Shown one piece after another: positions 1 to 37,493 of a stretch of DNA of 37,493 nt (position 1 is its first letter; every line of letters begins with the position of its first letter). The DNA lies in the NCBI GenBank assembly GCA_012519835.1, contig JAAYPJ010000013.1, positions 1 through 37,493 of the forward strand, given 5' to 3'. Source of the DNA: Clostridiales bacterium. Its GTDB lineage: Bacteria > Bacillota > Clostridia > Peptostreptococcales > Natronincolaceae. Below the pieces are notes generated by a model. It was not told where the DNA came from, ran no database searches, and saw only the letters and a program-made list of their open reading frames with translations. The translations under genes and the position numbers were made by a program.

Positions 1-150
1 GCAGGTTGTAGTATTTTTCGTCTGAAGAGCTGTAGGAATTATTCATATTCGAAACTAAATGAACGTGTATTGTTATATTAAATTTTATTAGATAACTGGG
101 CTTATATTAGCGACGCACTTTTAGACTTATGTGCAGGGCAACAAAATTTC

Positions 151-477
151 CTATTTATCAAATTCCCCTCTATGGTGCAACCCTATGAGGTCTGTCACAG
201 GTACTGTGAATATAATCCCTGTGCCTGCCTCCTTTATTCTGCCGGCTTTGATTATTGCCTCTTTAATCTGTTTATACTTTTCCGTTTCCGTCAGAATTAT
301 TATAATCTCCTTAGACGAATCTATGTTAATATTCAAAAACCTCTTGATTTCATGTTCGCCTGTCCCTCTGCCGTACATAATTGTGGCTCCCGAAGCCCCT
401 GCCTTCTTAGCATGTTCAACAATTTTGTCCGCCTTTCCTCTTTCAACAATAGTTATTATACATTTTATATCCAGCAT
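151..477 (-). CDS. PII-like nitrogen-regulatory-family protein
   Basis: This 108-residue protein has the size and alternating strand/helix pattern of a PII (GlnB/GlnK) subunit. It begins with an IKCIITIVERGKADKIV strand-helix unit, followed by GASGATIMYGRGTGEHE at the start of the T-loop and a VPVTDLIGL C-terminal strand. The T-loop is short and lacks the tyrosine that is uridylylated in classical GlnB, so nucleotide-responsive control of a membrane partner without covalent modification is more likely. The start codon has a strong AGAGGAGG site. It lies 13 bases after the DUF1538 gene; PII-like proteins are commonly found beside DUF1538 membrane proteins, so it probably gates that protein (inference). 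The ligand is unknown. Confidence 0.85.
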   Translation of the reverse strand: MLDIKCIITIVERGKADKIVEHAKKAGASGATIMYGRGTGEHEIKRFLNINIDSSKEIIIILTETEKYKQIKEAIIKAGRIKEAGTGIIFTVPVTDLIGLHHRGEFDK

Positions 478-490
478 GATTCAGCCTCCT

Positions 491-1207
491 CTAGAATCTA
501 GTCAATATACCCAATACCAATACAGATATCATAGCACCTATGGATGTAAGTCCTACGATTCCAAAACCCGATATGAGCGGGTCCACCGTTTTTATAACGG
601 TAGCAAGCCCTATAGCTAACGCCATATTTAATGGAATGTTAACGGGGCCGGTGGTAGCGCTCGCCGAATCAAAGGCAATCGCGCCAAAAGGTTCCGGTGC
701 AAAAAATGCAAGTATTATTACCAACACCAATAATGGTGCCACTATTTTTATATAAGATATATTCAGCAATATCTTAGTTACACCTATAGCCATTCCCAGT
801 CCGAATCCAACTGCCACCCCATGGATCAATACCTTATGACGGATAGTTCCTATAGATAACTCTTCCACCTCTAATGCCAAGGCCTTCAGGGCCGGTTCTA
901 CCAATGTACCCAGATAACCTATTACAAATGCCAGCATCACTATCAGCCATCTTCTCTCCAGTATGTGTATGTTTCTTCCGACGGAGCCCCCTAGTGGCAA
1001 AAGGCTCATGGTTGTCCCCTTTAAAAATAAATGTAAACCTAAAATCGCGAACACAAAACCCAACAAAAATTCTTTTAAGTTGTCTATGGGTTTTCTGAGT
1101 ATCACAAGCTGAAAAAATGCCATTATGGCCGTTAAGGGGATTATGCTCCGCATAGTTCCCCAAAGCGGAGCCAATATTTCTATTACCTTCATATCCATTA
1201 CTTTCAT
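491..1207 (-). CDS. DUF1538 family multi-pass membrane protein
   Basis: This 238-residue, very hydrophobic protein has about six to seven predicted membrane segments. The small-residue-rich stretch FDSASATTGPVNIPLNMAL near residues 175-195 resembles the conserved DUF1538 signature, in which a TTGP motif sits in a membrane segment. DUF1538 proteins are thought to be transport or channel proteins but have no established substrate. They often occur as a pair or a fusion followed by a PII-like gene; here there is a single copy followed by the PII-like gene. A GGGAG ribosome binding site precedes the ATG at a normal distance. The gene follows the CDF-like gene by 34 bases and is probably cotranscribed. 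Confidence 0.8.
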   Translation of the reverse strand: MKVMDMKVIEILAPLWGTMRSIIPLTAIMAFFQLVILRKPIDNLKEFLLGFVFAILGLHLFLKGTTMSLLPLGGSVGRNIHILERRWLIVMLAFVIGYLGTLVEPALKALALEVEELSIGTIRHKVLIHGVAVGFGLGMAIGVTKILLNISYIKIVAPLLVLVIILAFFAPEPFGAIAFDSASATTGPVNIPLNMALAIGLATVIKTVDPLISGFGIVGLTSIGAMISVLVLGILTRF

Positions 1208-1241
1208 ACGCTATCAACTCCCTTATCGGTTAATTTGTACA

Positions 1242-1886
1242 TTATGGGTGTTCTTTTACTTTGTTTTTTCGTATTATATCCAGTCCGTTATAAAGCAAAT
1301 AGACAGAAACTATAATACAACCCAGGGCGTCAACATATTTTGTTATAGAATGATTCGGCATAACAACGACCGAGGCCAAGGCTATAACAACAGCTATATC
1401 AACAAAAACCTTAGCCCGATAAAGTTTATGCTGCCCCGCAATTACAGGGTCAAACCTCTCTTTGATCATGACAGAATAGCGCCACCAAAATCCCGAGTTT
1501 ACCAATAATCCTAAAGTTGCTACCATAAGACCTGTAATTACACTCCCGCTTATTTTGTATATGAATAAACGACTGATTCCTACAACGAGCATAGCAACAC
1601 CTGAACAAACCATAGCTCCTAAAACAGTTATATCCGCAATACGTTCCATGCGAACACGATATATGTCATCATATTCTGCTTCCTTGTGAAGTTTGCGATA
1701 AACCCACCAGGATATAAATAGGGATGTAAGTTCAGCAGTACGCCGTAAAAAATCCGCTATTTGTGTTGCAGAGCGGCTTATTATAGCAGTAACTCCTGTC
1801 ACAATTGGCGCCGCCGAACTAATTAGAAAAGAGATGAGCATGGTTCTTTCACGTTTAGAAACCAAAGTCCTGTCTAAATCAGTCAT
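1242..1886 (-). CDS. CDF-like (cation diffusion facilitator) membrane protein, divergent metal site
   Basis: This 214-residue membrane protein has six predicted segments laid out like the transmembrane half of a cation diffusion facilitator. The C-terminal cytoplasmic metal-binding domain of the family is absent. In the TM2 region the usual ADxxHSxxD pattern appears as A44-D45-F-L-R48 to E52, so the histidine is replaced by arginine. In the TM5 region the usual HxxxD reads K159-x-x-x-D163. Loss of both histidines argues against ordinary zinc transport; the protein may move another ion or may not transport. Its ATG lies one base after the TGA of the kinase-like gene, which implies translational coupling. 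A GGGGG ribosome binding site overlaps the end of that upstream gene. Confidence 0.75.
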   Translation of the reverse strand: MTDLDRTLVSKRERTMLISFLISSAAPIVTGVTAIISRSATQIADFLRRTAELTSLFISWWVYRKLHKEAEYDDIYRVRMERIADITVLGAMVCSGVAMLVVGISRLFIYKISGSVITGLMVATLGLLVNSGFWWRYSVMIKERFDPVIAGQHKLYRAKVFVDIAVVIALASVVVMPNHSITKYVDALGCIIVSVYLLYNGLDIIRKNKVKEHP

Positions 1887-1887
1887 A

Positions 1888-2613
1888 TCATACCCCCATA
1901 AAAGAAAACAGTATCATAATAAAATATAACGGAATTGCTGCTGAAAGCGGAACAGTGATTGTATCAAGACCATGATGGGATATCAGTTCCACTATAGCAC
2001 AGATCGGCGCCACTATTAAGGCAGCCAACAAACATAAATACCAGGGGAATGGTGTACAGATTAAAAGAACGATAAACACAGCTATAAAAGCTGCAAAAAA
2101 CATGGTAGTTGTGCCTTCTACCGTTTTTTTCCCGTCTGTAAAACGGCTTTTAATCACATTTTTTCCATAGGCCTTGCCAATTAATGCGGCCATCGAATCC
2201 CCAAAACCCCAAGCCATAATGGAAGCGGCTATTATGTACTTCCACTGTTCACCAAGCCATCCCCAGAATATAACAATCAATATTGACATCGCGATATATA
2301 TAAGTATCATGCTCGAGCGTATCTCGCCGCTTTTTCTCTGGACCAAAACCTCCATCACCTTAGGAAATCTTCCGAGATAGCTTATTATCGGGTACAATGC
2401 CAATGAGAACACTGCTAAATTTAAGATAGCCATATACCATACGTCAAACTTATGAAGGAGTATGAATATGGACATGGCACACATTATATGAAGCATTTTA
2501 CGAAATAGTTCTCTCGGGGGTTGAAAGAGTGCTTTGATAACTAAAAATGAAAATACCACTATTATATAATATCCAACAAAAATCCCAAATCCGATTAAAA
2601 ATTCCGGCAGCAT
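1888..2613 (-). CDS. Dolichol/phytol kinase-like (phosphatidate cytidylyltransferase superfamily) membrane protein
   Basis: This 241-residue protein has about seven membrane segments. The block GFGDSMAALIGKAYGK near residues 136-151, followed by DGKKTVEGT near 160-168, is the conserved D-x(3)-A-x(3)-G ... KTxEG signature shared by CdsA-type cytidylyltransferases and CTP-dependent dolichol or phytol kinases. It is shorter than a typical CdsA (about 270 residues), and the arrangement fits the kinase branch better. The likely activity is CTP-dependent phosphorylation of a prenyl alcohol or related lipid in the membrane; the substrate cannot be told from sequence. The ribosome binding site AAGGAG precedes the ATG. 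It is the first of four closely spaced genes reading leftwards. Confidence 0.75.
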   Translation of the reverse strand: MLPEFLIGFGIFVGYYIIVVFSFLVIKALFQPPRELFRKMLHIMCAMSIFILLHKFDVWYMAILNLAVFSLALYPIISYLGRFPKVMEVLVQRKSGEIRSSMILIYIAMSILIVIFWGWLGEQWKYIIAASIMAWGFGDSMAALIGKAYGKNVIKSRFTDGKKTVEGTTTMFFAAFIAVFIVLLICTPFPWYLCLLAALIVAPICAIVELISHHGLDTITVPLSAAIPLYFIMILFSFMGV

Positions 2614-2769
2614 TATAGTTCTCCTTTTTGTTTTTTTAGTAGCATAAATTTGGCTCTAAGGGTTACCTCTGTCATAAACCAGGGTCAAGGTTGGCGCTCG
2701 TTGCTTATCCAATGAACACAGTGAGTTATTAATAAAACAGATGATGAAACGGATAACGTGAGTATAGAA
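2614..2769. other. Intergenic region with no recognisable gene
   Basis: This short stretch lies between the kinase-like gene and the zapA terminator. It must contain the promoter of the four-gene minus-strand block, because a terminator closes the zapA transcript just to the right. No well-spaced -35/-10 pair stood out. Confidence 0.5.
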
Positions 2770-2794
2770 AAGTAGTGATATTATATCACTACTT
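2770..2794 (-). terminator. Rho-independent terminator after zapA
   Basis: An 11-bp perfect inverted repeat (2770-2780 with 2784-2794) has a 3-base loop. On the minus strand it is followed by a short T-rich run (TTTTCTAT). It lies 33 bases past the zapA stop codon and separates the pheST-zapA transcript from the downstream kinase-like block. Confidence 0.7.
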
Positions 2795-2827
2795 CTTCGC
2801 ATTGTACAATAAAATCCTATTATCCTT

Positions 2828-3364
2828 TTAGAGGCTGTTTTTTCTCATGCACTCATCCAGTTCGTTTGTCACCTCTACTAACTTAATTTGGTTGGCAAAT
2901 AGTTTGTTTTGTAAATCGTTGATTAAAATTTGCGTTTTTTCCAGGTCATTTTCCTTATCGGACAGTTCTTTTTTCAGCAGACCAATCTGCTCATCTTCCT
3001 GCCGGCCGGTCTCGATTTCCTCAATTTTTTTCTCAAGATTAGCACAAATTTCATCTTTATTGTTTAATTCATTATGGAGGGTCTCTATATGTTTTTCCAG
3101 CTCACTGATTTCTTGCCGAGGCTGTTGTATCTCTTTTTCTATTTCCTCAAGATGATCCTTTACCTTTAAATATTGGTCCGCAATATTAATGCAAGTCAAT
3201 ACAGCAATCATCGATGTGCTGAGTTTTGTATTGGCTTTGGCTATGGTTTCCATTTTGTCATCCACAAAACTGCTCACCTTCAATAGGTATTCCTTGGGCT
3301 CAGCGCCTACAACAGAATACTCCTGTCCATGTATTTTAACTATCACCTTGTTTTTTTGTCCCAT
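2828..3364 (-). CDS. zapA: Cell division protein ZapA, long coiled-coil form
   Basis: ZapA binds FtsZ and promotes bundling of the division ring. The N-terminal part (about residues 1-70) matches the family: VIVKIHGQEYSVVG strands, then a helix with LTCINIADQYL. The rest, to residue 178, is a long charged heptad-rich coiled coil (for example HIETLHNELNNKDEI). The protein is about twice the length of Bacillus ZapA (about 85 residues), as is common in Clostridia. An AGGGGG site precedes the ATG. It lies 90 bases after pheT and matches the Bacillus gene order, in which zapA follows the pheT region. The cvpA, polX and mutS2 genes that follow zapA in Bacillus are not next to it here; mutS2 lies elsewhere in the window. 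Confidence 0.9.
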   Translation of the reverse strand: MGQKNKVIVKIHGQEYSVVGAEPKEYLLKVSSFVDDKMETIAKANTKLSTSMIAVLTCINIADQYLKVKDHLEEIEKEIQQPRQEISELEKHIETLHNELNNKDEICANLEKKIEEIETGRQEDEQIGLLKKELSDKENDLEKTQILINDLQNKLFANQIKLVEVTNELDECMRKNSL

Positions 3365-3454
3365 CGTTAGTTACCCCCTTTGTGGAGAAATTCTTATTAT
3401 ATATATTTTCTTTATACATTCTGAATATCCTGCTTTTAGCGCAGATCTTTTTGG

Positions 3455-5848
3455 TTACTGTCTCAGCCTTCCACCAAGTTTTTCGCTTATTTCACTTAAA
3501 ATACTGTTATGAACGGCCTTTGCTTCCTCGTCCGTCAGGGTGCGTTCTTTATCCCTGTAAGTAATGGTGTATGCAATATTTTTCAGGCCTTTCCCGATTT
3601 GGTCCCCTTCATAGACATCAAACAGTTTAAAGCTTTCCAATATATTTCCACCCTCGGTCCTGATGATGTCTTCAATTTGTTTTGCCAATACGGCTTTGTC
3701 TACCACAACAGCAAAGTCCATTGTTATTGATGGATATTTAGCAAGCGGTTCGTATGATTTCTCTATCCGCGTAAGTTCCAACATGATGCTGAAATCCAAT
3801 TCTGCGCAATAACATCTTTGATTTAAATCATAGTTTTCTATTACTATAGGATTCAATTCCCCGATAGTCCCCAAAGTCTTATCCTTGACAACGATATTAG
3901 CACACCTGCCCGGATGATAAGTCGGATTGTTTCTCTCTACTACAAATTCATATTCATCGATTCCTAAATTATCCAACAATGTCTCTATAACGCCCTTTAA
4001 CGCGAAAAAATCTTCTTTTCCATACATGGCTATCACTAAATTAGGGATTTCATGCGGTAACTCATTATCAGGATTGTTCCGGGGAACAAATATTTGCCCA
4101 ATTTCAAAAGCCTTAAAATTTTCAACCTTATGGTTGACATTTCTAGCCGCAACTTCCAACATATTTGGAAGTAGACCGGTTCGCATAACACTTGTTTCGT
4201 CCCCAAGCGGGTTTATAAGTTTTATCATATTCCTTTTTGTATCGTTTTTATCGAGGTTTACCATATCAGCGGTTTTCGGACTGACAAAAGAATATGTTAA
4301 AATCTCATTAAAACCCATACCGTTTAAAAGATCCTTTGCAATATCTTCTATAATTTGTCCGTCAGGTTTTCCCCCTACCGTTATATTTCCCTTAGCCATA
4401 GTAGGCGGTATTTTGTCGTATCCGAAAATTCTGGCTACCTCTTCGGCAAAATCTGCTTCCATCAAAAGATCCATTCTATAGGTAGGCACTGTTATTTTGA
4501 TGGTGTCTCCTGAATTTTCCGTTCCCAATTCCAATTTTTTAAAAATATCCACCATTTCTTCATTGTTTAAGGAAATTCCGAGAAAATTATTTATTCTTTC
4601 GGGTCTGACAATCACTTCATGAGGTTTTATTTCCTCGGGATAAACATCAACTGCTCCCTTTAGTACTTCCCCTGCACCTAATTGTACAATCAATTGACAT
4701 GCTCTGTCGGCAGCTAATCGGGCTATATTGGGATCTACACCTTTTTCAAATCTTGATGAGGCTTCCGTCCTGAGGGATAACTTTTTGGAAGTTAATCTTG
4801 TAGTATTTGCATCGAAATTGGCAGATTCCAACAAAATTGTATCAGAATTTTCCGTTACCTCGGACTGCCCCCCACCCATGACCCCTGCAATTGCAAGAGA
4901 TTTTTTTGTATCAGCAATTACAGTCATGGAAACATCCGGTTTTCTTTTTATACCGTCAAGAGTTGTGATAGATTCACCATCTTCAGCCTTTCTTACTATA
5001 ATTTTATTTCCTTCGATAAAAGATAAATCAAACGCATGTAAAGGTTGTCCATACTCCAACATCACGTAGTTAGTGATATCCACTATGTTGTTGATTGGAC
5101 GGACCCCTGTACGCATCAGCCTTTGTTGCATCCACCGGGGAGAAGAATCTATTTTTACATTTTTGATAACCCTTGCAACATACCTATTACACCCCTCTGT
5201 GTCCTCTATTTCCACAGAGATATAATCATCAGCTTTTTCCTCTGTTTCCCTTACCTCTATCTTAGGATAATTTACCTTTTTGTTTAATGTAGCGCCTGCT
5301 TCTCTGGCTATGCCTATAACGCTCAGGCAGTCAGGTCTGTTTGAGGTAATTTCAAATTCAATTATTTCGTCGCTTAAATCAAGGGCCTTAACAATATTTT
5401 CCCCTAAAGGGTAGGTCTTGTCCAGTATCCAAATCCCGTCTTTTATTTTTTCAGGGATCACAGCTTTCGGAATGCCCAATTCAACAGCAGAACATAACAT
5501 TCCCTCCGAAATTTCTCCCCTGATTTCCCCTTTTTTAATTTCCAGCCCGCCCGGTAACACGGCACCGTGGACCGCAACGGGAACATAATCCCCCTCGGCA
5601 ATATTGTCCGCCCCGGTTACAACTTGAAGTTTTTCTTTTCCTATATCTACTTGGCAAATAAGCAATTTATCCGCATTAGGATGTCGTATAACAGTTTCAA
5701 TTTTGCCAACTATAACATCTTTGATATTTTCACCCGATATATTTATATCTTCCACCATTGTCCCGGACATTGTCATCTTTTCTGCAAATTCATCAATATC
5801 CATACCAATGTCTATATAATCTTTGAGCCAATTCATCGATACATACAT
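3455..5848 (-). CDS. pheT: Phenylalanyl-tRNA synthetase beta subunit
   Basis: This 797-residue protein is full length for bacterial PheT. Domains in order are an N-terminal EMAP-type tRNA-binding domain (about 40-150, including VIRHPNADKLLICQVDIG), the B3/B4 editing region (about 210-380, with RPINNIVDITNYVMLEYGQPLHAFD), the B5 domain (about 405-475), the catalytic-like core, and a C-terminal anticodon-binding FDX-ACB domain ending in the conserved TLTDEEAKAVHNSILSEI. With PheS it forms the alpha2/beta2 enzyme that charges tRNA-Phe. It follows pheS by 21 bases with an AGGAGG site and is under the same Phe T-box leader. Confidence 0.98.
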   Translation of the reverse strand: MYVSMNWLKDYIDIGMDIDEFAEKMTMSGTMVEDINISGENIKDVIVGKIETVIRHPNADKLLICQVDIGKEKLQVVTGADNIAEGDYVPVAVHGAVLPGGLEIKKGEIRGEISEGMLCSAVELGIPKAVIPEKIKDGIWILDKTYPLGENIVKALDLSDEIIEFEITSNRPDCLSVIGIAREAGATLNKKVNYPKIEVRETEEKADDYISVEIEDTEGCNRYVARVIKNVKIDSSPRWMQQRLMRTGVRPINNIVDITNYVMLEYGQPLHAFDLSFIEGNKIIVRKAEDGESITTLDGIKRKPDVSMTVIADTKKSLAIAGVMGGGQSEVTENSDTILLESANFDANTTRLTSKKLSLRTEASSRFEKGVDPNIARLAADRACQLIVQLGAGEVLKGAVDVYPEEIKPHEVIVRPERINNFLGISLNNEEMVDIFKKLELGTENSGDTIKITVPTYRMDLLMEADFAEEVARIFGYDKIPPTMAKGNITVGGKPDGQIIEDIAKDLLNGMGFNEILTYSFVSPKTADMVNLDKNDTKRNMIKLINPLGDETSVMRTGLLPNMLEVAARNVNHKVENFKAFEIGQIFVPRNNPDNELPHEIPNLVIAMYGKEDFFALKGVIETLLDNLGIDEYEFVVERNNPTYHPGRCANIVVKDKTLGTIGELNPIVIENYDLNQRCYCAELDFSIMLELTRIEKSYEPLAKYPSITMDFAVVVDKAVLAKQIEDIIRTEGGNILESFKLFDVYEGDQIGKGLKNIAYTITYRDKERTLTDEEAKAVHNSILSEISEKLGGRLRQ

Positions 5849-5869
5849 AGTTGTTACCTCCTGTCACAT

Positions 5870-6889
5870 TTAAAATTGATCAATAAAACGCATATCGTTT
5901 TCGAATAATAAACGAATATCATCAATCCCATATTTTTGCATGGCCAACCGATCTATTCCCATACCGAACGCAAACCCGCTATATATTTCAGGATCTATTC
6001 CGCAATTTCTGAGTACATTCGGATGGACCATTCCCGAACCTAAAACCTCCATCCACCCGCTCCCTTTACACACCCCACACCCTTTTCCTCCGCATTTAAA
6101 ACATGTCGCATCAACTTCCGCACTGGGTTCCGTAAACGGGAAATTATGCGGTCTGAATTTTATCAGGGTATCAGGTCCGAAAAAATGTTTTGCAAACACC
6201 TCCAGTGTACCCTTTAAATCCCCCATTGTTATGCCCCTATCTACCACAAGACCTTCTATCTGATAAAACATAGGAGAATGAGTAGCATCGGGAGTATCAT
6301 TTCTAAAACAGCGCCCAAGGGAAACAATCCTGATTGGCGGTTTCGTTTTCTCCATAACCCTGACCTGCACCGGTGAGGTCTGTGTTCTTAAAATTACATT
6401 TTCATTTATATAAAAGGTATCACTCATATCCCTGGATGGATGATTTTTGGGTGCATTTAAGGCATCAAAATTATAATATACCGTTTCAATCTCCGGTCCC
6501 TCGGCTACCTCAAAACCCATACTTATAAATATATCTTTCAGGTCATCCATAGTCTGTGTAAGAGGGTGTCTTCGCCCTATTTTTATTTCCTTACCCGGCA
6601 TTGTAACATCGATTGTTTCAAGTTGTAACCTGTTTTCCAACTCTTTGCCTTTTATAGCATCCATAGCTTTATCTAATTCATTTTCGATGTTTTCCCTGAC
6701 AGTGTTGGCTATTCTACCCACCCGGGGGCGTTCTGCCGCATCTATGGCACCCATACCCCTCAATATTTTGGTTAATTCACCTTTTTTACCCAGGTAATGT
6801 ATTCTCGCCTTTTCTAAGACCTTTATAGAATCAGCCTTTTTAATCTCTGACTTTGCCTTTTCTTCCAAGGCTTTCAACCTTGATTCCAT
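5870..6889 (-). CDS. pheS: Phenylalanyl-tRNA synthetase alpha subunit
   Basis: This 339-residue catalytic subunit carries the class II synthetase motifs. Motif 2 is in [19 protein letters not shown] and motif 3 in [12 protein letters not shown]. The N-terminal coiled coil (about 1-90) binds tRNA. A CxxC...CxxC cluster ([12 protein letters not shown]) precedes [16 protein letters not shown], a variant seen in other bacterial PheS. An upstream in-frame ATG at 6994 would add 35 residues translated from the T-box terminator, so it is rejected. The ATG at 6889 has AAGGGAG at the right distance. The gene follows the Phe T-box and precedes pheT. Confidence 0.98.
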
Positions 6890-6912
6890 AATATATCTCC
6901 CTTCTAATCGTA

Positions 6913-7217
6913 AATAAAAAAAACCCCATCCCCTAAGGGACGAAGCTTCTATTCCGTGGTACCACCCTAATGACTCGCCACAAACAAATGACAAGCCACT
7001 CTATGATATTAACGACATCAGCCGATAAAGCCTACAATCTCGGTTTAAGACTTCAGCTTTATGACTCCGGAGTGAATTTCATCTATACTTGTTTTAGGAT
7101 AATCCCAGCCTGTGTCATCCTTTCTCTTTTAAAACAGTCTATAGTCTACTTTTCTCCATCAACATCTTTAATCTATTTTATTTGTTCATCTATTATCAAT
7201 TTTCTATCGATAGTCTT
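6913..7217 (-). promoter_or_regulatory. T-box leader, tRNA-Phe-responsive, of pheST
   Basis: The minus strand carries the T-box core AGGGTGGTACCACGG at 6968-6954. It is followed by a G+C-rich terminator hairpin (about 6945-6923) and a run of T residues. Upstream lies a Stem I region containing GAAATTCACTCCGGAG, in which the specifier triplet TTC (Phe) sits at 7076-7074 followed by A. The same frame aligns with the thrS leader (GAAA, triplet, ACYCCGGAG), which supports the assignment. Uncharged tRNA-Phe should stabilise the antiterminator and allow pheST transcription. Confidence 0.92.
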
Positions 7218-7288
7218 TTATACATAATATAGGCTATAACGGAACCTGTCAACTCGAATAGTTTCCAGAATATATCAGGAGTTTTCAT
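7196..7288 (-). CDS. yqzL: YqzL-family small protein
   Basis: This is a 30-codon gene with the strong ribosome binding stretch AAAGGAAGGGAAG upstream of its ATG. The product contains FWKLFELTGSVIAYIMYK (residues 7-24), which matches the YqzL family core W-K-x-F-x-x-TG-S/N-x-x-x-Y-L-x-Y/F-K. YqzL proteins are short (about 45-50 residues), widespread in Firmicutes and of unknown function; this one is shorter than usual at the C-terminus. It has its own promoter at 7325-7353 and overlaps the apparent pheS promoter. In other Firmicutes yqzL usually lies beside recO, so this position between the RNA methyltransferase and pheS is unusual. Confidence 0.8.
   Translation of the reverse strand: MKTPDIFWKLFELTGSVIAYIMYKRLSIEN
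7224..7252 (-). promoter_or_regulatory. Promoter of the pheS T-box transcript, inside yqzL
   Basis: TTGACA (7252-7247) and TATTAT (7229-7224) are separated by exactly 17 bases. The expected start is near 7217, just upstream of T-box Stem I. The whole promoter lies within the yqzL reading frame. The -35 hexamer coincides with the codons for the conserved Leu-Thr of that protein, so part of the match could be forced by protein sequence. Confidence 0.65.
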
Positions 7289-7324
7289 TGTTCCACTTCC
7301 CTTCCTTTAAGCCATTGTATACAT

Positions 7325-7353
7325 ATTATAGCATAGCTTAAAGGTTGAAACAA
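7325..7353 (-). promoter_or_regulatory. Promoter of yqzL
   Basis: TTGTTT (7353-7348) and TATAAT (7330-7325) are separated by 17 bases on the minus strand, about 37 bases before the yqzL start codon. Read-through could also supply the pheST T-box transcript. Confidence 0.6.
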
Positions 7354-7387
7354 GTTGGGTTTCCATTTTATATAGAAAAATATAATT

Positions 7388-8209
7388 CTAAAAATGCTCA
7401 GATTTTATATTTTTTTCAATAGCCTTATATATCAAAATACCTGCAGCCATAGCTGCATTTAAGGATTCTATTTTACCTAAAATAGGGATTATAACCTTCT
7501 CGTCCGCATTATATAATATTTTTTCATCTATTCCGTTTGCCTCATTGCCGATTATTATACCGATGCTCCCGTCATAATCAATATCAACATAAGTCTTATC
7601 GGTGTTCAGGTCTGCTGCTATTAATCTTACATTTTTTTCTTTTAAATATTCTATCCATGCATCATCTTTACATTGTATAATCGGCAAATGAAATATGGCT
7701 CCCATTGTGGCCCTGAGGACTTTGTCATTATAGGGGTCAACACTTCCTTTTGTCAGTATTATAGCATCGGCTTTGGCACCTTCGGACGTACGTATAATTG
7801 TACCCATATTTCCGGGATCCTGTATTCTATCTAATACAACAAACAACAATTCTTTGTCATCTTCTAGCTCCAAACTTTCCAGGGTTATATTCCTCATATT
7901 GGCCACGGCCATAATACCCTGGGGATTTTCGGTTGCGGCAATTTTATTAAATAACTGACCGGGCACTTCATAAATAACATAGTCTTTTTCACAAACCTCA
8001 TCCAGAAGATCCGTGCCATGTTGGACTGTATGCAAGTCCTTACTATAAATAATATATTCAATATCCCCGTTGTGTTTTAGACACTCATCAATTATTCTTA
8101 CTCCTTCAATTACAAACTGCAGATTTTTTGTTCTTTGTTTTTTAAATCGAAGTGATTTAATATATTTGATAATAGCATTATTTTCACTACTGATTGACCT
8201 GATTCTCAT
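7388..8209 (-). CDS. SpoU/TrmH-type RNA 2'-O-methyltransferase
   Basis: This 273-residue protein has an N-terminal RNA-binding substrate domain (about 1-95) and a C-terminal SPOUT knot methyltransferase domain. The three SpoU motifs are present: LDRIQDPGNMGTIIRTSEGA (motif 1), IIGNEANGI (motif 2) and IPILGKIESLNAAMAAGIL (motif 3). It should transfer a methyl group from SAM to a ribose 2'-OH in rRNA or tRNA; the target cannot be read from the sequence. The position beside pheS matches Bacillus ysgA. The start is 9 bases past the rplT stop with only a weak ribosome binding site, suggesting translational coupling to rplT. Confidence 0.92.
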   Translation of the reverse strand: MRIRSISSENNAIIKYIKSLRFKKQRTKNLQFVIEGVRIIDECLKHNGDIEYIIYSKDLHTVQHGTDLLDEVCEKDYVIYEVPGQLFNKIAATENPQGIMAVANMRNITLESLELEDDKELLFVVLDRIQDPGNMGTIIRTSEGAKADAIILTKGSVDPYNDKVLRATMGAIFHLPIIQCKDDAWIEYLKEKNVRLIAADLNTDKTYVDIDYDGSIGIIIGNEANGIDEKILYNADEKVIIPILGKIESLNAAMAAGILIYKAIEKNIKSEHF

Positions 8210-8218
8210 TTGGGTCGA

Positions 8219-8578
8219 CTATGCTTCCAATTTTTGCTTCGCTATTTCAACTAATTGTGCAAAACCCTCTTTATCATAAATGGCCATTTCTGATAACATT
8301 TTTCTATTCATTTCAATACCGGACAATTTTAGACCATTCATAAATCTCGAATAAGATATACCGTTTAACCTGGCGGCAGCGTTTATCCTCGTAATCCAGA
8401 GTTTTCTGAAGTCCCTTTTCTTTAATTTTCTGCCTACATACGCATTGCTCAGTGCCTTCATGACAAATTGATTAGCAGGTCTGTATAATTTACTTCTGGC
8501 CCCCCTATAACCTTTTGCCAATTTTAAAATTTTTTTATGTTTTTTATGGGCCGTTTTCCCTGTTTTTACCCTAGCCAT
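8219..8578 (-). CDS. rplT: 50S ribosomal protein L20
   Basis: This 119-residue basic protein is full length for L20. It begins [19 protein letters not shown] and contains [15 protein letters not shown], both characteristic. L20 binds 23S rRNA early in large-subunit assembly and, in Firmicutes, represses its own operon through the infC leader. It follows rpmI with a GAGGAGG site. It is the third gene of the infC-rpmI-rplT operon. Confidence 0.98.
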
Positions 8579-8604
8579 TATTCGTTACCTCCTCTTTTAT
8601 GCAT

Positions 8605-8802
8605 TTATTTGTATGGTAATAATTGTGCAATTCTTTTTTGATCACCTTTAGATACTATACCGGCTTTTCTGAGCTTTCTTTTCCTTTTAGGCGATTTTTT
8701 GGTTAAAATATGACTTCTGAAGGCCTTATGTCTTTTAAGTTTACCTGTAGCTGTTTTTTTTAATCTTTTAGCTGCCCCTCTGTGGGTTTTCATTTTTGGC
8801 AT
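8605..8802 (-). CDS. rpmI: 50S ribosomal protein L35
   Basis: This 65-residue, highly basic protein begins [17 protein letters not shown] and ends in RIAQLLPYK, as expected of L35. AGGAGG precedes the ATG. It sits between infC and rplT, 20 bases after infC, in the standard order. Confidence 0.98.
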
Positions 8803-8822
8803 CCGTGTTTCCTCCTCCTAAA

Positions 8823-9341
8823 TTATGCATTTTTGGGAGCCAGAATCATGATCATCTGTCTTCCTTCCAATCTCGCTTCTCTTTCTATTATACCTACTTC
8901 TTCCAGTAAGGTAGCAAATTCCCTAATCACGCTTTGGCCCTTGCTCGTATTGCTGAGCTCCCTGCCTCTGAACCTTAAGGACACTTTAACCTTATCCCCA
9001 TTTTTTAAAAACCTGCTTGCTTGGTTTGCTTTAACATTTAAATCATGAGACTCAATATTTGCGCTGAGTCTTATCTCTTTGACATCTACCGTTTTTTGAT
9101 TTTTTCTTGCTTCTTTCTCCCTTTTCGCCACCTCATATTTATATTTTCCATAGTCCATAATTTTACAAACAGGCGGCTTTGCTTGGGGCGCAACTTTCAC
9201 CAAATCCAGATTCTTACTATTTGCAATTTTTTGAGCTTCTTTAGCTGACATGATTCCCAATTGGTCACCGTTTGTATCGATAACCCTTATTTCCCTGTCC
9301 CTAATATCCTCATTAATTTGCTGACCATTAATTTCCTTAAT
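8823..9341 (-). CDS. infC: Translation initiation factor IF-3, probable ATT start
   Basis: IF-3 prevents premature joining of ribosomal subunits and checks the initiator tRNA. The C-terminal portion (VDVKEIRLSANIESHDLNVKA and onward) and the N-terminal QLGIMSAKEAQKIA region are clear. A TTG at 9260 would remove the conserved N-terminus. The frame is open upstream and encodes INEDIRDREIRVIDTNGDQLG, which is typical IF-3. No ATG, GTG or TTG lies between that segment and the AGGAGG at 9356-9351. An ATT at 9341, nine bases after AGGAGG, is the best start and gives 172 residues, the normal length. AUU starts are well known for infC and allow self-regulation by IF-3. Confidence 0.92.
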   Translation of the reverse strand: MKEINGQQINEDIRDREIRVIDTNGDQLGIMSAKEAQKIANSKNLDLVKVAPQAKPPVCKIMDYGKYKYEVAKREKEARKNQKTVDVKEIRLSANIESHDLNVKANQASRFLKNGDKVKVSLRFRGRELSNTSKGQSVIREFATLLEEVGIIEREARLEGRQMIMILAPKNA

Positions 9342-9359
9342 AACTTGACACCTCCTATA

Positions 9360-9566
9360 TCCTCAAAAATTTTTATAACATCTAAACGATTGCTGCCTAA
9401 CTTCCGTCCGCATAATTTTTTGCAAAAATATAGCGGATAGTTGGACTATCCGCATAATTTCAATATAATCACAGAATACAAAATAATTAACATGAACACC
9501 ATATTAACCCAACTAGCCGACGCTGTAAGGTGAGAAGCGGACGTCTTCTACTTCGTTTACTTATAT
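9360..9566 (-). promoter_or_regulatory. Attenuator leader of the infC-rpmI-rplT operon (L20-leader type)
   Basis: The transcript from the promoter at 9595-9567 has a leader of about 200 bases. It contains a structured G+C-rich stretch around 9550-9500 (CGCTTCTCACC and CGGCTAGTTGGG blocks). It then contains a perfect hairpin, GCGGATAGT with ACTATCCGC (9453-9433), followed by TATATTTTT, which is an intrinsic terminator well before infC. This is the layout of the Firmicutes L20 leader, where L20 binding favours termination. The assignment rests on position and architecture; a covariance-model match was not run. Confidence 0.65.
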
Positions 9567-9595
9567 AGTCTACCAATATATAATTCTTTTGTCAA
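9567..9595 (-). promoter_or_regulatory. Promoter of the infC operon
   Basis: TTGACA (9595-9590) and TAGACT (9572-9567) are spaced 17 bases apart on the minus strand, upstream of the attenuator leader and divergent from the ftsH-like gene. Confidence 0.7.
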
Positions 9596-9712
9596 CATAT
9601 AATCGGATAGTAGTCTTGTATTTTTTTCCTACATTTTTGTATTTATACCAATTATGTTTGCTTTCATTTTGGGTAAGCTAACATCGAAGACTACAAAAAG
9701 GTTGGTGACTAC

Positions 9713-11299
9713 ATGAAAAGGAAAATAACCAAAATTGTTCTTTATATGTTTATAACATTAACTGCTGTATCAAGTGTTTCCCAATTTGCAGATTTTCAAT
9801 TTGGTAGAATATTTACCTCAAAAAATAATATGTTAATCCTGGGCATAACTATTTTGCTGTTTATCTATTATACAAGACTGAACAAAAATCCGCAATATGC
9901 ACATGCAACCATAAACATGGAAAAAAAAGAGAAAGAACAAGGCTCTAATGAATTTTTTACTAAACCAAAAATCACCTTTCAGGATGTTGCAGGATTGGAA
10001 GAAGTTAAAGATGAGTTAATGGAAATTATCGATTTTATTAACAAATCTGAAAAATATAAAAAAATGGGCGCCAGAATTCCCAAGGGCATATTATTTTATG
10101 GCCCCCCGGGGACAGGAAAAACCTTACTCGCTTCAGCTGTAGCAGGAGAAACAAAATCTGCATTTTTTTCAGCAAGCGGTTCCGAATTTGTTGAAAAATA
10201 TGTGGGTGTAGGCGCTAAGAGGGTCCGTGCACTTTTCGAAAAGGCCAGAAGAGAAGCCCCTAGCGTTATTTTTATCGATGAAATCGACGCTATTGGAGCT
10301 AAACGTCACTTAGACAGTAACAATGAAAAAGATCAAACATTAAATCAATTGCTGGTTGAACTGGATGGATTCAGTACAGATCAGATTGTGGTAGTCATTG
10401 CAGCCACTAACAGAATAGATCTCTTAGATGAGGCATTATTACGCCCCGGCAGATTTGACAGACACATGTACATTAATAACCCAAATGTGAGAGATAGGGA
10501 GGAAATTTTAAAAATACACACCAAAAATAAACCTTTGGACCCAAACGTAAGTATTACCGATTTAGCTCGTAAAACTCATGGTATGAGCGGGGCCCACCTA
10601 TCCAACATTGCAAATGAGGCTGCTATAATAGCTGTAAGGGAAAACAAACGTATAATTACGATATCCCACTTCGAGCAGGCAATCGAAAGGATAGTCGCGG
10701 GATTGGAAGTCAGAAATCCAACTATTTTATTTAAAGAAAAAGAAGTTGTTTCATACCATGAAGCCGGGCACGCACTTATCGGAAAAATACTAAATACGGA
10801 CATGGTGCAGAAGGTATCCATCATCCCTAGGGGACATTCATTAGGCTATGTTATTCATGCACCCCAGGATGACAGATACATTTTAACTAAGGAAGAATTG
10901 TGCGATAAAATTATGGTGATGCTTGGCGGTAGGGCAGCAGAAGAGTTAATCTTTAGCCATTTGTCCACCGGAGCGAAAGATGATTTGAAAAAAGTTACAG
11001 ACACTGCAATGCAAATGGTATGCGACTATGGCATGAGCGATTTAGGCTTTATTCACAATGAACCCGATATGATACGCTCTCTGAGCGATTCCATAAACCT
11101 GGAAATTAACAAAATAATAGATGAGTGCTACAAAACAACATATAATTATCTGAAAGAACATAGAGTCGAATTGGAAAAAATATCAGCTGCCCTCCTGGAT
11201 AAAGGAGCCCTGAATAAAGCAGATCTGGATGAACTATTGGGAGACTTTTTATCAAACTCTGAATCTAAAAATAGGAAAAAGGAGTTAGAGGCAGTATAG
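9713..11299 (+). CDS. ftsH: FtsH-type ATP-dependent zinc metalloprotease, short form without extracytoplasmic domain
   Basis: This 528-residue AAA+ membrane protease has two hydrophobic segments (about 7-23 and 39-53) separated by only some 15 residues. Canonical FtsH (about 600-660 residues) has a roughly 70-residue extracytoplasmic domain there. Walker A is GPPGTGKT (130-137), Walker B is VIFIDEID (185-192), the second region of homology ends in RPGRFDR (244-250), and the zinc site is HEAGH (349-353) with a probable third ligand D423/D424. The pore motif reads YVGVGA rather than FVGVGA, keeping an aromatic residue. All catalytic motifs are intact. A GGTGAC ribosome binding site precedes the ATG. 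The gene stands alone, divergent from infC. It may be a paralogue of a full-length FtsH elsewhere; that cannot be decided here. Confidence 0.93.
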
Positions 11300-11358
11300 T
11301 TGTTATAAGCTGAAAACCACAAAGACAAAAACCCGAACTGAAATTAGTATAAATTTAT

Positions 11359-11389
11359 GGGGTGATCTCAGATCACCCCGCTGTTTTTT
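11359..11389 (+). terminator. Terminator after the ftsH-like gene
   Basis: GGGGTGATC and GATCACCCC form a perfect 9-bp stem with a 3-base loop (11359-11379), followed by GCTGTTTTTTA. The T run is on the plus strand, so it terminates the ftsH-like transcript before the convergent thrS gene. Confidence 0.85.
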
Positions 11390-11446
11390 ATGACGCATAA
11401 GATTGTTTTTGAGCTTCATTTATAATGTATGACTGAATTTGGACAA

Positions 11447-13357
11447 CTATTGTCTTTCTTCGATTTCCTTTACAATGTCATCGATAAAAGCATCCGTTTG
11501 CACGGCACCTAATTCCCCTTTGTCCCTTGATCTAACAGACACTTTCTCAGATTCTATCTCTTTGTCCCCAATTATCAACATATACGGAATCCGAGACAGC
11601 TGTGCCTCCCTTATTTTGTATCCTATTTTCTCATTTCTGACATCTACTTCTACACGTATCCCTTTTTCCTTCATTTTCTCTTCAAGTTGCAAACAGTGTT
11701 CAATGTGCCTGTCTGTGATTGGCAATATTTCAACCTGAATAGGGGATATCCAAGTAGGAAATCTTCCTGCATAGTGCTCTATCAATATACCAATGAATCT
11801 CTCTATACTGCCAAATATCACCCTATGCAACATTATGGGCCTGTGGTTTTCACCGTCCGCACCTACGTAGTTTATATCGAACCTTTGCGGCATTTGAAAA
11901 TCCAACTGAATTGTTCCACACTGCCACGTACGCCCAATACAGTCCTCCAGCAGAAAATCTATTTTAGGACCATAAAATGCACCTTCACCCTCATTAATTT
12001 TGTATGGCAGGTCCTTTTCCTCCAGGGCGGCCTTTAAAGCATCTATAGCAACATCCCATTCCTCATCCGTACCCATAGCATCTTCCGGTTTTGTAGACAA
12101 CTCAACATGATATTTAAATCCAAAGGTGCTGTATACATAATCTACAAGGTCTATTATCCCAATTATTTCGTCCTTAATCTGTTCAGGTAACACAAATAGG
12201 TGTGCATCATCCTGTGTAAAACTTCTGACCCTCATAAGCCCATGCAGTACTCCGGATAATTCATGCCTGTGCACTATTCCGAGCTCACCCATCCTGATGG
12301 GCAAATCCCTGTAGCTGCGTTTCTTCCTGTTATACATCAAAATAGCGCCCGGACAGTTCATCGGCTTTATGGCATAATCTTCTTCATCTATTCTTGTAAA
12401 ATACATATTTTCTTTGTAATGATCCCAATGTCCGGATCTTCTCCAAAGTCTTTCATTTAAGATAATGGGGGTTTTTATTTCCTCATACCCACGCTTTGCG
12501 TGCTCATGTCTCCAAAAATCCTCCAGTATATTTCTAATAACCATTCCTTTCGGATGGAAAAACGGGAACCCGGGGCCTTCTTCGCTTAAGCTGAACAGAT
12601 CTAATTCTCTGCCCAGTTTCCTGTGATCTCTTTTTTTAGCCTCTTCCAATCTATGAAGATGCTCCTCCAGGTCCGATTTTTTTGTAAAGGACGTTCCGTA
12701 AATCCTTTGAAGCATCTTGTTTTTTTCGTCACCTTTCCAGTAAGCACCTGCTATGTTAAGCAGTTTAATTGCCTTTACCTTACCTGTAGAAGGCACATGG
12801 GGACCTGCACAAAGATCTACAAACTCACCTTGCCTGTAAAACGAAATCTTTTCTCCCTCCGGAAGGTCTTCTATCAACTCCGTCTTATAGTCTTCACCTT
12901 GTTTTTTTGTAAACTCGATAGCCTCATCCCTGGGTAATACGAATTTTTCCAAATTTAAATCTTCCTTGATTATTTTTTTCATTTCTTTTTCTATTTTTCC
13001 CAGGTCTTCCGGCGTAAAGGTGTGTTCGGAATCAAAATCATAGTAAAATCCGTCCTTTATAGCCGGTCCTATAGCCAGCTTTGTACCGGGGTAAAGCCTT
13101 TTAACCGCTTGTGCCAGGATATGTGCACTCGTATGACGCAAAAATCCCTTACCTACGTCATCTTCAAACTTCAAAATATTTAACTCGCAGTCTTCATCTA
13201 TGGTATCCGTCAGATCCGTGTTTTCACCATTTAATTCAGCCCCCACGGCTACTCGTGCGAGGCCTTCACTGATTTGCTTTGCAAAATCCAGTACAGATGT
13301 TCCCTTTTCAATTTCACGAATTGAGCCGTCTTTTAATTTAACTTTTACTGTAGGCAT
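11447..13357 (-). CDS. thrS: Threonyl-tRNA synthetase
   Basis: This 636-residue protein is full length. It has an N-terminal TGS domain (about 1-63) and an editing domain with H75/H79 in HTSAH and C183 in DLCAGPH, which removes Ser-tRNA-Thr. The class II catalytic core has zinc ligands C335 (MNCPGA), H386 (DDAHLF) and a later His in IMLHRVIFGSIERF, and there is a C-terminal anticodon-binding domain. It charges tRNA-Thr. AGGAGG precedes the ATG, and a Thr T-box leader lies immediately upstream. It converges with the ftsH-like gene. Confidence 0.98.
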   Translation of the reverse strand: MPTVKVKLKDGSIREIEKGTSVLDFAKQISEGLARVAVGAELNGENTDLTDTIDEDCELNILKFEDDVGKGFLRHTSAHILAQAVKRLYPGTKLAIGPAIKDGFYYDFDSEHTFTPEDLGKIEKEMKKIIKEDLNLEKFVLPRDEAIEFTKKQGEDYKTELIEDLPEGEKISFYRQGEFVDLCAGPHVPSTGKVKAIKLLNIAGAYWKGDEKNKMLQRIYGTSFTKKSDLEEHLHRLEEAKKRDHRKLGRELDLFSLSEEGPGFPFFHPKGMVIRNILEDFWRHEHAKRGYEEIKTPIILNERLWRRSGHWDHYKENMYFTRIDEEDYAIKPMNCPGAILMYNRKKRSYRDLPIRMGELGIVHRHELSGVLHGLMRVRSFTQDDAHLFVLPEQIKDEIIGIIDLVDYVYSTFGFKYHVELSTKPEDAMGTDEEWDVAIDALKAALEEKDLPYKINEGEGAFYGPKIDFLLEDCIGRTWQCGTIQLDFQMPQRFDINYVGADGENHRPIMLHRVIFGSIERFIGILIEHYAGRFPTWISPIQVEILPITDRHIEHCLQLEEKMKEKGIRVEVDVRNEKIGYKIREAQLSRIPYMLIIGDKEIESEKVSVRSRDKGELGAVQTDAFIDDIVKEIEERQ

Positions 13358-13386
13358 AACTTTTCCTCCTGTCTTTTGTTCAATAT

Positions 13387-13640
13387 AAAAAATCCCCCAT
13401 CCTAAAACTGATAGGACGGGAGATACATTCCCGCGGTTCCACCTAAATTGATCTTTCCACTTTAATGATTATAACGAAATCACCGGTTATCCTTTCACCC
13501 TTAAGTTACTAGGTAACAGCTCCGGGGTAGTTTTCAATTATCCATATATAAAAATACTTACAGCCAAGGTACTTTCTCTCTTGATACTGGGCCCAACCTA
13601 CTCTTCCCCTTCAATACTATACAATATTAAATTATCCTAT
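13387..13640 (-). promoter_or_regulatory. T-box leader, tRNA-Thr-responsive, of thrS
   Basis: The T-box core AGGTGGAACCGCGG lies at 13444-13431. It is followed by a terminator hairpin (13420-13394) with TAGGAT-type pairing and a T run (13393-13387). In the Stem I region the specifier loop reads GAAA, ACT, ACCCCGGAG. Aligned with the pheS leader this places the Thr codon ACT at 13531-13529. Uncharged tRNA-Thr should antiterminate thrS. Confidence 0.92.
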
Positions 13641-13646
13641 CCATTT

Positions 13647-13675
13647 AGTATAATCGCTAATGTAGGTTTTGTCAA
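13647..13675 (-). promoter_or_regulatory. Promoter of thrS
   Basis: TTGACA (13675-13670) and TATACT (13652-13647) have an exact 17-base spacer on the minus strand, just upstream of the thrS T-box leader. Confidence 0.8.
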
Positions 13676-13700
13676 ATAAATCTGTCTTTTTATGTCCAGC

Positions 13701-14465
13701 CTAAAATTCCGACATAAATAACCTCTTCCTCCTGTTGCTGGTGCTCAGTGTTTCAAATAAATACGCCCTATAAACCATAAAGTAAGAAAACCAAATTTGT
13801 CCTATAATATATACAAACAAACCCTTGAGTGAAACAGATATACTGGTAAACGACACGAAATAGTTGAATACACTGTTAACGATTCTAAATATACTCAAAG
13901 ATTGGCCGCTTATAAAATAAAAAACTGTCAACAAAACTATATTTGGAACAAACCATTCTATCCAATTATCTCTTACAAAATTGATTGAATACATGATAGT
14001 CTCCCCGGGGCCATGGTGTTTTTGATATGTGACCTCAGGTACCGGATTGAACAGCATAAATGTTAAAAAGGTTATGATCAGACTGAGCGCACTCGGACCT
14101 ATAACAGTAAAAAACATAGGCACAATAAAATCAAGTACAAGTTTTGCTACATAACCTATAAACAAAATGGACCAGATCTTGCTCAGGTATGGTGTAAAAC
14201 CGTCTTTAAAATCTTGAAAATTAAAATAACCTCTGTTTAATATTGTGTTCAAGAGATATAAATAATTTGAAATTAAAGCACTGGTAACAACAATCGAAAC
14301 TATTCCCCCCAATATTCCGAAAAAACCCAAACTCATCGATAACATGATAGTAGCCGTAGAATAAAATAATCCGGTAAAAATTATAGGCCAATTTTTAATA
14401 ATGCCTGTTAAGGCTTTTTTTGAAACACTGCGATTGGTATAATAGATATCCTTAAATATCTCCAT
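13701..14465 (-). CDS. Multi-pass membrane protein of unknown function
   Basis: I do not recognise the family with confidence. The 254-residue product has a short polar N-terminus (residues 1-24) and about six hydrophobic segments. A conserved-looking polar loop between the middle segments reads PVPEVTYQKHHGPGE, and the C-terminal tail is basic (SNRRKRLFMSEF). The general layout resembles uncharacterised Firmicutes integral membrane proteins of the DUF975/DUF4013 kind, but this is only a resemblance. It starts 14 bases after the radical SAM gene stop with a GGGGG-rich ribosome binding site, so the two genes are likely cotranscribed. Confidence 0.7.
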   Translation of the reverse strand: MEIFKDIYYTNRSVSKKALTGIIKNWPIIFTGLFYSTATIMLSMSLGFFGILGGIVSIVVTSALISNYLYLLNTILNRGYFNFQDFKDGFTPYLSKIWSILFIGYVAKLVLDFIVPMFFTVIGPSALSLIITFLTFMLFNPVPEVTYQKHHGPGETIMYSINFVRDNWIEWFVPNIVLLTVFYFISGQSLSIFRIVNSVFNYFVSFTSISVSLKGLFVYIIGQIWFSYFMVYRAYLFETLSTSNRRKRLFMSEF

Positions 14466-14479
14466 TTATGATTTGCCCC

Positions 14480-16246
14480 CTATCCGCTAAAGTTCACTTT
14501 ATAGTATCTGGATCTTTCAAGTGCCCTGCTTTCCATTAGATAATCAAATAAAACAACTACTTGTTCCTGCTTTATTTTATCAATTTTATATCCTATTGTA
14601 TCAAGCCTTGTAACATCTATATTAAATAACTCGAAATGAACTTGTTTTATAATTTGCTTTGCAGGCATACCTGCATATAAGGGTAAATATCTTTTTATAT
14701 TTTCATCCCTTTGTAAGAACTTATGACACCTGTCTCTGAAATTATCTATATTTATCCTGTTTAGTATCGGTGGTAGAAAGGAAGTTTTTGTGTCTTTTAA
14801 AAAATCCAGCTTTAAGATTTCCTTGAATATTTCCGGACTGCCAAATTTATTAAAATTGTAAAATTCAATAAGTATTTCGTATAATCTGTTTTTACTATGT
14901 GATACATGATGGTATCCGTTGTCTTTCCAATATTTCCACAATTCTTCGAAATATCTGAAACTGTTTGAATAAAAATTTTGAATAAAAAATTCAACGCTAT
15001 TGGTGAACATACCGGAATTCCAGTACACCTCCACCATTTCCTCCAGCCCTTTTAATCTCAGTATATCACCAAACGAAAGCCACATTGTTTCCATGACCTC
15101 ATATGGCGGCACATCCGAATAAACATATCCATAGTCCGAAGCCCTGTCCCGTAACCCTGAACCTCTAAGTAATTTCAAAAACCCGACCTGGAGTTTCTCC
15201 GGCCTGAGTTCAAATACATCGTCAAAAGATTTCCTGAATGAAAAATAGTCTTCTTTCGGCAATCCCACTATCAGATCCAAGTGCTGATGTATGTTTCTGC
15301 CCTGAGAAATTTTTTTAACCACCGAACTCAGTTTTTCGAAATTCATCTGTCTGTCGATTTCTTTGAGAGTTTCCTCATTGGTGGTTTGAACACCTATTTC
15401 AAACTGGAATAACCCTACAGGTACCGTCTTTAAAAATTCCAATAGTTCATCATCCAAGAGATCCGCTACGATTTCAAAATGAAAATTTGTCCCCTCTTTA
15501 TGATTTTCCAAAATAAAACTCATAATATCCATTGCATGTGACTTTTTGGTATTGAAAGTTCTATCCACAAATTTTACCTGTTTTACACCCTGATCAATAA
15601 AATATTTTATTTCTTTTTTTACACGTTCCATGGGTAAAAACCTGACCCCAGATATGGTTGACGACAGGCAATATTGGCAATTAAACGGGCATCCCCTGGA
15701 GCTTTCGTAATACAGGATTTTATTATCTTCTAATTTTTCTCCCTCATAAGGGAACGGCAAACTATCCATTGGAGGCGCGATACTTCTCGGTTCTGTAACC
15801 CTTATTTGTCCCTTCGCCCTAAAGGCTATGCCTTGTATTGACGAATAATCGTCATTAGTTTTTAGCGAAAGTATGAGTTCCCTAAATGTATTTTCACCTT
15901 CCCCGACAACAACAATATCAATTGCGTCATTTCCCTCCATAAAGGTTTTTGTATCAAAAGACACCTCGGGTCCTCCCAAGATTATAACCACCCCGGGCAT
16001 AACTTTTTTTATATGTCCGGTTATATAATTGATCATCTCCATATTCCATATATAGCATGAAAAACATAGGATGTCCGGATTATAGTCATAAATTTCCCCA
16101 ATGATATAACTCATATTATTATTGATAGTGAACTCTTTGATTTTAACATCCTCATGCAGTATATCAACTACCGTTTTTTTTAAATAGCGCACCGCCAGGT
16201 TTGTGTGAATGTATTTTGCATTTAGCGCCGTCAACAACACCTTCAT
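14480..16246 (-). CDS. B12-binding-type radical SAM protein with DUF4080-like C-terminus
   Basis: This 588-residue protein begins with a Rossmann-type cobalamin-binding-like domain (about 1-135) including ILGGPEVSFD. It lacks the DxHxxG motif of base-off cobalamin binders. The radical SAM domain follows, with C186-x3-C190-x2-C193 in SRGCPFNCQYCLSS, which should bind the 4Fe-4S cluster that cleaves SAM. The C-terminal 200 or so residues, rich in aromatic residues and lysine, match the DUF4080 region that accompanies this subfamily. The substrate is unknown; related proteins act in methyl transfer or tRNA/cofactor modification. GAAGGAAGG precedes the ATG. It is followed closely by the membrane protein gene at 14465. 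Confidence 0.88.
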   Translation of the reverse strand: MKVLLTALNAKYIHTNLAVRYLKKTVVDILHEDVKIKEFTINNNMSYIIGEIYDYNPDILCFSCYIWNMEMINYITGHIKKVMPGVVIILGGPEVSFDTKTFMEGNDAIDIVVVGEGENTFRELILSLKTNDDYSSIQGIAFRAKGQIRVTEPRSIAPPMDSLPFPYEGEKLEDNKILYYESSRGCPFNCQYCLSSTISGVRFLPMERVKKEIKYFIDQGVKQVKFVDRTFNTKKSHAMDIMSFILENHKEGTNFHFEIVADLLDDELLEFLKTVPVGLFQFEIGVQTTNEETLKEIDRQMNFEKLSSVVKKISQGRNIHQHLDLIVGLPKEDYFSFRKSFDDVFELRPEKLQVGFLKLLRGSGLRDRASDYGYVYSDVPPYEVMETMWLSFGDILRLKGLEEMVEVYWNSGMFTNSVEFFIQNFYSNSFRYFEELWKYWKDNGYHHVSHSKNRLYEILIEFYNFNKFGSPEIFKEILKLDFLKDTKTSFLPPILNRINIDNFRDRCHKFLQRDENIKRYLPLYAGMPAKQIIKQVHFELFNIDVTRLDTIGYKIDKIKQEQVVVLFDYLMESRALERSRYYKVNFSG

Positions 16247-16392
16247 AGTTTACCTTCCTTCGTAATTTTGTAATTAGTTATATGTAGGGACCTATAATTT
16301 ATACAGTTATAGTTTTGTTTAACAATTATAACATAAGTCCCGTTTTTAGAAAAATACCAAATATTTACTAAAAAAATATAATTATTAACTTT

Positions 16393-16419
16393 TTGAAATA
16401 CATGTGCTATTATTATAAT
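16393..16419 (+). promoter_or_regulatory. Possible promoter of the phospholipase C-like gene
   Basis: TTGAAA (16393-16398) and TATAAT (16414-16419) lie on the plus strand about 65 bases before the start codon. The 15-base spacer is short, so the assignment is tentative. Confidence 0.35.
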
Positions 16420-16484
16420 TGTTGTCACATCCAAGAGATGTTTAGCTATGGATAAAAAACTAGAATGGTAAACGGTGATGTTAT

Positions 16485-17075
16485 ATGCTTCCCCAAACGC
16501 ACAAAATTATTTCAGAACATGTTTATGATAATATCAAGAATACGTTTAACGTAGATTTAAACAAACGCAGCTTAATTTATGGTAGCATTAAACCGGACAT
16601 TGCGTACAGTCTGGTTAAACTCGATCATTTTAAGCCACAATCTTTTGACTTTATTTGCGATGAAATCAATAAATTGTCTAACTATGATTTTGAATTAAAT
16701 AAAGAGTTCATTAAATTTCTTTCAAGACGCATAGGTGTTGTAACACATTTCATTTCCGATTTTTTCTGCATTCCGCATAACGATCGTATAACCTATGAAA
16801 ACAACTTTATAGATCATATAAGATATGAGCATCGGCTTCATAAACTATTTAAATCTTTTGATAGTAAGATTAACGTATCAAAAAATTATTTTAACATAGG
16901 TAACAATAATCCTGACTCCATTAAAGCTCTGGTTGACAATTTTCATTTACAATATACAGAGAGAGGCGAAAGTCTTATAAATGACCTGTATAATTCAATT
17001 TATGTATCATCGATTGTCGGGTTGTTTATAATTTATAACATGTTAAATAACAATATAATAGTTAATGCGGCGTAA
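16485..17075 (+). CDS. Zinc-dependent phospholipase C-like protein
   Basis: This 196-residue protein shows the motif pattern of the bacterial zinc-dependent phospholipase C family. It has an early THKIISEHV helix with H6 and H12, YGSIKPDI (32-39), then THFISDFFCIPHN with H88, D92 and H98, and YEHRLH with E115 and H116. These His and Asp residues are placed as metal ligands of an S1/P1-nuclease/PLC fold. There is no signal peptide, unlike secreted phospholipase C toxins, so a cytoplasmic role with an unknown phosphoester substrate is likely. The first residues begin directly with the conserved helix. The ribosome binding site is weak (GGTGATG). The gene stands alone and is divergent from the radical SAM gene. 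Confidence 0.75.
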   Translation: MLPQTHKIISEHVYDNIKNTFNVDLNKRSLIYGSIKPDIAYSLVKLDHFKPQSFDFICDEINKLSNYDFELNKEFIKFLSRRIGVVTHFISDFFCIPHNDRITYENNFIDHIRYEHRLHKLFKSFDSKINVSKNYFNIGNNNPDSIKALVDNFHLQYTERGESLINDLYNSIYVSSIVGLFIIYNMLNNNIIVNAA

Positions 17076-17076
17076 C

Positions 17077-17103
17077 GGGACAGTCGAATCGTCAGACTGT
17101 CCT
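17077..17103. terminator. Possible hairpin between convergent genes
   Basis: GGACAGTC (17078-17085) and GACTGTCC (17095-17102) form an 8-bp stem with a 9-base loop, exactly between the stop codons of two convergent genes. The following sequence on the plus strand is only moderately T-rich, so efficient termination is uncertain. Confidence 0.45.
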
Positions 17104-17104
17104 G

Positions 17105-18244
17105 CTATATTCTCTTTAAAAATTTATACTCGCCTGTTTTGCTCATTACTGTCAATTCTATGCAATTTTCCGATTGCAGCCTGTCCTTAATCATAATATT
17201 ATTTAATATAGGATGTTTTAATGTCGTACCTTTCTGTAGTGTAAACAGATTTATTCCCCTGTTTTCATTTTTAAAAAATTCCCTGCCGATCTCATATTCC
17301 CTCAGTTTAAACAAATATTCATTCATACTCTTAATAAAAATACTATCCTTTATTTCATCGGTCTTTACCTTGTCCGTTTGTTCCACCAATGCTAACAACG
17401 CGTACATAATAGTATATACCTCTTTTTGTTCTTGTTGTGGAGGTTTGATTATGGTTTCTCCCTTATACAATTTAAAAAAGTTGATCAGTGCTAATAGAAA
17501 TATATCTTTGCTACAGGAGAGATCCGCAATATAAAGATCGGCAACTTTTATTCGATCAAGGGCAATCAGATAGTTAATTTTCTCCTGTTCAAATTGAATT
17601 TTGTAGTTTAACGACATTTGCCCTTTAAGATCCTGTTCTAATTTTGAAAGTTGCAGGTTTATTAAATAATCTTTTAACCCGTTAACCAGCTCTTCTTTCT
17701 CAATCGCTGTATTATTCATTAACAAATAGATTGTTCTAAGTAGCAGTAAGCCTGTCAATATTACTTGTGGATGTCTATTTATATAGATTATATTTTTGTA
17801 TACCTCTTCCTGCGCAGCGATAAAGTTTTTATTTACCAAAACTATGGGGATAATTCTGGTAAATGCTTCTCCCCTCTTATCTTCCCAATAAAAATCACTT
17901 GTATAATAATCCCTGCCTGAATCCAATTTATTTATATAGTTTACAGGGGTGCCGCATCTATAGTATTGCCATAATTTGATTTCCTCCGCCATCCGCATGT
18001 AATCTATTAAAACCCGGTTTTCTTTCTTATTATCGATAAAACATTTGCAATTGATCAGGGCTAACTGTGTAATATAACTCCATTGCCCTTTTTGCATCTC
18101 GAATTCTAAATCTTGATCATACAGATAACTAAAGGATTGCAAACAATCATGTCCATTGCTGTTCTCTTTTAAAAACCCCAGCGCATCCCCATATGCCATA
18201 TATGGAAGCATGTCAACATTTTTTTTGCTACCCTCCAAGCCCAT
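17105..18244 (-). CDS. Degenerate ADP-ribosylglycohydrolase-like protein
   Basis: This 379-residue protein keeps the landmarks of the ADP-ribosylglycohydrolase (DraG/ARH) fold in order: YGDALGFLKE (18-27), GQWSYITQLAL (53-63), GEAFTRIIPIVL (125-136) and NRHPQVILTGLLL (156-168). In active enzymes the second motif reads G-x-W-T-D-D-T-x-L and its aspartates hold the metal pair. Here they are Y57 and I58. No clear C-terminal D-x-x-D metal motif is visible. The product is therefore probably a binding or scaffold protein rather than a hydrolase. The family call is from motif reading and is moderate. The gene begins 29 bases after argS. The GGGGGG preceding the ATG is closer than usual, so the start is less certain. 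Confidence 0.6.
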   Translation of the reverse strand: MGLEGSKKNVDMLPYMAYGDALGFLKENSNGHDCLQSFSYLYDQDLEFEMQKGQWSYITQLALINCKCFIDNKKENRVLIDYMRMAEEIKLWQYYRCGTPVNYINKLDSGRDYYTSDFYWEDKRGEAFTRIIPIVLVNKNFIAAQEEVYKNIIYINRHPQVILTGLLLLRTIYLLMNNTAIEKEELVNGLKDYLINLQLSKLEQDLKGQMSLNYKIQFEQEKINYLIALDRIKVADLYIADLSCSKDIFLLALINFFKLYKGETIIKPPQQEQKEVYTIMYALLALVEQTDKVKTDEIKDSIFIKSMNEYLFKLREYEIGREFFKNENRGINLFTLQKGTTLKHPILNNIMIKDRLQSENCIELTVMSKTGEYKFLKRI

Positions 18245-18273
18245 TACCCCCCAAAGTATTTACAAATTCTCGG

Positions 18274-19974
18274 TTACATTCTCTCCGGCGCCTGAATTCC
18301 CAACAGTCCCAACCCTGTACTTAAAACCTGCTTAACCGCAAAAACTATGACCAATCTTGCTTTTTTTAATTCCTCATCCTCCACCAGTATAGAATGCTCG
18401 TGGTAAAAACGATTGAAAGCCTGTGCTATATCGATAATATGCCTTGTGATGATAGACGGTTCGTTTTTTCTCTGTGCATCCTTAACAATCTCCGGGAATT
18501 GTTGAATTTTTTTTGTTATCTCCAAAGTTATGTCATCAATCAACAATTCAGACTTAAAATTGCTGTCTATGTCTGTCCCCGCTTTTCTCAATACACTGGA
18601 GGCCCTTGCGTGTGTATATTGTACATAGGGACCGGTTTCCCCTTCAAAATTCAAAATTTTATCCCATGTAAAGGTGTAATCCTTTATTCTGTTGTTGGAT
18701 AGTTCTTCAAATATAACAGCCCCGATGCCTACCTGTTTGGCTATCTCATCGATGTTTTCAATGTTCGGATTTTTTTCATTTATAATATCTTTTGTTTTTT
18801 CTACGGCCTTGTTCAGTGCATCTTCTAAAAATACCACCCTGCCTTCTCTGGTAGACATAGTCCCGTCTTCTAAACCCACCATCCCGAAGGGCACATGGAT
18901 ACAATCTTTTTCCCATTCAAAACCCATAAGGTGTAATATTTTTTTCATCTGTTGAAAATGAAGATTTTGTTGGGAACCCACAACATATATATTTTTATAG
19001 AAATCATAGGTTTCCTTTCGATAAATAGCTGCCGCAAGGTCTCTTGTAATATATAATGTGGAGCCGTCACCTTTTCTGATCAGGACAGGCGGCATTCCAA
19101 AGGGTTCTAAATCTACTATGTCCGCACCCTCGGATTTTTTTATAATGCCTCTCTCCTCCATCATCTCTATAACCGCAGGCATTTTATCCGAGTAGAAGCT
19201 TTCGCCTGTAAAGGAGTCAAAAGTGATATCCAGCATATCGTATACCCTGTTAAATTCCTCCAGACTGACTTCTCTGAACCATTCCCAAAGTCTTACTGCT
19301 TCTTCATCCCCATCCTCCAACTTTTTGAACCATTGCCTGCTTTCATCTTCTAATTCCGGTTTAGTTTCTGCCTCCTTATGAAATTTAACGTATAAATCCA
19401 ACAAAGTCGCTATTGGATTTGCCTTTACCTCTTTTTCGTCCCCCCAATTTTTAAAGGCTACAATTAATTTCCCAAACTGTGTGCCATAATCACCCAAATG
19501 GTTAATTGCAACAGTATTATAGCCCAAAAATTTATATATTTTATATAAGGAATTACCTATTACTGTCGTTCTGATATGCCCTATATGAAAAGGTTTGGCT
19601 ATGTTCGGCGACGAAAATTCTACAACTACATTTTTCCCGTTGCCTATCAAACTACCGCCATATGTCTCTTTTCTGAGCAACACTTCCTCAAGCACCGTCT
19701 CCGTGAAATATTTTTTATCTATAAAAAAATTTAAATACCCTCCGGCAATTTCAATTTTATCTATAAAATCGCCCTTGTCCAAATTTTCGGCTATATCGTC
19801 GGCTATAACATTCGGAGCTTTTTTGAAAACCTTTGCCAGTCTAAAACAAGGAAATGCAAAATCCCCCATTTCGCTACTCGGCGGTATTTCTATCATAGTT
19901 GAAATTTCTTCTTCTGAAAGCTGTGGTATGCTTTTGTTCAATACTTTGCTCAATCTTTTTTTAAAATCAATCAT
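18274..19974 (-). CDS. argS: Arginyl-tRNA synthetase
   Basis: This 566-residue class I synthetase has the HIGH motif (residues 130-133, in NIAKPFHIGHIRTT). In place of a KMSKS loop it has the degenerate GTMSTREGRVV often seen in ArgS, and it carries a C-terminal DALR anticodon-binding domain (about 450-566). An N-terminal Add-1-like domain recognises the tRNA D-loop. The frame also offers a GTG one codon earlier (19977). The ATG at 19974 is 8 bases from AGGAGG and is preferred. No T-box is seen upstream. It follows mutS2 by 92 bases and precedes the ARH-like gene. Confidence 0.97.
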   Translation of the reverse strand: MIDFKKRLSKVLNKSIPQLSEEEISTMIEIPPSSEMGDFAFPCFRLAKVFKKAPNVIADDIAENLDKGDFIDKIEIAGGYLNFFIDKKYFTETVLEEVLLRKETYGGSLIGNGKNVVVEFSSPNIAKPFHIGHIRTTVIGNSLYKIYKFLGYNTVAINHLGDYGTQFGKLIVAFKNWGDEKEVKANPIATLLDLYVKFHKEAETKPELEDESRQWFKKLEDGDEEAVRLWEWFREVSLEEFNRVYDMLDITFDSFTGESFYSDKMPAVIEMMEERGIIKKSEGADIVDLEPFGMPPVLIRKGDGSTLYITRDLAAAIYRKETYDFYKNIYVVGSQQNLHFQQMKKILHLMGFEWEKDCIHVPFGMVGLEDGTMSTREGRVVFLEDALNKAVEKTKDIINEKNPNIENIDEIAKQVGIGAVIFEELSNNRIKDYTFTWDKILNFEGETGPYVQYTHARASSVLRKAGTDIDSNFKSELLIDDITLEITKKIQQFPEIVKDAQRKNEPSIITRHIIDIAQAFNRFYHEHSILVEDEELKKARLVIVFAVKQVLSTGLGLLGIQAPERM

Positions 19975-20066
19975 CACTGTTCCCTCCTCGTTCCCTACTC
20001 AAGTTTCCCTTATCTATATAAACTAAAAAACCCTCATCATCATAGACTTCTATACAAAAAATTATA

Positions 20067-22442
20067 CTATTTGAGATATACAATGGTTACACCGGCTCCA
20101 CCCTCACCATAGGCCCCTTCTCTGTATTTTTTAACATGTTTATGTTTTTTAAACATCTGTTTGAGTCCTGCACCCAAAACCCCGGTGCCCACACCGTGAA
20201 TCACCGTTACATGGGTCAAACCGGCGATGTAACTGTCATCCAAGTATTTATCGACTTCCAACATTGCTTCCTCAAGATTTTGCCCCCGCACATCGATTTC
20301 CTTATTTATATTTTGTGCTTTAGACCTGAGTATTTGGCTGGTACCGGTTTTTTTTGCTTCTTTCTCCGGTTCGGCCCTTTCTAAATTGGATACATGCATA
20401 TTTACTTTCATAATGCCTACCTGAACCTGCACCTCGCCATTTTCATCTTCCGGCGAAATAACATAACCTGTCTGGTTGAGGGGTAAAACCTTTATCGCTT
20501 CTCCCGCTTTTAAATTTTTGGGTGGTTTTTTGTTTGTCCTTACCACTAATTTTTCCGTCATACCTTCCGAAAGTCTGCCCATCTTTTTAGAAATATTTTG
20601 ACGGGCCTCCTCTATTTTTCTGTTCATTTCCTTTTCTTCCGATTCAATTTTAAGCAGTTTTAGATTGTTTATGATTTCATCCGCATCCGATTTTGCCTGT
20701 TTAATAATTTTATATGCTTCCTTTTTGGCTCCCCTGACAATTCTTTCTCTCCGCAACCGTAGTTTTTCATTTTTCCTTTCGTATTCTTCCTTTAATTTTT
20801 CGGTTTCTATTCTTAGCTTCGCGGCCTCCAATTTTTCCTGTTCCGTAATAGACCTATCCTTTTCGATATTTTGCAACAAGTCCTCAAAATGAATAGTTTC
20901 TTTGGTCAATAAATCCCTTGATCTATCGATTAAAAAATCAGGAAGACCCAGCTTTTTCGAAATTTCAAATGCATTGGATCTGCCTGGTATACCTATTAAT
21001 AACTTGTAGGTCGGGCTCAATGTCTCTACATCAAATTCCACGGCAGCATTTTTTACCCCTGCGTTTGATAGCGCATACTGTTTTAACTCGCTGTAATGAG
21101 TAGTTGCGACCACCGTTGTGCCCATTTCCTTCAAGTGATTTAAAATAGCCATAGCCAGGGCAGCACCTTCCGTAGGGTCGGTGCCCGCACCCAATTCATC
21201 GAGAAGTACCAATGATTCAGGGGTTACACTGTTAATAATAGTAACTATATTGGTCATATGGGAAGAAAAGGTGCTCAGGCTCTGCTCTATGCTCTGCTCG
21301 TCCCCGATGTCCGCAAAAATTCCGTCGAACACAGCCATTTTTGTACCATATGCCGTTGGAACATGCAGCCCGCTCTGTGCCATCAATGTCAAAAGACCCA
21401 GCATTTTTAGGGTGACAGTTTTTCCACCTGTGTTAGGCCCGGTAATTATTAATATATGAAAGTCATCCCCAATCCAAATAGTGTTCGGTACCACTTCACC
21501 AGCTTTCAATAGTGGATGCCTGGCATCTTTCATCACTATTTCCCCGTCTGTATTTAGTTCCGGTTCTACAGCCTTCATCTCCAGGGAGAGCTTTCCTTTT
21601 GCAAAAATAAAATCTAATTCCTTTAAAATAGTTTGATTGGATTTTATGTCTTCAGCTCTCTCTGCTATCATCGCGGAAATTTCCATCAGGATCCTTTCTA
21701 TTTCGGTCCGCTCTTTGATTTTTAATTCCCTGGCCTCATTGTTGAGCTCTACAATAGCCATAGGTTCCACAAACAAGGTGGCCCCGCTAGATGACCTGTC
21801 ATGTACCAATCCCGGTATACCTGCCCTGTATTCCTGTTTTACGGGTACTACATATCGATCTTGTCTTATAGTAATTATAGCATCCTGCAAATATTTTTGA
21901 TTTTCCGTTGAAGTTATTATACTGTTCAGTTTGTTTCTGATAGATTCATTTTTGGAGACAATCTGCCTGCGTATACGTTTTAACTCCATACTCGCATTGT
22001 CGGATATCTCAGTTTCGCTAACTATACATAAGTCTATTTTATCTTCTATTTCTTTTAAAGAGACAAGTCCCTGAATCAACCCGCGAATTATAACATATAC
22101 ATCCTTGCTATCTTCTTTCTCTTTTAAAAAATTCTTCAGTCTTCTGGCTACCGCCAGCGTATCTTTTAATCGCAACAGCTGTGCCGGATCCAAATACGAA
22201 CCGATTTCCGTCCTTCTGACATATTGTGAAACGTCATTGATTCCACTTAAAGGCACATTACCAAATTTAATTAATATGCTCTGTGCTTCACCGGTTTCTT
22301 GCTGCAGTTGTTTTATAATGTCCAAATGCGAAATCGGTTGTAAATCCCTTACCTTTTCCTTGCCTAAAGAAGAAGTGCATTTTCCCTCAAGCATATTTAT
22401 TATTTTGGGATATTCTAGAACTCTTAAGCTTCTTTCATTCAT
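20067..22442 (-). CDS. mutS2: Endonuclease/ATPase MutS2 with C-terminal Smr domain
   Basis: This 791-residue MutS2 has no mismatch-recognition domain. It shows the lever/clamp region, the ABC-type ATPase with Walker A GPNTGGKT (335-342), the Walker B region VLLDELGAGTDPTEG, and then a long basic coiled coil. The Smr nuclease domain (about 710-791) contains IDVRGQNLEEAM and HGVGTGVLG. It acts on recombination intermediates or, as shown for Bacillus MutS2, on collided ribosomes. An in-frame ATG at 22490 exists, but ATG 22442 has GAGGTGAC at the right distance and gives the normal MNERSLRVLEY start. In Bacillus mutS2 follows zapA, cvpA and polX; that linkage is broken here. Confidence 0.97.
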   Translation of the reverse strand: MNERSLRVLEYPKIINMLEGKCTSSLGKEKVRDLQPISHLDIIKQLQQETGEAQSILIKFGNVPLSGINDVSQYVRRTEIGSYLDPAQLLRLKDTLAVARRLKNFLKEKEDSKDVYVIIRGLIQGLVSLKEIEDKIDLCIVSETEISDNASMELKRIRRQIVSKNESIRNKLNSIITSTENQKYLQDAIITIRQDRYVVPVKQEYRAGIPGLVHDRSSSGATLFVEPMAIVELNNEARELKIKERTEIERILMEISAMIAERAEDIKSNQTILKELDFIFAKGKLSLEMKAVEPELNTDGEIVMKDARHPLLKAGEVVPNTIWIGDDFHILIITGPNTGGKTVTLKMLGLLTLMAQSGLHVPTAYGTKMAVFDGIFADIGDEQSIEQSLSTFSSHMTNIVTIINSVTPESLVLLDELGAGTDPTEGAALAMAILNHLKEMGTTVVATTHYSELKQYALSNAGVKNAAVEFDVETLSPTYKLLIGIPGRSNAFEISKKLGLPDFLIDRSRDLLTKETIHFEDLLQNIEKDRSITEQEKLEAAKLRIETEKLKEEYERKNEKLRLRRERIVRGAKKEAYKIIKQAKSDADEIINNLKLLKIESEEKEMNRKIEEARQNISKKMGRLSEGMTEKLVVRTNKKPPKNLKAGEAIKVLPLNQTGYVISPEDENGEVQVQVGIMKVNMHVSNLERAEPEKEAKKTGTSQILRSKAQNINKEIDVRGQNLEEAMLEVDKYLDDSYIAGLTHVTVIHGVGTGVLGAGLKQMFKKHKHVKKYREGAYGEGGAGVTIVYLK

Positions 22443-22470
22443 TAATGTCACCTCGTTATTTATACAAAGC

Positions 22471-23715
22471 CTACCTGTATTTTGACGCACAGGTTCCCGC
22501 TACATAACCTGACGACCAAGCCCACTGCAGATTAAAGCCCCCACAATCTCCGTCTATATCCAATAATTCTCCCGCAAAATATATGCCGGGTATAATTTTG
22601 GATTCCAATGTATTCGGACAAACATCCTTTAAATTTACGCCGCCTGCAGTAACTTGGGAGTGCATCCATGATTGAGAACCGATAACCTTAAACCTCCAAC
22701 ATTTTAACAGTTTTATAATCTGTTCCATCTCTTTATCGGACACCTCGGAGCATGTCCTGTTTATATTGTGTATCCCGGATTCCCTCAATATTATGGGAAT
22801 AAGTCTCTTGTTAATCAGACCTATAAAACTAAAATCTAAAGGTCTGTCATATTGATAAGAAAATCTGAGACCTATCAAGTCCAACAGCTCCTTATAATCA
22901 TGTTTGGGAAACATATCAATCTCTATCATCGGTTGTTTGTTGTCTTCCAGTGCCTCTATGGCTATCCTGCTCAATTGCAAAATTGGGGGACCTGAAATGC
23001 CATAATCCGTGAATAATATTTCCCCCTTTTCTTTTCTCAATATATGCCCGTCTATATCTATAGAAACCATCCCATCAAATTTTACTCCTTTTATGGCCTT
23101 TAAAAAGGACGCCTCTAATTTTAATTGCACTAAAGAGGGAAAAGGTTTTATTATGCCATGGCCCAGTTGTTCGGCTAGCTTATATCCACTGCCGTTTGAT
23201 CCCAAATTCGGATTTGATCTTCCCCCGGTGGCTATTATTATCCTATCGGTTATATATTCTGCTCCATTGTTATCTGCAATTTTAAGTTTGTTCCCGGACC
23301 TGTTTATTTTCCTTATCTCTGTGTCACATATTACCCTCACACCTAATTTTTCTAATTCATATCTTAAGACATCCAAAACACTTGAAGCCTGGTCCGACAT
23401 AGGAAATACCTTCCCGTCTTCCTCTACTTTATGCGCAATTCCCAGGGTTTCAAAAAAATCTATGGTTTCTTCTACCGTAAACTGTTTCAGAATATGACCT
23501 GCGAACCTTATGTCGCTGCCATGTATACATTGGGGATTATCCCATTTTAAATTAACATTGGTTAAATTACATCTTCCGTTACCGGTCGCTAATATTTTTC
23601 TGCCGATTCTGTTCATTCTCTCATAAATCGTTACCACAGCACCGTTTCTTGATGCAATTATTGCCGCAAGCATACCCGATGCTCCCCCGCCGATAATTGC
23701 AATTTTGTTCTTCAT
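22471..23715 (-). CDS. HI0933-family FAD-dependent oxidoreductase
   Basis: This 414-residue flavoprotein has the dinucleotide-binding motif IAIIGGGASGMLAA near the N-terminus. It also has the family signatures GRKILATGNGRCNLTN, IIATGGRSNPNLGSNGSGY and a C-terminal AGELLDIDGDCGGFNLQWAWSSGYVAG that closes the FAD site. The family is widespread and poorly characterised (annotated as aminoacetone-oxidase-like or BaiN-like). Translation could be read from 23892, but those 59 residues overlap the upstream gene in another frame. ATG 23715 with an AAGGAG site 11 bases away is the real start. It lies 5 bases after the Gate-domain gene and 28 bases before mutS2. Confidence 0.92.
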   Translation of the reverse strand: MKNKIAIIGGGASGMLAAIIASRNGAVVTIYERMNRIGRKILATGNGRCNLTNVNLKWDNPQCIHGSDIRFAGHILKQFTVEETIDFFETLGIAHKVEEDGKVFPMSDQASSVLDVLRYELEKLGVRVICDTEIRKINRSGNKLKIADNNGAEYITDRIIIATGGRSNPNLGSNGSGYKLAEQLGHGIIKPFPSLVQLKLEASFLKAIKGVKFDGMVSIDIDGHILRKEKGEILFTDYGISGPPILQLSRIAIEALEDNKQPMIEIDMFPKHDYKELLDLIGLRFSYQYDRPLDFSFIGLINKRLIPIILRESGIHNINRTCSEVSDKEMEQIIKLLKCWRFKVIGSQSWMHSQVTAGGVNLKDVCPNTLESKIIPGIYFAGELLDIDGDCGGFNLQWAWSSGYVAGTCASKYR

Positions 23716-23720
23716 GATTT

Positions 23721-24194
23721 TCAAAACTCCTTTTCTCCTGCCCCGGTGTTTGACCACATTTGTTTGGCTTTTATCCATCTGGATAACAATAAGGTTATAA
23801 CAATAGCGGCAAGTATTCTCGAACCTGATAATACGTAACCATTGGCACCAACCGCGACAAAGATGAGTGTGTCTTCTATGATAGCGTGACAAACGATTAA
23901 AAATACCGAAATTAAAAACATATCTTTCTTGGAAATGTTGCCTTCCCTCGAACTCTGTATTATAGTACCTGCCCCATAAACTATTCCAAAGGTAATTCCC
24001 ACCAACAGGGGCAAGGCAGAATCTTCCGACATACCAAAGAACCTGGTGAGAAATTTAAAAAATCCGGAAACCTTATTTAAAACCTTGTAATCCTTTGCTA
24101 TCTGTAGTATTACCATTAACGGCAATACAATAATAGCTATAACATAAATTGATTCTAAGCTGCCTACAATTGCTTCCTTTAGAACATCAATCAT
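23721..24194 (-). CDS. Nucleoside-recognition (Gate) domain membrane protein, second half
   Basis: This 157-residue protein has four or five membrane segments of the Gate type seen in SpmB, YjiG and FeoB, including LPLLVGITFGIVYGAGTII. It overlaps the stop of the preceding Gate protein by four bases, so the two are translationally coupled and probably form a heteromeric membrane complex. No SpmA/SpmB-specific feature was recognised, so a sporulation role is not claimed. The substrate is unknown. Confidence 0.82.
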   Translation of the reverse strand: MIDVLKEAIVGSLESIYVIAIIVLPLMVILQIAKDYKVLNKVSGFFKFLTRFFGMSEDSALPLLVGITFGIVYGAGTIIQSSREGNISKKDMFLISVFLIVCHAIIEDTLIFVAVGANGYVLSGSRILAAIVITLLLSRWIKAKQMWSNTGAGEKEF

Positions 24195-24616
24195 ATCAAT
24201 GCACCAACCTTCCCGACAATTATGCCGAAGATAGTTGCTAACCCGATCCTGATTATCAAAGCATGTGAAACCTTAAAGCCCATTTTTTTTGTAACTGCGG
24301 TTTCTACCAACAGGGAATGGGAGATAGAAATCATTATAGACAGGGTCGTAATTTCCATAGCACTCAGTTGAATGGCCTTGATTGCACCTACAGCAGAATA
24401 TGTATCAAGCACATTTCCGATAACTAAAACAATTGCAGCCTCACCGGGTAAATTAAAAACTCCCATCAAGGGTTCAAACAAGGCAGTAATCCATCCTATT
24501 ACGGGAGTGTTGTTTAATATGGTTACTAAAATATATACAGGTATTATAGTTTTACTTAATAGCCACAGGGTTTCTACGCCTTTCTTAATGCCCGTTTTCA
24601 CAGAGTCCAGCAACAT
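24191..24616 (-). CDS. Nucleoside-recognition (Gate) domain membrane protein, first half
   Basis: This 141-residue membrane protein has four hydrophobic segments. The Gate-domain pattern WLLSKTIIPVYILVTIL lies near the N-terminus, followed by an ISISHSLLVETAV segment. It begins with a GGAG site nine bases before the ATG and overlaps the next gene by four bases. The pair resembles split nucleoside-transporter or spore-maturation membrane proteins. Biological function is not established. Confidence 0.82.
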   Translation of the reverse strand: MLLDSVKTGIKKGVETLWLLSKTIIPVYILVTILNNTPVIGWITALFEPLMGVFNLPGEAAIVLVIGNVLDTYSAVGAIKAIQLSAMEITTLSIMISISHSLLVETAVTKKMGFKVSHALIIRIGLATIFGIIVGKVGALI

Positions 24617-24669
24617 TCGGTTCCACTCCTTGCAATATTATGATGTGTAAATTAATCCTAACATTGTTT

Positions 24670-24698
24670 ATTATATATCTTCTAAAAACAAATTTAAA
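24670..24698 (-). promoter_or_regulatory. Possible promoter of the Gate/oxidoreductase/mutS2 block
   Basis: TTTAAA (24698-24693) and TATAAT (24675-24670) are spaced 17 bases apart on the minus strand, about 50 bases before the first Gate gene. The -35 is weak, but the modC terminator just upstream makes a promoter here necessary. Confidence 0.45.
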
Positions 24699-24702
24699 GC
24701 CA

Positions 24703-24749
24703 TAAAATAAAGACCCCGGGCTTGGGATTACCCCTTGCCCATCGGGTCT
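24703..24749 (-). terminator. Terminator after modC
   Basis: A long G+C-rich hairpin (AGACCC...GGGTCT, 24749-24711, with an inner GGGC/GCCC helix) is followed on the minus strand by TTTATTTTATG. It closes the molybdate transporter operon. Confidence 0.8.
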
Positions 24750-24803
24750 CTTCCTGATAATTTGATAATTCGGTGTAAAATAGTATTACCATGCAGATTT
24801 TTG

Positions 24804-25862
24804 CTAGTATAATAATAATAACTTTTCTTTTTTAAAATGTACGTAAACAGGTTCATCTAAATATATCTCATCCGGGGATTTTTTGGAGTTGATTTCCAAA
24901 TATATATGAGATTTATAAGAGGTGTCTACACCCCTTTCATGCCTTAACACCAAAGTACTGGAAAAAGGATTTTCAATCCTGTTTATTATTTTCATCGGGA
25001 AGGTATTTTCGGGTACCATACCATTGGATATATCCAAATTACTACCGTATATGCCTATGTATTTAAGGTCATCTTGTACCATTTCCTCCGATTCCAATTC
25101 CAAACCCCAGTCTATGGCATAAATCCTATTTCTGCCTATTTTTCTCGCCTTGGAAATATTGTTACATCCGATTAGTTTAGCTGCATCTACATTTCCGGGT
25201 CTATTAAATATTTCTTGTTTGTCACCGATTGATTGAATTTTACCATGATTATAAATAGCTATTTTGTCAGCTATTCTGTAGACCTCATCTTTATTGTGGG
25301 ATACATACAGAGCGGTCTTTCCATAATTATGCAGGGTATCAATTAACTTTTGTTCCAGCTTCCATCGTAAATGTTCATCCAGTGCCGAAAAAGGTTCGTC
25401 CAACATCAAAATTTCAGGCTCATTTACCAACATCCTGGCCAGTGCTGTTCTCTGTTGCTGCCCACCGGATAATTCATGCGGGTAGTTATTTTCCAAGCCC
25501 TCTAAAGAGAATTCCTTTATTTTTTCCTTTATTATTTTGTCTTTGTTGGGGCAATTTTTAGGAATGGAGACAGCAATATTCTCTTCCAACGTCATATTGG
25601 GGAACAAGGCATAACTTTGAAATAACAGACCCACATTTCGCTTTTGGGGAGGAAGATTTATCTTTTTTTTACTGGAAAACAACGTTTTATCACCCAGAAC
25701 GATTTCCCCCTCGTCAGGTTTTTCAATCCCCGCTATACATTTTAGGGTAACGGTTTTACCGCAACCCGAAGCCCCAAACAAGGCCAGGGTTTCTTTGTTG
25801 GTTTCTATCCGGATGTCCAATGTAAAATCCCCTAATTGCTTTTTTATATCGATATATAGCAT
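24804..25862 (-). CDS. modC: Molybdate ABC transporter ATP-binding protein
   Basis: This 352-residue ATPase has Walker A GASGCGKT (about 30-37), the signature LSGGQQQRTALAR, Walker B ILMLDEPFSALD and the H-loop VSHNKDE. The C-terminal 110 residues form a regulatory region resembling a mop/TOBE-type domain but divergent. It energises uptake through ModB. The ATG follows the modB stop by one base (TAA-T-ATG), indicating coupling. It is the last gene before a strong terminator. Confidence 0.92.
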   Translation of the reverse strand: MLYIDIKKQLGDFTLDIRIETNKETLALFGASGCGKTVTLKCIAGIEKPDEGEIVLGDKTLFSSKKKINLPPQKRNVGLLFQSYALFPNMTLEENIAVSIPKNCPNKDKIIKEKIKEFSLEGLENNYPHELSGGQQQRTALARMLVNEPEILMLDEPFSALDEHLRWKLEQKLIDTLHNYGKTALYVSHNKDEVYRIADKIAIYNHGKIQSIGDKQEIFNRPGNVDAAKLIGCNNISKARKIGRNRIYAIDWGLELESEEMVQDDLKYIGIYGSNLDISNGMVPENTFPMKIINRIENPFSSTLVLRHERGVDTSYKSHIYLEINSKKSPDEIYLDEPVYVHFKKEKLLLLY

Positions 25863-25863
25863 A

Positions 25864-26538
25864 TTAACTCACTGCCTTTCTAACTTTAGCAAATTGATTT
25901 TTGTCAAACCTGTTCATAATAATCATAGCAACGAAGGAAATTACGGCCATAACAAGTACCCATTTATAAGCCAAGTGCCTATTACCCGCCTGGACAGCAG
26001 TATAAACCGCCACCGACATAGTTTGAGTTTTTCCGGGTATATTACCCGCCACCATGATTGTAGCCCCAAATTCCCCCAGTGCTCTTGCAAAAGCCAATAC
26101 AGTACCGGCCATTATACTGGGAAAACTGTTGGGCAACATTATCTTTAAAAATATCTTATGTTCTGATAAACCGAGTGTTTTGGCAACATGGATAATATCT
26201 CTGTCTAATTGTTCAAAAGCGCCCCTGGTGGTCCTGTACATCAGGGGCAGGGAAACCACAGTAGATGCTACAACGGCGGCCGTCAGAGAAAAAACGACGG
26301 ACTTGTCATACAGGGCCAAATATTTTCCCACTATACTGTTTTTCCCCAGGGAAACCAGGAGAAAAAAACCTACAACGGTAGGCGGCAAAACCAAGGGAAG
26401 AGTTAATACCCCGTCTATCAGCCCTTTGAACTTATTTAATTTTGTAACCAGGTATGCAACGTATATACCGATTAAAAATGTGATGAAAGTTGCAGTGATT
26501 GAAACTTTTAATGATATTAGTAAGGGAGAATAGTCCAT
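25864..26538 (-). CDS. modB: Molybdate ABC transporter permease
   Basis: This 224-residue permease has about five or six membrane segments. The coupling-loop EAA-like motif HVAKTLGLSEHKIFLKIMLP is followed by FARALGEFGATIMVAGNIPGKTQT, which is highly characteristic of ModB. It forms the transmembrane channel with ModC. It lies 21 bases after modA. Confidence 0.95.
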   Translation of the reverse strand: MDYSPLLISLKVSITATFITFLIGIYVAYLVTKLNKFKGLIDGVLTLPLVLPPTVVGFFLLVSLGKNSIVGKYLALYDKSVVFSLTAAVVASTVVSLPLMYRTTRGAFEQLDRDIIHVAKTLGLSEHKIFLKIMLPNSFPSIMAGTVLAFARALGEFGATIMVAGNIPGKTQTMSVAVYTAVQAGNRHLAYKWVLVMAVISFVAMIIMNRFDKNQFAKVRKAVS

Positions 26539-26559
26539 TATAATTCCTGCTTTCTTTGT

Positions 26560-27381
26560 TTATTTCATTGAAAATCCGTATTTTTTAAATATGGATGCGG
26601 CTTTTTCCGTGGATAGGAAATCCAAAAATGCTTTGGATTCATCAGGGTGTTTGCTATCCTTTACTACCCCAACCGGATAAGTTACCTCCTTGTGGCTACC
26701 GTCAGGGGCTTCGGTTACAATAGTCACTTTGTCTGTTGTAAAAGCATCAGTTGCATATACGATACCACAATCAACTTCTCCATTTTCAACCCAAGTGAGG
26801 ACCGATCTGACATCGTTTCCCAATACCAGTTTTGATTTAATTTTGTCCTTTAGGTCTAAATGTGCAAATATCTCCTCGCTATATTGGCCCACCGGTACAT
26901 TTCCCGGATCCCCTATGGCGACTTTTTTAATGTCCTTGTCCCCTAAATCCTCAAAAGAAGAAATTTTTAAATCGCTGTCCTTGGGAATTATGAGTACTAC
27001 CTTATTTACCAACAAGGTTTTGATTGTATCATCCAACATTAAGCTGCCTTCTTTCAGAGCTGTCATTTGTTTTTGAGCAGCCGACATAAATATATCAACA
27101 GGCGCTCCTTCTTCTATCTGGGCTTGCAAGGAACCCGAACTGCCAAAAGTAAAATTCAAGTCGGTTTCGGGACCTACAGCCTTATATTCTTCCTTCAATT
27201 CTCCCATTACATCGGTCAAACTGGCAGCCGCAGATACTAACAGTTCCACCTTTTCCTTTGGTTGGGTGTCGACCACAGCATCATCACCCGGGGCATCCGA
27301 ATCTTTGGTTTTACAACCGAACAAGATAGTTACCGATAAAATTGTTACTAATAAAATGATAGATACTCTTTTAAACTTCAT
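26560..27381 (-). CDS. modA: Molybdate-binding lipoprotein
   Basis: This 273-residue protein has a lipoprotein signal ending in ILFG-C23 (lipobox), so it is anchored outside the membrane. The mature part carries the ModA oxyanion-binding motifs LLVSAAASLTDVM (near 48-60), FGSSGSLQAQIEEGAPVDIFMSA and GDPGNVPVGQY. It binds molybdate or tungstate and delivers it to ModB/ModC; the metal preference cannot be read here. AGGAGG precedes the ATG. It follows the repeat array at 27477-27591. Confidence 0.95.
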   Translation of the reverse strand: MKFKRVSIILLVTILSVTILFGCKTKDSDAPGDDAVVDTQPKEKVELLVSAAASLTDVMGELKEEYKAVGPETDLNFTFGSSGSLQAQIEEGAPVDIFMSAAQKQMTALKEGSLMLDDTIKTLLVNKVVLIIPKDSDLKISSFEDLGDKDIKKVAIGDPGNVPVGQYSEEIFAHLDLKDKIKSKLVLGNDVRSVLTWVENGEVDCGIVYATDAFTTDKVTIVTEAPDGSHKEVTYPVGVVKDSKHPDESKAFLDFLSTEKAASIFKKYGFSMK

Positions 27382-27476
27382 GTTAATCCTCCTTTAAACT
27401 ATAGTTAAACTGATGTCAAATCATTATTGAAACATTTCAAGACGCTAGTATTAAAATAGAAATAATTGCCTCAAGT

Positions 27477-27591
27477 GATGGCTCTCGGGCAAGAGGAACG
27501 GTAATGATAATCCCCGCGCAAATGAAAGGGTAATTATAATTCCCAAGCAAAAAAACGGCGGTGATTACTCTCAAGCGAGAGTAACGGTCAT
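27477..27591. repeat. Four-copy 29-bp degenerate tandem repeat upstream of modA
   Basis: Four contiguous units lie at 27477-27505, 27506-27534, 27535-27562 and 27563-27591 (29, 29, 28 and 29 bases). On the plus strand a loose consensus is GAT-n2-TCYC-n2-GCAA-n4-AACGGTAAT, with the start and end best conserved. Most units can form a small hairpin; the strongest is TTACTCTC/GAGAGTAA in unit four. Degenerate partial units appear to flank both sides (27461-27476 and about 27597-27622). There are no spacers, so it is not a CRISPR. Its place between a ModE-like regulator and modA suggests an operator array or leader hairpins (inference). Confidence 0.75.
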
Positions 27592-27640
27592 GTTTTAAAA
27601 TCGCTCATAGAGCGAACAGAATTAAGTATATTTAAGTATA

Positions 27641-27997
27641 TTAGAAATTATAAAAATGCTTGTTATAAAGCCTTTCTGCTTCTGTGTTCAATTCATGTAC
27701 AAATGCCTTATATCTATTCAGCAGGTCTTCACCCTTTTTTGTAAGCCCGGAACCGCCCCCACCTTTGCCGCCAACTGTAGTCTCAAATAGGGCGAACCCC
27801 AACTCACCTTCTGCTTTTTTAATAATTCTCCATCCCTTGCTGGATGATAGATTCATAGTTTTATAGGCTTGGGATAAACTTCCCTTGCTTTGAACCAGTT
27901 CCATAATTTGGGCAACACCTGAACCGAAAACAGAACCATCAAATGTTATTTTAATTCTAGTATTAAAGTTTGATTTTTTACCACTATTAAGGACCAT
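27641..27997 (-). CDS. ModE-like winged helix-turn-helix regulator
   Basis: This 118-residue protein corresponds to the DNA-binding N-terminal domain of ModE. It reads GVAQIMELVQSKGSLSQAYKTMNLSSSKGWRIIKKAE (helix-turn-helix), then GGKGGGGSGLTKKGEDLLNRY, the usual ModE wing with its glycine-rich turn. It has no C-terminal mop (molybdate-binding) domain, so it may respond to something else or need a partner. An in-frame ATG nine codons upstream exists (28024), but ATG 27997 has GGGAGAA nearby and is preferred. The gene precedes modA by 260 bases that contain the tandem repeat array, and probably regulates modABC. Confidence 0.85.
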   Translation of the reverse strand: MVLNSGKKSNFNTRIKITFDGSVFGSGVAQIMELVQSKGSLSQAYKTMNLSSSKGWRIIKKAEGELGFALFETTVGGKGGGGSGLTKKGEDLLNRYKAFVHELNTEAERLYNKHFYNF

Positions 27998-28060
27998 GCA
28001 GATTTCTCCCTTAACCAAATCCATAAAAATATTATAGCATAAGCAAAAAGTGATTGCACC

Positions 28061-28675
28061 CTATTTCCTGAAAACCAGCCACATTTCATAGGAATTATGT
28101 TCAATATCGAACTCAGGGATATCAGTTTTGGATAAGATATCACGCCACTTAGGGGGCTGTTCGGGACCTATGTTTTTGTTGACAAAACCGAACCAATCCG
28201 GGTTTATTTGAGACATTTTTTCATCCACCCGTTTTTTTATCTCAGGCGAACCAAATCCGCCTCCAATGTAGGCAAGCCCGCCGGGTGCCAAAACTCTATA
28301 TATTTCATTTAAGGCTTGTACCTGTTCCTCCCAAAAAAACATAGAACCCCTACTGATAGCAATCTGTACAGAACCTGTTTCCAAAGGAATGTCATGTACG
28401 TCCCCTACCAGCGGTTTGGCTCTGGATTCAAGTTGCTGTCTTACAATACTTTCCTTCAAAACCTCAATCGCCTCGAGACTGTTGTCCATTAAATAAATAT
28501 CTAAATCGCTCACCTCGGCAATAGCCAATCCCAGGTGACCGCTCCCACAACCTATGTCCAGGCATATGCCCTCGTTAATTTGCGCCTTGTCCAACACCTG
28601 TCTTGCTATAGCCGGATAAATCGGAGCGAAAATCTCGTGTGCTATTTTGTCAAATTCCCTGGCTTTATTACCCAT
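28061..28675 (-). CDS. Class I SAM-dependent methyltransferase
   Basis: This 204-residue methyltransferase has motif I LDIGCGSGHLGLAIAE, an acidic LMDNS after strand 2, DVHDIPLETGSVQIAISRGS as motif II/III and YRVLAPGGLAYIGGG after strand 5. Its small C-terminal region (WFGFVNKNIGPEQPPKWRDIL) may bind the substrate, which is unknown. The frame opens 6 codons earlier (28693), but the ATG at 28675 has AAAGGGG at 8 bases. It is the first gene behind the Moco-type riboswitch, followed after 63 bases by the ModE-like gene. That context ties it to molybdenum or tungsten metabolism. Confidence 0.88.
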   Translation of the reverse strand: MGNKAREFDKIAHEIFAPIYPAIARQVLDKAQINEGICLDIGCGSGHLGLAIAEVSDLDIYLMDNSLEAIEVLKESIVRQQLESRAKPLVGDVHDIPLETGSVQIAISRGSMFFWEEQVQALNEIYRVLAPGGLAYIGGGFGSPEIKKRVDEKMSQINPDWFGFVNKNIGPEQPPKWRDILSKTDIPEFDIEHNSYEMWLVFRK

Positions 28676-28764
28676 ATTTTCATCCCCTTTCATAAATTAC
28701 TTGATGCTGATTTGCCGTTACCCGGCCCTCATCTCCACGCTACCGGTCATTATCCCTTGACAAT

Positions 28765-28794
28765 AAAAAAGGCTCCACCATTATAGTTAGAGCC
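28765..28794 (-). terminator. Riboswitch-controlled terminator
   Basis: On the minus strand GGCTC and GAGCC (28794-28790 with 28775-28771) close a 14-base loop, and a run of six T follows (28770-28765). It lies just behind the Moco-type aptamer and well before the methyltransferase, so it is the likely expression platform. Confidence 0.8.
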
Positions 28795-28805
28795 GTCAGT
28801 TCTTG

Positions 28806-28913
28806 TTGTCAGCATTCTCCTTTCCACAATGGGAGGCATAAGGGTTTTCCCCCATACCCTAACGACCTGTATTTCATAAGCATGTGCCCGCAGAAACACC
28901 AGGTTCGGAGACA
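28806..28913 (-). promoter_or_regulatory. Molybdenum-cofactor (Moco)-type riboswitch
   Basis: The minus-strand sequence carries the conserved blocks of this class. CTCCGAACCTGG lies at the 5' side, and GCCTCCC, TGGAAAGGAG and TGCTGAC lie at the 3' side. Helices can be drawn by hand: TGTCTCC with GGAG/GACA (bulged), ACCTG with CAGGT, GTGTTTC with GAAATAC, and a long GG-rich arm with the CCCTTATGCC strand. It is followed by an intrinsic terminator and a methyltransferase-ModE-like-mod gene cluster. A covariance-model check was not possible. The ligand could be the molybdenum or the tungsten form of the cofactor. Confidence 0.85.
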
Positions 28914-28927
28914 TATTCTTTTTTTGT

Positions 28928-28957
28928 ATTATACACCATTAAAAAGAACATTGTCAA
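28928..28957 (-). promoter_or_regulatory. Promoter of the Moco riboswitch transcript
   Basis: TTGACA (28957-28952) and TATAAT (28933-28928) are separated by 18 bases on the minus strand. The start would fall just before the aptamer. It lies 30 bases past the stop of the M16C peptidase gene. Confidence 0.8.
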
Positions 28958-28986
28958 GTAGAACACTGTTTTGTATATTATTGTCG

Positions 28987-31914
28987 TTACTGAAACACCC
29001 TCACAAGGCCCCCAAATTGGTCCTTGTTGTGCTGTATTTTATCCTCATTGCCTAAAACGCACAAATAATTCTCCTGCATCGCTTCCTTAAGCAGTTTGCT
29101 GTATTTCCTTATGTCCTCGGGGGTTGTGCTTAAAACCTGGGTTCTCTCTTCCTGAAGTTCCTCCAGAGTTGTTCCGCTGATGTATTGGCCTACCGCTTTA
29201 TCCCCCTTCATTGACGGGGTTAGAGGTGTGTCCATATTGCTTATGGTACCGATAATATACTTACGCATTTCTCTTTCGTTGGCATCGAAATTTTCTACAT
29301 AATTATGTATATCGTTATATACCTGGAGGGTTTCGGACAAATTGGGATCCCGATAAGAACTGAACAAGAAATTTCCATTTTTGCTGAACCTGACCATGGA
29401 ACCATATGCCCCACCTGCTATACGCACCCTGTTCCAAAGATAGTCCAAGCCTATTATCGTTCCCAATACCTGCATATGCCCCGAATATTCGTACCCCAAC
29501 CTTTTGAAGTTGTTTCCTTTTGCCACATATTGTACCTTGCTCGATGTCAATAACCCCTCATTTTTAGGAGCGAAATCAAAAGAATAATTTTGTCTCTCCG
29601 GCTCATTATCCGGTAAGGTTTTAACAAACAAACCGATTTTCTCCTTAATATGTTTGAAATCCTTATCTTCACAGGTAACGCTTATCAAAATATTATTTTT
29701 GTTAAAAATCAATTCGGATACTTTTTTCAAATTTTCCAATATATCCTCACGCTTTTCTTCAAACTGCCCGACCAGATTGGAAATGAACATATAATAGGAA
29801 ATGCCGTTGGTTTCCTCTATATACCTGCCGATCGATGAAAAATAGGAATTTACCCGAGTCCCGGCAATTACATGACCTCTATCGAAAATAGTCATTTCCA
29901 GACGGGATTGCGATTCTTCTATTATCTCTTTTATTCTGTTTATGTCACTGAATTCTGTGTTGTTGACCAACTCTTCCAACAAATCAAATAATTGTGCCAA
30001 ATTTTTAATCAGCACTGAGGACCTGACCGCAAATTTAGGTAGAAATTCGTCATTTTTATGTCGTAGCGAAAATGTCTCCGTTTTGGAATAAATACCGCCT
30101 GTGTTAATATCTATCAAATTCGACAGCTCGTCATATGTGTGATTTTTTGTGTTAATCTTCCCTAACAAACTCGTCAATAATACTATATACGGTATCAAGT
30201 GTTGGGGGACAGATGTAGTATCAAACAATAAATTTATATAAGCAATTTCATTGGTAAATGTAGGGTGATGTAAAACCTTCACACCTCCTACCGTGGTTTC
30301 ATTCAGCTGTATATGTTCCGCCTCTTTTTTTATATCCTCTATATTTAATAACGGTATAGAAGATAACCCCTCCTCTGTTTCTGTGCGGGACTGGTGCCGA
30401 TCCAATTTTTGATTTGTCTCTACCAATTGTTCAATTTCCTCTTTACTCAATTGTTCTTTATATTCCCTGAGTATTCTTTCCTGTTCCTGCTGCCTTTTGT
30501 TTGCAAGGCCCCTTTCCGGCTCCAGTATTATTAAACTGCTATGGGGATTGTTGAGTATGTGTTTTTCAATCAAGGCCTCAAAATAATTTGTTTCCAAGGC
30601 AGGCCTTATATTATCCAGATTTTCTTCATATTCAAGGTGGAGCCACGGCTTCTTGTCATATAGCCAACTATCCATACATTGAATATTATAGACTAATCCC
30701 TTCGGTTTTTGTCCGAAATCCGCCTCCCGCAGTTTAAACTCATGAATGTTGATTGCAGCTTCAATTATTTTTTTGTCAATACCCTCTTTTACAAGGCCTG
30801 CCAAGGTATCTTCGATAATTTTCGAAAACGATTCCTTGCTCTCCTTATTACTGTTTTTGATAACAATACTGAATGTAGGTTGTATAATACTGTTGTTGAA
30901 AGAACCAAAAACATCCTTGGCAATACCGGCCTCAATCAGCGCCTTTTTAAGTGGTGCCGCCGGGGTTCCTAAGAGTATATAATTTAACATGGTAAATGCC
31001 AGCACCATTTCAGCATCTTCCGATCTGCCTACGACATAATTTTGGCTCATGTGTGTCTTATCCTGCAGGTTTTCATCGGCGGAGATAGGATATGCCTCAA
31101 CTATTTCTCTACGTTGCGTAAATGGGGCCTGGATATCGATACCGGAATTGATTTCTGTTTTGTCAAATTTGCTCAAATATTCATCATCAATAAACTTTAA
31201 ATATTCTGCTAAATTACCATCCCCGTATAAATATATATAACTGTTTGACGGATGATAGTATGTCTTATGAAAGTCTAAAAATTGCTCATATGTTAAATCC
31301 GGTATTGCCTCGGGATCACCGCCGGATTCAAATCTGTATACTGTGTCGGGAAACAGGGATTCCTCTATTTTTCTAAACAGTATTTGCTCCGGGGAAGCAA
31401 ACACACCTTTCATCTCGTTATAAACAACGCCCCTGATTGTAATCGGATCGTCGGGGTCATTGAGTTCATGGTGCCATCCTTCTTGCATGAAGGTTTCCGG
31501 ACTGTTATATATGTTGGGATAAAGCACCGCGTCCAAGTAAACATCCATTAAATTGATAAAGTCTTTATCGTTTTGGCTGGCAACGGGGTACATGGTTTTA
31601 TCAGAAAAAGTCATTGCATTCAGATACGTGTTCAATGATCCCTTTGCCAGTTCAATAAACGGGTCCTTCAATGGAAATTTTCTGGAACCACAGAGCACTG
31701 AATGTTCCAGTATATGAGGTAACCCGGTATTATCTGACGGGGGAGTCCTAAAACTGATGGAAAAAACCTTGTTGCTGTCATCATTTTGCAGATGAAATAA
31801 CCTGGCACCGCTCTTATTATGATAGAATAGCCTTCCTATAGAATTTGTTTCACTGATATTTCTTTCTTCCAGTAACTGAAACCCATTATAAACATTGCAT
31901 ATTTTAAATTCCAC
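28987..31914 (-). CDS. M16C-family zinc metallopeptidase (presequence-protease type)
   Basis: This 975-residue protein has the size and the inverted zinc motif of M16C peptidases: H67-I-L-E-H71 near the N-terminus, followed by the downstream Glu helix (RGVVYNEMKGVFASPEQILF). The two M16 halves enclose a chamber that degrades short peptides. There is no signal peptide, so it is likely a cytoplasmic oligopeptidase. Relatives in Clostridia are common and poorly characterised. The start is a GTG at 31914, eight bases from AGGAGG. An ATG in another frame between the two is not used. It stands alone on the minus strand. Confidence 0.95.
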   Translation of the reverse strand: MEFKICNVYNGFQLLEERNISETNSIGRLFYHNKSGARLFHLQNDDSNKVFSISFRTPPSDNTGLPHILEHSVLCGSRKFPLKDPFIELAKGSLNTYLNAMTFSDKTMYPVASQNDKDFINLMDVYLDAVLYPNIYNSPETFMQEGWHHELNDPDDPITIRGVVYNEMKGVFASPEQILFRKIEESLFPDTVYRFESGGDPEAIPDLTYEQFLDFHKTYYHPSNSYIYLYGDGNLAEYLKFIDDEYLSKFDKTEINSGIDIQAPFTQRREIVEAYPISADENLQDKTHMSQNYVVGRSEDAEMVLAFTMLNYILLGTPAAPLKKALIEAGIAKDVFGSFNNSIIQPTFSIVIKNSNKESKESFSKIIEDTLAGLVKEGIDKKIIEAAINIHEFKLREADFGQKPKGLVYNIQCMDSWLYDKKPWLHLEYEENLDNIRPALETNYFEALIEKHILNNPHSSLIILEPERGLANKRQQEQERILREYKEQLSKEEIEQLVETNQKLDRHQSRTETEEGLSSIPLLNIEDIKKEAEHIQLNETTVGGVKVLHHPTFTNEIAYINLLFDTTSVPQHLIPYIVLLTSLLGKINTKNHTYDELSNLIDINTGGIYSKTETFSLRHKNDEFLPKFAVRSSVLIKNLAQLFDLLEELVNNTEFSDINRIKEIIEESQSRLEMTIFDRGHVIAGTRVNSYFSSIGRYIEETNGISYYMFISNLVGQFEEKREDILENLKKVSELIFNKNNILISVTCEDKDFKHIKEKIGLFVKTLPDNEPERQNYSFDFAPKNEGLLTSSKVQYVAKGNNFKRLGYEYSGHMQVLGTIIGLDYLWNRVRIAGGAYGSMVRFSKNGNFLFSSYRDPNLSETLQVYNDIHNYVENFDANEREMRKYIIGTISNMDTPLTPSMKGDKAVGQYISGTTLEELQEERTQVLSTTPEDIRKYSKLLKEAMQENYLCVLGNEDKIQHNKDQFGGLVRVFQ

Positions 31915-32471
31915 AACATAATCCTCCTGATTGTTTTAAAATTATTATATATAATATCTCCTCTTTAATAGAATCCGACACTATATCTTATGCTATATTT
32001 TTGCCCTATTTTCCAATATTATCTTTCACTTTCGGTTATACATATATTCTATCTTGCCACAAAAATCCCTTTATTATATATTCAAAAATCAAATAAAAGC
32101 AATAACTGCACAAACACGTGTTCACAAACAGGGAACGGTAGAGATTGTATGAAAAAATGCCTCTTGACACAGCCTGACGGTTCTTTGTTCGCGCATCGGA
32201 TAAAATGGATTTAATTAGTAATATTATAAAAACTGATAAATTTATGCAATTAATATTTATACAAAAATATTAATTTATAGGCTGTGTTATGCCTGTAAAT
32301 TAGCACCCTTAAAAAATAATTATTCATCAGTGGTATAATATTTATGCAGCACATGGCCCTTTTAAAGCTCGGCAAATTTGTATGCATGACTGTTTTATGT
32401 TATAATGTTTGAATTATAAAACTTATGTTTGGGCACAAGTTGTATAATCGTATATAGAAAGGAAAGTTTTT
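31915..32471. other. Intergenic region (557 bases) between divergent genes
   Basis: No gene is convincing in this A+T-rich stretch between the divergent M16C and aminomutase genes. It contains the promoter at 32378-32406 and a short segment near 32175-32190 (TGACGGTTCTTTGTTC) that resembles one arm of the palindrome at 33811-33874. No clear promoter for the M16C gene was found. Confidence 0.6.
32378..32406 (+). promoter_or_regulatory. Promoter of the glutamate 2,3-aminomutase gene
   Basis: TTGTAT (32378-32383) and TATAAT (32401-32406) have a 17-base spacer on the plus strand, giving a leader of about 60 bases. A second TATAAT at 32443-32448 is a weaker alternative without a clear -35. Confidence 0.6.
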
Positions 32472-33764
32472 ATGAATAATGAAAAGGCAAATTTTATGGA
32501 TAGAAAAAAGATAGCCTTAGACAGAGCAAGTGAACTGAAAGACAGGATTCAAGACTATATAGATATCAAAGACACTATACCTACAGGTATGTCGCCGGAA
32601 CAACAAAAACAACAAAAAGAAAAAAAGGAAAAAATACTTTCCGTTTTTAATGCTACTGAAGAAAACTGGAACGACTATAAGTGGCAATTCAATAACAGAA
32701 TTTCGGACCTGGAAACCTTGCTCAAGATAGTCCCGTTAGATGAAGAAGACATAAATGCCATAAAGAATGTTGGCCAAAAATATCGATGGGCTGTTTCCCC
32801 TTATTATTTGTCCCTGATAAGCGGCAAAAAATTCGGCCCTATAAAACTCCAATCTATACCTATGAATGTCGAACTGATGGGTGAAGGGATGGATGACCCA
32901 ATGGCCGAGGAATTTACTAATCCTGCCGGTTCCATTACCAGAAGATACCCTGACAGACTTATTATCAATGTTACCAATGAATGCGCAATGTTCTGCAGGC
33001 ATTGTCAAAGAAGGAGAAATATAGGTACCTGTGATAATCATACTTCTAAGAAAATGCTTATAGAATCTATTGAATATATCAAGTCCAACCCTGAAATAAG
33101 GGATGTCCTGATTACGGGCGGGGACGCTCTTGCACTTCCTGATGAAACCTTAGACTGGCTTTTAGGCGAAATTCATGCTATCCCGACGGTTGACTATATC
33201 AGATTGGGAACCAGGGTACTGGTGACTATGCCGCAAAGGATTACCGATAACCTTGTAGATATACTTAAAAAATATCCTCCTATATATATAAACACCCAGT
33301 TCAATCATCCCATGGAAGTGACCAGGGAGGCTAAAGAGGCTTGTGACAAATTATCCCTCGCAGGAATACCTTTAGGGAACCAAACCGTATTGTTAAACGG
33401 TGTAAACAACAATAAATATGTCATGCGTCTTTTAAACCAGGAACTTTTAAAATGCAGGGTCAGGCCTTATTATATTTTCCATGCTAAAAAAGTGACAGGT
33501 ACTACCCATTTCAATACTTCTATCGATGACGGTATCGAAATTATGGAGTATCTTAGGGGTTATACATCAGGTATGGCTATCCCCACCTATATTATCAATG
33601 CTCCCGGCGGAAACGGCAAAACCCCCATCTCCCCCCAATATTTGATATCGAGAGGAAAAAATTCTATCAAAATAAGGACATGGGAAGGCAAAGTAATAGA
33701 TTATCCCAACAATCCTACCGTAGATATAGAGAACTTAGTCAGGCAATCGGACTCGGCTGTATAA
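32472..33764 (+). CDS. eam: Glutamate 2,3-aminomutase (KamA-family radical SAM, PLP-dependent)
   Basis: This 430-residue protein has the radical SAM cluster C171-x3-C175-x2-C178 (CAMFCRHC). The PLP lysine is K383 in APGGNGK. In lysine 2,3-aminomutase two aspartates (Asp293 and Asp330 of the clostridial enzyme) hold the substrate epsilon-amino group. The aligned positions here are K339 and N376, with the same 37-residue spacing. This Lys/Asn pair is the known signature of glutamate 2,3-aminomutase (K332 and N369 in the Clostridioides difficile enzyme). It converts glutamate to beta-glutamate, which is used as an osmolyte or beta-amino acid. The start has an AAAGGA site. The gene appears monocistronic. 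Confidence 0.92.
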   Translation: MNNEKANFMDRKKIALDRASELKDRIQDYIDIKDTIPTGMSPEQQKQQKEKKEKILSVFNATEENWNDYKWQFNNRISDLETLLKIVPLDEEDINAIKNVGQKYRWAVSPYYLSLISGKKFGPIKLQSIPMNVELMGEGMDDPMAEEFTNPAGSITRRYPDRLIINVTNECAMFCRHCQRRRNIGTCDNHTSKKMLIESIEYIKSNPEIRDVLITGGDALALPDETLDWLLGEIHAIPTVDYIRLGTRVLVTMPQRITDNLVDILKKYPPIYINTQFNHPMEVTREAKEACDKLSLAGIPLGNQTVLLNGVNNNKYVMRLLNQELLKCRVRPYYIFHAKKVTGTTHFNTSIDDGIEIMEYLRGYTSGMAIPTYIINAPGGNGKTPISPQYLISRGKNSIKIRTWEGKVIDYPNNPTVDIENLVRQSDSAV

Positions 33765-33810
33765 AGAACTGAACCTAAAAATAAACAAAAACAAAAAATT
33801 AACGGAGACG

Positions 33811-33874
33811 AATTAACACGGGGACGGTTCTATTGTTAATTAAAATTAACAATAGAACCGTCCCCGTATTAATT
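33811..33874. repeat. Nearly perfect 64-bp palindrome of the GGGGACGGTTCT type
   Basis: A 24-bp arm (33818-33841) is a perfect inverted copy of 33844-33867 with only two bases between. After one mismatch the pairing resumes for 6 bp, giving 30 of 31 pairs over 64 bases. The core ACGGGGACGGTTCT belongs to a class of short palindromic intergenic elements I recognise from Firmicutes genomes. Between eam and the ABC genes it could fold as a long RNA hairpin in either direction, act as a terminator-like barrier or be a mobile palindrome. No transposase is in the window. Confidence 0.9.
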
Positions 33875-33891
33875 TAATTTATCGCTTATCC

Positions 33892-33920
33892 TTGACAACA
33901 ACAGGGAACTAGTTTAGCAT
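33892..33920 (+). promoter_or_regulatory. Promoter of the ABC exporter genes
   Basis: TTGACA (33892-33897) and TAGCAT (33915-33920) are spaced 17 bases apart on the plus strand, about 85 bases before the first exporter gene and just after the palindrome. Confidence 0.6.
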
Positions 33921-34006
33921 TTAAATATTAGGGATAATAACATAACCAAATCCATAATATAAATGATAAAATAGTATGCTAAATCCTAAGAAGTGAGGGA
34001 AATATC

Positions 34007-35728
34007 TTGACAAAATTATTACCCTATATGAAAAAATACAAAATCTACGCTCTTCTTGCCCCCATATTTGTGATATTGGAGGTTTTAGGAGATATTATAT
34101 TGCCTTACCTTATGTCTTTAATAGTAGATGTGGGTGTCAAAAATCGAAATACCCAGTACATAATAAAAACCGGAATAATTATGATCATTGCCACGATGCT
34201 CAGTATGTTATCCGGCATTATAAGTGCCCATTTCAGCGCAAGAGCAGGCCACGGATTCGCCTCGGAAATCAGAAAGGAAACCTTTAAAAAGATTCAAGGG
34301 TTCTCTTTTGCAAATCTTAATGATTTTACCGTTTCGTCTCTTGTAACAAGGCTTACAAATGATTGCAACATTATCGGACAAGTAACCATGATGAGCTTAC
34401 GTTTGGCCATAAGGGCGCCCTTCATGATGTTATTTGCTCTCGTTATGGCATCCGGAATTAATTCTTCCCTGGCCAAAGTCTTTTTTGTATCCATACCGTT
34501 TACTACAATTGTTATTGTCCTTGTTATCTTGAAAGCAAGACCTTTATTTTTAAAATTGCAAACCAAGGTGGATGAAGTCAATTCGGTTATACGGGAAAAT
34601 CTGACTGCCATAAAAGTCGTAAAATCCTTTAACAGACAAGAACATGAAGAAATGAAATTTAAAAAAAGAAATGATTCGTTGAGAAATACAGCCCTTGAGG
34701 CCCTTTCTCTCATCATATCCATTATGCCTGTCTTAAATCTTGTAATATTTTCTACGATTATCGCAATTCTATGGTTTGGAGGACAACAGATTGTTGCGGG
34801 TTCTATGGAGGGCGGGGAATTAATTGCATTCATCACATATGTCACCCAGATCCTGATAATGCTTATGCTGATGTCCATGTTTTTTATGCAATTTTTGCGC
34901 GGTATAATTTCGGTGGAAAGGATCCTGGAGGTATGGGGCACAAAATCGCAAATCACAGAAATCAAAAACCCGGTTAAGGAATTGAACGATGGTTCCATCA
35001 GTTTTAATAATGTGAGGTTTTCCTATCCGGGGTGCCATGGAGAAACCCTAAAGGATATTAATTTTGATATAAAATCCGGGGAAATATTGGGAATTATAGG
35101 TTCCACAGGCTCCTCCAAAACCACACTTGTACAATTAATCCCCAGGCTTTATGATGTGACCGAGGGTTCTGTTGTTGTGGACGGCACGGATGTCAGGGAT
35201 TATGACATCAGATTGTTGCGTGATCAAGTGGCATTTGTACTTCAGAAAAACACCCTGTTTTCGGGTACAATCCGTGAAAATATGTTATGGGGGGATGCAG
35301 AGGCATCCGACGAGAAGATTATAAAAGTACTCAAACAGGCCCAGGCATGGGAATTTGTATCAAAATATGATGATACATTAGACCATGTGGTAGAACAAGG
35401 CGGGAGTAATTTTTCCGGTGGTCAAAAACAAAGGCTTACAATTGCCAGAGCCCTTATGAAAGATCCCAAAATTATTATATTGGATGATTCCACATCCGCT
35501 GTGGATACGGCTACCAATGCAAAGATACAACGAACCTTTAAAGACGAATTAGCAGATATAACTACAATTATTATTGCTCAAAGAATCTCGTCTATCCAAT
35601 ATGCAGACAGAATTATCGTTATGCATGAGGGTGAGATTGAATCATTTGGGGATCACGAAACCCTACTGGATATTTCACCAATTTACAGGGAAATTTATGA
35701 ATCACAAGAAAAGGGGCTGGTCGGATAA
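34007..35728 (+). CDS. Heterodimeric ABC exporter subunit with degenerate ATP site
   Basis: This 573-residue half-transporter has six membrane segments (about 1-310) and a nucleotide-binding domain (about 330-573). Walker A reads G365-S-T-G-S-S370-K-T, with serine in place of the usual last glycine. Walker B ends in D493-D494, so the catalytic glutamate is aspartate. The switch histidine is Q525. The signature FSGGQ (469-473) is intact. This combination marks the noncatalytic half of a heterodimeric exporter (compare TM287 or BmrC). It starts with TTG, seven bases after GAGGG, and overlaps the next gene by one base. The substrate is unknown; lipids or drugs are usual for the family. Confidence 0.93.
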   Translation: MTKLLPYMKKYKIYALLAPIFVILEVLGDIILPYLMSLIVDVGVKNRNTQYIIKTGIIMIIATMLSMLSGIISAHFSARAGHGFASEIRKETFKKIQGFSFANLNDFTVSSLVTRLTNDCNIIGQVTMMSLRLAIRAPFMMLFALVMASGINSSLAKVFFVSIPFTTIVIVLVILKARPLFLKLQTKVDEVNSVIRENLTAIKVVKSFNRQEHEEMKFKKRNDSLRNTALEALSLIISIMPVLNLVIFSTIIAILWFGGQQIVAGSMEGGELIAFITYVTQILIMLMLMSMFFMQFLRGIISVERILEVWGTKSQITEIKNPVKELNDGSISFNNVRFSYPGCHGETLKDINFDIKSGEILGIIGSTGSSKTTLVQLIPRLYDVTEGSVVVDGTDVRDYDIRLLRDQVAFVLQKNTLFSGTIRENMLWGDAEASDEKIIKVLKQAQAWEFVSKYDDTLDHVVEQGGSNFSGGQKQRLTIARALMKDPKIIILDDSTSAVDTATNAKIQRTFKDELADITTIIIAQRISSIQYADRIIVMHEGEIESFGDHETLLDISPIYREIYESQEKGLVG

Positions 35729-37493
35729 TGGAAAAAAACAGAAATTACAGACAACTACGCCCAAGCAACCCCAGGGAAACACTGACACGACTTTTTCGTT
35801 ATTTTAAATTCAATAGGGCCCTCTTCCTCTGGGGAATATTTTTTATTATCCTGGGTTCTGTCAGTATGATATCCGTCAATGCCATGTTGAGCCCGGCTAT
35901 AGATACATTAATAGAAGACGGAAATATTGCCCTGTTCATCAAGTATCTTATTATTATGGCCATAATAGTAATTTTTCTCGCTCTTGGAGATTATTTAGGA
36001 AACCTGTTTATGGTACAGCTCGCCCAAAAAACCGTCCATAAAATCCGTAGGGATATGTTTGCTAATATGGAGAAACTGCCCATTTCCTTTTTTGATCGGC
36101 ATACCCATGGTGAACTGATGTCCACCTTTACAAACGATATAGATATGCTCAACCAAGCCCTGGAACAAAACGTATCCCAAATTGTCAGAACAATTGTAAC
36201 CTTTACAGGTTCATTAGCCATGATGATATTCCTGAGCCCAACGCTTACCCTGGTTATAGTGCTCATGTTAATTATAATGTTTTTCACTATAAAGTTTATT
36301 GGAGAAAGATCATCAAGGAACTTTCGTATACAACAACACACCCTAGCAGATATAAACGGATATGTGGAAGAGATGATGTCGGGCCAAACTGTGGTTAAAG
36401 TCTTTAATTACGAAACAAGGGCTATCGAGGAATTTAATGAAAATAACGAGAAACTTCGCAAAGCCAGCACCTTGGCAGCTACATACGGTGTTATGCTTAT
36501 GCCTGTAATGGGGAGCCTGTCATATACCCTTTATGCACTTGTATCCATGATAGGAGCATTATTTATAATAACGGGTCGTTTAAGCGTGGGTAATATCGCT
36601 TCCTTCCTACAATATACACGAACAGTGTCAAGACCTATCATACAGGTTTCCAATCAGCTTAACACCCTGTTTGCCGCATTGGCAGGCGCGGAAAGAATTT
36701 TTAAAATGTTAGATGAAAATGCGGAAATTGACCGGGGAAAGGTGGAACTTGTGAAGGACCTTGAAAACAATGAATCATATTGGAGGATCCCCAAAGGAAA
36801 TGATGAATATGAAATGGTTCCCCTGAGAGGTTTCATTACATTCAATGATGTGACCTTCGGTTATACACCAGAACGAAATGTTCTCAAAAATATAAGCCTT
36901 TATGCAAAACCCGGACAAAAAATAGCTTTTGTGGGTTCTACCGGCGCCGGCAAAACCACAATTACCAATTTAATAAATAGATTTTATGAAATAAATGAAG
37001 GCAGTATACTTTATGACGGAATAAATATCAAAGATATTAAAAAACATGATTTGAGAAGTACTATGGGTATTGTGCTTCAGGATGTAAACCTGTTTGAAGA
37101 CACTATTGCGGAAAACATCAGATACGGCAGGCTGGATGCCACAGATGAAGAGGTGGTAGAAGCTGCAAAATTTGCTAATGCCCATTATTTTATAACTAAC
37201 CTGGCCAAAGGTTACGACACCATGCTCACAGCCGACGGTCAAAATCTGTCCCAGGGTGAACGGCAGTTGCTTTCAATTGCAAGGGCTGCAATAGCTGACC
37301 CGACTATACTTATACTTGATGAGGCTACGTCCTCCGTAGACACCAGGACAGAAAGACTGATCGAGGAAGGTATGAATAAACTGATGGAGGGCAGGACTAC
37401 CTTTGTAATCGCCCACAGGCTGTCCACGGTCCGCAACTCTAATGCAATAATGGTATTGGAACATGGGGAAATACTGGAACGTGGGGATCATGA
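35728..37493 (+). CDS. Heterodimeric ABC exporter subunit with canonical ATP site (3' end outside the window)
   Basis: The frame is open for 588 codons to the window edge, so the gene is cut within its last few residues. The N-terminus is basic, followed by six membrane segments (about 30-330). The ATPase has Walker A GSTGAGKT (403-410), Walker B LDEATSSVD with E532 and the switch H563. Its signature is LSQGE (507-511), diverged from LSGGQ. This mirrors the partner: the canonical ATP site uses this Walker A/B with the partner's FSGGQ, and the degenerate site uses the partner's Walker motifs with LSQGE. The ATG overlaps the upstream TAA by one base (TAATG), so translation is coupled. Confidence 0.93.
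   Translation, partial: MEKNRNYRQLRPSNPRETLTRLFRYFKFNRALFLWGIFFIILGSVSMISVNAMLSPAIDTLIEDGNIALFIKYLIIMAIIVIFLALGDYLGNLFMVQLAQKTVHKIRRDMFANMEKLPISFFDRHTHGELMSTFTNDIDMLNQALEQNVSQIVRTIVTFTGSLAMMIFLSPTLTLVIVLMLIIMFFTIKFIGERSSRNFRIQQHTLADINGYVEEMMSGQTVVKVFNYETRAIEEFNENNEKLRKASTLAATYGVMLMPVMGSLSYTLYALVSMIGALFIITGRLSVGNIASFLQYTRTVSRPIIQVSNQLNTLFAALAGAERIFKMLDENAEIDRGKVELVKDLENNESYWRIPKGNDEYEMVPLRGFITFNDVTFGYTPERNVLKNISLYAKPGQKIAFVGSTGAGKTTITNLINRFYEINEGSILYDGINIKDIKKHDLRSTMGIVLQDVNLFEDTIAENIRYGRLDATDEEVVEAAKFANAHYFITNLAKGYDTMLTADGQNLSQGERQLLSIARAAIADPTILILDEATSSVDTRTERLIEEGMNKLMEGRTTFVIAHRLSTVRNSNAIMVLEHGEILERGDH

Follow-up and report, generated by a model that had tools for sequence, protein, structure and literature searches.

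ModE of E. coli represses its own mod operon when the metal is plentiful. ModE proteins that consist of a DNA-binding domain only are widespread in Clostridia, and to our knowledge their metal sensing and binding targets are poorly known. The form of the E. coli ModE box has been given (PMC545781), and its clostridial form is CGTTAT-N12-ATAACG. In Desulfovibrio, where ModE likewise has the DNA-binding domain only, the site was found to be CGGTCACG-N14-CGTGACCG (PMC545781). Head-to-tail operator arrays made of direct repeats have been described for BldC, a MerR-like protein (PMC5859096), and in Geobacter metallireducens it was shown that ModE was lost and that the ModE sites then decayed (PMC2700814).

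Results

Four contiguous units of about 29 bp lie at 27477-27591 on the minus (modA-coding) strand, between a modE-like gene and modA, in the window, that is, the whole stretch of 37,493 nucleotides that was analysed (Table 1; units are numbered 1 to 4 in the direction of transcription). The unit consensus on the coding strand is ATTACCGTTNCTCTTGCNYGRGAGTTATC. The array, first proposed in a sequence-only reading of this DNA, proved to be real and far above shuffles, as its self-alignment score over offsets of 20-40 was 26, compared with 6.4 +/- 1.3 in dinucleotide shuffles (0 of 300 reached it; maximum 11), and no score among 578 other stretches of the window exceeded 21. At offset 29 the identity is 55%. 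TRF did not detect the array because the copies are too diverged. The units are contiguous and diverged and have no spacers, in agreement with the claim that the array is unlike CRISPR, and when the whole 1.63-Mb genome was searched with a unit model only the four array copies were found.

The four units are not equally preserved. Unit 1 carries the invariant bases of the conserved element described below, unit 4 keeps most of them (CCGTT..CTCT..GAGAG), being 76% identical to unit 1, and in units 2 and 3 they are lost, TCT/AGA included; the CCGTT start is retained in three of the four units. The same order was seen upon folding. The middles of the units had been said to tend to remain self-complementary, and this is strongly so in unit 1 (-10.8 kcal/mol, z -4.5) and weakly so in unit 4, while units 2 and 3 have no fold better than shuffles. 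Unit 1 holds the distance to the upstream hairpin, and unit 4 holds the distance to the conserved block downstream. Thus, the array is best seen as a single conserved control element followed by three tandem copies of its downstream half, eroded to various stages.

Table 1. Positions of the features of the mod locus, in the direction of transcription
Feature	Position	Strand	Remarks
Moco riboswitch	28802-28922	-	Upstream of methyltransferase-modE pair; RF01055, 61 bits
modE-like gene, DNA-binding domain only	27641-28024	-	TIGR00637, E 2.6e-13, below cut-off; HTH_1
Hairpin 1 (TCGCTC-TAT-GAGCGA), 5' part of element	27601-27615	-	Present in 9/9 members
Linker, hairpin 1 to TACTCT, A/T-rich	27584-27600	-	Exactly 17 nt, gap-free, 9/9 members
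Unit 1	27563-27591	-	CCGTTACTCTC-GCTT-GAGAG conserved; ModE-box-like dyad CGTTAC-N12-GTAATC at 27563-27586
Unit 2	about 27535-27562	-	Degenerate; 2-nt insertion; retains the CCGTTTTTTT half but neither the right half nor a hairpin; unit model 17.1 bits
Unit 3	27506-27534	-	Most degenerate copy; invariant bases of element lost; unit model 20.2 bits
Unit 4	27477-27505	-	Degenerate copy (CCGTTCCTCT..GAGAG); 22/29 identical to unit 1; unit model 20.9 bits
Block 3' of array, common to sister species (ATCACTTRAKGYAATTRTTTCTATTTTAATA)	27446-27476	-	Alignment with L029; putative role (promoter?)
modA	26560-27381	-	TIGR01256, E 6e-62
modB	25864-26538	-	TIGR02141, above cut-off
modC-like ATPase	24804-25862	-	PF00005; TIGR02142 below cut-off

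The gene string on the minus strand reads Moco riboswitch, methyltransferase, modE, array, modA, modB and modC. The riboswitch is preceded by a TTGACA-17-TATAAT-like promoter and followed by a terminator-like hairpin, and it is kept in the sister species. The true start of modE is likely the ATG at 27997, which follows AAGGGAG, and not 28024; the modE promoters of the clade have the form TTGCA[AT]-17-TATAAT, with GTGCAA-17-TATAAT in the window (28031-28059, minus strand). A perfect inverted repeat (TTGAAA-TG-TTTCAA, 27430-27443, minus strand) is found in the modA leader, and inverted repeats shortly before the modA ribosome site were also seen in other genomes, as CAGGAA-TTG-TTCCTG (L100) and ATCTAGAA-AAGG-TTCTAGAT (L135). 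Elsewhere in the window there are two T-box leaders (RF00230) at 6933-7171 and 13409-13623 on the minus strand. Identity of ModA to proteins of another order is about 60-68%, reaching 72% across part of the protein, whereas proteins from its own family but from other genera share no more than 54% with it; this closer match to another order suggests a horizontal transfer of the modE-modABC operon (24804-27381, minus strand).

Just upstream of unit 1, a further degenerate unit had been claimed at about 27597. This was found to be a separate conserved hairpin instead, and together with the 17-nt linker and unit 1 it forms an element that immediately precedes modA in nine genomes, which belong to three families. 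Relatives of the window's ModE (50-63% identical) are present in another order, and six of these related modE genes directly precede modA, with one element in each modE-modA gap, where its pattern is ATCGNCC-loop-GGNCGAT, an A/T-rich linker and then TTCGTTACTCTC-NNNN-GAGAG. A covariance model built from seven members, these six gaps and the window, found two additional copies (L135, 59.5 bits; L137, 49.9 bits). Each of them stands immediately 5' of modA, and modE in these genomes is located elsewhere and is not followed by an element. As the element was found blind before modA where modE is elsewhere, it therefore belongs to modA. The window copy was recovered by a model built without the window (27564-27618, 31.7 bits, E 4e-6 in the window).

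The sequence-only reading had called for a search of modA upstream regions in related Clostridia, and this revealed the element once in each of eight genomes of that other order. The element (E <= 2e-8) and the ModE clade (E <= 3e-40) were present in the same 8 of its 249 genomes, the next-best matches being at 3e-26 for ModE and at 3e-4 for the element. The covariance model found no second element in the rest of the window's genome, and there was no confident match for the element in 393 other genomes of the window's order. With the unit model no match, and so no array, was obtained in the eight other members, and some 40 additional loci with ModE or modA had no array either. Other genomes gave weak covariance-model matches (E 3e-4 to 1), which were attributed to chance, the best of them (L138) being a generic hairpin before an unrelated gene. 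It was also considered that the element might be a feature of the modE 3' end, which was rejected, as two members precede a modA that is not accompanied by modE, and the element is absent from two modE genes that have no modA beside them. An intrinsic terminator of modE was likewise rejected: no terminator was found, the tail being TTTTAAAA or AAAAAAA in the members, and the hairpin persists at loci that have no modE upstream.

Covariation in the hairpin stems, also suggested as a check, was measured in the nine members, and hairpin 1 was found to covary above both shuffled and slid controls. The outer TCG/CGA of hairpin 1 is invariant, its inner pairs vary together (CG, UA or UG) and its loop is 3-8 nt long. 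Five pairs of helix 1 show changes on both sides, and at the pair beside the invariant TCG/CGA four members have C-G, three U-A, two U-G and none C-A. Over the whole structure, including hairpin 2 (unit 1), 88% of cells were paired, compared with 33-46% when slid. The covariation score was 0.286 versus 0.159, and 0 of 500 shuffles reached the 0.286, with a favourable bias because the alignment had been fitted to the model. The variable loop speaks for RNA; the constant 17 nt and the stretch from the right arm of hairpin 1 through the end of hairpin 2, which is gap-free in 9/9 members, speak for DNA spacing. In one member (L107) the element follows the modE stop codon and precedes the modA ribosome site, and as the modA start comes only about 30 nt after hairpin 2, the element probably lies inside an operon transcript. 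Promoter scans gave candidates both 5' and 3' of the element. The promoter-like sites that precede hairpin 1 were strongest in L107 and reached 9/12 in the window, and a -10-like TATAAT or TATAAC that follows hairpin 2 (L100, L101, L103 and L135) would contradict transcription of the element together with modA. No Rfam 15 family scored above its gathering score at the array or element.

Other clostridial genera have a single palindromic box of the CGTTAT type beside a more distant modE, and in several of these the -35/-10 spacing sets the box over the -10. With a ModE-box matrix, the dyad of unit 1 ranked 7th of 37468 window positions, corresponding to a p of about 0.02 over the array. Its left half CGTTAC matches, and its right half GTAATC, which is poorly conserved, matches at 4/6. 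The other units scored worse, and a canonical E. coli-type ModE box in every unit was rejected, as only unit 1 scores. Half-site scores summed over the four units gave a p of about 0.07; the best half-site register is equal in units 1, 3 and 4 and shifted by 3 nt in unit 2, 2 of which are explained by the 2-nt insertion. All nine genomes that have the element directly before modA carry the same ModE clade.

A sister genome of the same genus (G001, locus L029) has kept the riboswitch, the methyltransferase and modA, its ModA protein being 85% identical, and has lost modE by a deletion running from near the modE start to just before the array, with remnants of the start region left. No ModE relative was found in this genome, which is 83% complete. 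One unit of array-unit length is present, 18/29 identical to unit 1 (10 transitions, 1 transversion), and its flanks, GATTTTAAAACAT and ATCACTT..TTTTAATA, are nearly intact and much better kept than the unit itself. Decay of the site alongside loss of ModE is seen in G001, in this one case only. Being a clean deletion that spares the modE start region and the modA promoter region, it amounts to a natural regulator knock-out. The sequence-only reading had named two outcomes that would speak against its proposal, a repeat found at unrelated places or one absent from close relatives that keep the operon. The outcome was mixed, as the genome has no copies of the unit scattered elsewhere, and the close relative with modABC has one eroded copy and has also lost modE.

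Discussion

We favour, with a probability of about one half, a ModE-linked control element of modABC whose 29-bp operator unit has been tandemly multiplied at this locus. Hairpin 1, the 17-nt linker and unit 1 would constitute the modABC control element of the DNA-binding-domain-only ModE clade, and we infer that the unit 1 dyad is the binding site of ModE, which would work with a separate sensor of molybdate or tungstate. Modelled on E. coli ModE at the mod operon, ModE would lower modABC expression when metal is plentiful. In the window's species the operator unit would have been multiplied in tandem to four copies, and the extra copies, which keep mainly a CCGTT-type half-site in one orientation, may be weak accessory sites at best and debris at worst. 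Of the array of regulator sites that had been proposed, what stands is that unit 1 belongs to a ModE-box-like element that is linked to the ModE clade and decays in the modE-less sister; the presence of one copy in the eight other genomes and the absence of the invariant bases from units 2 and 3 do not bear out a working four-site array. Several observations weigh against the ModE-linked element. Conservation is poor in the right half of the dyad, the invariant bases are missing from units 2 and 3, and the four-unit half-site sum is not significant; hairpin 1 covaries in an RNA-like manner with a variable loop, which is needless for a DNA operator, and inheritance of the operon as a whole could by itself explain the co-occurrence with ModE.

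It stands at even odds that the functional unit is single, made up of hairpin 1 and unit 1, and that units 2-4 are neutral slippage duplicates in decay, the array as such being inert. This is what would be expected from one copy in 8/8 other members, from units 2 and 3 that lack TCT/AGA and do not fold, and from the half-site test with its p of about 0.07, but units 1 and 4 are still 76% identical, with CCGTT..CTCT..GAGAG kept in unit 4 and the CCGTT start in 3/4 units, and the single unit of the sister, at 18/29 identity to unit 1, bears on the age of the array. Such a single functional unit is compatible with the ModE-linked element as far as unit 1 is concerned. We regard it as rather improbable that the element acts as RNA, with hairpins 1 and 2 forming in the leader of modA, or between the modE and modA cistrons of one mRNA, and setting the stability, processing or translation of modABC; the ModE-box likeness would then be secondary and units 2-4 would be non-folding copies. 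The five two-sided pairs of helix 1, the covariation and pairing above controls, the U-G pairs in place of C-A, the 3-8 nt loop and the probable transcription of the element in L107 all point in this direction, yet the gap-free linker and right arm through hairpin 2 are more typical of DNA spacing, the conserved unpaired CGTTA agrees with the ModE half-site, the element fits no Rfam family and there are nine sequences only. The series of leader hairpins that had been offered as the other possibility does not extend to units 2-4, and what remains of it is the conserved, covarying two-hairpin element formed by hairpin 1 and unit 1. Tandem units of near-constant length could also stem from a repeat of the dispersed or selfish kind (CRISPR-like, REP/BIME-like or a transposon end) that inserted by chance between modE and modA. 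With a unit that is unique in the genome, has no spacers and is conserved in place before modA across orders, this is scarcely credible, and a dispersed repeat or CRISPR is refuted for the window's genome and its relatives.

A further, unlikely possibility is that one stretch is read twice, as a pair of RNA stem-loops and as ModE operator DNA, with a copy number that changes between species, from one to four, and would tune molybdate uptake. If true, this would be a previously undescribed two-part modABC control element of Clostridia. The element provides a concrete conserved candidate target for one ModE clade, for which the loss of modE in the sister serves as a natural control and the window's species as an instance of a multiplied target. 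Operator evolution after duplication and after regulator loss thereby becomes directly testable on a 70-bp stretch.

Like known ModE operators (E. coli-type ATCGNTATATA-N6-TATATANCGAT; clostridial CGTTATACT-N6-AGTATAACG), the element is located before mod genes and beside modE, it has the half-site CGTTA, and the CG-to-CG spacing of the unit 1 dyad is N12. It differs from them in having CGTTACTCT instead of CGTTATACT as half-site, a weak right half, a covarying hairpin at a fixed distance 5' of it, and four tandem copies here and one in relatives. The Moco riboswitch (RF01055), one of which sits 1.2 kb upstream in the same gene string, shares the connection with molybdenum metabolism, but the array gives no match to it and the structure is unrelated. 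The situation in Desulfovibrio is similar in that a ModE with the DNA-binding domain only is accompanied by a diverged operator before molybdate transport genes, and the array units carry an ATNACCG/CGGTNAT edge resembling that site; however, spacing and core differ, and there is no inverted CGGTCAC pair in the window (PMC545781). Repeated half-sites in the same orientation recall the BldC arrays, but BldC is MerR-like and not of the ModE type, there is no sign that the window's ModE polymerises, and the extra units are eroded (PMC5859096). The sister species parallels Geobacter metallireducens in having lost modE and in carrying an eroded unit between preserved flanks, with the difference that here the whole of modE was deleted and only one operon is involved (PMC2700814).
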